Shown here in pieces: positions 1 to 64,000 of a stretch of 64,000 bases of DNA (position 1 is its first letter; every line of letters begins with the position of its first letter). The DNA comes from an uncultured Erythrobacter sp. (GTDB lineage: Bacteria > Pseudomonadota > Alphaproteobacteria > Sphingomonadales > Sphingomonadaceae), in the NCBI GenBank assembly GCA_937969505.1, contig CALBWA010000009.1, positions 1-64,000 of the forward strand, read 5' to 3'. The translations under genes and the position numbers were made by a program. The notes beneath the pieces are model-generated. The model did no database searches. It was not told the DNA's origin and saw only the letters and a program-made list of their open reading frames with translations.

Positions 1-1191
1 GCAGAGCTGGACAAGCGCGGCCACCATGTCGCTTTGATTACGGACGAGCGCGGAGCCGCCATTCCCGGCAAGCCCGATTTCCTGCCTGCGCATGTTTTGC
101 CAGCGGGTCGCTTTGGCAAGAATCCGCTCGGATGGTTCAAAGGCGTAAAAGCCGTGCTTACCGGCCGCAGCATGGCGCTGCGCTTGTTTGACAGTTTTGA
201 GCCCAGCGCGGTGGTTGGCTTTGGCGGATATCCCGCGCTGCCAGCTTTGCTCGCCTCAACCTCGGCCAAGATCCCCAGCATTGTTCACGAACAAAACGCG
301 GTTCTGGGGCGGGTGAACAGATTGCTGGCTGGCCGGGTCGATGCGATTGCGACCAGCTATCCCGATGTCGACCGGTTGAAGGGCGATCATCTGGCCAAGA
401 CCCATCTTGTGGGCAATCCGGTTCGCGAAGAAGTGCTGGCCTTGCGCAATCAGCCTTTCCCCGATTTCACCGAAGATGGCCTGTTGCGTGTGCTGATCAC
501 CGGCGGCAGTCAGGGCGCCAGCATCTTGTCGCAAGTGGTGCCCGATGGGCTGGCGATGTTGCAACCGGCCTTGCGCCAGCGTCTGCAAGTCACTCAGCAA
601 TGCCGAAAGGAAGATTTGGACGCTGTCAGAGAGCGTTATAAGGCGCATGACATTCCCGCTGAATTGGGCACCTATTTCGAAGATATGGAAGAGCGCCTGG
701 CCGATGCGCATTTGTTCATCGGCCGCGCGGGCGCCTCTACCCTGGCCGAGCTGACCGCTGTGGGCAGGCCCGCCATTTTACTACCTCTGCCGATTGCAAC
801 CGACGACCATCAAGCAGCCAACACGCGCGAAATTGTCGCCGCGGGTGGCGCGCGCATGATCCGTCAGCCTGCGAGCACGATTGCCGATCTTTCGGACAAG
901 GGTGACGAGGTAAATGCGCAGCGGGTCAAGCAATCAGAAGCCCTACAAAAACTGTCCAAGGATATCTGCCTCCAAATCCAGGCAATGGCGCAAAATCCGG
1001 CGAGCCTCGCCAATGCAGCGCATGGCGCATGGAATTGCGGACGGCCAAAAGCGGCTGAAGATCTGGCCGATCTGGTGGAAAGCTTTGGGGGTGCAGATAT
1101 GATGGATGTGATCCGCGTGGGCGAGAGCGCCAAACGATCAACCGCAACGCGCACCTCTGCCGAGGGCGCAACCCGGGATGGCGCATCATGA
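1..1191 (+). CDS. murG: UDP-N-acetylglucosamine transferase MurG (5' end cut off by window)
   Basis: MurG adds GlcNAc from UDP-GlcNAc to lipid I to give lipid II on the inner face of the plasma membrane. The reading frame is open to base 1, and the codons before the ORF-track start read [18 protein letters not shown], which fits the N-terminal Rossmann domain, so only a short N-terminus is missing. Visible family features are the [16 protein letters not shown] stretch, the [12 protein letters not shown] segment, GGSQGA at the start of the C-terminal domain and the donor-binding region [26 protein letters not shown]. The C-terminal tail after about residue 350 is low-complexity. The stop overlaps the murC start (ATGA), as expected in this division cluster. 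Confidence 0.96.
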
Positions 1192-2609
1192 AGGGGGTCG
1201 GTACCGATATTGGCACGATCCATTTCGTAGGCATTGGCGGAATTGGCATGTCCGGCATTGCCGAGGTCATGAGCAATCTTGGCTATAGCGTGCAAGGCTC
1301 TGACATTAACGAAAGCCCCACGGTTGAGCGGCTGCGCGGGCAGGGCATCACGGTGCATATCGGCCATGCCGAAAGCAATGTGGAAGGGGCCGCCGTGGTC
1401 GTGACTTCTACCGCTGTCAGGCGTACCAATCCCGAGGTTGCCTTTGCTTTGGAAAACCGCATTCCGGTGGTTCGTCGCGCAGAAATGTTGGCCGAGCTGA
1501 TGCGGCTAAAGTCCACCGTTGCCGTGGCCGGAACGCATGGCAAGACAACCACCACCAGTATGATTGCTGCGTTGTTGGACCATGGCGACATCGATCCAAC
1601 GGTCATCAATGGCGGCATAATCGAACAATATGGATCGAATGCGCGTTTGGGCGATTCTGACTGGATGGTTGTCGAAGCCGATGAAAGCGACGGCAGCTTC
1701 TTGCGGTTAGATGGCACCATCGCGGTTGTGACCAATATCGATCCCGAGCATCTGGATCATTACGGCGACTTCGAAGGCGTCAAATCCGCCTTTGTCGAAT
1801 TCATTCACAACGTACCTTTCTATGGCGCAGCGGTGCTGTGCATCGACCACCCGGAAGTGCAGGCCGTGGTCGGCAAAGTGCGCGACCGCCGCGTCATCAC
1901 CTATGGCTTTTCGCTTCAGGCAGACATTTGCGGCGTTAACATTCAACCCGATGCGATGGGCAATGTGTTTGACGTGATTGTGCGCCAGCGCGGAGAAGAA
2001 GACCGACGGATAGAAGGCGTGCGCCTGCCGATGCCGGGCCGCCACAATGTGCAAAACGCGTTGGCCGCGATCGCGGTTGCGATCGAGATGGGTTGCGATG
2101 ATGAGGTTATCCGCGGAGGCTTCGCCGGATTTGGCGGCGTGCGCAGACGCTTTACCAAGGTGGGCGAGGTTGGCGGTGCCACAATCATTGATGACTACGC
2201 CCACCATCCGGTTGAAATTCAAGCTGTTCTGGGAGCCGCGCGCGAAGCTGTTGGAGGAGGCGAGCAAGGCCGGGTCATCGCGGTTATGCAGCCGCACCGC
2301 TATTCGCGTCTGCACGATTTGATGGATGATTTTCAGTCCTGCTTCAACGATGCTGATCATGTCATCGTAACCCCGGTCTATACGGCCGGTGAAGACCCGA
2401 TCGAGGGTGCTGACAGCGATGCACTGGTTGCGGGCCTGAAATCTCGCGGGCATCGTTCGGCATTGGCTCTCGCCGATCAGGCAGGCCTTGCCAGCCATCT
2501 GGCGGATGAAATTACCGAGGGAGACATCATCGTGTGCCTCGGCGCTGGGGATATCACCAAATGGGCGGCTGGCCTTGCCAGCGCTATCGATTCACAGCGG
2601 CAGGCATGA
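1188..2609 (+). CDS. murC: UDP-N-acetylmuramate--L-alanine ligase MurC
   Basis: MurC ligates L-alanine to UDP-MurNAc with ATP in the cytoplasm, the first step of the peptide stem. The 473-aa protein has the usual Mur ligase order: N-terminal UDP-binding Rossmann domain ([12 protein letters not shown] near residue 12), central ATPase with the P-loop GTHGKTTTT at about 115-123, and a C-terminal domain. [10 protein letters not shown] in the second half is the typical MurC motif. Length matches the family. The ATG overlaps the murG stop by 4 bases and the TGA overlaps the murB start, so the genes are very likely translationally coupled. Confidence 0.97.
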
Positions 2610-3577
2610 CAATGACGCAGCCCGATGACTGGTTGGATCGCGACGATGGCTCTGCCCCATCATGCGCGGTGGAAGGCGCAATTGACGCCGTCATTCCCAT
2701 GACCGGTATTACCGGGCGGCTGACTCAAAATGCTCCTTTGAGCAAACTAGTTTGGTTCAAATGTGGCGGGGCGGCAGATTGGCTGTTCGAGCCATCCGAT
2801 CTGGCCGATCTTACAGGCTTTGTTGAGCGGCTGGAAGGTCGGTTCCCCATCATGGCGCTGGGGCTGGGCTCCAATATGATCGTGCGCGATGGCGGGGTGC
2901 CGGGCGTCGTTATCCGGCTGGGCAAACCCTTTGCCCAGGTGACCGACATAGGCGAATATCGGCTGGAGTGCGGCGGCGGGGCCAGCGGCATTTTGGTGTC
3001 ATCCACCGCCCGCGATGCTGGCATTGCAGGTCTGGAATTCTTGCGCGGTATTCCGGGCACCGTTGGCGGCTTTGTTCGGATGAATGGCGGAGCTTATGGG
3101 CGCGAAGTGGCCGATGTTCTGATCGATTGCGATGTGATCTTGGCGGATGGCAGCATGATCAATTTGCCCGCTGCCGATCTGCAATATTCCTATCGCCACT
3201 CGGCCTTGCCCGACGGCGCAATTGTCGTGTCTGCACGCTTTCAGGGCGAGCCAGGCGATCCTTCGGCTATCGGTGCAGAAATGGACCGTATCGCAGATGC
3301 GCGCGAGCAATCGCAGCCGCTGCGGACGAAGACAGGTGGCTCCACCTTCAAGAATCCAGATGGCCACAAGGCGTGGCAGTTGGTGGATGCGGCAGGGTGC
3401 AGAGGCTTGGTCATGGGTGACGCTCAGGTCAGCGAGAAGCACACCAATTTCCTGATTAATAGGGGCAATGCCACCAGCGCCGACATCGAAGGCTTGGGCG
3501 AAGAAGTTCGCCGCCGGGTTTATGAAAATTCGGGTGTTGAGCTGGAATGGGAAATCCAAAGGGTGGGTCGACCATGA
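2606..3577 (+). CDS. murB: UDP-N-acetylenolpyruvoylglucosamine reductase MurB
   Basis: MurB is the FAD/NADPH enzyme that reduces the enolpyruvyl group to make UDP-MurNAc. I start it at the ATG overlapping the murC stop, giving 323 aa; the ORF-track start at 2534 lies inside murC, and a second ATG at 2612 is possible. The FAD-binding region includes [13 protein letters not shown] and the [12 protein letters not shown] loop. [13 protein letters not shown] holds the serine that acts as proton donor in the family, and the C-terminal [11 protein letters not shown] holds the conserved glutamate. The first 30 or so residues are a variable extension. Confidence 0.96.
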
Positions 3578-4539
3578 GCGCCAACAAACCTCATGTCGTT
3601 GTCTTGATGGGCGGTTGGGCCAACGAGCGCGAGGTCTCTTTGATGAGCGGAAATGGCGTGGCTGACGCGCTGGAAAGCCGCGGCTATCGCGTGACGCGGA
3701 TCGATATGGATCGCCAAGTGGCAGCGCGCATTGCCGAGGCCAATCCCGATGTTGTGTTCAACGCCTTGCACGGTGTGCCTGGCGAAGATGGCACGGTGCA
3801 GGGCATGTTGGATCTAATGGGCATCGCCTACACCCATTCCGGCCTTGCGACGTCTGTCATCGCGATCGACAAGGAACTGACCAAGCAGGCGCTGGTACCA
3901 AAGGGCATACCCATGCCAGGCGGCCGGATCGTGTCGCGTGCAGAACTGTTCGAGCGTGACCCTCTGCCGAGACCCTATGTTCTGAAACCCGTCAACGAGG
4001 GGTCTTCTGTCGGCGTCGCGATTGTGACCGAGGACAGCAATGTGGGCAATCCGATTGCGCGCGATGCGGCTGGTCCGTGGCAGGACTTTGAAGAATTGTT
4101 GGCCGAACCCTTCATTAAAGGACGCGAGCTCACCACAGCAGTCATCGACGGCCCCCAAGGTCCGCAGGCCTTGGGCGTGACGGAGCTGATTATCGAAACC
4201 GGGTTTTACGATTACGAGCACAAATATACCGACGGGCAAACGGTGCATGTTTGCCCTGCGCAAATTCCTGCCGAGATCACCGGCTTGTGCATGGAATATG
4301 CGGTCCGCGCGCATCAGATATTGGGTTGTGCCGGGACCAGTCGAACCGATTTTCGCTGGGATGACGAGCTGGGTGAAGCAGGATTGTTCGTGCTGGAGAC
4401 GAATACGCAGCCGGGGATGACACCGCTCAGCCTGGTGCCCGAACAAGCGCACTATGCAGGGATGGATTACGCGACTTTGGTGGAGCGCATTGTCGAACAG
4501 GCATTGGCCGGGAAGGAGGCAGGGCATGGCGACAATTAA
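3574..4539 (+). CDS. ddl: D-alanine--D-alanine ligase Ddl
   Basis: Ddl makes the D-Ala-D-Ala dipeptide that MurF adds to the peptidoglycan precursor. The start is the ATG overlapping the murB stop (321 aa); the upstream start in the ORF track is inside murB. ATP-grasp features are visible: the N-terminal GGWANEREVSLMSG loop, the NEGSSVGV nucleotide-binding loop and the C-terminal ETNTQPGMTPLSLVPEQA metal and substrate segment. Length is normal. The 3' end runs 14 bases into ftsQ, consistent with one operon. Confidence 0.96.
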   Translation: MSANKPHVVVLMGGWANEREVSLMSGNGVADALESRGYRVTRIDMDRQVAARIAEANPDVVFNALHGVPGEDGTVQGMLDLMGIAYTHSGLATSVIAIDKELTKQALVPKGIPMPGGRIVSRAELFERDPLPRPYVLKPVNEGSSVGVAIVTEDSNVGNPIARDAAGPWQDFEELLAEPFIKGRELTTAVIDGPQGPQALGVTELIIETGFYDYEHKYTDGQTVHVCPAQIPAEITGLCMEYAVRAHQILGCAGTSRTDFRWDDELGEAGLFVLETNTQPGMTPLSLVPEQAHYAGMDYATLVERIVEQALAGKEAGHGDN

Positions 4540-5434
4540 GCGAGGCGGTAAAGGCGTGCGCAGAGCCGCCAAAGCCAACAGCCGTGCCAAAACGGCCCGT
4601 AATGCGAAGGCCCGCACGGGCGGATTTATCGACGGCGCTATGTCATTGCTGCCCTTCACCGACGAGCAGCTTCACAAGATATTCCTGTTCTTCATTTTGG
4701 GCGGCGCTGCGGCCTTGTTGTGGTTCGTTGCCAGCCTAGCGGGCCTTCCGGCCTTGGCGCAGGCCAAGATCGCGGGAATGGCATCCAACGCAGGATTTGA
4801 AGTGCGCCATATTCGGCCCAGCGGGGTGGAGCATATGAACATTGACCGCGTTTATGAGCGCGTTTTAATCGAGCGCGATCAGCCCATGCCGCTGGTTGAT
4901 CTGGAGGCGACGCGGGAACGCTTGCTCGCTCTGCCATGGGTCGCTGATGCCAGAGTATCTCGTCAATTGCCCGATACGCTGGCGGTCGATATCGTCGAGC
5001 GTCAGCCGCATGCCGTGCTGGTCAAAGCCGATCGGCTGATGTTGATCGACACGACCGGAGCCGAGCTGGAACCGATCTCTCAGCGCAAAGCGCGCGAGAT
5101 GCTGAAAATTTCCGGACCGGGTGCCGCGCGTCAAGTGGAAGGTTTGGAACGCTTGTTGGATGCAGCGCCTGCCTTGAAGCAAAAGGTGACGGGCGCAGAA
5201 TGGGTCGGCAACCGTCGCTGGAATTTGACATTTGATACCGACCAAGTGTTGGCTCTGCCGGAAGGTGAGACAGAGGGCGCATCAGCGCTGGTCTCGTTCG
5301 CTCGGTTGGATGGGCAGAACCGTCTGTTGGGCGGCAAGGTCACGACCTTTGATATGCGGGCGCCTCCGCGCATTTACATGCGAATTCCGGGCCGTGCCGA
5401 TGAAGTGCTTTCCAGCGCGCAGGACCCATCATGA
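4526..5434 (+). CDS. ftsQ: Cell division protein FtsQ
   Basis: FtsQ is a bitopic inner-membrane protein that links early divisome proteins to FtsL/FtsB and the septal synthase. I start at the ATG inside the last codons of ddl, giving MATIKRGG and 302 aa; the ORF-track start is inside ddl. The N-terminal 40 residues are strongly basic and cytoplasmic, a single membrane segment lies at about 56-80, a POTRA domain follows (FEVRHIRPSGVEHMNIDRV onward), and the rest is the FtsQ beta domain. The basic N-terminal tail is long, which is common in alphaproteobacteria. The stop overlaps the ftsA start. Confidence 0.93.
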   Translation: MATIKRGGKGVRRAAKANSRAKTARNAKARTGGFIDGAMSLLPFTDEQLHKIFLFFILGGAAALLWFVASLAGLPALAQAKIAGMASNAGFEVRHIRPSGVEHMNIDRVYERVLIERDQPMPLVDLEATRERLLALPWVADARVSRQLPDTLAVDIVERQPHAVLVKADRLMLIDTTGAELEPISQRKAREMLKISGPGAARQVEGLERLLDAAPALKQKVTGAEWVGNRRWNLTFDTDQVLALPEGETEGASALVSFARLDGQNRLLGGKVTTFDMRAPPRIYMRIPGRADEVLSSAQDPS

Positions 5435-6711
5435 GCACGCCGCGGATCAGCAAAGTCTTTGGCGCTGTAAATACCGGTTCCTTCCGGATCTCGGCCATGA
5501 TCATGGGCCTGACCGAAACGGGCGAGCTGGTGGTGCTGGGATCGGGGCACCGAGCCAGCCAAGGGATCAAGCGCGGCTATGTCACCGATATGGCTGCGGC
5601 CACCTATGCCATTCGGGACGCGGTAGAGCGGGCGGAGAAGAACGCCGGAGCCAGCGTCCAAAGCGTTTGGGTGGGCTGTGCCGGGGCTGGCTTGGCAAGC
5701 CAGGTCTCCAAGGTCGAAATAGAGATCGGCGGACGGCGGATCGAAGAAGAAGATATCGAAGCGCTATTGATAGCGGCGCGCGACACAATTCAACCCGATG
5801 GTCGCATGGTGTTGCACGCGCAGCCCGCGCATTACACGCTGGATGGAGCGCATGGCGTGGCCAATCCCAAAGGTCTTCATGCAGAGCGGCTGGGCGTCGA
5901 CATTCATGTGATGCTGGCCGATGGAGCGCCAGTGCGCAATCTGACCGAGGCCGTGCAGAACGCGCATCTGGATGTTGAGGCCGTGGTCGCCTCTCCGCTG
6001 GCAGCGGGGCATGCCTGCCTCAGCGCGGAAGAACGTGAGCTGGGCGTCGCCTTGGTTGAGATTGGCGGCGATGTGACCAATGTGGCGGTCTATATCGGGG
6101 GCATGTTGTTGGGGCTGAAAGCACTGCCCTTCGGCTCAAACGATATCACCGATGCCATCGCTTCGGCCTTTGGCATTCGCCGGTTTCAGGCAGAACGGCT
6201 GAAATGTGTTTCGGGTTCAGCCATCGCCAGCCCGGCCGATCACCGCGAGATGATCCCGGTCAATGGGCGCGGGGATGAACAATCAGGGCCGATTGCGCGC
6301 GGCGCGGATGAAAACAATCAAATCGCTCGTGCCGAACTGGTCTCTATCGTCACCCAAAAGCTGGGCCAATTGACCGACGAGATTGGTAAGGCGCTGAAGG
6401 TCATGGGCTTTTCAGGCGTGCGCGGCGGACAAGTGGTGATGACCGGCGGCGGTGCAGAACTGGCCGGATTGGCCGAGTTTTCGCAAGGCGCATTGGGTAT
6501 GCCGGTTCGGATTGGCCGTCCCCCTGCCTTGAAAGGGCTGCCAGAGGCGCATTCAACCCCCGGCTTTGCTACACTTGCAGGACTGTGCCTTTACGCTGCG
6601 GATGACCCGATTGATATTCGCGCCATCGGCCAGAGTCACACTTTGACCACACGCTATGGCACGGGCGCCATCTTCGAACGCCTGTTCAAGGCGGTGAAGG
6701 ATTACTTCTGA
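5431..6711 (+). CDS. ftsA: Cell division protein FtsA
   Basis: FtsA is the actin-like ATPase that tethers FtsZ filaments to the membrane and recruits later division proteins. The 426-aa sequence shows the actin-fold phosphate loops (VEIGGDVTNVAVY and VMTGGGAELAGL) and the SHS2/1C region in the first half. The C-terminus (TGAIFERLFKAVKDYF) is an amphipathic helix of the kind that anchors FtsA to the membrane. The start overlaps the ftsQ stop (ATGA). It is followed by a 158-base non-coding region before ftsZ, so ftsZ may also be transcribed on its own. Confidence 0.96.
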   Translation: MSTPRISKVFGAVNTGSFRISAMIMGLTETGELVVLGSGHRASQGIKRGYVTDMAAATYAIRDAVERAEKNAGASVQSVWVGCAGAGLASQVSKVEIEIGGRRIEEEDIEALLIAARDTIQPDGRMVLHAQPAHYTLDGAHGVANPKGLHAERLGVDIHVMLADGAPVRNLTEAVQNAHLDVEAVVASPLAAGHACLSAEERELGVALVEIGGDVTNVAVYIGGMLLGLKALPFGSNDITDAIASAFGIRRFQAERLKCVSGSAIASPADHREMIPVNGRGDEQSGPIARGADENNQIARAELVSIVTQKLGQLTDEIGKALKVMGFSGVRGGQVVMTGGGAELAGLAEFSQGALGMPVRIGRPPALKGLPEAHSTPGFATLAGLCLYAADDPIDIRAIGQSHTLTTRYGTGAIFERLFKAVKDYF

Positions 6712-6766
6712 CGCGGTTTATGCTGTGCGCGATTAGGCGCTGTAACCGCTTTGGAGCCAGTATTAC

Positions 6767-6811
6767 GCACTGTGGATAAGGGTAAACACGCTATCCACGG
6801 GGCACAGTGTT
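6767..6811. promoter_or_regulatory. DnaA box within a nested inverted repeat upstream of ftsZ
   Basis: TGTGGATAA at 6771-6779 is the exact complement of the strong DnaA box TTATCCACA. A facing imperfect copy, CTATCCACG, lies at 6791-6799, so GTGGATA and TATCCAC form a dyad with a 13-base centre. An outer pair, CACTGTG and CACAGTG, surrounds it. The site is about 90 bases upstream of the ftsZ start. In Caulobacter DnaA activates ftsZ transcription, so a regulatory role is plausible, but binding here is inferred. Confidence 0.6.
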
Positions 6812-6869
6812 TATGTCACTATCGCGTAAAGCGATGAAGTGGGGCGAAAACCGCCCGGAGGAAAGAGTA

Positions 6870-8612
6870 ATGAGCATCAATATCGGCCCAGCATCTACGG
6901 ATGAGTTGCGACCCAAGATTACGGTCATTGGTATCGGTGGAGCGGGCGGAAACGCCATCGCCAATATGATCGAGTCCGATATCGAAGGTGTGGACTTCAT
7001 CGCTGCCAATACTGATGCGCAGGCTCTGGCCACTTCGGCCGCGGAAAAGCGCATTCAGCTGGGGCCAGAAATTACTGGTGGTCTGGGCGCGGGCGCCCGC
7101 CCTGAAGTGGGCAAGGCCTCTGCCGAGGAAACCGTTGCAGAGATTGAAGATGCGCTGGAAGGCGTGAATATGGTCTTTATCGCCGCGGGCATGGGCGGCG
7201 GCACCGGCACCGGTGCTGCGCCAGTGATTGCAGAGGCAGCGCGGCGCAAAGGCGTGCTGACCGTTGGTGTTGTGACCAAGCCGTTCCTGTTTGAAGGAAC
7301 CCGGCGGATGCGCGCCGCTGAAGCGGGCATTGATGAACTTCAGCAACATGTTGATACGCTGATCGTCATTCCGAACCAGAACCTGTTCCTGGTCGCCAAG
7401 GCGGAAACCACCTTTAAAGAAGCGTTCCAGCTGGCTGACGAAGTGCTGCAGCAGGGCGTGCGTTCCATTACCGATTTGATGGTGATGCCTGGCTTGATCA
7501 ATCTGGACTTTGCCGATGTCCGCTCTGTCATGAGCGAGATGGGCAAAGCCATGATGGGCACGGGCGAAGGCGAGGGCGAGAACCGCGCCTTGGAAGCGGC
7601 AGAACATGCCATTGCCAATCCGCTGCTGGACGGTGTCAGTATGCAAGGCGCCAAGGGTGTGATCATTTCGATCATCGGCGGCGAAGATATGAAGCTGCTG
7701 GAAGTGGATGAGGCTGCGAACCACATTCGCGAGCTGGTTGATGAAGATGCCAACATCATTTGGGGCTCTGCCTTCAATCCTGAACTGGATGGCAAGATCC
7801 GCGTGTCAGTGGTTGCGACCGGTATCGAACAAAGCGCGATCGGCAAGGCTACGCAAAGCACGCCGGTATCCTTGGGCGGCGCCCGGGCACCAAAGCGTCC
7901 GGTCATTGCTTTGCCGCCAGAAACCGAAGTGTCTGAGCCAGAGCCGGAATTGGAAGCGCCGCTGGAATTGGGCGCCATGGCCGAGGCCGAGCCTGTCATT
8001 GACGAGCCGGAGCTTGAGGAAATTGCGGAAGAGCCAGCGACAGAACCGTTTGATCTTACCGGCATGCAGGCGGGTGACGAAGTTATAGTCGACGGCGAAG
8101 ATGTGGATGACATTGTCGATCCCTTGGCTGGACTGCGTGACGAGAACAACGACCCCTATGCCGATGATGAAGGGTCTCTCGCTGATCCTGCGGATGACAG
8201 CGGCTTTGATGCTGGCGCGCAAGATGGCGGCTTTGGAACTAGTGACAGTGCCGAAGATGGTACGTTGGATTTGACCGCTGAGGCAGAGGCAGATGGAGCC
8301 GGTGGTTCTGACGATTTGCTAGCAGACGCTGATAAATTGGCTGAGGAAGATCAGCCGGTTCAGGCCCAGCTGGGTGGTCGTCGTCGCGGGTTGCTGGGAG
8401 GCAGCGGTGAAGGAGCCGAGGGCAGTGGCGATGCTGGCGGAGCCGCGGATGGCGGTGCACCTGCATCGGGCGGTGGCAGCACGCTGTTTGAGCGTATGGC
8501 CAATCTCTCGCGTGGTTCGGAAACAGACGAAGAAGATGAAGATGGCGAAGGGGATGACGATAAGTCTTCGCTTAGCATTCCGCGCTTTTTGGGTCGGCAA
8601 AACAACCAATAA
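6870..8612 (+). CDS. ftsZ: Cell division protein FtsZ
   Basis: FtsZ is the tubulin-like GTPase that forms the cytokinetic ring. The chosen ATG follows GGAGGAAAG and gives MSINIGP and 580 aa; the earlier in-frame start of the ORF track lacks such a site. The GTPase domain starts with [13 protein letters not shown] and has the tubulin signature GGGTGTG at about 108-114. The core ends near residue 320. A long acidic linker rich in Glu, Asp, Gly and Ala follows, with the conserved alphaproteobacterial patch [11 protein letters not shown] and the C-terminal peptide [11 protein letters not shown] that binds FtsA and other partners. The protein is longer than E. coli FtsZ (383 aa) because of the linker. 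Confidence 0.97.
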
Positions 8613-8739
8613 CAACAACGGTTGATGACAATTGGATTCTGGCGATCCGGGCATATGGTCCGGTTCAGCCAACGGTTCGTCCTGTGTTCAGACCCGTCTA
8701 CTAGTAATGGCCTGCGCCATGATTAGGTCGGCCCGAACT

Positions 8740-10164
8740 ATGCAGAAAAACAAATCAAACCGCCGTATCCTCGGGGCTATTTGGGTGGCCCCCTTGGTCC
8801 TGCCATTTGCAGCATTTGCCCAATCGGGTGATACGCCCGTTGCGCGCGAAGTGGTGCAGCAATTGCCCTCGGCCGATGTGCAACGCCTCAACCGGGCCTT
8901 GAAGCGTCTGGCGCGCAATCCGCGTGATGTTGGGGCGCTGGTTGGGGCTGGTGATGCGGCGCTGCAATTGGGTGATCTGGACGCTGCGATGGGTTTCTTT
9001 GGCAGGGCGCTCTCGCTCTCGCCCGAAAATTCCAAGGCAAAGCTGGGTCGCGCCGCGGTGTTCCTGCGCTCATCTCGTCCGATTGAGGCCTTGCGGATTT
9101 ATGCCGAGGCCGAAGCCAAGGGCGTCTCCACCCGCTCTGTCGCGGCAGATCGAGGGCTGGCCTATGATTTGGCTGGCAACAATGTGCAGGCCCAGGAAAG
9201 TTACCGCAGCGCGCTGGCGCAGGGCGCCGATCCAGAGGTAACGCGCCGGCTTGCCATCAGTCAGGCTATTTCCGGCGATGCATCCAGTTTTGAGGCCAGC
9301 CTGCTGCCGTTGCTGAAAAGCGGCGAGCTGGGAGCATTTCGCACAAGAGCCTTTGGTCTGGCCATCTTGGGCAAAATTGACGAGGCGACCGCGATCTCCA
9401 ATGCGGTGATGCCGCGCGATTTGGCCAGCCGTATCGCACCCTATCTGGCCTATATGCCGCGCCTGACGAAAGCGCAGCAGGCGGCGGCCGCCAATCTCGG
9501 TATCTTCCCTCAGGCAGCGGAAATTGGCCGCGATGACCCACAAATTGCGCGATATTCGCAGACAGGCACGATTTCGCCTGTAGCCAATGTTGATGCCCGC
9601 CTGGTGCCTCAAGGCCAGCAGCTCGGCACGGCTAGTCAGCCGTCCAGCAGCCCCCCGCGTAATCCAACATCCAGCCAATCGCCAACCTCCGCGCCCGGCG
9701 GCAGTCGCTTGGCTGCTGTAACCAACGAGCAGGCAGAGCCAAGCGCGCGGCAGAAATTGGGCGTCGATCAAGCCTTTGCTGGCATGGAGCAGCCGGTTTC
9801 AGCCGCTTCGCCGCCGCCGGTTGATCGGGTCGACATCAGCACGTTCCAACCGCCGCGAGAAGTGGCGGCACCGCCTCCACCGGCGCAGCCAGCCCATCCT
9901 GCCCGGCTATGGGTGCAGGTGGCCACCGGTCGCGATCGCACGGCGTTGCGATTCGATTGGCGGCGCATGGCCCGCAAAGCGCCTGATCTCTTGTCAGAAT
10001 TTGATCCGCATGTGGTGCGATGGGGGCAGGCGAACCGCTTGCTTGCCGGACCTGTGGAGTCTCGTGCAGCTGCACGAGAGTTGGTCAACGCGTTGAAGGC
10101 ACAAGGTCTGGACAGCTTTGCCTATTCCAGCCCCGAAGGTCAGGAAATTACGGAACTTCAATAG
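8740..10164 (+). CDS. Secreted TPR and SPOR domain protein
   Basis: The start at 8740 gives a clean signal peptide, MQKNKSNRRILGAIW...AFAQSG; an ATG at 8719 and a TTG at 8632 are upstream alternatives. Residues of about 45-230 contain TPR-like helical repeats (for example LGDLDAAMGFFGRALSLSPENS). A Pro/Ser-rich linker follows. The last 80 or so residues form a SPOR domain (ARLWVQVATG... to the end), which binds denuded septal peptidoglycan. It therefore probably acts in the periplasm at the division site or in envelope maintenance. It follows ftsZ directly in the same direction. The exact function is not known to me. Confidence 0.8.
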   Translation: MQKNKSNRRILGAIWVAPLVLPFAAFAQSGDTPVAREVVQQLPSADVQRLNRALKRLARNPRDVGALVGAGDAALQLGDLDAAMGFFGRALSLSPENSKAKLGRAAVFLRSSRPIEALRIYAEAEAKGVSTRSVAADRGLAYDLAGNNVQAQESYRSALAQGADPEVTRRLAISQAISGDASSFEASLLPLLKSGELGAFRTRAFGLAILGKIDEATAISNAVMPRDLASRIAPYLAYMPRLTKAQQAAAANLGIFPQAAEIGRDDPQIARYSQTGTISPVANVDARLVPQGQQLGTASQPSSSPPRNPTSSQSPTSAPGGSRLAAVTNEQAEPSARQKLGVDQAFAGMEQPVSAASPPPVDRVDISTFQPPREVAAPPPPAQPAHPARLWVQVATGRDRTALRFDWRRMARKAPDLLSEFDPHVVRWGQANRLLAGPVESRAAARELVNALKAQGLDSFAYSSPEGQEITELQ

Positions 10165-10302
10165 GTTACGTGAAAACGGGCATATTCTGTACACAGGGTT
10201 TGAACAGGCGAAATCAGTTCTCCCCAAGTGCCGCACATCACGCCATTGCGTTTGGACCGCATGGCAAGGCATCCCTCGTCTCATGAGAAAGACAGGGCGC
10301 AT

Positions 10303-10812
10303 ATGATGAGGCAGCAAGAGCCACAATTGACAGCAGATGATGACGCCGCACCGGTGGACATGCTGGCAGCCTTGTTCGAGGCCAGAGGCTGGCCGTGCGA
10401 AATCATCTCTGAAGATGAGGTTAGCTGCGAGGTTCAGGGCAGCTGGACCAAATATCAATTGCGCGCGATTTGGCGCAAGGAAGACCATGTTCTGCAAATG
10501 CTCTGCCTGCCTGACATTCGCGTGGCGGATGACAAGCTGAGCCAAGCGTATGAATTGGTCGCCATGATCAATGAACAGATGTGGCTCGGCCATTTCGACG
10601 TGTGGTCCAATGGCAAGGTGCTGCTGTATCGCCATGGTGCCTTACTGGGTGACGAGGGACTGCTGAGCATTTCTCAGGCGCAGGCTTTGGCGGAAAACGC
10701 GATTGATGAATGCGATCGTTTCTATCCCGCTTTCCAATTTGTGCTGTGGGGGGACAAAAGCCCCCGTGCGGCGCTGGACAGCGCGCTTGTCGACGCCGCC
10801 GGAGAAGCCTAA
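10303..10812 (+). CDS. YbjN domain-containing protein
   Basis: The 169-aa product matches the YbjN/type III secretion chaperone-like fold as found in many alphaproteobacteria: an acidic N-terminus, then MLAALFEARGWPCEIISEDEV, a beta-sheet core, and an LSQAYELVAMINEQMW helix. I chose the ATG at 10303, preceded by a GA-rich stretch, rather than the ORF-track start at 10228. It sits between the SPOR protein and proC on the same strand, an arrangement I believe is common in alphaproteobacteria. The molecular function of this family is poorly known; a chaperone or regulatory role is only inferred from the fold. Confidence 0.75.
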   Translation: MMRQQEPQLTADDDAAPVDMLAALFEARGWPCEIISEDEVSCEVQGSWTKYQLRAIWRKEDHVLQMLCLPDIRVADDKLSQAYELVAMINEQMWLGHFDVWSNGKVLLYRHGALLGDEGLLSISQAQALAENAIDECDRFYPAFQFVLWGDKSPRAALDSALVDAAGEA

Positions 10813-10847
10813 GTCTTCGCCGCTGTTGAGATGCGGGGAATGCGGTG

Positions 10848-11657
10848 ATGGCTGATTTTGAGAAAATGCTGATTATTGGCTGCGGCAATATGGGCGGCGC
10901 GATGCTGGCCGGATGGTTGCAGGCGGGCGTCCCTGCATCACGGTTTGAAGTGCTGGACCCAGCCATGGAGCGATCGCCCGATGGCGTGGTGCTGCATCGC
11001 AGCGCGCCCGATACGCTTCAGCATGACTGCGTGTTGCTGGGTTTCAAGCCGCAACAGCTCAATGCGCTCGCGCCAGGCATGCAGGATCTGACGCGGGGCA
11101 AGACGGTCTTTTCGCTATTGGCGGGGATCGAGGTGGCGATGCTTCAATCCGCATTTCCGGATGCCTCAGCGCATATCCGCGTGATGCCCAATCTGGCGGC
11201 ACGTATCGGCAAGTCTCCGGTTATCCTGACGGGCACAGGCCTGGACGAAGAGGCGAGGGAGACTGCGCGCGGCCTGTTTGACCAGCTTGGCAGCGCCATG
11301 TGGCTGGATGATGAGGCCAAGTTCGACCTTGTGACGGCGCTAGCCGGATCGGGACCGGGCTTTGTCTATCGCTTCATTGATGCTTTGTCGGGTGCTGCTC
11401 AAGAATTGGGGATTGAAGCGTCAATGGCAGAGGCTCTGGCGCTCACCATGGTGGAGGGGGCAAGCCAATTGGCGGCTCAATCTGATCATACGCCTGCCCA
11501 ATTGGCCGACCGTGTGGCCAGCCCCGGCGGGATGACGCGCGAGGGTCTGGATGTGCTGGATGCTGACGAGGCGTTGAAAAAGCTTTTGATTGCAACACTT
11601 AAGGCGACAGCGGACAAGGGTGGTGCTTTGGCAGAGGCGGCCCGCGGCGACAGTTAA
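10848..11657 (+). CDS. proC: Pyrroline-5-carboxylate reductase ProC
   Basis: ProC reduces pyrroline-5-carboxylate to proline with NAD(P)H, the last step of proline synthesis. The 269-aa protein has the Rossmann motif IIGCGNMGGAMLAGW at the N-terminus, the VMPNLAARIGKS segment, and the C-terminal dimer domain with the family signature containing VASPGGMTREGL. A GTG lies directly before the chosen ATG and would add one residue. Together with proB at 17.3 kb the window holds two of the three proline biosynthesis steps; proA is not in the window. Confidence 0.95.
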   Translation: MADFEKMLIIGCGNMGGAMLAGWLQAGVPASRFEVLDPAMERSPDGVVLHRSAPDTLQHDCVLLGFKPQQLNALAPGMQDLTRGKTVFSLLAGIEVAMLQSAFPDASAHIRVMPNLAARIGKSPVILTGTGLDEEARETARGLFDQLGSAMWLDDEAKFDLVTALAGSGPGFVYRFIDALSGAAQELGIEASMAEALALTMVEGASQLAAQSDHTPAQLADRVASPGGMTREGLDVLDADEALKKLLIATLKATADKGGALAEAARGDS

Positions 11658-11686
11658 CCAGATGCAAGTTTTGCAACTCGGTTTTG

Positions 11687-11715
11687 CTTGAAAAATTCGC
11701 GTTTAACACCGATAT
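11687..11715 (+). promoter_or_regulatory. Candidate sigma-70 promoter for the BI-1 family gene
   Basis: CTTGAA at 11687 and CGATAT at 11710 are separated by 17 bases, close to the alphaproteobacterial housekeeping pattern CTTGAC-N17-CTATAT. It lies about 50 bases upstream of the next start codon, in the gap after proC. This is a pattern match only. Confidence 0.4.
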
Positions 11716-11766
11716 TGGGTGCAACAGGCGCTATGGTGCGCCCATCATTTCGGAGTGACAACCATC

Positions 11767-12501
11767 ATGGCTGAATGGAACGAACAACAGCGTTCGCAAC
11801 AGCAGAGCTTTACTGGGGCATCAGTTCCCCGGACAGGCGAGGTATTTGACGAGGGCCTGCGCAAGCACATGCTCTCGATTTACAATTACATGACATCGGG
11901 AATTTTGTTGACCGGTGTGGTCGCATTGCTGACCGCGCGCTCGGGCTTGGCAATTTCCTTTGCCAGCGGCCCGATGATGTGGCTGGTGGCATTGTCGCCT
12001 TTAGCGGTCGTGATCGCGATGAGCTTCGGCCGCAATAAATTCAGTCAGGGCACGCTTCAGATGATGTTCTGGGGTTTTGCGATCCTGATGGGGCTGTCGC
12101 TGTCCACGATCTTCCTCGTTTATACCGGTGCATCTATCGCAGCGACCTTCTTTGCGACAGCGGGCGCCTTTGCTGGTTTGAGCCTTTACGGATACACCAC
12201 CAAGAAGGATTTGTCCGGCTGGGGCAGCTTCTTGATCATGGGCGTAGTCGGTCTGATTATCGCCAGCGTGATCAATATGTTCCTTGGTTCAGGTACTATG
12301 GAACTGGTCATCAGCTTCCTGGGTGTGCTGATTTTCGCAGGTCTCACCGCATATGACACGCAACGTTTGAAGACCGAATACAGCATGTATCGCGGCACAG
12401 AATACGCTGGAAAGGCGATCATTCTGGGCGCACTCAGCCTGTATCTCGACTTCATCAACATGTTCCTGTTCCTGCTGCGCTTCATGGGTTCACGCGAGTA
12501 A
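11767..12501 (+). CDS. Bax inhibitor-1/YccA family membrane protein
   Basis: This 244-aa integral membrane protein has about seven hydrophobic segments after a polar N-terminus of about 45 residues. The conserved C-terminal part of the BI-1 (TMBIM) family is visible: LTAYDTQRLK, followed by ALSLYLDFINMFLFLLRFMG. Bacterial relatives include E. coli YccA, which modulates FtsH, and BsYetJ, a pH-sensitive calcium leak. I start at the ATG that follows CGGAGTGACAACC; the ORF-track start is further upstream. The gene is flanked by a candidate promoter and a strong terminator, so it is probably transcribed alone. Confidence 0.88.
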   Translation: MAEWNEQQRSQQQSFTGASVPRTGEVFDEGLRKHMLSIYNYMTSGILLTGVVALLTARSGLAISFASGPMMWLVALSPLAVVIAMSFGRNKFSQGTLQMMFWGFAILMGLSLSTIFLVYTGASIAATFFATAGAFAGLSLYGYTTKKDLSGWGSFLIMGVVGLIIASVINMFLGSGTMELVISFLGVLIFAGLTAYDTQRLKTEYSMYRGTEYAGKAIILGALSLYLDFINMFLFLLRFMGSRE

Positions 12502-12556
12502 TCGCCAACCTGTGATGTCAGCATGCGGACTACCGCAAGCAGGACTCGCTTTATCG

Positions 12557-12594
12557 ATGCCCGGGCAGCCAAGCGCTTCCCGGGCATTTTCTTT
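12557..12594 (+). terminator. Rho-independent terminator after the BI-1 gene
   Basis: ATGCCCGGG and CCCGGGCAT form a perfect 9-base stem around a 13-base loop, followed at once by TTTTCTTT. It ends the transcript of the BI-1 family gene. Confidence 0.85.
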
Positions 12595-12682
12595 GCTTTA
12601 GGATCGGTTTACCGGTTGGATTCAGCTTCGCGAAAGGCAGGGCTGGGCACATTCAACGCGACGGACGGGAGAGCTACGGCTT

Positions 12683-13762
12683 ATGAGCGCGAAAACTAAA
12701 GCGGGTTTGAGAATCTTTACGGTGGCAGCCGCTGTGACCGTATTGGCCGCATGCGCAACGCCGCCGCCTCCTCCGCCGCCTCCGCCACCACCACCGCCTC
12801 CTCCGGTGGTCGAGGTTATTCCACCACGGCCAACCCCTCCCGGTGGAGCGGTTGAATTTATGGCCATTCCCTCGGTCGGCCTAAACGGTGTGCGCCAGAC
12901 GGTTAATGCCGGGATCAGCGACACCCAGACGGTTTGGAATGTGCGTTCTGGCCTGAATGTGGCCGCGTTGAATTGCACCCGGTTTGAACACGCCGCGCTG
13001 GTGGAAAATTATCGCGCCTATCTGAAGGTGCACTCGCGTGAATTGGCCCGCGCCAATCGCAATTTGGGCCGCGAATTTCGTGCCGAGCACGGTCGTTCCT
13101 ACCGCAATGTGCAGGACAGTTATATGACGCAGGTCTATAACTATTTCGCGCTTCCCCCTGCGCTGGCTGATTTCTGCGATGTGGCGTTGGAACTGAGCCG
13201 CGAAGTTATAACGGTACAACCTGGTGGATTGGGCGAATATTCCCCGATTGCGCTTGGCCGGATGGAAGCCGTGTTCGAAAACTTCTATCGTTCATTCGAG
13301 CAATATCGCACTGATGTTGCCGCATGGGATGCGCGATATGGTCCCAATCATGGGCTAGCGACATCCAGCTTTGGTCCGGCTGGTGAAACGGTCAACCTTC
13401 AGGCTCGATACCCAGCACCGGCAACCACGTCAGATGCCGGGTCTTTGGTTGGTCCTGTTGGCCCTGTTGGCGGTGTCGTGCCAGCGGACACGCCTATCAC
13501 CAGCACCTATACTCCACCTTCAACCGCAGCCTCATTGACGGCGGCGCAAGTTTCTTCATCTGAGCTCACACCGGAAATCACGACTGAAGACGTGGTCGAA
13601 GAACTGAGCGAAGAGGCTTTGCCTGCCCGTCCGCCGGTAACAGACATTGCCGATGCGGCAGAGGCAGCCGAAGAGGCTGAGGCCAACGATGCGCCTGCAA
13701 ATACGGTGCAGTTCGTCTCTCAACCCGTGGTCCAGCCACAGGCTCCTACGCCCGAGGGCTGA
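12683..13762 (+). CDS. Putative lipoprotein with polyproline run
   Basis: The N-terminus is a lipoprotein signal peptide (basic MSAKTK, hydrophobic core, lipobox LAAC), so the mature protein should be acylated at the cysteine. Two residues later comes a run of 15 prolines, then VVEVIPPRPTPPGG. The middle (about 55-220) looks globular, with a segment containing two cysteines (LNCTRFE and FCDVALE) that could form a disulfide. The C-terminal third is acidic and rich in Ala, Glu and Thr. I do not recognise the family. The coding signal is sound and the gene stands alone between a terminator and the riboswitch region. Confidence 0.7.
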   Translation: MSAKTKAGLRIFTVAAAVTVLAACATPPPPPPPPPPPPPPPVVEVIPPRPTPPGGAVEFMAIPSVGLNGVRQTVNAGISDTQTVWNVRSGLNVAALNCTRFEHAALVENYRAYLKVHSRELARANRNLGREFRAEHGRSYRNVQDSYMTQVYNYFALPPALADFCDVALELSREVITVQPGGLGEYSPIALGRMEAVFENFYRSFEQYRTDVAAWDARYGPNHGLATSSFGPAGETVNLQARYPAPATTSDAGSLVGPVGPVGGVVPADTPITSTYTPPSTAASLTAAQVSSSELTPEITTEDVVEELSEEALPARPPVTDIADAAEAAEEAEANDAPANTVQFVSQPVVQPQAPTPEG

Positions 13763-13861
13763 TTAGCGTCATCTTCGATAAACGCAGGCTTGCGCCATAG
13801 CTGCGGCGGGCCTATTGCCGCGCCTGTGAAAGACAGAGCGTTGCTTTGAATTTCACAATTG

Positions 13862-14056
13862 CGTGCCGGTAACGGGAACACGGTGAGGGTGGTTTTACCA
13901 CCCAATGCCGTGGCTGTCCCTGCAACTGTAAGCGGCGAGCGCGATGCCAATGCGGCTCCTTTTTTGATGGGGAGCAGCAGCCACTGGGCGGTCGAAAGAT
14001 CACCCGGGAAGGTTGGTAAGGCGCAGCGACCCGTGAGCCAGGAGACCGACCGGAAC
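13862..14056 (+). promoter_or_regulatory. Cobalamin riboswitch
   Basis: The region carries the conserved blocks of the B12 riboswitch in order: GCCGGTAACGGGAAC, GGCTGTCCCTGCAACTGTAA, GCCACTGGGC, CCCGGGAAGG, and the B12 box GAGCCAGGAGACCG near the 3' end. It lies upstream of a BtuB-type receptor gene on the same strand, the usual arrangement. No clear terminator was seen between it and the start codon, so control may act on translation or on a structure in the 180-base stretch 14057-14238. Confidence 0.93.
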
Positions 14057-14238
14057 GTGTCGCTCTTGCCCGGCTCAGGAATTGGCCAGGCGCGAAACTC
14101 TTCGTCTGAGCGACGATGTGCGGTTGGGACCGCTACGGTGTATTGGCATGGCGTGTGCGTCCGCTGGCCAACATAGCCGGCCGCTTGTGCGGTTGATCCC
14201 GACCCTCTGGTTGCTCTGGCGCATGAGGATGTTTTACA

Positions 14239-16173
14239 ATGAAATTTACAATTCACCGATTGGGCGGTCTCGCCCTATGCGCGCCCTTGTGCGCGTCCAT
14301 TTCGGCACTGGCGCAAGAAAATGAGCAGGAAGCGGCAAGCGACCGTGATGCCATTATCGTTGCGGCTACACGCTCTGCCGAAGCGGTTGAGGCAACCGAA
14401 TATACCGGATCGGTCACGATCCTGTCAGCTGATGACGTGCGCAATCGTCAAACCCGCGAATTGGCCGATATTCTGCGCGATGTTCCCGGCGTTGCGGTCA
14501 ATGGCAGCCCAGGTCTGACCCAGATCCGCCTGCGCGGCAGCGAAGGCAATCATGTGCTGGTGCTGGTTGACGGGATTGAGGCGGCCAGTCCGTTCAGTGG
14601 CGAGACCGACATTGGCACATTGCAAACCGAAATCGGCGCGCGGGTGGAAATCCTGCGCGGGCCGCAAAGCGCTCTGTATGGATCGGATGCGGTTGCCGGC
14701 GTTGTTGCCTATCATTCTGCCTCGGGACGCGATCTGAGCGGCGTCTCGGCCCGGTTTGAAGCTGGTTCGCAAGGACGCTTTAATGCGGCTGCGCGCGCTG
14801 GATTTGCGGGCGAGACGAGCGATCTGGCAATAAGCGCTGCCTTTGTCAGCAGCGATGGCGAGCCCAATGCCAGAGGCGGTACACGCGATCTTGGCTTCGA
14901 CAGCCTAACCCTGTCCGGCAAGGGTAATTGGGAAATTGCTCCATCGCTGTCGCTGCGGGCGGTGGGCCGATATGTTACGACCGAGGGTGATTTCAACGAT
15001 CAAGATTTTGACTCCACCAGCCCAACCTTGGGTTTCGTGCTCGACAGTCCCGGTGTGTATTACGAAAATGAGGCGATTTATGCGTTGGTCGGCGCAAGTT
15101 TTACCGCAAGCGACGCGTGGAGCCACGACATATCCGGCCAGATTGCCGATATCACGCGCGATACTTTCTCCGGCGATTTGCGCACCAGCGGTAACGTGGG
15201 CCAGCGCCTGAAGGGGTCTTATGTCACAACGTTGGTGCTGGGCGGACCTGTGTTCCAGCACACGCTGACGGCGGCTGTTGATGTGGAGCGTGAGAAGTTT
15301 CGCAACAACGATCCCTTCGGATCGGCATTTTCCGGATTTCGCACAGCCAGCAACACCGGATTGGTGGGCGAGTATCGTCTGACCGGTGATCGATTCGATC
15401 TGTCCGCTGCGGTGCGTCAGGACTTCAACAATCGCTTTCAAGACGCAACAACATTCCGTATTGCTGCCGGGGTTCAGGCCGGGCCATCAACCCGATTGCG
15501 GGCTGCGGGTGGTTCGGGCATCAAAAATCCCGGATTTTTCCAGCTGTTCGGCTTTTTCGATGGCCGGTTTATCGGCAATCCTGAGCTGAAGGCGGAAAAA
15601 TCTTCGGGCTGGGAAGTGGGAGTAGATCAAAGCTTCGCCAATGATGCCGTGTTGTTGTCGCTGACCTATTTCAACGACGAGTTGAAGGACGAAGTGTTCA
15701 CCGCATTTCCTGCACCAGATTTCTTGGCGACCCCGCTCAATCGGGACACCACCTCAACACGCCAAGGTATCGAAGTGTCGGCCAATGCGCGCTTGGGTGC
15801 AGGTTTCACTTTGGATGCGGCCTACAGCTGGCTCGATGCAGAGGAAAATGGCGAGGAAGAGGTGCGCCGCCCCGATCACATCGCTTCGGCCGCACTCAAT
15901 TGGGTGTCGAGCGATGATCGCGCCTCTGCCAATGTAGTCGTGCGATACAATGGCTCTGCACAAGATGTCGCTTTCACCGACCCCAGCTTTGTTCCGGTGC
16001 GGGTCACGCTGGACGAATTTACCTTGGTGAATATCAACCTTGGCTATCGTTTGAGTGACCAGGTGGAGCTGTTTGCGCGGGCGGAAAACCTGCTGGATGA
16101 AGACTATGAGCAAGTGTTCAGCTTCACCAATCCGGGCCGGTCAGTCATTGGCGGCGTGCGCATTTCGCTATGA
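14239..16173 (+). CDS. btuB: TonB-dependent vitamin B12 receptor (BtuB-like)
   Basis: This 644-aa outer-membrane protein starts with a signal peptide (to about residue 25), then a TonB-box-like DAIIVAATRS, a plug domain (ELADILRDVPGVAVNG, IRLRGSEGNHVLVLVDGIE, VEILRGPQSALYGSDAVAGVV) and a 22-strand beta barrel ending in GGVRISL with the C-terminal hydrophobic residue typical of porins. The upstream cobalamin riboswitch indicates that the ligand is a cobamide. ATG follows TGAGGATG. No btuFCD transport genes are nearby, so inner-membrane uptake must be encoded elsewhere. Confidence 0.92.
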   Translation: MKFTIHRLGGLALCAPLCASISALAQENEQEAASDRDAIIVAATRSAEAVEATEYTGSVTILSADDVRNRQTRELADILRDVPGVAVNGSPGLTQIRLRGSEGNHVLVLVDGIEAASPFSGETDIGTLQTEIGARVEILRGPQSALYGSDAVAGVVAYHSASGRDLSGVSARFEAGSQGRFNAAARAGFAGETSDLAISAAFVSSDGEPNARGGTRDLGFDSLTLSGKGNWEIAPSLSLRAVGRYVTTEGDFNDQDFDSTSPTLGFVLDSPGVYYENEAIYALVGASFTASDAWSHDISGQIADITRDTFSGDLRTSGNVGQRLKGSYVTTLVLGGPVFQHTLTAAVDVEREKFRNNDPFGSAFSGFRTASNTGLVGEYRLTGDRFDLSAAVRQDFNNRFQDATTFRIAAGVQAGPSTRLRAAGGSGIKNPGFFQLFGFFDGRFIGNPELKAEKSSGWEVGVDQSFANDAVLLSLTYFNDELKDEVFTAFPAPDFLATPLNRDTTSTRQGIEVSANARLGAGFTLDAAYSWLDAEENGEEEVRRPDHIASAALNWVSSDDRASANVVVRYNGSAQDVAFTDPSFVPVRVTLDEFTLVNINLGYRLSDQVELFARAENLLDEDYEQVFSFTNPGRSVIGGVRISL

Positions 16174-16182
16174 TGGAAAATT

Positions 16183-16207
16183 GGCGGGAGGGCGTAACCC
16201 TCTCGCC
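16183..16207 (+). terminator. Hairpin after btuB
   Basis: GGCGGGAGGG and CCCTCTCGCC pair around a five-base loop with one G-T wobble. There is no uridine tract, so it may be a transcript-end or mRNA-stabilising hairpin between btuB and obgE rather than an intrinsic terminator. Confidence 0.4.
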
Positions 16208-16228
16208 AAATCCGCCAGAAGCGAATAG

Positions 16229-17293
<1,065 letters not shown>

Positions 17294-17296
17294 CGC

Positions 17297-18418
17297 ATGG
17301 TTCTGACGTCTCTTTCCGACCTTGGCCAAGCGCGGCGCATCGTGGTCAAAATCGGCAGCGCTCTGCTGGTGGAGCACGGCCAGCCCCGGTCCACATGGCT
17401 GGGCACCTTGGCAAAGGATATCAAGGCCTTGCGTGATGGCGGGGCCGATGTGATCGTGGTCAGTTCTGGCGCGATTGCGTTGGGCGCATCGGCGCTGAAT
17501 TTGAGCCACGGCGGACGCGGCAGCCTCGCCGATGCGCAGGCCGCCGCTGCTGTCGGGCAGATCGCTTTGGCGCGGCTGTGGTCGGAAAACCTGGCTGCAC
17601 ATGACCTCACAACAGCGCAATTACTCCTGACACTCGAAGATCTGGAAGACCGGCGACGCTATCTCAATGCCTCGGCAACGCTGGCCCGCCTGCTAGAGGC
17701 AGGATGCGTCCCGGTGGTCAACGAAAACGACAGCGTTGCGACCGAGGAAATCCGTTTTGGCGATAATGACCGGCTTGCTGCCCGCGTGGCGCAAGCCGCT
17801 GATGCCGATGTGGTGCTGCTGCTTTCAGACGTGGATGGATTGTATGACCGCGACCCGTCTGATGCAGGCGCATGCATTGTCCCGGTGGTGGAGGGGATCA
17901 CGAGCGAGACGCTCGCCATGGCCAGCACCGCATCATCATCGGGGATGGGGTCTGGCGGCATGACGTCAAAACTTCAGGCCGCCCAGATTGCAGAGCGCGC
18001 CGGAATTACGCTCGCCATCGTCAATGGCACTCCCGAAGGCCCGATTGCGAAGGCTGTCAGCGCAAATCGCGGTACGCTGTTCATGCCCCAGCGGCAGGAT
18101 GCCGGGCGAAAGGCATGGCTGGGGGGTCGCCTTGCCCCCAAGGGGACATTGCGGGTCGATGATGGATGTGCCGCTGCCTTGCGCGATGGTGCGAGCCTGC
18201 TTGCAGCTGGCATTGACGGCGTCACAGGGGATTTCCAGCGCGGCGATCTGGTCACGGTGCAAGGCAATGCTGGCAAAGTCATCGCGCAGGGTCTGGCCGA
18301 ATATGGCTGCGATGATCTGGCGCGGATTGCCGGCAAGCGCGAAGCTGATCAGGCAGATGCATTGGGGTATGCCCCGCGATCGGCGGTCATTCACCGCGAT
18401 CATTTGGTGCTGTTGTGA
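17297..18418 (+). CDS. proB: Glutamate 5-kinase ProB
   Basis: ProB phosphorylates glutamate at the gamma position, the first and feedback-regulated step of proline synthesis. The 373-aa protein has the amino acid kinase fold (IVVKIGSALLV, VIVVSSGAIALG, ENDSVATEEIRFGDNDRLAA) and a C-terminal PUA domain from about residue 275. Its stop codon overlaps the GTG start of the downstream epimerase-like gene. Confidence 0.95.
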   Translation: MVLTSLSDLGQARRIVVKIGSALLVEHGQPRSTWLGTLAKDIKALRDGGADVIVVSSGAIALGASALNLSHGGRGSLADAQAAAAVGQIALARLWSENLAAHDLTTAQLLLTLEDLEDRRRYLNASATLARLLEAGCVPVVNENDSVATEEIRFGDNDRLAARVAQAADADVVLLLSDVDGLYDRDPSDAGACIVPVVEGITSETLAMASTASSSGMGSGGMTSKLQAAQIAERAGITLAIVNGTPEGPIAKAVSANRGTLFMPQRQDAGRKAWLGGRLAPKGTLRVDDGCAAALRDGASLLAAGIDGVTGDFQRGDLVTVQGNAGKVIAQGLAEYGCDDLARIAGKREADQADALGYAPRSAVIHRDHLVLL

Positions 18419-19338
18419 CCGAAGCCGCGCCCGTAGCGGTCACCGGGGGGACCGGGTTCGTTGGTCACGCGGTGCTGGATGCCCTGTGGCAATCCGACAC
18501 TGCAGTTCAGGCTCTGGCACGCAAGGTTCCCGGCGATGGACGCGCGCATGTGGAGTGGATTGCCGGCAATCTCGGCGACATGCCAGCGCTCGAACGCCTT
18601 GCAACCGGTTGCAGCGCGATGGTGCATATTGCCGGGCTCACCAATTCAACCGATCCAGCACAATTTGAGGCGGCTAATGTCACTGGCACAGCCAATGTCA
18701 TAGCAGCGATGAAACGCGCCGGGGTGAAACGGTTGGTGTTCGTATCGTCACTGGCAGCCCGAAAACCGGAATTGTCCGCCTATGGCGCGTCCAAGGCGCG
18801 GGCAGAAGCCTTGGTCGAGGCAAGCGGGCTCGACTGGACAATCGTGCGTCCGCCGGGCGTATATGGTCCGCGTGACGTGGATTATTTCGAGATGTTCCGC
18901 AGCGCCCGATGGGGCTTTGTACCCCTGCCACCGCGCGGGGCGAGTTCGATCATTCATGTCACCGATCTTGCGCAATTGCTGGTCACTCTTACGCAAAATT
19001 CGCCAGCAACCAGCAAGCATATTTTTGAGCCGGATGATGGCCGCACCGGGGGATGGAGCCACAAGGAACTGGCGACAGCTATCGGTAAAGCGGTGGGCAG
19101 GCCTGTTTTCGCGCCGCATCTTCCCGAAGCCTTTTTGCTGGCCGGGGCCCGGCTTGACGGATTGCTGCGCGGGAACAAGGCCCGGCTGACGCGCGACAGG
19201 GTTGGCTATATGAGCCATCCCAATTGGGTTTCGCGTTCGGATCGCGCGGTGCCTGAAAATGTCTGGACGCCAACAATTTCTGGTCCCGAGGGACTTCAAC
19301 AAACCGCGGATTGGTATCGCCGCGAAGGCTGGCTCTAG
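18415..19338 (+). CDS. NAD-dependent epimerase/dehydratase family (extended SDR) protein
   Basis: The 307-aa protein begins with a Rossmann motif (VAVTGGTGFVGHAVL) and has the SDR active-site pair as YGASK near residue 122, followed by TIVRPPGVYGPRD. These place it in the extended or atypical short-chain dehydrogenases, close to the UDP-glucose epimerase and NDUFA9-like groups. The substrate cannot be told from the sequence. The start is a GTG that overlaps the proB stop (GTGA), so it is translationally coupled to proB and probably cotranscribed with obgE. Confidence 0.8.
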   Translation: MTEAAPVAVTGGTGFVGHAVLDALWQSDTAVQALARKVPGDGRAHVEWIAGNLGDMPALERLATGCSAMVHIAGLTNSTDPAQFEAANVTGTANVIAAMKRAGVKRLVFVSSLAARKPELSAYGASKARAEALVEASGLDWTIVRPPGVYGPRDVDYFEMFRSARWGFVPLPPRGASSIIHVTDLAQLLVTLTQNSPATSKHIFEPDDGRTGGWSHKELATAIGKAVGRPVFAPHLPEAFLLAGARLDGLLRGNKARLTRDRVGYMSHPNWVSRSDRAVPENVWTPTISGPEGLQQTADWYRREGWL

Positions 19339-19436
19339 GCAACAGGGCTATGCATGGCCGCTGGATCGTATAGGATCAGTTGCAGGGCGCGTATCAATTG
19401 GTCTTCCGTTCTATCGGGATGACTTTGGGGGTTTAT

Positions 19437-19838
19437 ATGAAGAGAATTCTTGTTCTTTCTGCTTTGGTGGCTGTCGCCGCATGTTCAGAACCAACGGTTG
19501 AGGCTGAAGCCGAAGCAATCGAAGACGTGGTGGAGGCCGTGGCGGAACCCACCGCTCTTGATGGCGAGCCAACCGTGGGTACTTACACCGTCACCGGCGC
19601 AGACGGCTCCGTCGTCACGCAGGAAGTGAAAGCTGACGGCACCTTCACCAACACCATGGGCGACAGTGTGCAGACCGGCACCTGGGTGCAGAAATCACCT
19701 GACGTGTTTTGCACCACCAGCGATGCCGAGGGTGCCGCAGAAGAATGCAGCACGGAAAGCTACAATGATGACGGGGTTTGGGAATCGGTCGATGCCGAAG
19801 GCGAAACCTACATCGTGGAGCGTGTTGCTGCCGAGTAA
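19437..19838 (+). CDS. Small acidic lipoprotein
   Basis: The chosen ATG gives MKRILVLSALVAVAACSEP, a short lipoprotein signal peptide with lipobox VAAC, and 133 aa in total. After an acidic Glu/Ala stretch, residues of about 45-130 form a small beta-rich domain (VGTYTVTGADGSVVTQEVKADGTFTN) with two cysteines that could bond. I do not recognise a named family. A terminator follows, and the gene is convergent with cysH. Confidence 0.7.
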   Translation: MKRILVLSALVAVAACSEPTVEAEAEAIEDVVEAVAEPTALDGEPTVGTYTVTGADGSVVTQEVKADGTFTNTMGDSVQTGTWVQKSPDVFCTTSDAEGAAEECSTESYNDDGVWESVDAEGETYIVERVAAE

Positions 19839-19855
19839 TCGCGGCTCAAGCTGAC

Positions 19856-19901
19856 AAAGGGGGCAGGGGGCGCAATATCCGCGCTTTCCTGCCCCTTTTC
19901 T
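19856..19901. terminator. Shared terminator between a small lipoprotein gene and cysH
   Basis: AAAGGGGGCAGG and CCTGCCCCTTTT form a G/C stem with one bulged base and an internal GCGC pairing, followed by TTTTCT on the plus strand. On the minus strand it is followed by CCCTTTG. It sits between convergent genes and could end both transcripts. Confidence 0.7.
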
Positions 19902-19908
19902 ATCAGGA

Positions 19909-20694
19909 TTAGAGAAACGGTTCGTATCCCGGTGGCAGGTCGCCATCCTCGCCGAGCGGCGTGTGAATACCGCATTCGGTCTTGTCCCAACCCTTCCACC
20001 GGCCCGAACGCGGGTCTTCGCCCGGCGCAACCTTGTGGGTGCAGGGTGAGCAACCGATCGAGGGATAACCCTGCTCGATCAGCGGATGGCGCGGCAGATC
20101 ATGCTCTTCAAAATAGGCGTCGATGTCTTCTGCCGACCAATCGATCAGCGGATTGATCTTGAGCCGACCCTGGGCGTCGGATGTGTCGATTTCAAATCGG
20201 GGCAGATTGGCGCGCGTTGCGCTCTGGAAGCTTTTGCGGCCTGTAAAACTGGCATCATAGTCAGCCAGCGCCTTGGCCAGCGGCTTGACCTTGCGGATCT
20301 CGCAGCAACCGTCCGGATCGTAAGACCATCTCAGCCCCGTCTCGTCCTTGGAGGCAAGCTCTGCCGTTTCAGGATGCAGGTCTATCACATTGGTCAGACC
20401 CAGTTTCGCGATCAATTCGTCGCGATAGGCCAGTGTCTCGGGAAAATGCTTGCCCGTTTCAAGAAACAGAACCGGAAGATCGGGATCGACCTGAGCAATC
20501 AGATGCAGCAGAACTGCGCTTTCAGCCCCGAAACTCGACACAGTCGTAACTTGCCCGGCCAATCCGTCCTTGATCACGGACTGCAGCATTTCTTGCGTGC
20601 TGGCGCCCTTGAACATGCGGTTCAGCTTGATCGCGTCAGCTTCGGAGAAGCGCGGACCTGTGTCGAGCCGGTCGACTGTGCGCATATCATTCAT
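19909..20694 (-). CDS. cysH: Assimilatory adenylyl-sulfate (APS) reductase, CysH family
   Basis: The enzyme reduces activated sulfate to sulfite with thioredoxin. The 261-aa frame starts at MNDMRTVDRL; the ORF-track version runs back into the upstream gene. SSFGAESAVLLHLIA is the PP-loop for the nucleotide. GCCEIRKVKPL and GCSPCT supply the Cys-Cys and Cys-x2-Cys pairs that bind a 4Fe-4S cluster, which marks the APS-type rather than the E. coli PAPS-type enzyme. ECGIH near the C-terminus carries the catalytic cysteine. It is the last gene of the sulfur operon and overlaps the DUF934 gene by 8 bases. Confidence 0.92.
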   Translation of the reverse strand: MNDMRTVDRLDTGPRFSEADAIKLNRMFKGASTQEMLQSVIKDGLAGQVTTVSSFGAESAVLLHLIAQVDPDLPVLFLETGKHFPETLAYRDELIAKLGLTNVIDLHPETAELASKDETGLRWSYDPDGCCEIRKVKPLAKALADYDASFTGRKSFQSATRANLPRFEIDTSDAQGRLKINPLIDWSAEDIDAYFEEHDLPRHPLIEQGYPSIGCSPCTHKVAPGEDPRSGRWKGWDKTECGIHTPLGEDGDLPPGYEPFL

Positions 20695-21118
20695 GGCGCA
20701 GGTCCGGGATGGGGCGGCGGCCATCCACCATCTTTTGATAGACTTGCGGAAACCGGTTGAGAGCCGCGTCGACATCGCCCTCATCCATCGGTGTGGCCGG
20801 GGCAAATGCGTCAAAACCGCAGCGGCGCATATAGGCAATCTGGTCAACCAGAACATCGCCCACTGCGCGCAGCTCGCCAGTGTAGCCTTCCTCGCGCAGG
20901 ATGCGTGCAGCGGAATAGCCGCGCCCATCAGTATAGGCGGGGAAATTGACCTCGACCAGTTCAAGCCGATCAAGGAAAGGCAGCAAGGCGCGCGCATCGT
21001 CGCCCGGCTCCAGCCGGACGGCCGTGGCGTTGGATTGTTCGCAACATGCTTCGAACGTGACCGCAGGGGAGGTGGTCATCTCGTCGTCACGAAAGCGGAA
21101 CTGAACAGCATCAGTCAT
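20687..21118 (-). CDS. DUF934 family protein of the sulfate assimilation operon
   Basis: This 143-aa protein starts at MTDAVQFRF, overlapping the end of the sulfite reductase gene by 8 bases. The core (LVEVNFPAYTDGRGYSAARILREEGYTGELRAVGDVLVDQ) is the hallmark of DUF934, which in proteobacteria nearly always sits between cysI and cysH. Its biochemical role is not established; association with the reductases is inferred from gene order. Length and frame are intact. Confidence 0.88.
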   Translation of the reverse strand: MTDAVQFRFRDDEMTTSPAVTFEACCEQSNATAVRLEPGDDARALLPFLDRLELVEVNFPAYTDGRGYSAARILREEGYTGELRAVGDVLVDQIAYMRRCGFDAFAPATPMDEGDVDAALNRFPQVYQKMVDGRRPIPDLRHE

Positions 21119-22742
21119 ACAGCGCCTCCTTGAAGGGATCCATGCCGATACGGCGATAGGTGTCGAGGAAGCGTTCGCCATCCTCGCGCTTTTCCAGATA
21201 GATATCGGTCACTGTTTCGATCGCGTCGATAACACCATTTTCGTCAAAGCCGCGCCCGGTGATCTTGCCCAGCGAGGTGTCCTGCGCTTCGCTGCCGCCC
21301 AACAACAGTTGGTAATTCTCGGTGCCTTTCTTATCGACACCCAGAATACCGATATGGCCGGCATGGTGATGGCCGCAGGCATTGATGCAGCCGGAAATCT
21401 TGAGCTTCAATTCGCCCAATTCTTCGGTACGACCGTTTTCGGCAAAACGTTCCGAAATGCGCTGCGCGAGGGGGATCGAGCGGGCATTGGCCAGGCTGCA
21501 ATAGTCCAGACCGGGACAAGCGATAATATCCTCGATCGTGTCGAGGTTCGGTGCGCCCAGTCCGGCTGCCTCCAACCGGGTCCACAGGGCATGCAGATCG
21601 GCAATCCGGACATGCGGCAAAACGATGTTCTGCGTGTGCATGACGCGCAGCTCGTCAAAGCTGAATTCCTTGGCCAGATCGGCCATCAGATGCATCTGTT
21701 CAGCCGACGCGTCACCCGGAATGCCGCCAACCGGCTTCAGGCTGATGACGGCGCTGACATAATTGTCGCGCTTGTGGCGATGGGTGTTGCGATCAACCCA
21801 CAGAGCGAAATCGGGATCGCTGCGGTCAACCGTCTTGGCGCCATCGGCAAAGGCGGGGTCTTCGAAGAACGTGCGAAGCCGCTCCAGCTCGGCGAAGGGC
21901 GGTTCAACGCCTTGTTCCAGCATGTGCTTGAATTCTTCTTCGACCTGAGCGGTGTATTCTTCCTTGCCCAGTTCATGGACCAGGATCTTGATCCGCGCCT
22001 TGTACTTGTTGTCGCGGCGGCCATAGCGATTGTACACGCGCAGGCACGCCTCGGCATAGGTAATCAGCTGGTCGAGCGGGACAAATTCGCGGATCATGGG
22101 CGCGATCATCGGGGTGCGGCCCATGCCGCCACCGACATAGAAAGCAGCGCCCAGCTCGCCGGCGTCATTCTTGATGATCTGGATGCCGATGTCGTGCAGC
22201 TTCATCGCCGCGCGATCGGTCTCGGCTGCAATCACGGCAATCTTGAACTTGCGCGGCAGGTAAGAAAATTCCGGATGGAAGCTCGACCATTGGCGCAGCA
22301 ATTCGGCATAGGGACGCGGATCGACCAGCTCGTCTGCGGCAGCGCCGGCAAAGTGATCGGACGAAATGTTGCGGATGCAATTGCCGCTGGTCTGGATGGC
22401 GTGCATCTCCACCGAGGCGAGATCAGCGAGCAGGTCGGCGGTCTCTTCCAGCTTGATCCAGTTGTACTGGATGTTCTGCCGGGTGGTGAAGTGGCCGTAT
22501 CCCCGGTCATATTTGTCGGCAATATCGGCCAGCATATGCATCTGCGTGCTGTTCAGCGTGCCATAAGGGATGGCAACGCGCAGCATATAGGCATGCAGCT
22601 GCAGATACAGGCCGTTCATCAGCCGCAGCGGACGGAATTGCTCTTCTGTGATGCGGCCTTCCAGGCGGCGCTGGGCCTGATCGCGGAATTCTTCCACGCG
22701 GGCATCGACCATCGCCTGGTCATAGGAATCATAAAGGTACAT
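21111..22742 (-). CDS. cysI: Assimilatory sulfite reductase, siroheme/4Fe-4S hemoprotein (CysI/NirA family)
   Basis: It reduces sulfite to sulfide by six electrons. The 543-aa protein shows the two nitrite/sulfite reductase ferredoxin-like halves; RGYGHFTTRQNIQYNW in the first half and the cluster ligands CPGLDYC and CINAC in the second half bind the coupled 4Fe-4S and siroheme. A nitrite reductase role is possible for the family, but the neighbours (siroheme methyltransferase, DUF2849, DUF934, APS reductase) favour sulfite. No CysJ flavoprotein is present in the window, so the electron donor is probably ferredoxin or lies elsewhere. Its start shares one base with the DUF2849 stop (TAATG). 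Confidence 0.93.
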   Translation of the reverse strand: MYLYDSYDQAMVDARVEEFRDQAQRRLEGRITEEQFRPLRLMNGLYLQLHAYMLRVAIPYGTLNSTQMHMLADIADKYDRGYGHFTTRQNIQYNWIKLEETADLLADLASVEMHAIQTSGNCIRNISSDHFAGAAADELVDPRPYAELLRQWSSFHPEFSYLPRKFKIAVIAAETDRAAMKLHDIGIQIIKNDAGELGAAFYVGGGMGRTPMIAPMIREFVPLDQLITYAEACLRVYNRYGRRDNKYKARIKILVHELGKEEYTAQVEEEFKHMLEQGVEPPFAELERLRTFFEDPAFADGAKTVDRSDPDFALWVDRNTHRHKRDNYVSAVISLKPVGGIPGDASAEQMHLMADLAKEFSFDELRVMHTQNIVLPHVRIADLHALWTRLEAAGLGAPNLDTIEDIIACPGLDYCSLANARSIPLAQRISERFAENGRTEELGELKLKISGCINACGHHHAGHIGILGVDKKGTENYQLLLGGSEAQDTSLGKITGRGFDENGVIDAIETVTDIYLEKREDGERFLDTYRRIGMDPFKEALYD

Positions 22743-23038
22743 TACACCACCTCCCGGATTGCATCGGGGTCATCGGGTTTCAAAGTCAGGTCAGGGCGGA
22801 CAGTTGGGCCAAGCGCGCGCACGCGATCCTTGATATGGGCCGGGCGGACGCGGTCACCTTCTTGGCTAGCCTCTATGGCGTAACCAGAATTTACGCGTCG
22901 CGCGGCATCTTCGCGCGCCAGAATGGCGTCAGCAGCATCGCCGACATCGACAGCGTCATCGACATGGCGCGACCAGCTTTCGCCATCCCACCAGATGACC
23001 TCTCCGGTCTTGAGATCATTTCCGGTCAAAATCTTCAT
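22742..23038 (-). CDS. DUF2849 family protein
   Basis: The 98-aa product (MKILTGNDLKTGEVIWWDGE...) matches DUF2849, a small alphaproteobacterial family found between the siroheme methyltransferase gene and the sulfite reductase gene. The first 40 residues read as a small beta-domain and the C-terminal half is charged. Function is unknown to me; a helper role for the reductase is guessed from context. The start overlaps the upstream stop by 4 bases (ATGA). Confidence 0.85.
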   Translation of the reverse strand: MKILTGNDLKTGEVIWWDGESWSRHVDDAVDVGDAADAILAREDAARRVNSGYAIEASQEGDRVRPAHIKDRVRALGPTVRPDLTLKPDDPDAIREVV

Positions 23039-23802
23039 TCAGCTGCCTCCACGGCGGTTTGGGCGATCAAGTGATCCTCGCGCGCGGTCACATCGCCGAT
23101 GACGATCAGCGCAGGGCTCTTGATGGCATTGTCGGTAACAAGCTGGGGCAGGCCAGCCAGAAGGCCGCGCACGACCCGCATGTGCGGACGGGCGGCGTTC
23201 TCTATGATTGCCACAGGGACATCGGGGGCCAATCCGTCGCCCATCAGCTTTTCTGCGATCTGCGGCGCTGTCTTGACACCCATATAGATCACCAGCGTGC
23301 GACCCTTGCCGGCCAGACCTGACCAGTTCTGGTCTGACAGGCCCTTGCACTGGCCAGCAACAAAGCTGACGATGCTGGAGGCATCGCGGTGGGTGAGGGC
23401 GATCTGTGCAGCGGCGGCTGCGCCATTGGCAGCGGAAATGCCCGGCACGATCTCGACGGCAATACCCGCAGCACGGGCATCTTCTGCTTCCTCCCCGCCG
23501 CGGCCAAAGACCAGCGGATCGCCGCCTTTCAGCCGGATCACATCGCGCCCCTTTCTGGCTTCGCGGATCAGCAGGGCGTTGATATCATTCTGGGGCAATG
23601 TGTGGCGCGCGCGCTTCTTGGCGACAGATATCAGCTCGGCATCGGGGCGCGCCAGGGCCAGTATGGCAGGGTCAACCAGGCCATCATGCACGATGATCTC
23701 CGCTCGCTCGATCAGGCGCGCTGCACGCAGGGTCAGCAAATCCGGATCGCCCGGACCTGCGCCGACAAGAAATATGGTGCCGCTTTGTGTCATGAGGGGC
23801 AA
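23035..23802 (-). CDS. cobA: Uroporphyrinogen-III C-methyltransferase (SUMT)
   Basis: It transfers two methyl groups from SAM to uroporphyrinogen III to give precorrin-2, the branch point to siroheme and B12. The 255-aa protein has the family signatures VGAGPGDPDLLTLRA, RLKGGDPLVFGRGGEE and VPGISAANGAAA. It lacks the CysG N-terminal dehydrogenase/chelatase domain, which is encoded separately at 48.3 kb. MTQSGT three codons downstream of the first ATG is an alternative start. It leads the sulfur operon. Confidence 0.94.
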   Translation of the reverse strand: MPLMTQSGTIFLVGAGPGDPDLLTLRAARLIERAEIIVHDGLVDPAILALARPDAELISVAKKRARHTLPQNDINALLIREARKGRDVIRLKGGDPLVFGRGGEEAEDARAAGIAVEIVPGISAANGAAAAAQIALTHRDASSIVSFVAGQCKGLSDQNWSGLAGKGRTLVIYMGVKTAPQIAEKLMGDGLAPDVPVAIIENAARPHMRVVRGLLAGLPQLVTDNAIKSPALIVIGDVTAREDHLIAQTAVEAAE

Positions 23803-23935
23803 ATGGCCCCGATACTCCGCTTGCGCCAGCGAGAATGGATTTGCGCGTGATTAGGAAAGCTATCGCAGAGAGTTGGCCAGCCTATAAGTTCAAGCAAATC
23901 AGGGTTATTATTGACGTCGTGTGACGGGGATCCCG

Positions 23936-25048
23936 CTAGGTGTCGGGGGTTCCGCCCTTGCTCGGGGCTGCGCTCGGGACTGCGTCCTGCGCTGCTTCTT
24001 CGCGCGCCGCCATTGCTTCGATCAGCCGATCAAACTGGTTGTTGCTGCGCAGATTCAGATCGCGCTGAGGGAATGGAATTTCGATGTCGTTTTCCTTGAG
24101 CAGCCACCACAGGTTCTTCAACACCTGGCTGCGCACATTGCCGACACCATCTTCGGGATCCTTGATCCAGCAATGGATGACGAAATTGACGGAACTGTCA
24201 CCATATTCGCTCATCCAGATGGTTGGCGGAGGCGATTTGAGGACGCGCGAACTGGCAGCGGCTGCCTCCAGCATCAGCTTTTCCGCCAGCTCCATATCGG
24301 CATCGTAACTGACGCCGACTTTCACCTGCATGCGCACATTGCGTGAGGAGTAGGACCAGTTTTCGACCTGATTGATCATCAGGTTTTCGTTCGGAATCAG
24401 ATACTCGCGCTGATCACGGGTGGTTACTGATACGGCCCGGATGCCGATCTTGCGGATTTGCCCAAAGGTTTCGTTGCCCGCGGTATCGGCGACAGCAATC
24501 ACGTCCCCCGGCTTGATCGACCTATCCATCAGCAGAATGATCCCGGCGATCAGATTACCAAAGGTTTTCTGCAGGCCGAAACCGATGGCCAGGCCAAAGG
24601 CGCCGGAGAACACCGCAAGCGCGGTCAGATCAATGCCAAGCAGGTCGATGCCGAGGAAGAAAGCTGCACCCCAAATGGCAATGGTCGTCAACTTTTCTGT
24701 CAGCAGTCGCTGCGTGTCATCGAGTGTGGCCACCCGCGTGATAACGGCCATGGTCAGGCGCGTTGCCATCCAGGCAAAGGCGAGAACGAGGAAAATGACC
24801 CCGACAACCACCAGTCCGTCCCACAAGGATATGCGCCAGTCGCCCATGCTGAGAGCTAATGCATCGAGCGTTTCGACGATATTCCCGGCGGTTTCGCTTT
24901 TTGACGCGACAGCCTCTTTAATGCCTTCTGCCGCCTCAATGGGATCTGCATCCTCTGCGGTTTGGGCAAGGCTCCACGCCTGACCCGGTTGCTCTGGCGG
25001 TGCAGAAGCAGGAGATGCAGTCAGGTCTGGCGGTGTGCTTGCAGTCAT
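23936..25048 (-). CDS. MscS family mechanosensitive ion channel
   Basis: This 370-aa inner-membrane protein has an acidic, Pro-rich N-terminus of about 70 residues, three or so membrane segments, and the MscS pore-lining and beta-domain region (AFSGAFGLAIGFGLQKTFGNLI, LLMDRSIKPGDVI). The C-terminal part (VKVGVSYDADMELAEKLML, FPQRDLNLRSN) fits the cytoplasmic vestibule. Such channels release solutes on hypo-osmotic shock. The start overlaps the stop of the metC-like gene (ATGA). The last 30 residues are low-complexity. Confidence 0.92.
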   Translation of the reverse strand: MTASTPPDLTASPASAPPEQPGQAWSLAQTAEDADPIEAAEGIKEAVASKSETAGNIVETLDALALSMGDWRISLWDGLVVVGVIFLVLAFAWMATRLTMAVITRVATLDDTQRLLTEKLTTIAIWGAAFFLGIDLLGIDLTALAVFSGAFGLAIGFGLQKTFGNLIAGIILLMDRSIKPGDVIAVADTAGNETFGQIRKIGIRAVSVTTRDQREYLIPNENLMINQVENWSYSSRNVRMQVKVGVSYDADMELAEKLMLEAAAASSRVLKSPPPTIWMSEYGDSSVNFVIHCWIKDPEDGVGNVRSQVLKNLWWLLKENDIEIPFPQRDLNLRSNNQFDRLIEAMAAREEAAQDAVPSAAPSKGGTPDT

Positions 25049-26265
25049 GAACAGTCCAGTTTCTCAAAACCCCTAGCCAGATCGGCAATAAGATCGTCCG
25101 GGTCTTCCAGCCCGATTGATAGGCGAATGGCAAGTCCCGCGCCAGATGATCCTGTGGGAGGCCATGGCATGACGGACCGATTGTGATCGGGGAAAATCGG
25201 CAGCGCAAGGCTTTCAAACCCGCCCCAGCTGTATCCGATACCGAACAGATCAAGATTATCGACCAGGGTTGCCTGGGCATCGGCGGCCTTGCTTGCCAAT
25301 ACAAAACTGAACAAGCCGCAGCCCCCGGTGAAGTCACGCTGCCACAAGCTGTGCCCCTGATCGCCGGGCAGCATCGGACACATGACCCTGTCGACCTTGG
25401 GGTGATCCTTCAGCCAATCAGCGATCTTCAAGGCGCTGTTTGTCGACTGATCGAGCCGGGTCTTCATCGTGCGCAATCCGCGCGCGGCAAGGGCAGCATC
25501 ATCCGGGCTGACAACTGTGCCCATTTGCTGGGCGGTGTTGCGCAGCTTGCGATAATACCGCTCGCCTGCACTGGCGCTGCCCATCATCAGGTCCGAATGC
25601 CCGCCGACGTGTTTTGACAGGCTCATCACGCTGATGTCGCAACCATGCTCCAAGGCGGCAAAGCCCAGCGGGCTGGCCCAGGTGTTGTCAATCAGGCTGA
25701 CTGCGCCGTGGCTGCGAGCCATTTTGGCAAGGGCGGGAACATCGCACACTTCCATGGTCAGGCTGCCGGGGCTTTCGAGCCAAACCGCCTTGGTTCTCTC
25801 GCACAGCAATTGCTCAAAAGCTGCACAATCAAGCGGATCGAAAAAGCGCGATTCTATGCCCAGGCGACGCAAGAAGCCAGTCGCCATGGAGCGAGAGGGA
25901 TCATAGGCATTGTCGCTGATGAGCAGAACGTCGCCGGGCTTGAGGACGGCGAGCAAAGCGCCAGCGATTGCCGCCACACCGCTGGGGTACAAGATGGTGC
26001 CATGGGCGCCCGGCTCTATATCGGTCAGCGCCTGAGCGAGCGACCATTGGGTCGGCGCACCGCGCCTGCCGTAAAAGAAATCACCATCGCGGTTGGTCTT
26101 CAGCGCTGCCTTGCGCTCGGCCTCGCTGGCATAGAGATGCGTGCTGGCCCGCCACACCGGCGTATTGACCACTGGCAAATCTGTCTCCGCCGACTGTCGG
26201 CCCGCTTCGACAACCCGCGTTGCCGGCCGCTTGCTCTTGTGGGTTTCATCACCATTGGCAGCCAT
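25045..26265 (-). CDS. metC: Cystathionine beta-lyase (PLP, Cys/Met metabolism family)
   Basis: The 406-aa protein belongs to the Cys/Met PLP enzymes. The PLP lysine lies in MSLSKHVGGHSDLMMG, and FFYGRRGAPT, YPSGVAAIAGALLA and IDNTWASPLGF are family blocks. The SKHVGGHSD and YSWGGFESLALP variants favour beta-lyase (MetC) over gamma-synthase, so the likely reaction is cystathionine to homocysteine, pyruvate and ammonia. Three bases separate it from sseA upstream, so sseA-metC-mscS are probably one transcript. Confidence 0.9.
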   Translation of the reverse strand: MAANGDETHKSKRPATRVVEAGRQSAETDLPVVNTPVWRASTHLYASEAERKAALKTNRDGDFFYGRRGAPTQWSLAQALTDIEPGAHGTILYPSGVAAIAGALLAVLKPGDVLLISDNAYDPSRSMATGFLRRLGIESRFFDPLDCAAFEQLLCERTKAVWLESPGSLTMEVCDVPALAKMARSHGAVSLIDNTWASPLGFAALEHGCDISVMSLSKHVGGHSDLMMGSASAGERYYRKLRNTAQQMGTVVSPDDAALAARGLRTMKTRLDQSTNSALKIADWLKDHPKVDRVMCPMLPGDQGHSLWQRDFTGGCGLFSFVLASKAADAQATLVDNLDLFGIGYSWGGFESLALPIFPDHNRSVMPWPPTGSSGAGLAIRLSIGLEDPDDLIADLARGFEKLDCS

Positions 26266-26268
26266 GCT

Positions 26269-27153
26269 TCAGTCGGTCCGATTTTCTGCTGACTTGGCTT
26301 TGGGCGTGGCGGAATCGCTGCCCCACTCGGCCCAGCTGCCATCGTACAACGCAGTATCATCCTTGCCGATCAGATGCATGGCAAACAGCAGCACGCTGGC
26401 GGTCATCCCGCTGCCGCAACTCGTCGTGACCGGCTGATCCAGCGCAATACCTGCCTCCAGGAAAAGCGCCGCCAGCTCGTCGGCTGATTTGTAGGTGCCG
26501 TCGCTGCGGAAAAGTCGCGTAAACGGCAAATTGCGCGCTCCGGGAATATGTCCGCCGGGAAGGCCGTGAACCCCGTCATCGATTGCACCGGAAAACCGCC
26601 CTTCATCGCGGGCGTCAAGCACTTGCTCGGCCCTGCTTTCGATATTGGCGAGCATATCCGCCTTGGTCCTGATGCGTCCTTGTGTGCTGATACTGGCGGC
26701 TGATTGCGCTGGCGAAGGGGCACCAATATCCCCGCTGGAGAGTGGCAAGCCCTGTGCGGTCCATTTGGACAATCCGCCGTCGAGGATCGCGACGTTGCCA
26801 AAACCGTTCTGGCGGCACAGAAACCACGCTCTGGCCGACGATTTTATGGCGCTGTCATCGTAGAAAATGATCTGATCCTGCGCGCCGACACCCGATTCTT
26901 GCAGAAGGGATGCAATTTGATCCGGTCGCGGGCACGCCATGGGCACATCGCTGGTGTCATCAACCAGCTGCCCGAGATCGAAAAACTGTGCGCCGGGAAT
27001 GTGCCGCTGTGCAAACTCGGCCCTGGCGTTGCGCTCGGCACCGGGCAGATGCTTCGTTGCATCAAGCACCACCATGCCGGGCGCATTGAGCCGGTCAGCC
27101 AGCCACTGGGCGGACACCAGGCTGGCAGGCGGAGTTTTGATTGAAGCTGTCAT
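26269..27153 (-). CDS. sseA: 3-mercaptopyruvate sulfurtransferase (double rhodanese)
   Basis: The 294-aa protein from the ATG at 27153 has two rhodanese domains: an N-terminal inactive one (VVLDATKHLPGAERNA, HIPGAQFFDL) and a C-terminal one with the active-site loop CGSGMTA, the mercaptopyruvate-specific version. It transfers sulfane sulfur from 3-mercaptopyruvate to thiols or cyanide. The ORF-track start, 72 codons upstream, runs into the preceding gene's region and is not used. It leads the sseA-metC-mscS group. Confidence 0.92.
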   Translation of the reverse strand: MTASIKTPPASLVSAQWLADRLNAPGMVVLDATKHLPGAERNARAEFAQRHIPGAQFFDLGQLVDDTSDVPMACPRPDQIASLLQESGVGAQDQIIFYDDSAIKSSARAWFLCRQNGFGNVAILDGGLSKWTAQGLPLSSGDIGAPSPAQSAASISTQGRIRTKADMLANIESRAEQVLDARDEGRFSGAIDDGVHGLPGGHIPGARNLPFTRLFRSDGTYKSADELAALFLEAGIALDQPVTTSCGSGMTASVLLFAMHLIGKDDTALYDGSWAEWGSDSATPKAKSAENRTD

Positions 27154-27227
27154 GGGTCTGGAGCCTAGCGGGGCGCTCAGTGAACGTCGAGTGGGCATGG
27201 CTCGCACCGCAGAAGCGCGCCACCCGA

Positions 27228-28421
27228 TCAGGCGGCGGCCTGTACAGCTCTGCCAGTGATCCCTTGATAGTTGCCCGGCGGCCCATCCAATGGGATCGGG
27301 TGCAGTTTGGCGCCCTGAGCGCCCATTCCCAGAAAGAAGGTGCGTGCCACCGGCTCTGCTGTCTCGCATTCAGCTCTCAGGCGGACCAGCGGCACAAACA
27401 TGGGGACCTTGCCCTGATACAGAACGTCGATATCGGCACATCGCATCTGCACCGTGATATGCTCACAGTGGGTCTGGTGAGGCCCCACCCGCTCGATTTC
27501 GCGGAGTTCATTAAGCTGCGTATCCACGCTGGCGACCTGCTGATCGAGCGGCTGGGTCTTGCTGGCGCTGATCAAATCCCCCGCAATCGTCACATCGCGC
27601 AACGCCCGGTCTGACCGGTTGGCAAGTGTCACTTCCAGCTTGATCATCACCATCATGACGCTGCGGGTCACGGTTTCCACCTTCATGTCGAGGGTGAAAC
27701 GACCCTGCTGAGAGGCAGCCGCTACAGCGGGGCCTGTCCCGCCAACAATGGGGCGCTGGATGGTGGGCGCAGGGGCGCTGTCGATCCTGCGGCGCCACAA
27801 AGTCCATGCTCCCATCAACAAGGCAAATCCGCCAAGCATGGCTGCAGCAAGCCACGCCCAGCCGAAATCGCCGGACGGATCGGGGTCAGCTTCCGCTGCT
27901 GGTTCCAAATCAGAACCGGGCGTCGGTGCTGATTGGGCAGCCGGGTCGGCGGGCTGCGTGGGTAGGGGTAGCGGAAGCGGCGACGGCACCGCTTCGGGCA
28001 GAGGCGCAATGCTCGGCCCCGATGGACCTTGCCCAGCCACCGTTGGCGCGGGCAGCGGGCTGGGTTGGGCAAGCGCCGGAGTATTGCTTGGCGCTGGCGT
28101 TGCCACCGGGGTTGGCGTGGCTATTGGCGCGGGTGAGGGACCGGCCGATGGTACTGGAGCAGGCGTGGACGTCGGCACCGGGGTTGGCGTATCGGTTGCA
28201 ATCGGTCGCGGCGCCACAGGAACCGGGCCGGTATCATCCACCGGACCTTGTGCCGGGCTGGGAGTGGGGGTGGAACTGTCGCCCGGCGGCAAAGTGTATT
28301 CTTGCGGTGATCGCTGCTGTGCGGATGCCGAGGTGGACACCAGTGCAGAGGCGAGCGCAGCCAAAGGCAGTAAGAAGTATCTATGAGGGTGCGCTGCGGT
28401 CATGATGCTTGAAAATGTCAT
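27228..28421 (-). CDS. Proline-rich membrane protein of unknown function
   Basis: The 397-aa protein has a signal-like N-terminus (HRYFLLPLAALASALVSTSASAQ), a region of about 150 residues of Pro, Thr, Ser and Ala with PTPVPTSTPAPVPS-type repeats, one membrane segment (WAWLAAAMLGGFALLMGAW) followed by basic residues, and a C-terminal cytoplasmic-side domain of about 190 residues (VTLANRSDRALRDVTIAGDLI). The C-terminal domain resembles a beta-sandwich. M at 28403 is an alternative start. I do not recognise the family. It is divergent from queF and upstream of sseA. Confidence 0.65.
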   Translation of the reverse strand: MTFSSIMTAAHPHRYFLLPLAALASALVSTSASAQQRSPQEYTLPPGDSSTPTPSPAQGPVDDTGPVPVAPRPIATDTPTPVPTSTPAPVPSAGPSPAPIATPTPVATPAPSNTPALAQPSPLPAPTVAGQGPSGPSIAPLPEAVPSPLPLPLPTQPADPAAQSAPTPGSDLEPAAEADPDPSGDFGWAWLAAAMLGGFALLMGAWTLWRRRIDSAPAPTIQRPIVGGTGPAVAAASQQGRFTLDMKVETVTRSVMMVMIKLEVTLANRSDRALRDVTIAGDLISASKTQPLDQQVASVDTQLNELREIERVGPHQTHCEHITVQMRCADIDVLYQGKVPMFVPLVRLRAECETAEPVARTFFLGMGAQGAKLHPIPLDGPPGNYQGITGRAVQAAA

Positions 28422-28527
28422 TTGATGGCGAAACAGGCAAAAACACGAGCCGCGCTGAATAGGCTCTTAATCTGCATCGTCCAGCCAATCGCTTGCATAT
28501 GGCGTCACTTCGCGGCAACAGCGCGGC

Positions 28528-28986
28528 ATGAGTGACACACCCCAGACCATGCATCTTGGGCAGGACAGCGCCCTGCCAGCCTCTCCCGAGGAGGCAAAGC
28601 TCGACTATGTGCCCAATCCGCGCCCCGGATCGCTGTATCTGGCCCGTTTTGCCGCGCCCGAGTTTACCTCGCTTTGCCCGGTGACCGGACAGCCCGATTT
28701 TGCCCATCTGGTGCTCGACTATGCACCAGGCGAGACAATCGTTGAATCCAAAAGCCTCAAGCTGTTTCTGGGGAGTTTTCGCAATCACAGCGGGTTTCAT
28801 GAAGATGTCACCGTCGGCATTGGCGAACGATTGGCGGAGGAAATGAAGCCGCGCTGGCTGCGGATCGGCGGGTACTGGTACCCGCGCGGCGGCATTCCGA
28901 TCGACGTTTTCTGGCAAACCGGCACGCCGCCCGACGGCTTGTGGGTGCCGGACCAGGGCGTTGCTGCCTATCGCGGTCGTGGCTGA
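28528..28986 (+). CDS. queF: NADPH-dependent 7-cyano-7-deazaguanine reductase QueF
   Basis: QueF reduces preQ0 to preQ1 in queuosine synthesis for tRNA wobble bases. At 152 aa this is the short unimodular type. [14 protein letters not shown] holds the active-site cysteine that forms the thioimide with preQ0, and [21 protein letters not shown] is the specific QueF motif with the substrate-binding Glu. It faces away from the proline-rich gene and its 3' end overlaps the start region of putA. No queC, queD or queE is in the window. Confidence 0.94.
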
Positions 28987-31900
28987 GGCCGAAGCGGCGT
29001 TTGGTCAGTTTGCGCCACCGGTTGGCGCGCCTTCTGATCTGCGGAGAAAAATCACCAACGCCTATCGCCTGAGCGAGGCTGATGCGGTTCTGCCGCTGAT
29101 TGACGCCGCGCGGGTTGATGCGGAGCAGGCAGAACGCATAAGCAAGCTTGCCCAGCATTTGGTCACTCGCTTGCGAGGCAAGGGCCAACAGGGCGGCGTC
29201 CAGGGATTGGTCAAGGAATACTCGCTCTCGACGCAAGAGGGTGTTGCCCTGATGTGCCTGGCCGAGGCTTTGCTGCGCATTCCCGACAATGCCACGCGCG
29301 ATGCGCTGATCCGTGACAAGATCACCAGCGGTAACTGGTCCGCCCATCTGGGCGAGGACCGCTCGATCTTCGTCAATGCTGCAACATGGGGTCTGGTGGT
29401 CACGGGCAAGCTGGTCACACCGGTGCAGGAACACAATCTCACCGCCACGCTGACCGGCCTGATCAAACGGGCAGGAGAGCCGGTGATCCGCAGCGGCGTG
29501 AATATGGCGATGGAAATGATGGGCGAACAATTCGTCACCGGAGAGACCATTGCCGAGGCATTGAAGCGGGCGCGGGAACAGGAAAAGCGCGGATTTTCCT
29601 ACAGCTATGACATGCTCGGCGAAGCGGCCATGACGATGGATGATGCTGAAGCCTATCGCGCTGATTATGAACGCGCGATCCACGCGATTGGCAAGGCTGC
29701 AGCAGGACGCGGCATCTATGCCGGACCGGGCATATCGATCAAATTGTCAGCGCTGCACCCGCGCTACGAACGCAGCCAGTTGGGGCGGGTGATGGCAGAG
29801 CTTTTGCCGCGCCTCAAAGACCTCGCGCTATTGGCCAGGAACTACGATATAGGCCTCAATATCGATGCGGAGGAAGCCGACCGGCTGGAGCTTTCGCTGG
29901 ATTTGCTGGAGGCACTGGCGCTTGACCCTGACCTTGCCGGTTGGGACGGCCTGGGCTTCGTCGTGCAGGCCTATGGCAAACGGTGCCCGATGGTGCTCGA
30001 CTGGCTGATCGAACTGGCGCAACGATCGGGCCACCGGATCATGGTGCGGCTGGTCAAGGGTGCCTATTGGGACAGCGAGATCAAGCGCGCGCAGACAGAT
30101 GGGCTGGCAGATTTTCCAGTCTTTACGCGCAAGGTGCACACCGATTGCAGCTATATCGCTGGCGCTCGCAAATTGCTTGATGCGCGCGGGCATGTGTTCC
30201 CGCAATTTGCCACCCATAATGCGCAGACGGTTGCCACGATCCATGAATTGGCCGGCCCCGAATTCGCCCTCGGTGATTATGAATTTCAATGCCTCCACGG
30301 CATGGGCGAGCCCTTGTATGACGAGGTGGTGGGGGCATCCAGATTGAACCGGCCGTGCCGGATTTACGCCCCGGTTGGCACGCACGAAACTTTGCTGGCC
30401 TATCTGGTCCGGCGATTGCTGGAAAACGGCGCGAATTCTTCCTTCGTGAACCGCATCTGGGACGAAAACGTGCCTATGCCTGATCTGGCGCGCGACCCGG
30501 TGGGCGACGCCGAAACAATTGATCCGGTGGGATCGCCCCATCCGTTGATCAAATTGCCGCGCGATCTCTATCCAGAGCGGGACAATGCGCGCGGCCTTGA
30601 TCTGAGCGATGAGAGCGTATTGGCGCGATTGACCACTTGCTTGCAGGACAGCGCGAACCAGGACTGGCGCGCTCAGCCCGGCCATACCGGAACCAATGAT
30701 ACCCATCGCGCTGTGCGCATCACCAACCCGGCTGATAATCGCGATGTGGTGGGGCATGCGGTCTGGGCGAGCGAGCAAGAGGCAGCGCAGGCTGTGCAGC
30801 GCGCTGAAAATGCGCTTGGCGGCTGGGCTGCCACTCCGATTGAGGAGCGCGCTGCCTGCCTCGACCGGGCTGCGGACGCTCTTGAAGCGCAAATGGAAGC
30901 GCTGCTCGGCCTGATCATGCGCGAGGCGGGCAAATCTGCCGTCAATGCGGTTGCCGAAGTGCGAGAAGCGGTGGATTTTCTGCGCTACTATGCTCAACAG
31001 GGGCGCGGCACCTTGGCCTCTGCAGAACCGCTTGGGCCGGTGGTTTGCATCAGCCCGTGGAATTTCCCGCTGGCGATCTTCACCGGTCAGATTGCTGCCG
31101 CACTGGTTGCTGGAAATACCGTTCTGGCAAAACCGGCAGAGGAAACCCCGCTGATCGCAGCGCAAGCCGTCGCGATCCTGCATCAGGCCGGTGTCCCACC
31201 CGATGCGTTGCAATTGGTCCCCGGCGCAGGCGATATTGGCGCTGCTCTGGTCGCAGCTGAGCCGGTTTGCGGGGTCATGTTCACCGGATCAACCGAAGTT
31301 GCCAAGCTGATCCAGCGCCAGCTTGCCGGTCGGTTGTTATCCAATGGTGCGCCCACTCCGCTGATTGCAGAGACCGGCGGACAGAACGCCATGGTGGTCG
31401 ACAGCTCGGCTCTGCCGGAACAGGTCGTGCGCGACGTGATCGGCAGCGCTTTTGACAGTGCCGGGCAGCGCTGCTCTGCCTTGCGCGTGTTGTGCGTTCA
31501 GGAGGATGTGGCCGAGGAAATCGTCGCGATGCTGAAGGGCGCAATGGAGCAGCTGCGCATAGGAAACACGCAAGCCTTATCGAGCGACGTCGGGCCGGTA
31601 ATTTCCGCGCAGGCGAAGAACGAGATCGCCGCTCATGTCGAACGGATGCGAGCATCAGGTCACGCGGTGCATCAGCTGGGCTTGGGAGAGGGTTGCTCTG
31701 CTGGGACTTTCATTGCCCCGACCCTGATCGAAATATCCGAGATCGGTGAACTTGGGCGGGAAGTCTTCGGCCCCGTGCTGCATATCCTGCGCTATGCACG
31801 GCGCGATCTGGACAAGGTGCTGCGCCATATCAACGCCACCGGATACGGCCTGACCTTTGGCATCCACAGCCGGATTGACGAGACGATTGCCGATGTCACC

Positions 31901-32524
31901 GGGCAAGTTGCGGTGGGCAATATCTACGTTAATCGCAACGTCATCGGCGCGATAGTCGGCGTGCAGCCATTTGGCGGACGCGGTCTGTCGGGGACCGGGC
32001 CGAAGGCGGGCGGACCGCTTTATCTGGGCAGGCTGGTGCGCAATGGCGCTGACATGGCCGAAGTGCTTGCTCCGGTCACAGAGATGCCGGGGCCGGTGGG
32101 GGAGCGCAATCTCTATGCCCTGCATCCGCGTGGCCGGGTCTTGCTGCTCGCACAGACCGAACAGGGTCTGCAAGACCAGCTGGATGCGACATTGGCGACG
32201 GGCAACAGCGCATGTTTGCCCGATCACTTGCATCCGCTGGCGCAAAATCTGCCCGCCGAGCAATTCGCCCGGCTGGAATGGATTGCCAACTGGCAGGCCG
32301 AGCCACCCTTTGCCCATGTCCTGATCGAAGCGGCGGACGGCAATGCCGCAGAGGACGTCATTACCCTGTTGCAAGCCATTGCGGCCAAGGATGGACCCAT
32401 TCCGATTGTGCAGGTGGGCGGGGCGGAACGTCCCTATCGCCGCGACTGGATGCTGGAAGAGGTATCAACCTCCATCGACACCACCGCTGCTGGCGGCAAT
32501 GCCAGCCTGATGGCGGTGGTATAA
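28979..32524 (+). CDS. putA: Bifunctional proline dehydrogenase/delta-1-pyrroline-5-carboxylate dehydrogenase PutA
   Basis: PutA oxidises proline to glutamate with FAD and NAD+. The start is uncertain: GTG at 28979, which overlaps the queF stop, or TTG at 28961; the first gives 1181 aa. Residues of about 140-450 form the PRODH barrel ([47 protein letters not shown]), and about 560-1020 the aldehyde dehydrogenase ([24 protein letters not shown], and the catalytic Cys in [10 protein letters not shown]). A further C-terminal domain is present. The N-terminus lacks a ribbon-helix-helix DNA-binding domain, so it is probably not a self-repressor. Confidence 0.94.
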
Positions 32525-32551
32525 TCTGGTCGCGCGATTTTAGCGAGAAAA

Positions 32552-32627
<76 letters not shown>

Positions 32628-32654
32628 ACGCGTGGTGTGCGAGCGCCCGTTGCG

Positions 32655-33536
32655 TCAAATCGCGCCAAAAGTCCAGCCCTCTGTTTGCGCAATTTTTGGG
32701 GTGAGACCCGCTGGCTCCCAGTTTTCCGGCCTTTGAGCAGCGCTGCGCAACCATGCAGCAGTGATCAGGGCATCGGCGCTGTGGTCATCTATCGGACCTG
32801 ACCCCTGCGCCGGAGGAGAACCGATCACGCCGAGCGCGTCATTCAGTTCGCTGTAATCGCGCATCTTGGCTCGCGCAGGGCTTCGTCCAGCCTGCATCGC
32901 GGCCAGAGTGGTATAAATTTCGGTGATGACCGATCCGTCAGGCGGCAAGGGGTCAATTGGCCACACCGGTACTCTACCGCCCAATCGGTGGAGCAAGCGC
33001 ATACCGGTAAGCGAACTTTTGCCCACTTGCGCTGCGCCAACCAGATTGAGATTGGAATAGGGTTTAAGACCCATCGCTGCCTGCGCATGTTCGGCGGCGC
33101 GAAACCTGCCGCGGCCATGATCGGCGTTGTCGCAGCGGAACATTGCCCCTTCTGCCAATCCCTGTCTGCGATAATAGGGTGCAAGCCGGGGATGATCGAC
33201 AAAACTGTTTGCGGCAAGATCCTCGTCATCGCGGCACAATCGATCAATAAACGTCCAGAGCGCTTTTGCGTCCTGTGGGCCGTCCTCCAGTCCAGGGAAA
33301 TAGGCATCGCAATCGGCAAAAGGCAGGGCAATGCCCAGATCCATGCCCACCAGCGTGTCGGGTGGCAAATCCTGCAGGACGGTCAGCACGTCTTCGCGCG
33401 ACCAGCCCGCACCCGGGTCGACCAGAACCGGCGCGCCGCCTGCCGCATCGCAAATCGCCAGAGCGATACCCTTGTGGCGTTTGCCTTTGGCTCCCGACCA
33501 GTCAATGGCAAGGAAATGATCGAAGCGGCTTGTCAC
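32655..33536 (-). CDS. DUF429-like predicted RNase H-fold nuclease
   Basis: The 293-aa protein starts FLAIDWSGAKGKRHKGIALA and has VGMDLGIALPF about 55 residues later and DDHSADALITAAWL near the end. The spaced aspartates (DWSG, MDLG, DDHSAD) fit an RNase H/RuvC-like catalytic set as in DUF429 proteins. Substrate and role are unknown. The gene overlaps the rarA stop by 4 bases (ATGA), which hints at a link to DNA repair, but this is only inference from order. Confidence 0.65.
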   Translation of the reverse strand: MTSRFDHFLAIDWSGAKGKRHKGIALAICDAAGGAPVLVDPGAGWSREDVLTVLQDLPPDTLVGMDLGIALPFADCDAYFPGLEDGPQDAKALWTFIDRLCRDDEDLAANSFVDHPRLAPYYRRQGLAEGAMFRCDNADHGRGRFRAAEHAQAAMGLKPYSNLNLVGAAQVGKSSLTGMRLLHRLGGRVPVWPIDPLPPDGSVITEIYTTLAAMQAGRSPARAKMRDYSELNDALGVIGSPPAQGSGPIDDHSADALITAAWLRSAAQRPENWEPAGLTPKIAQTEGWTFGAI

Positions 33537-34852
33537 GTTCGCTCGCTACGCAATTTGTCCCAATAGGCGATGCGTTCGCGAATCTTGCGCTCAAAGCCGC
33601 GTTCGACCGGTGCGTAAAGCGCAAGCGGCTCAAGTTCCTCCGGCCAATAATTGTCGCCGGAAAATCCGTCATCCGCCTCGTGGTCATAGGTATAGCCTTC
33701 GCCATAACCGACCTCTTTCATCAGCTTGGTCGGGGCATTGAGGATATTGGCTGGTGGCATCAGGCTGCCGGTCTCCCGCGCGGCCCTGAAGGCAGCCTTT
33801 TGCGCGGCGTAGGCGGCGTTCGATTTGGGCGCGGTGGCGCAATACAGGCAGGCCTGGACAATCGCCAGTTCCCCCTCCGGGCTCCCCAGGAACTGATACG
33901 CATCCTTGGCGGCCAGGCATTGGGTCAGCGCTTGGGGGTCAGCAAGGCCGATATCCTCGCTGGCGAAGCGGACCAGGCGGCGCAGGACATAAAGCGGTTC
34001 TTCACCGGCCACCAGCATCCGGGCGAGATAATACAGCGAGGCCTGGGGGTCGGACCCGCGCAAGGATTTGTGCAGGGCCGAGATCAGATTGTAGTGACCG
34101 TCCCGGTCCTTGTCATAGACCGCCACGCGGCGCTGGAGGAAGGAACCGAGCCCGGCCGGATCAAGCGGTTCATCCAGCGCGGCATTGTACAGCGTTTCAG
34201 CCTGATTGAGCAGAAACCTGCCATCACCATCCGCACTGGCGATCAGCGCATCACGAGCATCATTTGTCAGCGGCAGGGGACCCTCAAGCGCCTCGGCGCG
34301 ATCGAGCAATTGGCCCAGAGCCTCTGCATCCAGCCGGTGGAGGATCAGGACCTGGCTTCGGCTGAGCAAAGCCGCATTGAGTTCAAAGCTGGGGTTTTCA
34401 GTGGTTGCGCCCACCAACGTTACAGTGCCGCGCTCAACGAAGGGCAGGAAACCATCCTGCTGGGCACGATTGAACCGGTGAATTTCGTCCACAAACAGCA
34501 AGGTGCGCTGGCCTGCACTGGCCATCCGGTCCGCTTCGGCAAAGGCTTTTTTCAAATCCGCCACCCCGGAAAACACCGCGCTAACCGATATGAAGCGCAT
34601 CCCCACTGCATCGGCCAGCAGACGCGCGATGCTGGTCTTGCCGGTGCCCGGCGGTCCCCACAGGATCATGCTGGATAGCTTGCCCGCTGCGACCATCCGG
34701 CCAATCGGACCGTTGGGGCCGGTAACATGATCCTGGCCGATGATTTCGCTCAGATTGCGGGGGCGCAGCCGGTCGGCCAGCGGTGCATCTTCGCGCGCTT
34801 CCTCGGCGCGGGATTGCGCTTCGGCTGCGTCATTTCCAAACAAATCTGTCAT
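33533..34852 (-). CDS. rarA: Replication-associated recombination AAA+ ATPase RarA (MgsA)
   Basis: RarA is an AAA+ clamp-loader-like ATPase acting at stalled replication forks. The 439-aa protein has Walker A GPPGTGKTS, Walker B LLFVDEIHRFN, the ATTENPSFELN sensor segment and the C-terminal domain with ARMLVAGEEPLYVLRRLVRFASEDIGLADP, all typical. An intact initial segment (LADRLRPRNLSEIIGQDHV) precedes the ATPase. Length matches the family. Confidence 0.96.
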   Translation of the reverse strand: MTDLFGNDAAEAQSRAEEAREDAPLADRLRPRNLSEIIGQDHVTGPNGPIGRMVAAGKLSSMILWGPPGTGKTSIARLLADAVGMRFISVSAVFSGVADLKKAFAEADRMASAGQRTLLFVDEIHRFNRAQQDGFLPFVERGTVTLVGATTENPSFELNAALLSRSQVLILHRLDAEALGQLLDRAEALEGPLPLTNDARDALIASADGDGRFLLNQAETLYNAALDEPLDPAGLGSFLQRRVAVYDKDRDGHYNLISALHKSLRGSDPQASLYYLARMLVAGEEPLYVLRRLVRFASEDIGLADPQALTQCLAAKDAYQFLGSPEGELAIVQACLYCATAPKSNAAYAAQKAAFRAARETGSLMPPANILNAPTKLMKEVGYGEGYTYDHEADDGFSGDNYWPEELEPLALYAPVERGFERKIRERIAYWDKLRSERT

Positions 34853-34924
34853 TGATCGGGCCTGATACGCCGCTCGTCGGAAAAGGTAAGGGGAAATTGC
34901 GCAAGCTATTGAAAAGATAGCTCC

Positions 34925-34936
34925 AAGATATATCTT
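34925..34936. promoter_or_regulatory. 12-base palindrome, candidate PadR operator
   Basis: AAGATATATCTT is a perfect palindrome 30 bases upstream of the padR start, in the rarA-padR divergent gap. A partial copy, AAGATAG, lies 11 bases before it. Palindromes of this position usually bind the adjacent regulator, so autoregulation is likely but inferred. Confidence 0.5.
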
Positions 34937-34965
34937 AGTAACAACTTAAATGGATGGAGCAGGAT

Positions 34966-35658
34966 ATGACCTGGCAGAAATATGGAAAAGGCGGCTGGAA
35001 CAATCTCGGCCAGGTAATCGCAATGATGGCGGCATCGGCTGCTGGTGATTGGGACAGTGAAGATGGCATGCGCGGACGCAGACGCCGCAAGGGCCGGGGC
35101 GGCGATGATGCCGATGGCAAGGGCAGCGCATGGCAAGATGGCGCTGGTCGGCGCAAACGTCGGGGGCGCATGTTCGGGCAGGGCGAGCTTCGCCTCGCTC
35201 TTCTGGCACTGATCAACAAGGAACAGCGCCATGGCTATGAATTGATCCGGGCAATCGAAGACATGACCGGCGGCGCCTATGCTCCCAGTCCCGGGGCGGT
35301 CTATCCCACGTTGCAACTGCTGGAGGACGAAGGCCAGATCAAGCCTGCCAAGGTCAAGAGCAAGTCAGCCGACGAGGCAGGTGAAACGGGCGGCAAGAAA
35401 CCCTTCAAGGCGACCAAATCGGGCAAGGCGGAATTGGCCGAGCGCGCTGATGAAGTCGAACAGTTGATGGGCCGGTTGAGTGAACATGGCGATCGGGCCG
35501 AAAAGGTGCGCGAACGTTCACCGGATCTGTTTCGTGCGATGGGCAATCTTGGTCTCGTACTGAAAAACCGGGCGCGCGCTGGCAAGCTTGATCAGACCAC
35601 GATCAACGAAATTGTCGATATTATTGATGAGGTTGCCAAACGGATCGAGCGGCTTTGA
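34966..35658 (+). CDS. PadR family transcriptional regulator
   Basis: The winged-helix PadR domain occupies about residues 68-150 (GELRLALLALINKEQRHGYELIRAIEDMTGGAYAPSPGAVYPTLQLLEDEGQI), preceded by a Gly/Arg/Lys-rich 60-residue N-terminus and followed by a coiled-coil dimer region. I choose the ATG at 34966 because GGAG lies 6 bases upstream; the ORF-track ATG at 34954 overlaps that site (230 aa). PadR proteins usually repress their own gene and a membrane or efflux gene; the small membrane protein downstream is a possible target. Confidence 0.88.
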   Translation: MTWQKYGKGGWNNLGQVIAMMAASAAGDWDSEDGMRGRRRRKGRGGDDADGKGSAWQDGAGRRKRRGRMFGQGELRLALLALINKEQRHGYELIRAIEDMTGGAYAPSPGAVYPTLQLLEDEGQIKPAKVKSKSADEAGETGGKKPFKATKSGKAELAERADEVEQLMGRLSEHGDRAEKVRERSPDLFRAMGNLGLVLKNRARAGKLDQTTINEIVDIIDEVAKRIERL

Positions 35659-35792
35659 TCGATGGCGGGTAAAGCGCGTTAATTCGCCCTGAAACGGCCG
35701 ATTTGCGCCCACCAGAATTCGGGCATAGTATCCCCCTCGACCAAGCGACATTGCACCAAGGCAACGCGTGAAAGTTGAGGGGGAAACTAGCT

Positions 35793-36224
35793 ATGAATGA
35801 ACCGGTCAAAACGCCGTGGCACCTGTGGGTCGTGGGCATTGTCAGTCTGCTGTGGAATGCAGGCGGGATAAACAGTTATCTCAGCACAAAACTGGGTGTC
35901 CTTGAAACAATGGGGTTTGAAGGCGAGGCGCTGGAATACTTCTACAACTTTCCTGCATGGGCCACCGCTTTCTGGGCTTTGGGCGTATGGGGCGCGTTTC
36001 TGGGTTCGGCAGCGCTTCTGCTGCGGCGCAAATGGGCCGTGATGCTGTTTGGTATCGCATTGGTAGGACTGCTCGGAACGACAGTGTATCAGCAGTTTGT
36101 GGCCGAGGTGCCCGATGCTTTGGCAACCACTGGCCAATTGCTGTTTGCCGCTGCGATCTGGATCATTACCCTGTCGCTGTTTTTCTATGCTCGCAAAATG
36201 GCCGCAGCAGGGGTCTTGCGCTAG
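35793..36224 (+). CDS. Small four-helix integral membrane protein
   Basis: The 143-aa product starts after GAGGGGGAAACTAGCT and has four hydrophobic segments (about 15-35, 55-75, 80-100, 112-132) with short polar loops. No catalytic motif was seen. It sits downstream of padR but has its own 134-base leader. I do not recognise the family; similar proteins without assigned function occur in alphaproteobacteria. Confidence 0.65.
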   Translation: MNEPVKTPWHLWVVGIVSLLWNAGGINSYLSTKLGVLETMGFEGEALEYFYNFPAWATAFWALGVWGAFLGSAALLLRRKWAVMLFGIALVGLLGTTVYQQFVAEVPDALATTGQLLFAAAIWIITLSLFFYARKMAAAGVLR

Positions 36225-36228
36225 CTGA

Positions 36229-37413
36229 TCATGAAGAGGCGGCTTCGGCTGCCTCTTTTGCAATCAACTCTGCGCGCGCATCGACCAATCGTTTATAGGT
36301 TTCGGCCATGACCGAGTTGATGCTGTCCCAGCTGTATTCGCGGCTGCGACGCTCGCCTTCGCAGCCATGCTGGCGGCGCAATTCGTCATCAGTGCAATAA
36401 GGTGCCAGCGCTTCTGCGTAAGCAGCAGCATTGCCAGGCGGGATCAGGCGGCCGTTCTCTCCGTCGTGCACCAGGCTGGATGCACCAGTTGCGCTTGCAG
36501 CCACAACGGGCAGGCCGCTGGCCATGGCTTCCAGGGTAACATTGCCGAATGTCTCGGTGATAGACGGATTGAAAAACACGTCGCCGCATGCAAGCGCACG
36601 CCACAGATTTTCGTCCGTCTGCAGGCCGACGAAAATGCCGCCGGGTAGAGCCTGTTCAAACCATTGTCTGGCGGGGCCGTCGCCAATGACCAACACTCTG
36701 TGAGGCACTTGCCGCTTGCGCAGCTGGACGATGGATTCGGCAAAGACGTCCAACCCCTTTTCCATCACCAAACGGCCCAGGAAAGTAATCACCACATCGT
36801 CATCTTCGATGCCCTGTTCGCGCCGCCATTCCATGTCACGCCTTGATGGGTCAAACTTGTGCCTGTCGACACCGCGTGACCACAGGCCGATGTCGTCGTG
36901 CATGTCCTTTTCAAGCAATTCGGCAATCATGCTGCGAGAAGGGGCCACCAGCGCATCGCAGCGATTGTAGAATCGGCGCATCATCCGCACGATCACCGGC
37001 TCGATAAAACCAAGGCCATAATACTGGAAATAGGTGTCGAAGCGGGTGTGCACCGATGACAGGACGGGTACGTCATTGTCCTGTGCCCAACGCAGCGCGG
37101 CATGGCCGGTGGGATCGGGCGAGGCGATGTGGACAATATTTGGTTTGAACCGGGCAAGGTCAGCGCGATTCGATTTCGACAGACCCACCGGGCAGCGATA
37201 TTCCGAGCGACCTGGAATAGGAAAGCTGGGAACGCTGACCAGATCGCCGGTTGGTTCAAACGCGGGATCATTGTTGGTCGGTGAATACACGCGCAGATTT
37301 GCCCCGTGCCGCAACAGATACTCCGCAAGGCGATTGAGCGCTTTGTTCGCCCCGTCCAGCGTCATGTTATAATTGCCGCTGAACATGGCAATGCGAAGAT
37401 CGGATATATCCAT
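36229..37413 (-). CDS. Glycosyltransferase family 4 protein
   Basis: The 394-aa protein has a GT-B fold: an N-terminal domain beginning LRIAMFSGNYNMTLDGANKALNRLAEYLL and a C-terminal nucleotide-sugar domain with FLGRLVMEKGLDVFAE, VLVIGDGPARQW and the ExFG..E motif in TETFGNVTLEAMASGLPVVA. The pattern is close to bacterial alpha-mannosyltransferase or glucosyltransferase proteins of GT4, often acting on glycolipids. The donor and acceptor cannot be decided. ATG at 37413 follows AAGGGCG; GTG three bases earlier is an alternative. It is divergent from serC. Confidence 0.88.
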   Translation of the reverse strand: MDISDLRIAMFSGNYNMTLDGANKALNRLAEYLLRHGANLRVYSPTNNDPAFEPTGDLVSVPSFPIPGRSEYRCPVGLSKSNRADLARFKPNIVHIASPDPTGHAALRWAQDNDVPVLSSVHTRFDTYFQYYGLGFIEPVIVRMMRRFYNRCDALVAPSRSMIAELLEKDMHDDIGLWSRGVDRHKFDPSRRDMEWRREQGIEDDDVVITFLGRLVMEKGLDVFAESIVQLRKRQVPHRVLVIGDGPARQWFEQALPGGIFVGLQTDENLWRALACGDVFFNPSITETFGNVTLEAMASGLPVVAASATGASSLVHDGENGRLIPPGNAAAYAEALAPYCTDDELRRQHGCEGERRSREYSWDSINSVMAETYKRLVDARAELIAKEAAEAASS

Positions 37414-37529
37414 CACATTCGCCCTTAATCAGGTTAAGGCCGCTTGGCGAGAGGCAGCGTCAATTGGCCGCAACTATCCACTAAAGCGATCGATTGCTGC
37501 TTGACTATCCCACCGCCGCCACTAGTGCC

Positions 37530-37584
37530 GCCGGCGGGCCACGCGGTCCCAACGCCGCGCGTGCTCTCTGTAAGGAGAGAATAC
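37530..37584 (+). promoter_or_regulatory. serC leader with two hairpins, the second covering the ribosome binding site
   Basis: CACGCGG (37540-37546) can pair with CCGCGCGTG (37555-37563) with a small bulge. Directly after it CTCTC (37564-37568) pairs with GAGAG (37575-37579) around TGTAAG, and that stem holds the Shine-Dalgarno GGAG of serC. This resembles the alphaproteobacterial serC RNA motif described from comparative genomics, by position and shape; I could not align it. It suggests translational control of serC. Confidence 0.6.
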
Positions 37585-38748
37585 ATGACTGAACTACCTG
37601 CCGAACCGGCGCTCAAGCCAGAGCGCCCTTTCTTTTCGTCCGGACCCACCGCCAAATTTCCCGGCTGGTCGGCATCCTCCCTCAAAACCGAAGCCCTGGG
37701 CCGTTCGCACCGTTCGGCCACCGGCAAGGCGCGTTTGAAATACGCGATTGACCTCAGCAAGGAAATGCTCGGCGTGCCCGAGGATTATCTGGTCGGGATC
37801 ATGCCTGCATCGGACACCGGCGCGCTGGAATGCGCCATGTGGACCATGCTTGGTGCTGGCCCTGCCACGGTTGCTGCGTGGGAAAGCTTCGGCAATGTAT
37901 GGATCCAGGATGCGGTCAAACAGCTCAAGCTGCCTGATCTGCAAGTTCTTGACGCCGATTATGGCGAGATTCCAGACCTTCACTCTGTTCCGCAAGACAA
38001 TGATGTTGTCTTTACGTGGAACGGCACGACCTCGGGCGCGAAAATCCCCAACACGGACTGGCTTGAGCCGGGCCGCAAGGGTGTGACCATCAACGATGCC
38101 ACCAGCGCAATCTTTGCGCAGGAAATGGACTGGGCCAAGCTCGATGCGACGACCTATTCCTGGCAGAAAGTCATGGGATCAGAAGCGCAGCATGGTATGC
38201 TGGTGCTCAGCCCCAAGGCGGTTGAGAGGATCGAAAGTTATGATCCCGAATGGCCCCTGCCCAAGCTGTTCCGCCTGAAAAAGGGCGACAAGCTGAACCG
38301 CAGCATCTTTGAAGGCGCGACAATCAATACGCCTTCGCTGCTGGCAACCGAGGACTACATCGCGGCGCTCGAATGGGCCCAGTCTCTGGGCGGTCGCAAG
38401 GCCATGTTCGAGCGCGCCGATGCCAATGCCAAGATCGTGACCGATTGGATCGAATCCACCCCGTGGATGGAAAACATGGTTTCCGATCCGGCCAAGCGGA
38501 CCAACACCGGCGTGTGCATGAAATTCACCGGCGAATGGTATCAGAACCTGTCGGACGAAGATCAAGCTGCGGTGCCCAAGAAAATCGTCAAAATGCTCGA
38601 AGAGCGTGATGTCGGTTACGACTTCAATGGCTATCGCGATGCTCCACCGTCACTGCGAATCTGGTGCGGCGGTACGGTCGAGCAGGAAGACCTGAAGCGT
38701 CTGCTGCCATGGATCGAATGGGCCTACGCCCAGGTCAAGGCTGGCTGA
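37585..38748 (+). CDS. serC: Phosphoserine aminotransferase SerC (alphaproteobacterial type)
   Basis: SerC converts 3-phosphohydroxypyruvate to phosphoserine with PLP. The ATG after AAGGAGAG gives 387 aa; the ORF-track start is inside the leader. The sequence follows the longer alphaproteobacterial subfamily: RPFFSSGPTAKFPGWS at the N-terminus, IMPASDTGALECAMWTMLG, and the PLP lysine in SWQKVMGSEAQHGMLVLS. It is immediately upstream of serA, so both serine-pathway enzymes are paired; serB is not in the window. Confidence 0.94.
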   Translation: MTELPAEPALKPERPFFSSGPTAKFPGWSASSLKTEALGRSHRSATGKARLKYAIDLSKEMLGVPEDYLVGIMPASDTGALECAMWTMLGAGPATVAAWESFGNVWIQDAVKQLKLPDLQVLDADYGEIPDLHSVPQDNDVVFTWNGTTSGAKIPNTDWLEPGRKGVTINDATSAIFAQEMDWAKLDATTYSWQKVMGSEAQHGMLVLSPKAVERIESYDPEWPLPKLFRLKKGDKLNRSIFEGATINTPSLLATEDYIAALEWAQSLGGRKAMFERADANAKIVTDWIESTPWMENMVSDPAKRTNTGVCMKFTGEWYQNLSDEDQAAVPKKIVKMLEERDVGYDFNGYRDAPPSLRIWCGGTVEQEDLKRLLPWIEWAYAQVKAG

Positions 38749-38760
38749 TTTCCTGTACGC

Positions 38761-38844
38761 GTCATCCTGTACGTGTTTCAGGATAACCCTTTCCCATGAG
38801 CCCATTGCAATGCGGCTTTAATGCTGAACCGGGTTCAGCATGAC
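38761..38844. repeat. REP/REPIN-like pair of palindromes between serC and serA
   Basis: GTCATCCTG...CAGGAT at 38761-38782 and GCTGAAC-CGG-GTTCAGCATGAC at 38823-38843 are two hairpins in opposite orientation, with outer ends GTCAT and ATGAC. This is the form of the dispersed intergenic repeats of sphingomonads. It ends about 20 bases before the serA start. Confidence 0.65.
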
Positions 38845-38862
38845 GAATTATTGGATAGTAAA

Positions 38863-40446
38863 ATGACGAAACCCAAAGTTCTCATCTCTGATAAGATGGA
38901 CCCCAATGCAGCGTGGATTTTTGAAGAGCGCGGCTGCGATGTCGATGTCATCACCGGCGAAACGCCAGAAGAATTGATCGCCCGGATCGGCGAGTATGAT
39001 GGCCTCGCCATCCGCTCGTCCACCACAGTCACTCCGGCTGTGCTGGATGCAGCAACCAATCTCAAAGTCATCGGGCGTGCCGGTATCGGGGTCGACAATG
39101 TCGATATTCCCTATGCCAGCGGCAAGGGCGTAGTGGTGATGAACACGCCGTTCGGAAATTCGATCACTACTGCCGAGCATGCGATTGCCATGATCATGGC
39201 CTTGGCCCGACAAATTCCGGCCGCGAACACCCGCACGCAGGCCGGTGAATGGCCCAAGAAGGACTTCATGGGCGTTGAAGTGACCGGCAAAACGCTGGGC
39301 CTGATCGGTGCCGGGAATATTGGCGCGATTGTCGCCAGCCGTGCTCTCGGCCTGAAGATGAAGGTCATCGCCTACGACCCCTTCCTGACAGAAGATCGCG
39401 CGGTCGAAATGGGGGTTGAGAAGGTAGATCTTGATACGCTGCTGAGCCGCGCAGACTTCGTGACGCTGCACACCCCGCTGACCGATCAGACGCGCAACAT
39501 CCTCAGCCGTGAACGGTTGGAAAATGCCAAGCCGGGCATTCGCATCGTCAATTGCGCGCGTGGCGGCCTGATTGACGAAGTGGCGCTGAAGGATTGTCTG
39601 GAAAGCGGTCACGTCGCTGGCGCGGCGCTGGACGTTTTCGAAACCGAACCGGCCAGGGAAAACCCGCTGTTTGGTGCACCCAACTTCATCTGCACCCCGC
39701 ACCTGGGTGCCTCCACCACCGAGGCGCAGGTCAATGTTGCGCTGCAAGTGGCTGAACAGATGAGCGATTATCTGGTCAATGGCGGCGTTACCAATGCGCT
39801 GAACATGCCATCGCTCAGCGCTGAGGAAGCGCCCAAGCTGAAACCTTATATGTCGCTTGCGGAAAAGCTGGGTTCGCTGGTCGGGCAGCTCGCCCATGGC
39901 AATCTGACCAAGATCAGCATCGAGCGCGAGGGCGCTGCTGCCGAGCTCAATGGCAAGCCGATCACCGGTGCAGTTCTGGCGGGCCTCATGCGCCGCTATT
40001 CCGATACGGTGAACATGGTCAATGCGCCCTATCTCGCCAAGGAACGCGGACTGGACGTCAGCGAAGTGCGCCATGATCGTGAAGGGGCGTACAACACGCT
40101 GGTGCGGGTCACGGTGGACACCGCGCAGGGCCCGCGCTCGGTTGCTGGCACATTGTTCGGCAATTCCGCACCGCGTCTGGTGGAAATCTTTGGTATCGGG
40201 ATCGAGGCTGATCTGGATGGTCATATGATCTACATCGTCAATGACGATAAGCCGGGCTTTATCGGCCGTATCGGTACGCTGCTGGGCAGCCACGGTATCA
40301 ACATCGGCACGTTCAACCTCGGCCGCCGCGACGCGGGTGGGGAAGCGGTCTTGCTGCTCAGTGTTGATCAGCCAATTCCCGACAATGTCATTGCCGAGGC
40401 CGAGAAGGTCGAGGGCGTGAAACTGGTCAAGGCGCTCGAATTCTGA
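38863..40446 (+). CDS. serA: D-3-phosphoglycerate dehydrogenase SerA
   Basis: SerA oxidises 3-phosphoglycerate with NAD+, the committed step of serine synthesis. I start at MTKPKVLIS (527 aa); the ORF-track start lies in the repeat upstream. The nucleotide-binding motif GLIGAGNIGAIVA, the active-site segment NCARGGLIDEVAL and FICTPHLGASTTEAQ are present. Length and the C-terminus (after about residue 320) show the long form with an allosteric substrate-binding domain and a C-terminal ACT domain (MIYIVNDDKPGFIGRIGTLLG) that normally senses serine. Confidence 0.96.
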   Translation: MTKPKVLISDKMDPNAAWIFEERGCDVDVITGETPEELIARIGEYDGLAIRSSTTVTPAVLDAATNLKVIGRAGIGVDNVDIPYASGKGVVVMNTPFGNSITTAEHAIAMIMALARQIPAANTRTQAGEWPKKDFMGVEVTGKTLGLIGAGNIGAIVASRALGLKMKVIAYDPFLTEDRAVEMGVEKVDLDTLLSRADFVTLHTPLTDQTRNILSRERLENAKPGIRIVNCARGGLIDEVALKDCLESGHVAGAALDVFETEPARENPLFGAPNFICTPHLGASTTEAQVNVALQVAEQMSDYLVNGGVTNALNMPSLSAEEAPKLKPYMSLAEKLGSLVGQLAHGNLTKISIEREGAAAELNGKPITGAVLAGLMRRYSDTVNMVNAPYLAKERGLDVSEVRHDREGAYNTLVRVTVDTAQGPRSVAGTLFGNSAPRLVEIFGIGIEADLDGHMIYIVNDDKPGFIGRIGTLLGSHGINIGTFNLGRRDAGGEAVLLLSVDQPIPDNVIAEAEKVEGVKLVKALEF

Positions 40447-40460
40447 GAAAGTACAAATTC

Positions 40461-40551
40461 CCTTCGGGCTAAGCTTGTCGAAGCCGTGCTTTTTCTTCAA
40501 GCGGGCAGTCTGATGACCAGTACGGCCCTTCGACAGGCTCAGGGCGAACGG
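40461..40551. repeat. Inverted REP pair between serA and hisZ
   Basis: GGGCTAAGCTTGTCGAAG at 40466-40483 and CTTCGACAGGCTCAGGGC at 40528-40545 are inverted copies with two mismatches, around a spacer of about 44 bases. The core CTTCGACAGGCTCAGG is the sphingomonad dispersed repeat that gives the peptide FALSLSKG when translated on the minus strand, as seen in the antisense ORF. Confidence 0.75.
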
Positions 40552-40574
40552 ATAAGAGACATTAGCACGATACA

Positions 40575-41705
40575 ATGACCAAACCTGACGATCTCCTGCC
40601 CGAAGGGCTATCCGACCGCCTTCCCAAGGAAGCGGAACAGATCACCCGCGCCATGCGCGCAGCGCTCGATGTGCTGGGTTCGCATGGCTATGACCGGGTG
40701 CGTCCTCCGCTGGTCGAATTCGAAAAATCGCTCGCGGGCCGGATGGACAAGGGCGATGATGATGCGCGCCGCCGCACCATGTTCCGCTTTGTCGATCCCT
40801 CCAGCCTGCGCACGCTGGCCTTGCGATCCGATATCACTCCCCAGATTGGCCGGATTGCCGCGACCAGCCTGGCCAATGCCCCGCGCCCGCTGCGGCTGTG
40901 CTATTGCGGCGAGACAGCAGTGATGCGGGCTGACCAGCTCGACCCGGCGCGCGAACGCCTGCAATTGGGGGCAGAGCTGATCGGGGCCGATACAGTCGCT
41001 GCGGCGACCGAGATGGTCACTCTGGCTGTGGAGGCTTTGTCGGCTGCCGGACTGAACGGCATTTCGGTTGATTTTACTCTGCCGGATCTGGTCGACGTAT
41101 TGTCCCGCGATGCTTTGCCGCTCGCGCCGGAGCAGGTGGATGCCGTGCGCCGCGAACTCGATACCAAGGATGCAGGCGGCCTGAAGGCTGCCGGGGGCGA
41201 GGCCTATCTACCCTTGCTCTATGCCACCGGTCCGCTTGACGATGCACTCGATCGATTGCGCGACATTGATGCCGGCGGCGCGCTTGCCAGCCGCATCGCC
41301 GGATTGCAGTCGATCGCCAAACGGGTTGCCTCGCGCGGGCCGGGCGGCACCCGCATCACGCTCGATCCGACCGAGCGCCACGGGTTTGAATATCAAAGCT
41401 GGTTCGGCTTCACCCTCTATGCCGATGGCATTCGCGGGGCTGTCGGACGCGGCGGAACGTATAAAATCATGGGCAGCGAAGAGGTCGCGACCGGATTTTC
41501 GTTGTTTGTCGAAGTTTTGTCCTCGGTCGGGATCGAGTTGGCCCAGCCCGACACGCTCTATCTGCCCGACGATCATGACGAAGATGCTGCTGCCCGCCTG
41601 AGAGCCATTGGCTGGCGCACCATCGGCCAGATCAGTCCGGGCGAGGAACCCGCAACGCTGGGCTGCACCCACCGTTTGGACGGCAAGGAGCCGGTCAAGC
41701 TTTAG
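40575..41705 (+). CDS. hisZ: ATP phosphoribosyltransferase regulatory subunit HisZ
   Basis: HisZ is a histidyl-tRNA synthetase paralogue that joins short-form HisG to make the active first enzyme of histidine synthesis. The 376-aa protein opens with LLPEGLSDRLPKEAEQI, has the class II motif 2-like ALRSDITPQIGRI and motif 3-like AVGRGGTYKIMG, and lacks the anticodon-binding domain of HisRS, which separates it from HisS. hisG is not in the window. In relatives hisZ is usually followed by purA; here about 3 kb intervene. Confidence 0.88.
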   Translation: MTKPDDLLPEGLSDRLPKEAEQITRAMRAALDVLGSHGYDRVRPPLVEFEKSLAGRMDKGDDDARRRTMFRFVDPSSLRTLALRSDITPQIGRIAATSLANAPRPLRLCYCGETAVMRADQLDPARERLQLGAELIGADTVAAATEMVTLAVEALSAAGLNGISVDFTLPDLVDVLSRDALPLAPEQVDAVRRELDTKDAGGLKAAGGEAYLPLLYATGPLDDALDRLRDIDAGGALASRIAGLQSIAKRVASRGPGGTRITLDPTERHGFEYQSWFGFTLYADGIRGAVGRGGTYKIMGSEEVATGFSLFVEVLSSVGIELAQPDTLYLPDDHDEDAAARLRAIGWRTIGQISPGEEPATLGCTHRLDGKEPVKL

Positions 41706-41725
41706 CCACAACGAAGGCGCCCATA

Positions 41726-42115
41726 ATGAGCCAGTCCATGACCCCGATCAGCATCGATCCTGATCCGCTCGCACCTTATGCGATATGCCCCGGCTGGAAA
41801 GTCGGCGGGCTGATCTTTCTGTCCGGCCAGGCTGCCATTGCCGACGATGGTTTGATCGTGGGCGAAGGCGATTTTGACGAGCAGCTTGGCCAGACCATGG
41901 CCAATATCGAGCGGGTTCTGAAGGTCGCCGGCAGCGACATGTCAAAAATCGTGAAGGTCACGATCTACCTCACCGACATGGCCAATTTCCCCAAGATCGT
42001 GGAAGCGCGCAAAGCGCATTTCACTGCGCCCTATCCGGCCGATACGATTGTCGAGGTGTCCTCGCTTGCGCTGCCCGAACTGATGGTCGAAATTGACGTG
42101 ATCGCTGCGGCGTGA
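41726..42115 (+). CDS. Rid (YjgF/YER057c/UK114) family protein lacking the catalytic arginine
   Basis: The 129-aa protein has the Rid fold signature: IFLSGQAAIADDG, QTMANIERVLKVAGSDMSKIVKVTIYLTDMANFPKI and the C-terminal VEVSSLALPELMVEIDVIAAA. In RidA imine deaminases the segment before VEV is PAR, whose arginine binds substrate carboxylate; here it reads PAD. The protein therefore belongs to the Rid superfamily but probably not to RidA proper, and its activity is open. It lies 20 bases after hisZ. Confidence 0.85.
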   Translation: MSQSMTPISIDPDPLAPYAICPGWKVGGLIFLSGQAAIADDGLIVGEGDFDEQLGQTMANIERVLKVAGSDMSKIVKVTIYLTDMANFPKIVEARKAHFTAPYPADTIVEVSSLALPELMVEIDVIAAA

Positions 42116-42251
42116 GGGCGCCGGCTGGTGTCGGCCAGAGTGCCCTCAGTCTCGCAAGAAAGCCCTTCAAGGGGGCAGATCGCAGCGTCTGTCGTCAAAA
42201 TCGCGAGAGTTGGGTACTCTGGGACATGAAATCGTTTTGGAGAAACCTACA

Positions 42252-42704
42252 ATGCAACTGAACTGGGCGGCAATTTCAGCAGTGAGCGACATTCTTGCAG
42301 CGATAGCAGTCGTCGCTTCTTTATGGTTCGTCGTTGGCCAGCTGCGTCAAAACACCAAAGCAATTGTCGCCAGCTCAAGACAGGGCTTGCTGGATGCGGA
42401 TATCGGATTGATCAGCGGGTTTATCGATCACGCAATTGATCCTCATTTGATCAGTGACAGCGACAAGCTGACGCCAGAAAACGAACGGCGGATAACCTGG
42501 ATGGTGGTTAAGGCGCTTCGGGTCAGAGAGTTTGCCTGGCATCAATACAAGTCAGGCGTTTTGGACGAAGAAACCTGGCAATCCTATATGGAGCCTGTTC
42601 CCGGATTATTTTCGTCAGAGCGCGCCCGGTCCGTATTGGAATTCTACACCGGTGATGGCAATTTCCTTGAAGAGGTCCGCGCGAGGCTTCCCGCAGCCGC
42701 TTAG
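42252..42704 (+). CDS. Small protein with N-terminal membrane segment, unknown function
   Basis: The ATG after GGAGAAACCTACA gives 150 aa. One hydrophobic segment (ISAVSDILAAIAVVASLWFVVGQ) is followed by QLRQNTKAIVASSRQ and a helical, soluble C-terminal part. The arrangement is typical of a group of uncharacterised proteobacterial proteins with a TM plus QLRQNT-type linker; I know of no function. It is in the segment between hisZ and purA. Confidence 0.6.
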   Translation: MQLNWAAISAVSDILAAIAVVASLWFVVGQLRQNTKAIVASSRQGLLDADIGLISGFIDHAIDPHLISDSDKLTPENERRITWMVVKALRVREFAWHQYKSGVLDEETWQSYMEPVPGLFSSERARSVLEFYTGDGNFLEEVRARLPAAA

Positions 42705-42872
42705 TGAATTCAGCGTTTGAGATGGGGTTGTCCTCATCCGCAGGATCGCGGCTGCCAATTGGGGCGGGCAGCGGAGATAGAGTTGGATGCCAAACACGTT
42801 GCTCTCTATCACCTGTAGAACTTAGACTAGCCGCAAAATGCACGCAAACTCACGGTCGAGGATGGACATAAG

Positions 42873-44603
42873 ATGAAGATTGCTGGACTGATGGCTCTGG
42901 CGATCGCGCTGCTTTCACTGGTTGCGGCCGTAAGCGCGGCCACACGGCCTAGCAAACCTGCGATAAACAGTGTTGACGCTGCGGAACCTGCACCAACCTC
43001 ACAAAGTGGCTTCGAATACGGGCGCGCTATAGACAAACTCGCGGACGCACCCCTTGTCAGTTTGAATGACAAAACAGGCAAGTTGCAGTACGCGCTTTAC
43101 GCCAACCATAACCAAAAAAATGCCGACCATATGGTCCCAGACTTTTCCTATGCGGGTTATGGCGGCGGAGGTGTGGCCCTTCCTCAGTATGATAGTATTG
43201 AAGTCAAACAGACGCTGTCTGCGGCTCCGGGAGACAACCGCGCATCAATTCAAGCTGCGATTAACAGGGTTGCCGCGCTGCCCGAAGATCGACGCGGTAT
43301 TCGCGGAGCGGTTCTGCTCGAAGCAGGCGAATATCAAGTCAGCGGTCCTCTCGAAATCACATCAAGCGGTGTGATATTGCGCGGTTCGGGCCAGGGCGCG
43401 CGCGGCACGGTCTTGATTGCAACTACGAGAACGCCACGAACTACATTCCTATCCGTGCGCGGCGAAGGCGACGGGCGCCTGCCGAAAGAAGCCACTACAC
43501 CTCTGCGTACTAATATTGTGCAAGGCTATGTGCCAGTCGGGACGATCAGCGTCGAGGTAGCCGATGCGTCAGGTTACCGGACTGGGAATGCCATCGCGAT
43601 CGTTCGAACGCCGAATGCAAACTGGGTCGGCAGCGATGGAATAGATACTGCTCAATTTGGCTGGGAAGCTGATAGCTACGCACTTGCGGTTGAGCGCACG
43701 GTTGTGTCTGTATCAGGAAATAGAATTACTTTTGATGCCCCAATTACAGATACAATTGAAGAACAGTTTGGCGGTGGATTCGTTTACCGGACCGACACAT
43801 CAGAAAGACTGCAACAAGTTGGTATCGAAAATTTGCGTTTGCAGACGCTCGATTATGAAGATGTGAGCCGGGAAGATCGCGCCTCGTTCGCAATCGCCTT
43901 CCGGGAGGTAGAGAACAGCTGGGTACGTGACGTAACTTCTCGGTTCTTTTCCCGTGCTTTCAATTTTTATGATGGATCACGTTTCAATACGATGCAGGAT
44001 GTTGCGTTCATTGATCCTGATTTTGAAGTCGTTGGCGGGCAACATTACGCGTTCGACTTTAACGATGCTGGACAAAACCTTTTTCAGCGCTGTTACAGCC
44101 GTGAAGGGCGCCACAGCTTCACATCAGGCTCTCGTGCGACGGGCCCCAATGTGTTTTTGGATTGTCTCGCAGAGAACAGCACCAACGACAGCGGCCCGCA
44201 TCATAGGTGGGCGACAGGAACGCTATACGACAACGTAAGCGACAGCTTATTGCGTGTCCAAAATCGTGCCAATTCCGGAGGAGGGCACGGTTGGGCTGGG
44301 GCGCAACAAATGATTTGGAACAGCGCCCTAGAAGAATATGTTCTGCAGACGCCGCCTCACGCTATGAATTGGGCAGTGGGCATCACTGGTGGGCGCATCA
44401 TTGGCCGCTTCTCACCACAAGAAGCGATTGGAATAATCCAAAGTCAGGATAGCTACACTCCGGTTCGCAGTCTGTACCTTAAGCAGTTGGAGGATCGCTT
44501 GGGTCCGCAGGCTGTAAGAAATACTGCCGTCGCCGCGCAGCTGAACGGACAGATTTGGAACGAGCTTTCATCTTGGCGTGGCGAAGGTAAGTTTCGTCCG
44601 TAG
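42873..44603 (+). CDS. Secreted right-handed beta-helix protein, pectate lyase-like
   Basis: The 576-aa protein follows a GAGGATGGACATAAG site and has a signal peptide (KIAGLMALAIALLSLVAAVSAA). After a 100-residue N-terminal part, DNRASIQAAINRVAALPEDRRGIRGAVLLEAGEYQV... is the opening of a Pectate_lyase_3-like beta helix, and short turn-rich repeats continue to about residue 480. No catalytic set can be named, so it may be a polysaccharide lyase, hydrolase or epimerase or a structural protein. Base composition appears lower in GC and codon use less biased than in hisZ and purA, which suggests transfer. Confidence 0.72.
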   Translation: MKIAGLMALAIALLSLVAAVSAATRPSKPAINSVDAAEPAPTSQSGFEYGRAIDKLADAPLVSLNDKTGKLQYALYANHNQKNADHMVPDFSYAGYGGGGVALPQYDSIEVKQTLSAAPGDNRASIQAAINRVAALPEDRRGIRGAVLLEAGEYQVSGPLEITSSGVILRGSGQGARGTVLIATTRTPRTTFLSVRGEGDGRLPKEATTPLRTNIVQGYVPVGTISVEVADASGYRTGNAIAIVRTPNANWVGSDGIDTAQFGWEADSYALAVERTVVSVSGNRITFDAPITDTIEEQFGGGFVYRTDTSERLQQVGIENLRLQTLDYEDVSREDRASFAIAFREVENSWVRDVTSRFFSRAFNFYDGSRFNTMQDVAFIDPDFEVVGGQHYAFDFNDAGQNLFQRCYSREGRHSFTSGSRATGPNVFLDCLAENSTNDSGPHHRWATGTLYDNVSDSLLRVQNRANSGGGHGWAGAQQMIWNSALEEYVLQTPPHAMNWAVGITGGRIIGRFSPQEAIGIIQSQDSYTPVRSLYLKQLEDRLGPQAVRNTAVAAQLNGQIWNELSSWRGEGKFRP

Positions 44604-46198
<1,595 letters not shown>

Positions 46199-46218
46199 TG
46201 GACATGCGGAGCAGGGCT

Positions 46219-46596
46219 TTAGTCCTGCTTCTCGTTCAGCAGAGCGATCTGCACCTCCAGGCGCTTGATCTCGCGCAGGATGGTAATCATGTTCATGCGG
46301 CTGAACATCCATTGCTTGGCAAAGCCGATCACCACCAGCAGGGCGACGCCTGAAATCGCCCACAGCGCGTGCAGGATAGGATGATCGGTGGAATGGGCCA
46401 CCTGCCAGATGACAAACAGGAATGCGATGCCCAGCACAGTCGTGAAGCCGAAAATCAGCTTGGCCCAACCACCCAATGGCCCCTTCCAGCTGTCGCCGAT
46501 CTGCTGGAACAGACCGCGCTCTGAGTCGAGATTGGCGAGGAATTCGCGATCATCAGCGTCCAGCGCCTGGGCAATGATATCGTCTTTATCGGTCAT
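46219..46596 (-). CDS. DUF6768-like membrane protein linked to an ECF sigma factor
   Basis: The 125-aa protein has an acidic, soluble N-terminus of about 40 residues, two membrane segments (about 47-67 and 72-94) and a C-terminal helix (ITILREIKRLEVQIALLNEKQD). It overlaps the ECF sigma factor gene upstream by 11 bases, so the two are cotranscribed. The order resembles a sigma factor and its membrane partner; an anti-sigma role is inferred from context and not shown by a known zinc or HxxxCxxC motif, which is absent. Confidence 0.65.
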   Translation of the reverse strand: MTDKDDIIAQALDADDREFLANLDSERGLFQQIGDSWKGPLGGWAKLIFGFTTVLGIAFLFVIWQVAHSTDHPILHALWAISGVALLVVIGFAKQWMFSRMNMITILREIKRLEVQIALLNEKQD

Positions 46597-47203
46597 GGGT
46601 CTTCTCCTGTGGGATGTCCGGATTGAGAGCGGCTTTCAACTTGCGCCGCGCGTGGAAAAGGCGGGATTTGGCAGTGCCCGTCGGGATGGATTGCACGGCT
46701 GCGATTTCAGGCAGGGTCAGCCCCTCGACGAAGTAGAGGTGAGCGGCCAATCGCTGGTCAGGGGGAAGCCGGGCGAAGGCCTGGTTGATGGCTGCGCGGT
46801 CATCTGCTGATGGAGGCAAGCCCGCGGCGCGTGACGTCAGTGCGTCATCATCGCTGGCAAGATTGTCGCGCTCCTTGATCGCAATGGCAATCTGGTCAGC
46901 TCCTTTGCGGCGCATGATACCAAAGGCCCATGCCGGGAAGTATGAAGGCTGGCGCAATCCGGCAATCCCGCGCCAGATGCCCTCCCAGCAATCCTGTGCC
47001 AACTGTTCGGCCTGTGCAGCATCACCGGTGTAGCGGCGCGCACTGCGCAGCAAGCGCGGGTTCCAGCGGCGGAACAGGCGCTCTGCAGCTGCCCGGTCAC
47101 CCTGTTGCACCAGGGTGACCAGCAATTCGTCGAACAGATCGGCTGATGAAACCTGGCTTGAACGCGTGCGCTTGGGCGCGGCAAAGGTGTCGGATCGTGC
47201 CAT
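46586..47203 (-). CDS. ECF-type RNA polymerase sigma factor
   Basis: The 205-aa protein has sigma region 2 (LLRSARRYTGDAAQAEQLAQDCWEGIWRGIAGLRQPSYFPAWAFGIMRRKGAD) and region 4 (AFARLPPDQRLAAHLYFVEGLTLPEIAAVQSIPTGTAKSRLFHARRKLKAAL) joined by a short linker. No anti-sigma factor of the zinc type lies next to it; the overlapping DUF6768-like gene is the candidate partner. ATG at 47203 is preceded by a GTG one codon earlier. Confidence 0.9.
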   Translation of the reverse strand: MARSDTFAAPKRTRSSQVSSADLFDELLVTLVQQGDRAAAERLFRRWNPRLLRSARRYTGDAAQAEQLAQDCWEGIWRGIAGLRQPSYFPAWAFGIMRRKGADQIAIAIKERDNLASDDDALTSRAAGLPPSADDRAAINQAFARLPPDQRLAAHLYFVEGLTLPEIAAVQSIPTGTAKSRLFHARRKLKAALNPDIPQEKTHDR

Positions 47204-47276
47204 CACAGGGATAGTCCGACCCTAGAGCCAAAGGGTTCATTTGATTCATGAAATATCGGGAAATCAGCAAAAATTC

Positions 47277-47304
47277 TTGACCTGATCATCATTTGTTCTA
47301 CTTT
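47277..47304 (+). promoter_or_regulatory. Candidate promoter of the MarR-like gene
   Basis: TTGACC at 47278 and TACTTT at 47299 are spaced 15 to 16 bases apart, and a LexA-box-like sequence overlaps the downstream half. It lies about 30-55 bases before the start codon at 47333. Pattern match only. Confidence 0.35.
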
Positions 47305-47309
47305 TGTAC
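47295..47309. promoter_or_regulatory. LexA (SOS) box-like sequence
   Basis: GTTC-TACTTTT-GTAC fits the alphaproteobacterial LexA box GTTC-N7-GTTC except for one base in the second half, and its A/T-rich spacer is typical. It lies 24 bases before the start of the MarR-like regulator gene. Function is inferred. Confidence 0.4.
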
Positions 47310-47332
47310 GTAATTCAACGGAGGCTGATTCG

Positions 47333-48307
47333 ATGACGCAGGCAGATTTTTCTTACGCAGCGATTGGCGATGCGGCGGGTCTGACTGCGCGCGTATCTGT
47401 TTTTTCGGACAGACCTTATTTGCGCGAGCATATTGCAGATGATCTGCGCGGTGCCGGGTTCCAGCTGGGGCAGGGCGGCAATGTGGCGACCCTTCTTGAT
47501 GGTGAGACGACGGTGCTGGGCGATGTGGTGATGCTGGATTGCCCGATGGTGGATGCTGCGGCGATGGCATCGCTTTCGCGGCTGGATATGCGAGTTGCGA
47601 GATCGGGGGCGCAATTGATCGTATCCACATCTCTGGATGCGCTGGATGCGGTGTTCTCATGCTTTGATCAGTCGGCGCCGCAGATTCTGGTCGATGCGTC
47701 GCGTGCGGAACGCATGGTAGCGGTTGGCCGAATTCTGGGGACGGTTATGGGCTCGCGAGTGCGCGAATTGTCCGAGGCTGACAGGATCGCATTGCTCCAC
47801 CTGACCGAGCAGGTCGACGCGATTGCGCGGCGCAGGGAAACGATGGAAGGCACTGCCTACTCTGCACCAGTGGGCGTGGCTGACCGGTCATCGGATTTTG
47901 CGCATCAGGATGGTGAAGCCGATCAATCCCGGACTCGCCGTTCGGTGGCTCCGCCGCTGCCCGACCCGCGGCTCGTGCGCCGTATGATCCGGCAAAGGCA
48001 AGATCGCAGGCGTTTTTTCGATGCCGAATTGTTCGCCGATCCTGCCTGGGACATGTTGCTGGATCTGACTGCGGCTCATGCAGAACATCAACGTGTCTCA
48101 GTCAGTTCGCTGTGCATTGCTTCAGGTGTGCCGCCGACCACCGCACTGCGCTGGATCAAGCAGATGACTGAAACCGGGTTGTTTGAGCGGGTTGAGGATA
48201 GCAGCGACAAGCGCCGCGTGTTTATCTCGTTGAGCAGCGCGGCGGTGGACGCGATGGCGCGCTATTTCGCTGAAGTGATGCACGAATCGATGGCTGCCGC
48301 TGCCTAG
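47333..48307 (+). CDS. Regulator with receiver-like N-terminus and MarR-type C-terminus
   Basis: The 324-aa protein has a C-terminal winged helix (about 235-315) with VSVSSLCIASGVPPTTALRWIKQMTETGLFERVEDSSDKRRVFISLS, typical of MarR regulators. The first 130 residues look like a degenerate response-regulator fold, with VVMLDCP in the place of the phosphorylatable aspartate loop. No kinase is adjacent. ATG follows ACGGAGGCTGATTCG. Ligand, targets and whether it is phosphorylated are unknown. The two-domain layout recurs, in my recollection, in sphingomonads. Confidence 0.75.
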   Translation: MTQADFSYAAIGDAAGLTARVSVFSDRPYLREHIADDLRGAGFQLGQGGNVATLLDGETTVLGDVVMLDCPMVDAAAMASLSRLDMRVARSGAQLIVSTSLDALDAVFSCFDQSAPQILVDASRAERMVAVGRILGTVMGSRVRELSEADRIALLHLTEQVDAIARRRETMEGTAYSAPVGVADRSSDFAHQDGEADQSRTRRSVAPPLPDPRLVRRMIRQRQDRRRFFDAELFADPAWDMLLDLTAAHAEHQRVSVSSLCIASGVPPTTALRWIKQMTETGLFERVEDSSDKRRVFISLSSAAVDAMARYFAEVMHESMAAAA

Positions 48308-48332
48308 GTTGCTGCAACAGCGCGCCTGCGCT

Positions 48333-49193
48333 TCAATCAGGCTGATACCTCAGGATCACGGTCAGCGTGTGATCCATGGCCTGTTCTGCGAACTGATGAG
48401 CAGCCACTGGGCAAAGGGGCGCGACACCCTCGGCTCTGTTTGCATTGATGCAGGCTGATTGCGGGCATTGCACGCGAATGGCATCAGCGCGCGCGCGGGC
48501 CATGATTGCACCGGGAACTGGACCAATGGCGCACACTGCGTCAGCCTCTCCCAATGCGCGGGCCTGACGCAGGGTCAGATCATCAGGATCGGCGCTGGTG
48601 ATGCAAAATTCGAAGACTTCGCTCGCCTTGGGTGCGGCCTCTCCACTGAAATGACTTGCGACCCGTGCGTGGCTTTCTGGGTCAAACGGATCAAGCGCGC
48701 CCCCTTCGCGTAAAGCATCATCAATGGCGCGTCTGCGATCGGCTCCTTCCGGGAAGGCCTTGCGAAGGGCTGGTCGCGCAGCAAACAGCGCATTGGCCAG
48801 TTTGCCCAGAGTTTCTGGCAGGATCCGCTCCAGCCTCAGGCGCACATGCTTGGCCAACCCGGCAGAGGCACCTCCGGTGCCGACGGCAATCAGCAGCGGG
48901 TCGCGATCGAGTATGCTGGGAGTGGTAAAGTCGCACAGATCGGGGCGATCAACCACATTCACCAGCAATCCGGCGCAGCGCAAATTGATCGCGGCTGTCT
49001 CGCACGCCTTTGCATCGTCATAGGCAATGAAGGCTAGGCGCACGCCTTCATCAATCGCTTGCTGCTGATCGGTGATGATCCGCCCACCGGCGCGTTTGAC
49101 CAATCGGACCTTGGGCTCAGCGGCCGCCCCATCTCCCAGCACAAGCACACCCTGGCCTGCAATCTGGTGGAACAGGGGCAGCGACTTGATCAT
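48333..49193 (-). CDS. Precorrin-2 dehydrogenase/sirohydrochlorin ferrochelatase (CysG N-terminal type)
   Basis: The N-terminal Rossmann part (GVLVLGDGAAAEPKVRLVKRAGGRI) and LLVNVVDRPDLCDFTTPSILDRDPLLIAVGTGGASAGLAKHVRLRLE are those of CysG-N/Met8, which oxidises precorrin-2 and inserts iron to make siroheme. The rest (about 190-286) is an extra domain of unclear role; TPRs or a SUMT domain are absent. The methyltransferase acting before it is the separate gene at 23 kb. Its start overlaps the lysA stop by 4 bases (ATGA). Confidence 0.82.
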   Translation of the reverse strand: MIKSLPLFHQIAGQGVLVLGDGAAAEPKVRLVKRAGGRIITDQQQAIDEGVRLAFIAYDDAKACETAAINLRCAGLLVNVVDRPDLCDFTTPSILDRDPLLIAVGTGGASAGLAKHVRLRLERILPETLGKLANALFAARPALRKAFPEGADRRRAIDDALREGGALDPFDPESHARVASHFSGEAAPKASEVFEFCITSADPDDLTLRQARALGEADAVCAIGPVPGAIMARARADAIRVQCPQSACINANRAEGVAPLCPVAAHQFAEQAMDHTLTVILRYQPD

Positions 49194-50464
49194 GTGAGGA
49201 AATCGGGCACGCGCTCAGCATCCATGATGGCGCTGGCATCTATCCGGTCGGCAACGACAGCGAACTGGTCACCATCCACCATCACTTCTGCGACAAAGCC
49301 GCGCGAATTGTAGCTGGAGGCCATGGTCGCGCCATAGGCACCGGCCGTGCGGAACACAGCCAGGTCACCATTGGCCATCGCATCGCACTCGCGGTCGCGG
49401 GCGAACGTGTCACCCGTTTCGCAGATCGGTCCGACGATATTGGCAACCATCCGCTCGCCATGCGGCTCGACAGCATCGAAATCATGCCAGGCGCCATAAA
49501 GAGCAGGGCGAGCCAGATCGTTCATCGCCGCATCGACGATCACAAAGGGTGGTCCATTGCCGCCGCGTTTGACCCGCACGACACGGGTCAACAGCACGCC
49601 CGCATTGCCCGCGATAACGCGCCCGGGTTCAAAGGTCAGTTTTACATCCCAGCCCTTGGTGGCGCGGGCGACCATGGCCCCGTATTCTGCAGGTGAAGGG
49701 GGATTCTCATCGGCCTTGTAGGGCACACCCAACCCGCCACCTAGGTCGACATGGGTAATCGAGTGTCCAGCTGCGCGCAGATCGCTGACCAATGTCCCGA
49801 TCTTGGCAAAGGCGGTTTCCAAAGGTTCCAGATCGAGCAGCTGGCTGCCGATATGGATGGCCACGCCGCGCAGATTGAGGCCGGGCAGACCAGCCAGCTC
49901 ATCAAACAATTCGCGTGCGCGCATCAGCGGCACACCGAACTTGTTTTCCGCCTTGCCGGTCGAGATTTTCTCGTGAGTTTTGGCATCAACATCGGGATTG
50001 ATCCGCAAGACGGCATCGGCCACTTCGCCGCGCCGAACTGCGATTGCCGACAATTCCTCTCCCTCTTCGCGCGATTCGATATTGAACTGTCCGATTTTCT
50101 TATCGAGGCCCAGTTCCAGCTCAGCCAAAGTCTTACCCACGCCGCTGAACACGATGTCCTGCGGCGCCATACCCGCAGCCAATGCGCGAACCAGTTCCCC
50201 GCCAGACACAACATCGGCACCAAAGCCCTGTCTTTGCAGAACTTTCAGGACTGAAAGATTGGGATTGGATTTCACTGCAAAGGCACACAGGGGCGCACGA
50301 TCGCCCGAACCCAGCGGCGCCAGCGCTGCTGAAAAGACCTGTGCATGGCGTTCCAGCGTTGCGCGTGAATAGACATAGACAGGTGTACCAACTTCCTCGG
50401 CAATCCGTGTCAGGGGAACGTCTTCGGCATGAAGAACGCCGTCGCGCAGGGCAAAATGATCCAT
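49190..50464 (-). CDS. lysA: Diaminopimelate decarboxylase LysA
   Basis: LysA decarboxylates meso-diaminopimelate to lysine with PLP. The ATG at 50464 gives MDHFALRDGVLHAEDV and 424 aa; the longer ORF-track start is in the upstream genes. Family blocks: TPVYVYSRATLERH, AVKSNPNLSVLK holding the PLP lysine, IHIGSQL, LDLGGGLGVPY-like VDLGGGLGVPY and ETGDTFARDRE. Preceded by lptM-like and argH genes, the usual arrangement. Confidence 0.95.
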   Translation of the reverse strand: MDHFALRDGVLHAEDVPLTRIAEEVGTPVYVYSRATLERHAQVFSAALAPLGSGDRAPLCAFAVKSNPNLSVLKVLQRQGFGADVVSGGELVRALAAGMAPQDIVFSGVGKTLAELELGLDKKIGQFNIESREEGEELSAIAVRRGEVADAVLRINPDVDAKTHEKISTGKAENKFGVPLMRARELFDELAGLPGLNLRGVAIHIGSQLLDLEPLETAFAKIGTLVSDLRAAGHSITHVDLGGGLGVPYKADENPPSPAEYGAMVARATKGWDVKLTFEPGRVIAGNAGVLLTRVVRVKRGGNGPPFVIVDAAMNDLARPALYGAWHDFDAVEPHGERMVANIVGPICETGDTFARDRECDAMANGDLAVFRTAGAYGATMASSYNSRGFVAEVMVDGDQFAVVADRIDASAIMDAERVPDFLT

Positions 50465-50474
50465 CAGTATGCTC

Positions 50475-50738
50475 TTATTCTGGGGGGAGATCGAAAGGGT
50501 CGTCTTCACGCTCTTCGGAACGGCGCCGCAATTCAACGCTGCGTTCTGGGGCTGCCAGCGTTTCCATGACAAGCAATTCTTCAGAATCGGGTTGGGTTTC
50601 CTGGCCGTAGGGGGCAGGCGGAAGGCTTTGTCCGGCCAGCGGCACAAGGTCGGCGCGCTGACCACATGCGCCAAGCACAACTGCGATGGCGGCGATGGCG
50701 CCGCCGCGCAGGATTGCCTGTTTGGTCATCGCCATCAT
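50475..50738 (-). CDS. LptM-like small lipoprotein upstream of lysA
   Basis: The 87-aa product starts at the ATG overlapping the argH stop (ATGA) and has a lipoprotein signal with lipobox [13 protein letters not shown]. The CGQxxxLxPL pattern after the acylated cysteine and the place between argH and lysA match LptM/YifL, a small lipoprotein that stabilises the LptDE outer-membrane LPS machine. The rest is acidic and disordered-looking. The match is to motif and context, not to a full alignment. Confidence 0.68.
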
Positions 50739-52156
50739 TGCACCTGCCCTTCTGCCAGTCGGGTCCGGGCTCTTTCGACCTGATGCCTGACCTGTTCCGG
50801 CGCAGTCCCTCCATAGGAATTGCGCGCGGCAACCGAGGCATCGACCGACAGGGCGTTGTACACGCGATCGTCTATCCGGCTGTCGATTGCGCGCAGCTTT
50901 TCCAAAGGTACCTGGTCGAGCATCAATTCTTCGCTCTCGGCCAGTTTGACCACAGCGCCGGTGATATGATGCGCCTCGCGGAAAGGAATGTCCGCCTCTG
51001 TTACCAGCCAATCGGCCAAGTCGGTTGCGGTGGCATAACCCAGTTCAGCCGCTTGCCGCATCCGGTCGGTGTTGAATGTGCTGTCCGCAACCATCCCGGT
51101 CATCGCCGCGATTGACAGGGCAAGCAGGCTGGCTGCTTCAAAAACAGGCGGTTTGTCGTCCTGCATATCCTTGGAATAGGCGAGCGGCAGGCCCTTCATT
51201 GTAACCATCAGCGCGGTGGCCGCGCCAATAATGCGCCCGGCGTGCCCCCGGACCAGCTCGGCCGCGTCCGGGTTCTTCTTCTGCGGCATGATCGAGCTGC
51301 CGGTGCTGAGCGTATCTGGCAGACGCACAAAACCGAAAGGCTGGCTGGCCCAGATGATGAACTCCTCTGCCAGGCGCGACAAATGCAAAGAGCATTGGCT
51401 GGCGGCCATCAGATAATCGAGGGCAAAGTCCCTGTCCGATACAGCATCAAGGCTGTTGGCAGTTGGCCGATCAAAGCCCAGCGCATCGCTGGTCGCCTGC
51501 CGGTCAATCGGGAAACCGGTGCCCGCAAGGGCGGCAGATCCCAATGGCGATTCATTCATTCTGCGCCGCGCATCGGCCAGACGCGAACGGTCTCGTGCGA
51601 TCATCTCGTAATAGGCGAGCAAATGATGGCCCAGCGTTACGGGCTGGGCGGTTTGCAAATGGGTGAATCCTGGCATGATGCTGGCGGCGTGTTCATCCGC
51701 GCGTTCAACCAGCGCGGATTGCAGCGCGCGAAGCCCGTCATCCAGATCGTCAAAAGACTGGCGCACCCACAGGCGAAAATCGGTCGCCACCTGATCATTG
51801 CGACTGCGCGCCGTGTGCAAGCGGCCAGCCACCGGACCGATCAGTTCGGCAAGGCGGCTTTCGGTGGTCATGTGAATGTCTTCAAGGTCCCAATCTTCGG
51901 GAACGCCATCGCTGGCATATTCTGCGGCGACCTGATCCAGCCCTTGGCTGATGGTAGCAGCATCCTCGGCTGTAATGATGCCCTGCGCGCCGAGCATAGC
52001 GACATGCGCCTTGGAAGCGGCGATATCCTGGCTCCACAATGCCTTGTCGAACGGAATCGAGGCATTGATTTCGCGCATGATCGCGCTAGGTCCGTCTGCG
52101 AACCTGCCGCCCCACATTTGATTGGAGCCTGCCGTGTCTTTGCGCTTTTCGTTCAT
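50735..52156 (-). CDS. argH: Argininosuccinate lyase ArgH
   Basis: ArgH splits argininosuccinate into arginine and fumarate. The 473-aa protein has the fumarase/aspartase superfamily signature [19 protein letters not shown] with the catalytic serine, [14 protein letters not shown], and [17 protein letters not shown]. Start is the ATG whose complement overlaps the divergent tlpA-like gene. It is followed by the lptM-like gene and lysA on the same strand. Confidence 0.96.
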
Positions 52157-52709
52157 GATTGTGTTTTCAACATTGTTTCTTGGCGCCTGCGATAGGGCCG
52201 AGGAACAGCCTGCGCAACCTCAAGCAGAGGCAACTCCGCCGCCACACCCATTGCTGAGTGGGACGATTGACCGGCAATTTGCCGGAACTTTGATGCCTGA
52301 CGTGGTCGTGTCGGATCCTGATGGTCGTGAAATCAATTTGGCAGCAATGCAGGGCGAGCCGGTTCTGTTAAACCTGTGGGCGACATGGTGCGCCCCTTGC
52401 GTGGTTGAAATGCCGCTGCTCGATAATCTGGCGGACAAGATGGAAGGCAGGCTACGCGTCGTGACTGTCAGCGAAGACATCCGCGGCGCCGAGCTGGTCG
52501 AACCCTTCTTTGCCGAGAAGCAGTTCCGCAATCTGGAACCCTGGCTTGACCCCGATAATGAATTGGGCACCGCGCTCAGCAAATATGGCGTGTTACCAAT
52601 GACTGTTCTGTTTGATGCCAGCGGGCAGGAAGTGTTCCGCGTTCCGGGTGGTTACCCCTGGGACAGCGAAGAAACCATCGCGCAGATCGAGGAAGCGATC
52701 GGGGGATAG
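52134..52709 (+). CDS. TlpA-like thioredoxin-fold lipoprotein
   Basis: The GTG at 52134 is preceded at 6 bases by GGAG and yields a basic-hydrophobic lipoprotein signal, [19 protein letters not shown]; the ATG at 52155 would lack the basic residue, so GTG is preferred (191 aa). The thioredoxin fold has the redox motif [13 protein letters not shown] and the cis-proline [10 protein letters not shown]. It should act as a disulfide reductase or cytochrome c maturation factor anchored in the membrane facing the periplasm. Its first 23 bases overlap the 5' end of argH on the other strand. Confidence 0.83.
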
Positions 52710-52739
52710 GGCGTGTGCCACATTGACGGGGAAGGGCCG

Positions 52740-52815
52740 TGGTGGGCGATGACAGGCTCGAACTGCCGACCCTCTCGGTGTAAACGAGATGCTCTACCAA
52801 CTGAGCTAATCGCCC
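52740..52815 (-). tRNA. tRNA-Val (anticodon TAC)
   Basis: Minus-strand acceptor arms GGGCGAT/ATCGCCC pair perfectly with a discriminator A and encoded CCA. D-arm TAGCTCAGTTGGTAGAGC, anticodon stem CTCGT-type with loop reading TAC, and T-arm with GTTCGAGCC are intact. TAC reads GTA and related valine codons. Confidence 0.95.
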
Positions 52816-52900
52816 CACGGAAGCGCGCTATCTAACGCCTCTTTTCGTAAAATCAATTGCCTTCTGGTATGAATCTTCACCCGCAGCTATCGCGGCCTGC

Positions 52901-53893
52901 ATGAACAAGGCGGCAAACATCCTGATTTTGGCCACTGGCGGCACCATTGCCGGCACCGCGGGAGCAGCACTGAAGCGCGATTACCGGCCCGGGCAGATCG
53001 GCATTGATGCCTTTATCGATCAGGCCGAAGCGATGGGCGTGCCAGCGCGGCTGACGGGAAAAGAGATTGCCGCCATCGGGTCAGAGGACATTGGCCCGGA
53101 CATCTGGCGCAAACTGCATTCGGCTTGTTCCGCAGCGATGGTGGACCCGGGTGTGGACGGGGTGGTGATCACCCATGGGACCGACACGGCTGAGGAAACT
53201 GCGCTGTTGCTCGATCTGACCCTGCCAACCAATAAACCGGTGGTGCTGGTGGGCGCGATGCGCCCCGCAGACGCGGTCGGAAGTGATGGAATGCGTAACT
53301 TTATCAATGCGGTTCGGGTGGCAAGCGATCCCGACGCTTCGGGGAGAGGCGTGTTGCTGGTAATGAGCGACCGGGTGATCTCGGCCCGCGATGCGCGCAA
53401 GGCGCGGACCACCGGAACCGATGCCTTTCGCGGGTTTCCGCGCGATTCGGTTGGCAGCGTGACGCCCAGCTCGCTCGATTGGTTTGGTGATCCATGGGCG
53501 ACTGACCGTCCAGCGCGCTTTGACTTTCCCGATGCCTTTCCCATCGTCCCGATCCTGCATGCCTACGCCGGGATGCAGCCTGAGCTGGTCGATTGCCTGA
53601 TTGGCGGAACGGGGGAGCGGGCATCGGGGCTTGTGCTGGCGGGATTCGGTGATGGCAATGCCCCTGCGGCGATCCGCGATGCTTTGGCCAAGACTGCCCG
53701 GAACGGAACGGTAATTGTCCGTGCCAGTCGTGTGGATGAAGGGCTGGTCGACCGCGACGACGAGGACACTGGCGCAGGCTTTGTGGCGGCTCGCGGCCTC
53801 AACGCGGTCAAGGCGCGGATATTGCTGCAGGTGATGCTGGCGAGCGGGATCAGCGACCCCGCTGTTATCCAGCAAGCTTTTGATCGGCGTTAG
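52901..53893 (+). CDS. L-asparaginase
   Basis: The 330-aa protein has the two asparaginase threonine sites: LATGGTIAGTAG (Thr15) near the N-terminus and THGTDTAEETALLLDLT. The lysine and aspartate of the active site are in VLVGAMRPADAVGSDG. It is of the bacterial AnsA/AnsB fold and hydrolyses asparagine to aspartate and ammonia. It has no signal peptide, so it is likely cytoplasmic. Type I or II cannot be settled from sequence alone. Confidence 0.93.
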   Translation: MNKAANILILATGGTIAGTAGAALKRDYRPGQIGIDAFIDQAEAMGVPARLTGKEIAAIGSEDIGPDIWRKLHSACSAAMVDPGVDGVVITHGTDTAEETALLLDLTLPTNKPVVLVGAMRPADAVGSDGMRNFINAVRVASDPDASGRGVLLVMSDRVISARDARKARTTGTDAFRGFPRDSVGSVTPSSLDWFGDPWATDRPARFDFPDAFPIVPILHAYAGMQPELVDCLIGGTGERASGLVLAGFGDGNAPAAIRDALAKTARNGTVIVRASRVDEGLVDRDDEDTGAGFVAARGLNAVKARILLQVMLASGISDPAVIQQAFDRR

Positions 53894-53976
53894 TTTGGAG
53901 AGCGATGACTGATTCGCCGCGCCTCGCGTAAAAAACTGACATTCAGCTTACGACCCAATTGCTGAAGTTGGTTTTC

Positions 53977-54822
53977 TCATCGTTCCTCAATCGACACATC
54001 GAACTGATCGATCCACATTACGCCTTCGCCGCGCATGATTTCCGCCCCCAGTTCAACATCAGCAATGTAAGCACCATCGAAGTTCAGATGTGCAAGCGGT
54101 TCGGCACGCAGCAACGCAACAGGATCAAATTCAGCTGCAAATCCTTGGTCCTTCGCGACGAACGCAACGTAAATCCATTTATTGGCGTTCGCGCCCGAAA
54201 CGTCGTGCCAAGTTTCGTCTAACCAAATCTCCCACTCCGTCCCATCTCGCATAACTGTGCCGATCCTTGCACCTGCTGGAGAAAGATGGTCGGCGGTCGC
54301 ATAGGTCCAGATCATGACCTCCGCCACGATACTCTCTGGTTCGGCCTTAGTGACAATGTCAGGGTTGTCTGTGAGCCACAAAGTAGTGACGATGTTATGC
54401 TCGGTTGGCCCATCAAGCTCCACTTGTGTGGTCACTCTCATCGTTCCGATACCGTCAATCTCAATCGGGAAGCGTGTATCCAATCGAGGTAGTGGATCCC
54501 AAGGTGACATGCCGTTCTTGGCTTGCGGTTGCGCGTATATCTCCCGGCCTGAATTCGGCCATTTCCAATAGAACCCCAAACGTTCGGCGTCTACCGGGTC
54601 ACGCACAATGCACTGAGTCCAAGGGAAATCTCCGGCCGCTTGGACGTTCCAGACGTTGTTGAAGTAGATTGCCTCTCCCTGGGGCACCTTGGCCCACGCT
54701 TCGCATTCAAGTTCTTCAGTTAGCGGAGCCACCCATTCCTGGGTTGTCTGCGGAGTGCAGGCTGAGGTTAGAGCAACAACGAGTGGCCAGAGCATTACGG
54801 TTTCATGTGCCAGAATCTTCAT
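53977..54822 (-). CDS. Lipoprotein with a glycoside hydrolase family 12-like domain
   Basis: The 281-aa protein starts at MKILAHETVMLW and has a lipobox LTSAC (Cys22). The mature part shows GH12 landmarks in order: NNVWN, Cys-Ile, AEVMIWT with Glu168 in the nucleophile position, GARIGTVMRDGTEWEIWL, YVAFVAKD, and VELGAEIMRGEG with Glu261 in the acid/base position. GH12 enzymes cut beta-1,4-glucan or xyloglucan. Glu168, Glu261 and the spacing match, but overall similarity is low. The gene is alone on its strand between an asparaginase and an MDR gene and looks less GC-rich than its neighbours. Confidence 0.72.
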   Translation of the reverse strand: MKILAHETVMLWPLVVALTSACTPQTTQEWVAPLTEELECEAWAKVPQGEAIYFNNVWNVQAAGDFPWTQCIVRDPVDAERLGFYWKWPNSGREIYAQPQAKNGMSPWDPLPRLDTRFPIEIDGIGTMRVTTQVELDGPTEHNIVTTLWLTDNPDIVTKAEPESIVAEVMIWTYATADHLSPAGARIGTVMRDGTEWEIWLDETWHDVSGANANKWIYVAFVAKDQGFAAEFDPVALLRAEPLAHLNFDGAYIADVELGAEIMRGEGVMWIDQFDVSIEER

Positions 54823-55027
54823 TGGTATCACCAGTCGACTGCAAGTGTGTGTCTGATCGATATACTACACTATAACGCTGGACAACACCGACGTTCGCAT
54901 TCCACCCCAATTGCAGTCATACTGGGGCAGCCTGAAGCTGCGACAAAGAATTCAATTGCTGGATAGGCCGCCGAGCCGCGAGTCCCCGCCTAGGCAGAAA
55001 CTCGCAGACTCGATTCGGCGTGCTCAA

Positions 55028-56140
55028 TCAAGAATGCGGGGTTACGAGGTATTTCTCGCCGGTTTTCATCTGGCGATAATCTTGGATCGCTTCCTTGGTC
55101 AGCATCTCTTCTAGATTGACCTTAGCCTTGTAATGCGAGGCGAAAGTGGTCGTCAGGTTCTGCTGAACGCGGGTGCGCATTTTGACCACGGTTTCCATGC
55201 CCGCATTGGCCAGAAACGGTGTCAGCAGGAATCCTGAAACGGTCCATTGCAAGCCATAGGACGGGGTAAGAATGGTCGGGCCCAGGTCCAGTCGGCCGTA
55301 CATGTACATCTTCTTGTCCTGATTGGAGCCATAGCGCGAGAATTCATCCATCTGGCTGGCCGCAACCTGCTCCATCGCTTTCAGCACGCCATCGGTGGCC
55401 TGTCCGCCACCTATCGGATCGAAGCCGAGGAAGGCGCCCGTCGCCGAAATCGCTGCACGCAATTGCGCCATGTAATCATCATCCGATGAGTTCACGACAT
55501 GCTCAGCGCCCAGACCTTTCAGCAACTCGACATGCTCTTGCTTGCGCACGATATTGACCAGCTTCATTCCGTCTTCGAGGCAGATCTTGTTGAGCATCTG
55601 ACCTAGGTTTGATGCTGCGGCCAGATGAATGATCGCATCATGACCTTCCATCCTTGCGGTCTCGACGAAAGCCAATGCAGTCATCGGATTGACGAAGCTG
55701 GAGGCACCCTGTTCGCTGGTGTGCTCACCCAGTGGCAGGCACATCATCGCATCAGGGATCGCATATTGAGAAAAAGCATTGCCCGGCACACAGGCCACGC
55801 GCTGACCCATCAGCGCTTTGGCCATGTCGCTATCGCCGGTGGCGATGACGGTGCCGGCACCCTCGTTCCCGGCGGGCAGACGCTGTCCATGACGGCCTTT
55901 TTGACCCGACAAGAAAGGCTCGGGCATCTGCGCCACAACCTTGCCGTGAGAATATTCCGCATTGTCGAAGTCCGCCGCGCTGGTCAGGATCGCAAGATCC
56001 GACGGGTTGATCGGGGCCGCTTCCATCTTGACCAGAACCTGATTGCCGGTTGGTTCGGGAAAGCTTGCCTCGGCCACTTCCAGTGTCAGCGTGCCGCCCG
56101 CATCGAGGGTGGTAAAAAGTTGCTTGCCGGTGGTGGTCAT
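55028..56140 (-). CDS. Medium-chain dehydrogenase/reductase (zinc-free, quinone oxidoreductase-like)
   Basis: The ATG after CAGGAGAGACCGCA gives 370 aa. AAPINPSDLA near residue 45, GNEGAGTVIATG and the NAD(P)-binding AAASNLGQMLNKICLEDGMKLVNIVRKQEHVELLKGLGAEHVVNS are those of MDR quinone oxidoreductases and enoyl reductases. Zinc-binding cysteines of alcohol dehydrogenases are absent. The C-terminus is longer than in QorA. Substrate unknown. Confidence 0.85.
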   Translation of the reverse strand: MTTTGKQLFTTLDAGGTLTLEVAEASFPEPTGNQVLVKMEAAPINPSDLAILTSAADFDNAEYSHGKVVAQMPEPFLSGQKGRHGQRLPAGNEGAGTVIATGDSDMAKALMGQRVACVPGNAFSQYAIPDAMMCLPLGEHTSEQGASSFVNPMTALAFVETARMEGHDAIIHLAAASNLGQMLNKICLEDGMKLVNIVRKQEHVELLKGLGAEHVVNSSDDDYMAQLRAAISATGAFLGFDPIGGGQATDGVLKAMEQVAASQMDEFSRYGSNQDKKMYMYGRLDLGPTILTPSYGLQWTVSGFLLTPFLANAGMETVVKMRTRVQQNLTTTFASHYKAKVNLEEMLTKEAIQDYRQMKTGEKYLVTPHS

Positions 56141-56235
56141 TGCGGTCTCTCCTGTAAAAGTTTTCACCTCGCTAGGCGTGCAAATCGGGCTTGGCTAGGG
56201 TGACGTTAGGTCAACTTGGCCCGCGCTGGACGGCT

Positions 56236-56979
56236 TTAGTCGGAGTAAATCGCTTCAACAAAATACAGGCCATGGGGCGGTGCATTAAGGCCCAATTCCT
56301 GCCGGTCGGCAGCGGCCAATGCTGCGGCGACACGCTGTTCTTCCCATGATCCGGCCCCGACGAGTTTGAGGCAACCCACCATGCTGCGCACCTGATGATG
56401 CAGGAAGCTGCGCGCAGCGGCATGAATGTGAATTTCCGATCCGACCCGCTCGACATCCAGCCGATCAAGTGTCTTGACCGGATCCTGGGCCTGGCAATGG
56501 GCAGAACGGAAGGTGGTGAAGTCATGCCGACCGACCAACGCTTGGGCCGCGCGATGCATCGCCTCTGCATCGAGCGGCTGTGCGACATGCCATACCCGGT
56601 CGCGGTCCAGCGTCACTGGCGCCCGGCGATTGGAAATCCGGTAGAGATAACGCCGTCCGGTGCAGGAAAAACGCGCATGCCATCCATCATCCACCACTTC
56701 GCAATGGGTCACGGCAATCGGGTCAGGCCGCATTTTGGCGTTGAGCGCTTGCATCAGGCGAAACGGTTCGAACGGCTTTGCAATGTCGATGTGGCTGCGC
56801 ATGGCGAGGGCATGGACACCGGAATCGGTTCGCCCGGCGCTGAACAGCGTCACATCCTCGCCCGTGATTGCTGCGGCGGCATCCTCTACCGATTGCTGCA
56901 CGCTGGGGCCATGCGGTTGGCGTTGCAGCCCCATGAAGGGCGTGCCGTCAAATTCCAGGGTGAGGGCAAATCGGGTCAA
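56236..56979 (-). CDS. truA: tRNA pseudouridine(38-40) synthase TruA
   Basis: TruA makes pseudouridine at positions 38-40 of tRNA anticodon loops. The 247-aa protein has the catalytic Asp52 in [13 protein letters not shown], plus [13 protein letters not shown] and the usual C-terminal domain ending [13 protein letters not shown]. It overlaps fmt upstream by 4 bases (ATGA). Confidence 0.96.
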
Positions 56980-57881
56980 TCGAATATCGCCCCAGTGGCG
57001 ATGGCTGTGCCGCGCAGGAACTCTGCCCGGTCCATCGCCGGTTTCCCAGCGCGTTGCAGGCAGATGGGACGCAGAGCACCTTCACCGCAGGCAATCGTCA
57101 GATCATCGTCCAGCACTTCACCTGGCTGACCAAAACCATCAACCCGCTCTGCTCTCAAGAACTTGACCCGCACACCGTCAATTTCGCTCCACGCGCCGGG
57201 GAAGGGGGCAAGGCCGTGCATGTGTCGTACCAGTTCTGCGGCCGGCCGCGACCAGTCGATGCGTGCCTCGGCCTTGTCGATCTTGGGTGCATAGGTCGCA
57301 TTGTCATCATTCTGCGCGACGGGAATGTGGATCGCCAGATCACGCAAGGTGCCGACCATCAATTGCGCGCCAAGCTCGGCCAGTTCCTCGGTCAGCTCGC
57401 CAGTGGTCTTGTCCTCGATCGGGGTGCGAACGGTGGCCAGCATGGGGCCAGTGTCCAGCCCCGCCTCCATCTGCATGATCGTCACCCCCGTGCCGGGATC
57501 ACCCGCCATCACCGCGCGGTGTATGGGGGCCGCCCCGCGCCAGCGCGGCAGGATGGAGGCATGGATATTGATGCAGCCATGGGTGGGCGCATCAAGAATG
57601 GGCTGTGGCAGGATGAGGCCATAGGCGGCCACCACTGCCACATCGGCATTCAGTTCTGCAAATTCTGCCTGAGCTTCAGCGGATTTAAGCGATTTGGGCG
57701 AGCGGACCTTGATGCCCAATTGCTCAGCCATTGTCTGGACGGGCGAAGGTTGCAGCTTCTTGCCACGGCCGGAGGGGCGCGGCGGCTGGGTGTAGACGCA
57801 CACGATCTCGTGCGCCGCCTCGTGCAGGGCGACCAATGCCGGAACGGCAAAATCGGGTGTTCCCATGAAAATTATGCGCAT
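56976..57881 (-). CDS. fmt: Methionyl-tRNA formyltransferase Fmt
   Basis: Fmt formylates initiator Met-tRNA with 10-formyl-THF. The ATG at 57881 gives [16 protein letters not shown] and 301 aa; the long ORF-track extension runs through recR. The formyltransferase signature [25 protein letters not shown] and the [10 protein letters not shown] loop are clear, with a C-terminal OB-like domain. fmt and the deformylase gene def are close but on opposite strands with recR between. Confidence 0.96.
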
Positions 57882-57933
57882 GGCGTGGTGGCGGGCCTTT
57901 CTTGAACCGTGCGAAGCCCCTATCTCTCCCCCC

Positions 57934-58530
57934 ATGGCATCGCAAGAGATTGAGGCATTGGCCGGGGCTTTGGCCCGGCTTCCCGGACTGGGCCCGCGCT
58001 CGGCCCGGCGTGCTGTGCTGTATCTGGTAAAGAACCGCGAACAGGCTTTGCCCGCGTTGCTCGACGCGCTGGGCGCGGTGCAGGAAAAACTCCTTGAATG
58101 CGAGATATGCGGCAATGTCGACACGCGCGACCCCTGCGGGATTTGCGCTGATCCACGGCGCGATATGAAATCGCTGTGTGTGGTGGAAGATGTCGCCGAT
58201 TTGTGGGCGCTGGATCGCTCGCGATTGTTTTCCGGCAAATATCATGTGCTGGGCGGAAAATTGTCGGCGCTGGACGGTGTCGGACCAGAAGATCTGGCGA
58301 TTGCCTCGCTGCTCTCGCGGGTCGAGCAGGGCGGCGTGGATGAGGTCGTGCTGGCGATGAATGCCACGCTGGAGGGGCAGACGACAGCGCATTACATTGC
58401 CGAGCGGCTGGAGGCTTTTCCGGTGCGCATCACCGCGCTGGCCCACGGTCTGCCTGTGGGCGGAGAGCTAGACTATCTCGACGAGGGCACACTGGCGCAG
58501 GCGCTGCGGGCGCGGCGTCCAGTGGATTAG
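57934..58530 (+). CDS. recR: Recombination protein RecR
   Basis: RecR joins RecF/RecO in loading RecA at single-strand gaps. The ATG at 57934 gives 198 aa with the helix-hairpin-helix [19 protein letters not shown], the zinc finger [16 protein letters not shown] and the Toprim domain ([50 protein letters not shown]). Its start is divergent from fmt with a 52-base gap. Confidence 0.96.
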
Positions 58531-58592
58531 ATGCATCACTGATCGGCTTGTTGCGCTTGCGACAGCAAGCGAGAGGCACTATCTGAGCCCCT

Positions 58593-59174
58593 ATGGCTAT
58601 TCGTGAAATCCTTGAAGTCCCGGATCCCCGGCTCAAAATCGTTTCCAAACCCGTCCCGGCAGAGGAGTTCAATGACGAACTTCGCACGCTGGTCGAAGAC
58701 ATGTTTGAAACGATGTATGACGCGCCCGGCATTGGCCTTGCGGCAATCCAGGTGGGCGTGCCTCAGCGTGTGTTGGTGATCGATCTTCAACCCGAGGACC
58801 CCGACGCCGAGCCGGTCGAGTGTGACCACGATCATGGCGATGGCCATGCGCACACCCATCCCGCCACAAAGAATGATCCTCGCGTTTTCATCAATCCGGA
58901 AATCATCGATCCGGCAGAAGACCTCGCGACCTATCAGGAAGGTTGCCTGTCGGTGCCTGAAATCTTTGCCGATGTAGATCGCCCCGCGACCTGCACGGTG
59001 AAGTATCAAGACCTTGACGGCAAAGAGCATGTCGAACAACTCGATGGCCTGATGGCGACCTGCATCCAGCACGAGATGGACCACCTCGAAGGCATTTTGT
59101 TCATCGACCATCTGTCGCGCCTCAAACGCAATATGGCGCTGAAGAAGCTGAAGAAATTGCGCACTGCGGCGTAA
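58593..59174 (+). CDS. def: Peptide deformylase with histidine-rich insertion
   Basis: Def removes the N-formyl group from nascent proteins using a metal ion. Motif 1 GIGLAAIQ (47-53), motif 2 EGCLS (116-120) with the cysteine ligand, and motif 3 QHEMDHLEG (159-167) with two histidine ligands and the catalytic glutamate are intact. At 193 aa it is longer than usual because of an insertion at about 70-92 containing [14 protein letters not shown]. This may be metal-binding. It lies 62 bases after recR. Confidence 0.94.
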
Positions 59175-59183
59175 TTTGCTTTT

Positions 59184-59205
59184 CGAACACGCATCCGCGT
59201 GTTCG
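59184..59205. repeat. Hairpin repeat after def (GAACACG type)
   Basis: CGAACACGC and GCGTGTTCG form a perfect 9-base stem with a 4-base loop, ten bases after the def stop. There is no uridine run on either side, so it is not an intrinsic terminator. Confidence 0.6.
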
Positions 59206-59263
59206 TCCTCGGGGCGGTTCCTACGCTACGCTACGGGCCCCTACGGGCGGCCAGTCGGCCTTG

Positions 59264-59325
59264 CGGTTCGAAGTTTCGAACCGTTTGCTGTAGCTAATCG
59301 TCACCCCGGACTTGATCCGGGGTCC
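59264..59325. repeat. Palindrome and CCCCGGACTTGATCCGGGG repeat before rmuC
   Basis: CGGTTCGAA-GT-TTCGAACCG at 59264-59283 is one palindrome. CCCCGGA-CTTGA-TCCGGGG at 59304-59322, within TCACCCCGG...CGGGGTCC, is the dispersed repeat common in alphaproteobacterial intergenic regions. Together with the hairpin at 59184 they fill the 215-base def-rmuC gap. Confidence 0.75.
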
Positions 59326-59389
59326 AGCTTTCTTTGGAAAACTTGCATCACCACTAGCGTTCCGGTTCCGTTCCGCTTAGGTTAGGCGG

Positions 59390-60784
59390 ATGGATCCGAC
59401 AATTCTTGGCATTATCGCACTCATTTTCGGCCTGCTGGCTGGCGCTGCCGCTGGCTGGTTTTTTGGCTCGCGCCCCGTCGCTGATTGGAGGGCGCGGTTT
59501 GAAGAGCGCGATGGCGAAGCGAAGAAATCTGCAGAAGATCTAGCGCGCATGACGCCGGAATTGGCGACCATGTCCGAACGCGCAGCCCGCGCTGATGCTC
59601 TGGCGGCGGACCTAGACAAGGCGCGGGAAGAAAATTCCACCTTCAAGGCGGAGCGCGCCGGTTTTGCCGAGCAGAAGCGTCTGCTGGAAGAATCGCGTGA
59701 AAAGTTGCTCAAGGAATTCGAGAACACCGGCGCCAAGGTGCTCGAAATTGCTCGCGAGAAATTTGATGCCGAGGCGAGCAAGCGCCTGACCGAGGCAGAA
59801 GCCAAAAACAAGGAAGCGGTGGCAGGCTTGCTCAAGCCGGTGGGCGAGCGGCTGGAGAAATACGAACGGCAGGTCGAAACGCTGGAGAACCAGCGCAAGG
59901 ACGCCTTTGGTCAGCTGACCGGGCTGATCCAGTCGATGCGCGAAGGGCAGGAAGAGGTCCGGCGCGAAGCTCAGCGACTGGGCAATTCGCTGACCAATGC
60001 GCCCAAGGCGCGGGGCCGGTGGGGTGAACGCGCGCTACAAAACCTGCTCGAGCAATGCGGGCTGGCCCAGCACACCGATTTCCTGATGGAGCACTCCGTT
60101 GAAACCGAGGAAGGACGTCTTCGTCCCGATGCGATCATCAATGTGCCCGGCCAGAAAAAGCTGGTGATCGATTCCAAGGTTTCGCTTAACTCCTATCAGG
60201 CCGCGTTCGAGGCTGATGATGAAGACACGCGCAAACGCGAGCTGGAAATGCACGCAAAATCAATGCGCAACCATGTCCAGACGCTGAGCGCCAAAAGCTA
60301 TCAAAGCCAGTTTGAGGAAGCGCCGGACTACGTCATCATGTTCATTCCGGGTGAGCATTTTGTCACCGCCGCTCTCGACGCTGATCCCACGCTGTGGGAC
60401 TTTGCCTTTGAACGCCGCGTGCTGCTTGCCACGCCGACCAATCTTGTCGCGATCGCGCGCACCGTGGCGCAGGTCTGGCGGCAGGATGGATTGGCCAAAG
60501 AGGCGCAGGAAATCGGCCGGCTGGGTGCAGAATTATACGACCGTTTGCGGGTTGCGGCCGATCACCTCAAACGTGTGGGAGGTGGGCTGGAAACGGCGGT
60601 CAACAATTACAACAAATTCGTCGGCAGCTTTGAACGCAATGTCCTGTCTTCCGGCAAGAGACTGGCGGACAAGGGCATTGAAATCGGCAAGCGCGAGATT
60701 GACGAGGTGCCACTCGTCGAAAGCTCGCCCCGATATAACAATGATGATTTGTTGACCGATGCATCCGGCGAGGCTGCTGAATAG
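59390..60784 (+). CDS. rmuC: DNA recombination protein RmuC
   Basis: RmuC is a membrane-anchored protein that limits inversions at short inverted repeats, with a predicted nuclease fold. The 464-aa product has one N-terminal membrane segment (ILGIIALIFGLLAGAAAGWFFG), a coiled coil to about residue 195, and the conserved RmuC core (GRWGERALQNLLEQCGL, RLRPDAIINVPGQKKLVIDSKVSLNSY, ALDADPTLWDFAFERRVLLATPTNLVAIAR). It ends convergently with the methyltransferase gene. Confidence 0.94.
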   Translation: MDPTILGIIALIFGLLAGAAAGWFFGSRPVADWRARFEERDGEAKKSAEDLARMTPELATMSERAARADALAADLDKAREENSTFKAERAGFAEQKRLLEESREKLLKEFENTGAKVLEIAREKFDAEASKRLTEAEAKNKEAVAGLLKPVGERLEKYERQVETLENQRKDAFGQLTGLIQSMREGQEEVRREAQRLGNSLTNAPKARGRWGERALQNLLEQCGLAQHTDFLMEHSVETEEGRLRPDAIINVPGQKKLVIDSKVSLNSYQAAFEADDEDTRKRELEMHAKSMRNHVQTLSAKSYQSQFEEAPDYVIMFIPGEHFVTAALDADPTLWDFAFERRVLLATPTNLVAIARTVAQVWRQDGLAKEAQEIGRLGAELYDRLRVAADHLKRVGGGLETAVNNYNKFVGSFERNVLSSGKRLADKGIEIGKREIDEVPLVESSPRYNNDDLLTDASGEAAE

Positions 60785-60790
60785 GTCTTC

Positions 60791-61609
60791 TCAGACTTTC
60801 AACGCCGCCAGCACTTCATAGGCCAGAACTGCGCCAGCAACCGAGGCGTTAAGGCTATCGGCCCTCCCGCGCATCGGCATGGTGACGCGCAGGTCGCATG
60901 CGGCCTCATAATCTTCCGGCAGTCCTTGCGACTCATTTCCCACCAACACAAAGCATGGGGCGGAATAGGGCGCACCGCGATAGGGCACCGCATCGCGCAG
61001 GGATGCTGCCACCAATTGCCCGTCTCCGGATCGAAGCCACGGCAGAAATTCATCCCACGAAGCGCGGGCAACGCCAACCGTGAACAACGCGCCCATGCTG
61101 GCGCGCACCGCTTCGACGGAAAACGGATCGGCACAATCATCAATCAGGATCAATCCGCCGGCACCCACCGCATCGCAGGTGCGCAGCATGGTACCCAGAT
61201 TGCCAGGATCGCGCAGTGCTTGAGCGACCAGCCAGATATTCGCGCGAGTGCGGTCCAGCTTGGCCAGCGATGTGTCGAATTCGGCAAACATGCCGGCGAC
61301 GGCCTGCGGGTTAGACTTACCGGTGATTTTGGTCAGAATATCAGACGAGGTCTCGATCACATCTCCGCCATGGGCCAGCACATCCCGCTCAAGCTCCGCG
61401 AGCAGCGGGTGCGGGTCTCGGGCGCTCGACAGCACCAGCGTTTCGGGAATGTGACCACTTTCGCGCGCGTCAGTAAGCAGTCGCAGTCCTTCGGCGAGAA
61501 ACTTGCCGGAAGCCTTGCGATGCTTCTTCTCGCGCAGGCTGCGCAGATACTTGACCGTGGGATTGGAATAGCCGGTGATCTCTCGCCGGCCAGATTGGAT
61601 CTCGCTCAC
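60791..61609 (-). CDS. TrmH/SpoU family RNA 2'-O-methyltransferase
   Basis: The 272-aa protein has an N-terminal substrate-binding domain (VKYLRSLREKKHRKASGKFLAEGLRLL) and the C-terminal SPOUT knot: NIWLVAQALRDPGNLGTMLRTCDAVGAGGLILID, CFVLVGNESQGLP and MPMRGRADSLNASVAGAVLAYE. It methylates rRNA or tRNA with SAM; the RNA target is not decidable. It lies 7 bases from ptsH on the same strand. Confidence 0.92.
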   Translation of the reverse strand: MSEIQSGRREITGYSNPTVKYLRSLREKKHRKASGKFLAEGLRLLTDARESGHIPETLVLSSARDPHPLLAELERDVLAHGGDVIETSSDILTKITGKSNPQAVAGMFAEFDTSLAKLDRTRANIWLVAQALRDPGNLGTMLRTCDAVGAGGLILIDDCADPFSVEAVRASMGALFTVGVARASWDEFLPWLRSGDGQLVAASLRDAVPYRGAPYSAPCFVLVGNESQGLPEDYEAACDLRVTMPMRGRADSLNASVAGAVLAYEVLAALKV

Positions 61610-61616
61610 TGGACGG

Positions 61617-61895
61617 TCACTCTTCGCCGAAACCGTCTTCGATCAGAGCAGCCAGATCATTCATCACAGCGTCGGCATCTTCGCCAGACACAATCAGTTC
61701 GACATCATCACCCTTGGCCGCGCCCAGCATCATCAGGCCCAGGATTGAACCGCCTGCGGCCTCGTTACCATCCTTGGCCACCTTGACCGTGACATTATCC
61801 GGCAATTCGCTGACGGCGCCAACGAATTTCGCACTGGCCCGCGCGTGCAAGCCGCGCTTGTTCACGATGGTGAGGGACCGGCGCTGCTCGCTCAT
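61617..61895 (-). CDS. ptsH: Phosphocarrier protein HPr
   Basis: The 92-aa protein accepts phosphate from enzyme I on His17 (VNKRGLHARAS) and can be phosphorylated by HprK at Ser50 (GGSILGLMMLGAA). The regulatory serine motif agrees with hprK nearby. It overlaps the EIIA gene by 4 bases (ATGA). No sugar-specific PTS permease is present, so it belongs to a regulatory PTS. Confidence 0.95.
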   Translation of the reverse strand: MSEQRRSLTIVNKRGLHARASAKFVGAVSELPDNVTVKVAKDGNEAAGGSILGLMMLGAAKGDDVELIVSGEDADAVMNDLAALIEDGFGEE

Positions 61896-62317
61896 GCCTT
61901 GGCCCGCTTCTTGCCCTCGTCCGCTTCGAGGAATTCGCTGGCAACGGTGATGTAATTGCGGCCCGCGCTTTGGGCTGCGGCAACGGCATCAACCACATTC
62001 ATGCTCTTGCGCGCGCCAGCCAACCGGATCAGCATCGGCAGATTGATGCCAGCGATGACTTCAACATTGCCTGCGTCGAGTAGCGAGATCGCAAGGTTGG
62101 AAGGGGTGCCGCCGAACAGATCGGTCAGAATGATGACACCGCTGCCCTGATTGACGTTTTCGATGGCGTCAGCAATTTCGGCGCGCCGCACTTCCATATC
62201 ATCACTGGGGCCAATGCAGATGGTCGCTACCGCATCTTGCGGACCAACCACATGCTCCATCGCGTCGATGAATTGTTCGGCCAGGCGGCCATGGGTAACC
62301 AGGATCAAACCGATCAT
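61892..62317 (-). CDS. PTS EIIA component of the mannose family
   Basis: The 141-aa protein is a stand-alone EIIA(Man) domain with the phosphorylatable histidine at position 9 (GLILVTHGRLAEQF) and the ILTDLFGGTPSNLAISLL core. In alphaproteobacteria such single-domain EIIA proteins act with HPr and HprK in nitrogen and carbon signalling rather than transport. It sits between ptsH and rapZ. Confidence 0.93.
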   Translation of the reverse strand: MIGLILVTHGRLAEQFIDAMEHVVGPQDAVATICIGPSDDMEVRRAEIADAIENVNQGSGVIILTDLFGGTPSNLAISLLDAGNVEVIAGINLPMLIRLAGARKSMNVVDAVAAAQSAGRNYITVASEFLEADEGKKRAKA

Positions 62318-62378
62318 AGGATTAAGTAAGGTCCGTTATTATTTTCAGCGCGACGCCGAGTTTGCCTATACAGGATTA

Positions 62379-63311
62379 TCAACGCGTCATCCCCTCAATT
62401 TCGTCGGTTGTGCGCGTATCCAGATTTCGGTGGCGGACAGTGGGCGAAAATCCTGAGCTTCGCAAGCCCTGCGCCATCTGTTCCGCTGTGAACACCGATC
62501 GGTGACGCCCACCCGTGCAGCCGAATGCAATATGGACGTAGCTTTTCCCTTGCGCCTCATACAACGGCAACAGGGTAACCAGCAGATCGCTGATCTTGCC
62601 AAAACTCTCGCTGAACGCAGGGTCACCCATAATGTGCTCGCCAACGGCCTGATCGAGGCCGGTTTGCTCGCGCAGCCCCGGCACCCAATGCGGATTGTCG
62701 AGAAAGCGCATGTCGAACACCAGGTCAGACAGAGGCGGCATTCCACGGGCAAAGCCGAAACTGGAAACTGTGATCATCATCGGCTTGGCCAGATCACTGG
62801 CAAACAGTTCGCGAACATGTTGCTGCAAATCGTTGGAACTCATGTCGCTGGTGTCGAGCACCCGGTCGGCCCAGCTCCGCATTGGCTCCAGCAATTCGCG
62901 TTCCGCCCGGATACCTTCCTGCAACGGACGTTCGTGCGCCATGGGATGCCGCCGTCGCGTCTCATTATAGCGGCGCTCCAGCTCGCCCGAACTGCAATCG
63001 ATAAACAGGGTGGATACGGCCAGATTGTCGCGCGCTGCCAAGTCATCAATCAAAGTGATGATTTTTTGTGGGACAAAGCCACGGGTGCGCGAATCGATGC
63101 CGATCGCCAGGGGGGCTTGCTGATTGCCCGGCTTGGACACCAGGCCTCTCAGCAAGCGAATGGGGAAATTGTCGATGATCTCCCAGCCCAGATCCTCCAG
63201 CACCTGTAACGCGGTTGTCTTGCCCGCACCGGATAGTCCAGTGACGAGCAGAACGCGCTGTTTTTCAGGCGCAAGCGCCGGTTGAGAATCAGAGGGCACA
63301 GCTGAAGTCAT
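62379..63311 (-). CDS. rapZ: RNase adapter protein RapZ
   Basis: RapZ in enterobacteria guides RNase E to GlmZ and binds glucosamine-6-phosphate; in alphaproteobacteria its role is less clear. The 310-aa protein has the P-loop VTGLSGAGKTTAL near residue 22 and the conserved C-terminal domain with SFGFARGMPPLSDLVFDMRFLDNPHW, YVHIAFGCTGGRHRSVFTAE. Length fits the family. It is separated from hprK by 48 bases. Confidence 0.95.
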   Translation of the reverse strand: MTSAVPSDSQPALAPEKQRVLLVTGLSGAGKTTALQVLEDLGWEIIDNFPIRLLRGLVSKPGNQQAPLAIGIDSRTRGFVPQKIITLIDDLAARDNLAVSTLFIDCSSGELERRYNETRRRHPMAHERPLQEGIRAERELLEPMRSWADRVLDTSDMSSNDLQQHVRELFASDLAKPMMITVSSFGFARGMPPLSDLVFDMRFLDNPHWVPGLREQTGLDQAVGEHIMGDPAFSESFGKISDLLVTLLPLYEAQGKSYVHIAFGCTGGRHRSVFTAEQMAQGLRSSGFSPTVRHRNLDTRTTDEIEGMTR

Positions 63312-63359
63312 GGCGTACTACTGCGCTCTGACAAGCCAATGATAAAGAGAATTCCTTGT

Positions 63360-63794
63360 CTATTCCGGCAGTCGAGTGGCGTGCACACGCAGTGCCCACT
63401 CGGCTCGCAAGGCCTGCGTTGCATCGCCGGGGCAGAACGCCAGGGTGGGTATGTGCCCATCCAGCAAGGTGCGGGTGGGCAATTGATCGGGGTAGCGGGC
63501 AGCATTCGGCGTAAGGGACAGGATCAGCGCGAGCGGCGCACTGACGCACGGGAGCTGGACAATGCCGACATTGCGGATTTCGAGTTTGCCAGCGATGTTG
63601 GGCGGCGGCGAGGCGATCAATAGGCCGCCCTGCATGGTTAGCTTGATCCCGTCATCGCCGATCAATTTCGCCCCACGATCAAGCAAAGCCAGTGCCAGGC
63701 TGGATTTGCCCGAACCGGGCTGGCCCTCGATCATCAAAGCCCGCCCTTCGATGGCGACCGCGGTGGCCTGCACCAGAATGCTCTTGCTACTCAT
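63360..63794 (-). CDS. hprK: Short HPr kinase HprK (alphaproteobacterial type)
   Basis: The 144-aa protein starts at MSSKSIL and contains only the C-terminal catalytic half of the full-length HprK of Firmicutes, with Walker A EGQPGSGKSSLALALLDRGAKLIGDDGI and the IRNVGIVQLP segment. This short form is normal in alphaproteobacteria. It phosphorylates HPr on Ser50. It starts within the stop of the sensor kinase gene (ATGA). Confidence 0.92.
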   Translation of the reverse strand: MSSKSILVQATAVAIEGRALMIEGQPGSGKSSLALALLDRGAKLIGDDGIKLTMQGGLLIASPPPNIAGKLEIRNVGIVQLPCVSAPLALILSLTPNAARYPDQLPTRTLLDGHIPTLAFCPGDATQALRAEWALRVHATRLPE

Positions 63795-64000
63795 TCGGCA
63801 GCTGGCAGATAGAGGCACAGGCAGGCACCGCGTTTTCCATCGGGCCGTGCGTCGGCATACAGCACGCCATCATGCGCCTCCACGATTGTCCGGGCAATGG
63901 CGAGACCCAGTCCGCTGTGCTGGCCAAAATCCTCGCTGTCGGGGCGGACCGAGTGAAACCGCTTGAACACTTTCTCGCGCGCCTCTTCGGGTATGCCCGG
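63791..64000 (-). CDS. chvG: Sensor histidine kinase, 3' end (ChvG-like)
   Basis: The minus-strand frame runs off the right edge; 69 codons are visible, not in the ORF track because no start is present. PGIPEEAREKVFKRFHSVR and SGLGLAIARTIVEAHDG are the F box and G2 box of the HATPase domain. The place next to hprK, rapZ and the regulatory PTS matches ChvG of the ChvG/ChvI acid-response pair in alphaproteobacteria; the N-terminal part is outside the window, so the identification rests on context. Confidence 0.8.
   Translation of the reverse strand, partial: PGIPEEAREKVFKRFHSVRPDSEDFGQHSGLGLAIARTIVEAHDGVLYADARPDGKRGACLCLYLPAAE

Follow-up and report, generated by a model that had tools for sequence, protein, structure and literature searches.

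A distant, predicted lipoprotein member of GH12 in an uncultured Erythrobacter, probably a β-glucanase gained as a single gene

One gene of an uncultured Erythrobacter sp. resembles an endoglucanase of glycoside hydrolase family 12 (GH12), carries a lipoprotein signal and stands alone among its neighbors. What does it encode, how did it come to lie there, and on which glucan would it act? We addressed these questions in the first 64,000 nucleotides of contig CALBWA010000009.1 (assembly GCA_937969505.1), called the window here. The product is very probably a retaining, lipid-anchored GH12 endo-β-glucanase for algal or plant β-glucan, acquired as a single transferred gene; its activity, substrate, surface location and transfer are what we infer from the evidence below. 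The features concerned are collected in Table 1.

Table 1. Positions of the GH12 gene, its predicted functional residues and its flanking genes in the window
Feature	Positions	Strand	Evidence
GH12 lipoprotein gene	53977-54822	-	Intact ORF; PF01670; GH12 fold match
Signal peptide, predicted lipoprotein type, residues 1-21 (ending VVALTSA)	54760-54822	-	PROSITE-like lipoprotein pattern
Cys22, predicted lipidated residue	54757-54759	-	Column invariant in 8 aligned clade sequences
Cys40, candidate disulfide partner of Cys71	54703-54705	-	Invariant in the clade; absent from other GH12s in the tree
Cys71, candidate disulfide partner of Cys40	54610-54612	-	Invariant in the clade
Glu168, predicted catalytic nucleophile, in AEVMIW	54319-54321	-	Invariant in 16 of 16 GH12 proteins compared
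Glu261, predicted acid/base, in ELGAEIM	54040-54042	-	Invariant in 16 of 16 GH12 proteins compared
Asparaginase gene, flanking the GH12 gene	52901-53893		
ADH-like (alcohol-dehydrogenase-like) gene, flanking the GH12 gene	55028-56167		

Family assignment and predicted fold

The intact open reading frame (ATG at 54822, TGA stop at 53977) encodes 281 residues, and its product is a genuine but distant member of GH12. PF01670 (GH12) is the sole Pfam family matched, with 53.5 bits (E = 4.7e-14) over residues 91-279 against a curated cutoff of 27 bits, a resemblance far beyond chance. All eight aligned members of the clade described below match PF01670 as well; an NCBIfam search of the window protein gave no match. 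With the single protein as query, phmmer retrieves cellulases, endoglucanases and xyloglucanases from the PDB, led by 2jem (E = 4e-8). A profile of eight relatives finds 39 PDB sequences, named as cellulases, endoglucanases or xyloglucanases, again with 2jem at the top (E = 8e-24).

GH12 enzymes employ two glutamates, one as nucleophile and one as acid/base, and retain configuration (PMC7303141). In the phmmer alignments, Glu168 lies opposite the Glu of TEIMIW in Streptomyces CelB2 (1nlr), and Glu261 aligns with the Glu of both GFEPW (1nlr) and GTEVF (2jem). At the Glu168 position, 2jem has Gln and 2jen has Ala, which look like engineered nucleophile variants. Both glutamates, within AEVMIW and GAE, are found at the positions given by the sequence-only reading. 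That reading also claimed a lipobox anchor, and residues 12-22 (WPLVVALTSAC) indeed match the PROSITE-like lipoprotein rule, with Cys22 as the +1 residue. Cys40 and Cys71 may form a disulfide bond in the lipoprotein GH12s.

An AlphaFold2 model, built on an alignment of four sequences (the window protein and three relatives), has a mean pLDDT of 67 and a pTM of 0.71. Confidence is low over most of the first 70 residues, with residues 1-49 and 57-69 unreliable; the better supported part spans residues ~120-280 and contains both Glu168 and Glu261. Foldseek ranks 2jem first among PDB entries (E = 2.5e-15, TM 0.82 by target length, 21% identity), and the best 50 PDB matches listed are GH12 enzymes. 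The protein is thus predicted to adopt the β-jelly-roll fold of GH12. An HMM search and a fold prediction had been proposed as checks on the GH12-like reading; both were run, and with a family match and a predicted GH12 fold that reading holds.

The Bacillus licheniformis GH12 xyloglucanase (2jem, 2jen) shares the fold, aligns over residues 53-278 and has the acid/base Glu motif at the same place, but it is only ~21% identical, and the lipoprotein signal and the Cys40/Cys71 pair belong to the window protein. Streptomyces CelB2 has the same fold and aligns at both Glu motifs, and Trichoderma reesei Cel12A (1h8v) also shares the fold, though each is only ~20% identical. Neither CelB2 nor Cel12A is known to be a lipoprotein.

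The lipoprotein clade and the insertion site

A search for related loci, with hits at 35-38% identity, led to Marinifaba and to two loci of Paraglaciecola. In the GH12 tree, the window protein forms one clade (99/98 support) with the solitary lipoprotein GH12s of Marinifaba, Paraglaciecola and genomes G1094, G017, G070, G389, G397 and G399. Identity within the clade is 34-60%. Its members share the Cys anchor, Cys40 and Cys71, the two catalytic glutamates and a set of Trp residues, the Cys pair and the glutamates being invariant; they differ from the window copy in their gene neighborhoods. The lipoprotein signal is present in most of them, and the G017 homolog, read from the start codon used, falls short of the strict pattern. 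By contrast, the ~800-residue GH12 proteins that this bacterial family also encodes (G047, G127, G166, G185) share the GH12 domain and the catalytic Glu pair but are multidomain, lack Cys40/Cys71 and occupy a separate branch. No characterized member was found among the solitary lipoprotein GH12s. A well-studied family thereby gains an uncharacterized branch that is probably lipid-anchored, though its general kind is already known. In one Paraglaciecola metagenome-assembled genome (locus L003, 1087-1965), the GH12 lipoprotein gene is split by a frame change, which sequencing error or decay could explain.

The solitary lipoprotein GH12s occur sporadically in their own family and in marine Gammaproteobacteria. 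GH12 is present in 4 of the 114 genomes of the genus. The family sample (301 genomes) has seven carriers, three with the lipoprotein type and four with the domain inside the ~800-residue proteins, and among 385 genomes of the class sample GH12 is confined to the window's own. When the 399 genomes of a phylum sample were searched with a clade profile, five gave a match.

As the sequence-only reading stated, the gene is isolated between unrelated genes, here an asparaginase gene on one side and an ADH-like gene on the other. A close relative, G394, has these two genes (81% and 95% identical, respectively) ~190 bp apart and no GH12 gene. Other relatives with both genes mostly have them adjoining, with gaps of a few bases to ~1.3 kb, and in G325 they are 7 kb apart; no GH12 was found across the genomes of these relatives. 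Nor is there a GH12 gene at this site in G389, G397, G399 and G017 (gaps of ~55-130 bp). Their copies adjoin what we take, from inspection of the sequences by eye, to be nusG in the first three and a tgt-like gene in G017. Because the site is empty in relatives and their own copies lie at other loci, the window GH12 is read as an insertion between the asparaginase and ADH-like genes. Its patchy occurrence, together with the empty site, suggests that it arrived as a single transferred gene, and numerous horizontal transfers have been described for GH12 (PMC12265866). It presents a clean case of a lone carbohydrate enzyme gene at an otherwise empty site. A transferred enzyme and a divergent subfamily had been offered as alternatives; the distribution and the empty site support the former, and since the two are not mutually exclusive, both fit.

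The neighbors of the window gene look like housekeeping genes, and so do those of its homologs. In the three congeners GH12 comes directly after the nusG-like gene; in locus L017 (7527-8914), two coiled-coil PspA-like genes then precede an rplA-like gene, a layout that may reflect a small insertion into a ribosomal operon region. Separately, the asparaginase gene of G318 (locus L041, 1501-1782) is apparently degraded, with a match to the C-terminal third only and an internal TGA.

It is unlikely that the clade is ancient in the bacterial family and reached its present pattern by repeated relocation and loss, with no transfer into this lineage. All six clade members from this bacterial family do cluster separately from those of Gammaproteobacteria, though at a support of only 83/89, and the deeper branching order is unsure because the tree is rooted at its midpoint and some branches are long. 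On the other hand, 110 of the 114 genus genomes lack any GH12. The window protein also has its sister in another genus (G017, 100/100) rather than in its three congeners (G389, G397, G399), which group apart (100/99), and its gene occupies a locus different from those of all three congeners and G017. Transfer of a single gene into this lineage is the reading we carry forward.

Glucan use and the probable substrate

With an asparaginase and an ADH-like gene as neighbors, the GH12 gene does not belong to a polysaccharide utilization locus. Elsewhere the genome has five GH3 matches. Two are in a TonB-receptor/GH10/GH3/LacI/GH5/GH3 locus, where the GH5 cellulase carries a CBM; one accompanies GH16, a TonB receptor and MFS and SSF transporters; and one lies with a rhamnosidase, a sulfatase and a TonB receptor. 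GH31 is the family of known α-xylosidases, and none was found in the ~90% complete genome by a search that was positive in six control genomes. A search of the same genome for BcsB, a bacterial cellulose synthase subunit, gave no match. At ~90% completeness, both absences are suggestive only. Because β-glucan/xylan loci are present while a GH31 α-xylosidase and BcsB were not found, a general endo-β-1,4- or mixed-linkage glucanase appears likelier than a full xyloglucan pathway or a dedicated xyloglucanase, and feeding is preferred over self-remodeling as the role.

A xyloglucan-specific endoglucanase, feeding on xyloglucan of land plants or green algae, is a possible if somewhat unlikely alternative. 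Sequence and structure searches both place the B. licheniformis xyloglucanase first, and the rhamnosidase/sulfatase/GH3 locus belongs to a type that targets sulfated rhamnose polymers; xyloglucan occurs besides ulvan in the walls of the green alga Ulva (PMC4498240). Yet 21% identity to the best match does not predict substrate, and the missing GH31 speaks against this specificity. Trimming or remodeling of the cell's own exopolysaccharide or cellulose, in place of foreign glucan, would suit a lone gene with a predicted envelope anchor and no surrounding utilization locus. It is very improbable given the lack of a BcsB match and a sporadic distribution that is ill-suited to a core envelope function. 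It is also quite doubtful that the lipoprotein GH12s, with their Cys pair and Trp set, constitute a distinct, functionally specialized subfamily, namely a mobile surface starter enzyme that provides inducer oligosaccharides for loci elsewhere.

For the favored general β-glucanase, the protein would be exported by its lipoprotein signal and then probably anchored to the outer membrane through Cys22. With Glu168 as nucleophile and Glu261 as acid/base, it would cut internal β-1,4 links by a retaining mechanism in soluble or amorphous β-glucan of algal or plant source, be it cellulose-like, mixed-linkage or a xyloglucan backbone. The released oligosaccharides could then pass to TonB-dependent receptors for uptake and to GH3 enzymes for finishing, both encoded elsewhere in the genome. 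The gene itself would have been inserted, as a single transferred unit, between the asparaginase and ADH-like genes. If active, the protein could be a starter enzyme for β-glucan use in a genome that has the downstream machinery.

Composition and other features of the window

The GH12 gene has a GC content of 53.4% and a GC3 of 0.56, compared with 59.5 ± 2.5% and 0.65 ± 0.04 for 45 window ORFs, and its codon usage is ordinary (rank 13 of 45). The low-GC island suggested from sequence alone survives only in part: the gene itself is GC-poor, but the stretch consists of this gene and its flanking spacers. A larger island is rejected on these grounds.

An imperfect 31-nt direct repeat (71%) at 53932-53962 and 54884-54914 was considered as a mobile-element scar and rejected, as such two-copy families often arise by chance. 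No inverted repeats were found, and the nearest tRNA gene (tRNA-Val, 52740-52815) is >1 kb away. Phage origin is rejected for want of any phage or viral-contig match, and plasmid origin because the only plasmid matches are to distant Azospirillum and Curtobacterium. Promoter and terminator scans found none, and the folding of the spacer is not unusual (z = -1.5).

Elsewhere in the window, a 576-residue ORF on the forward strand (42873-44603) matches no Pfam family, and its GC3 (0.51) is below that of every other window ORF compared; it may be another acquired gene. The forward strand also carries a Cobalamin riboswitch (13850-14068, 80.2 bits) and a serC leader RNA (37532-37584, 44.5 bits).
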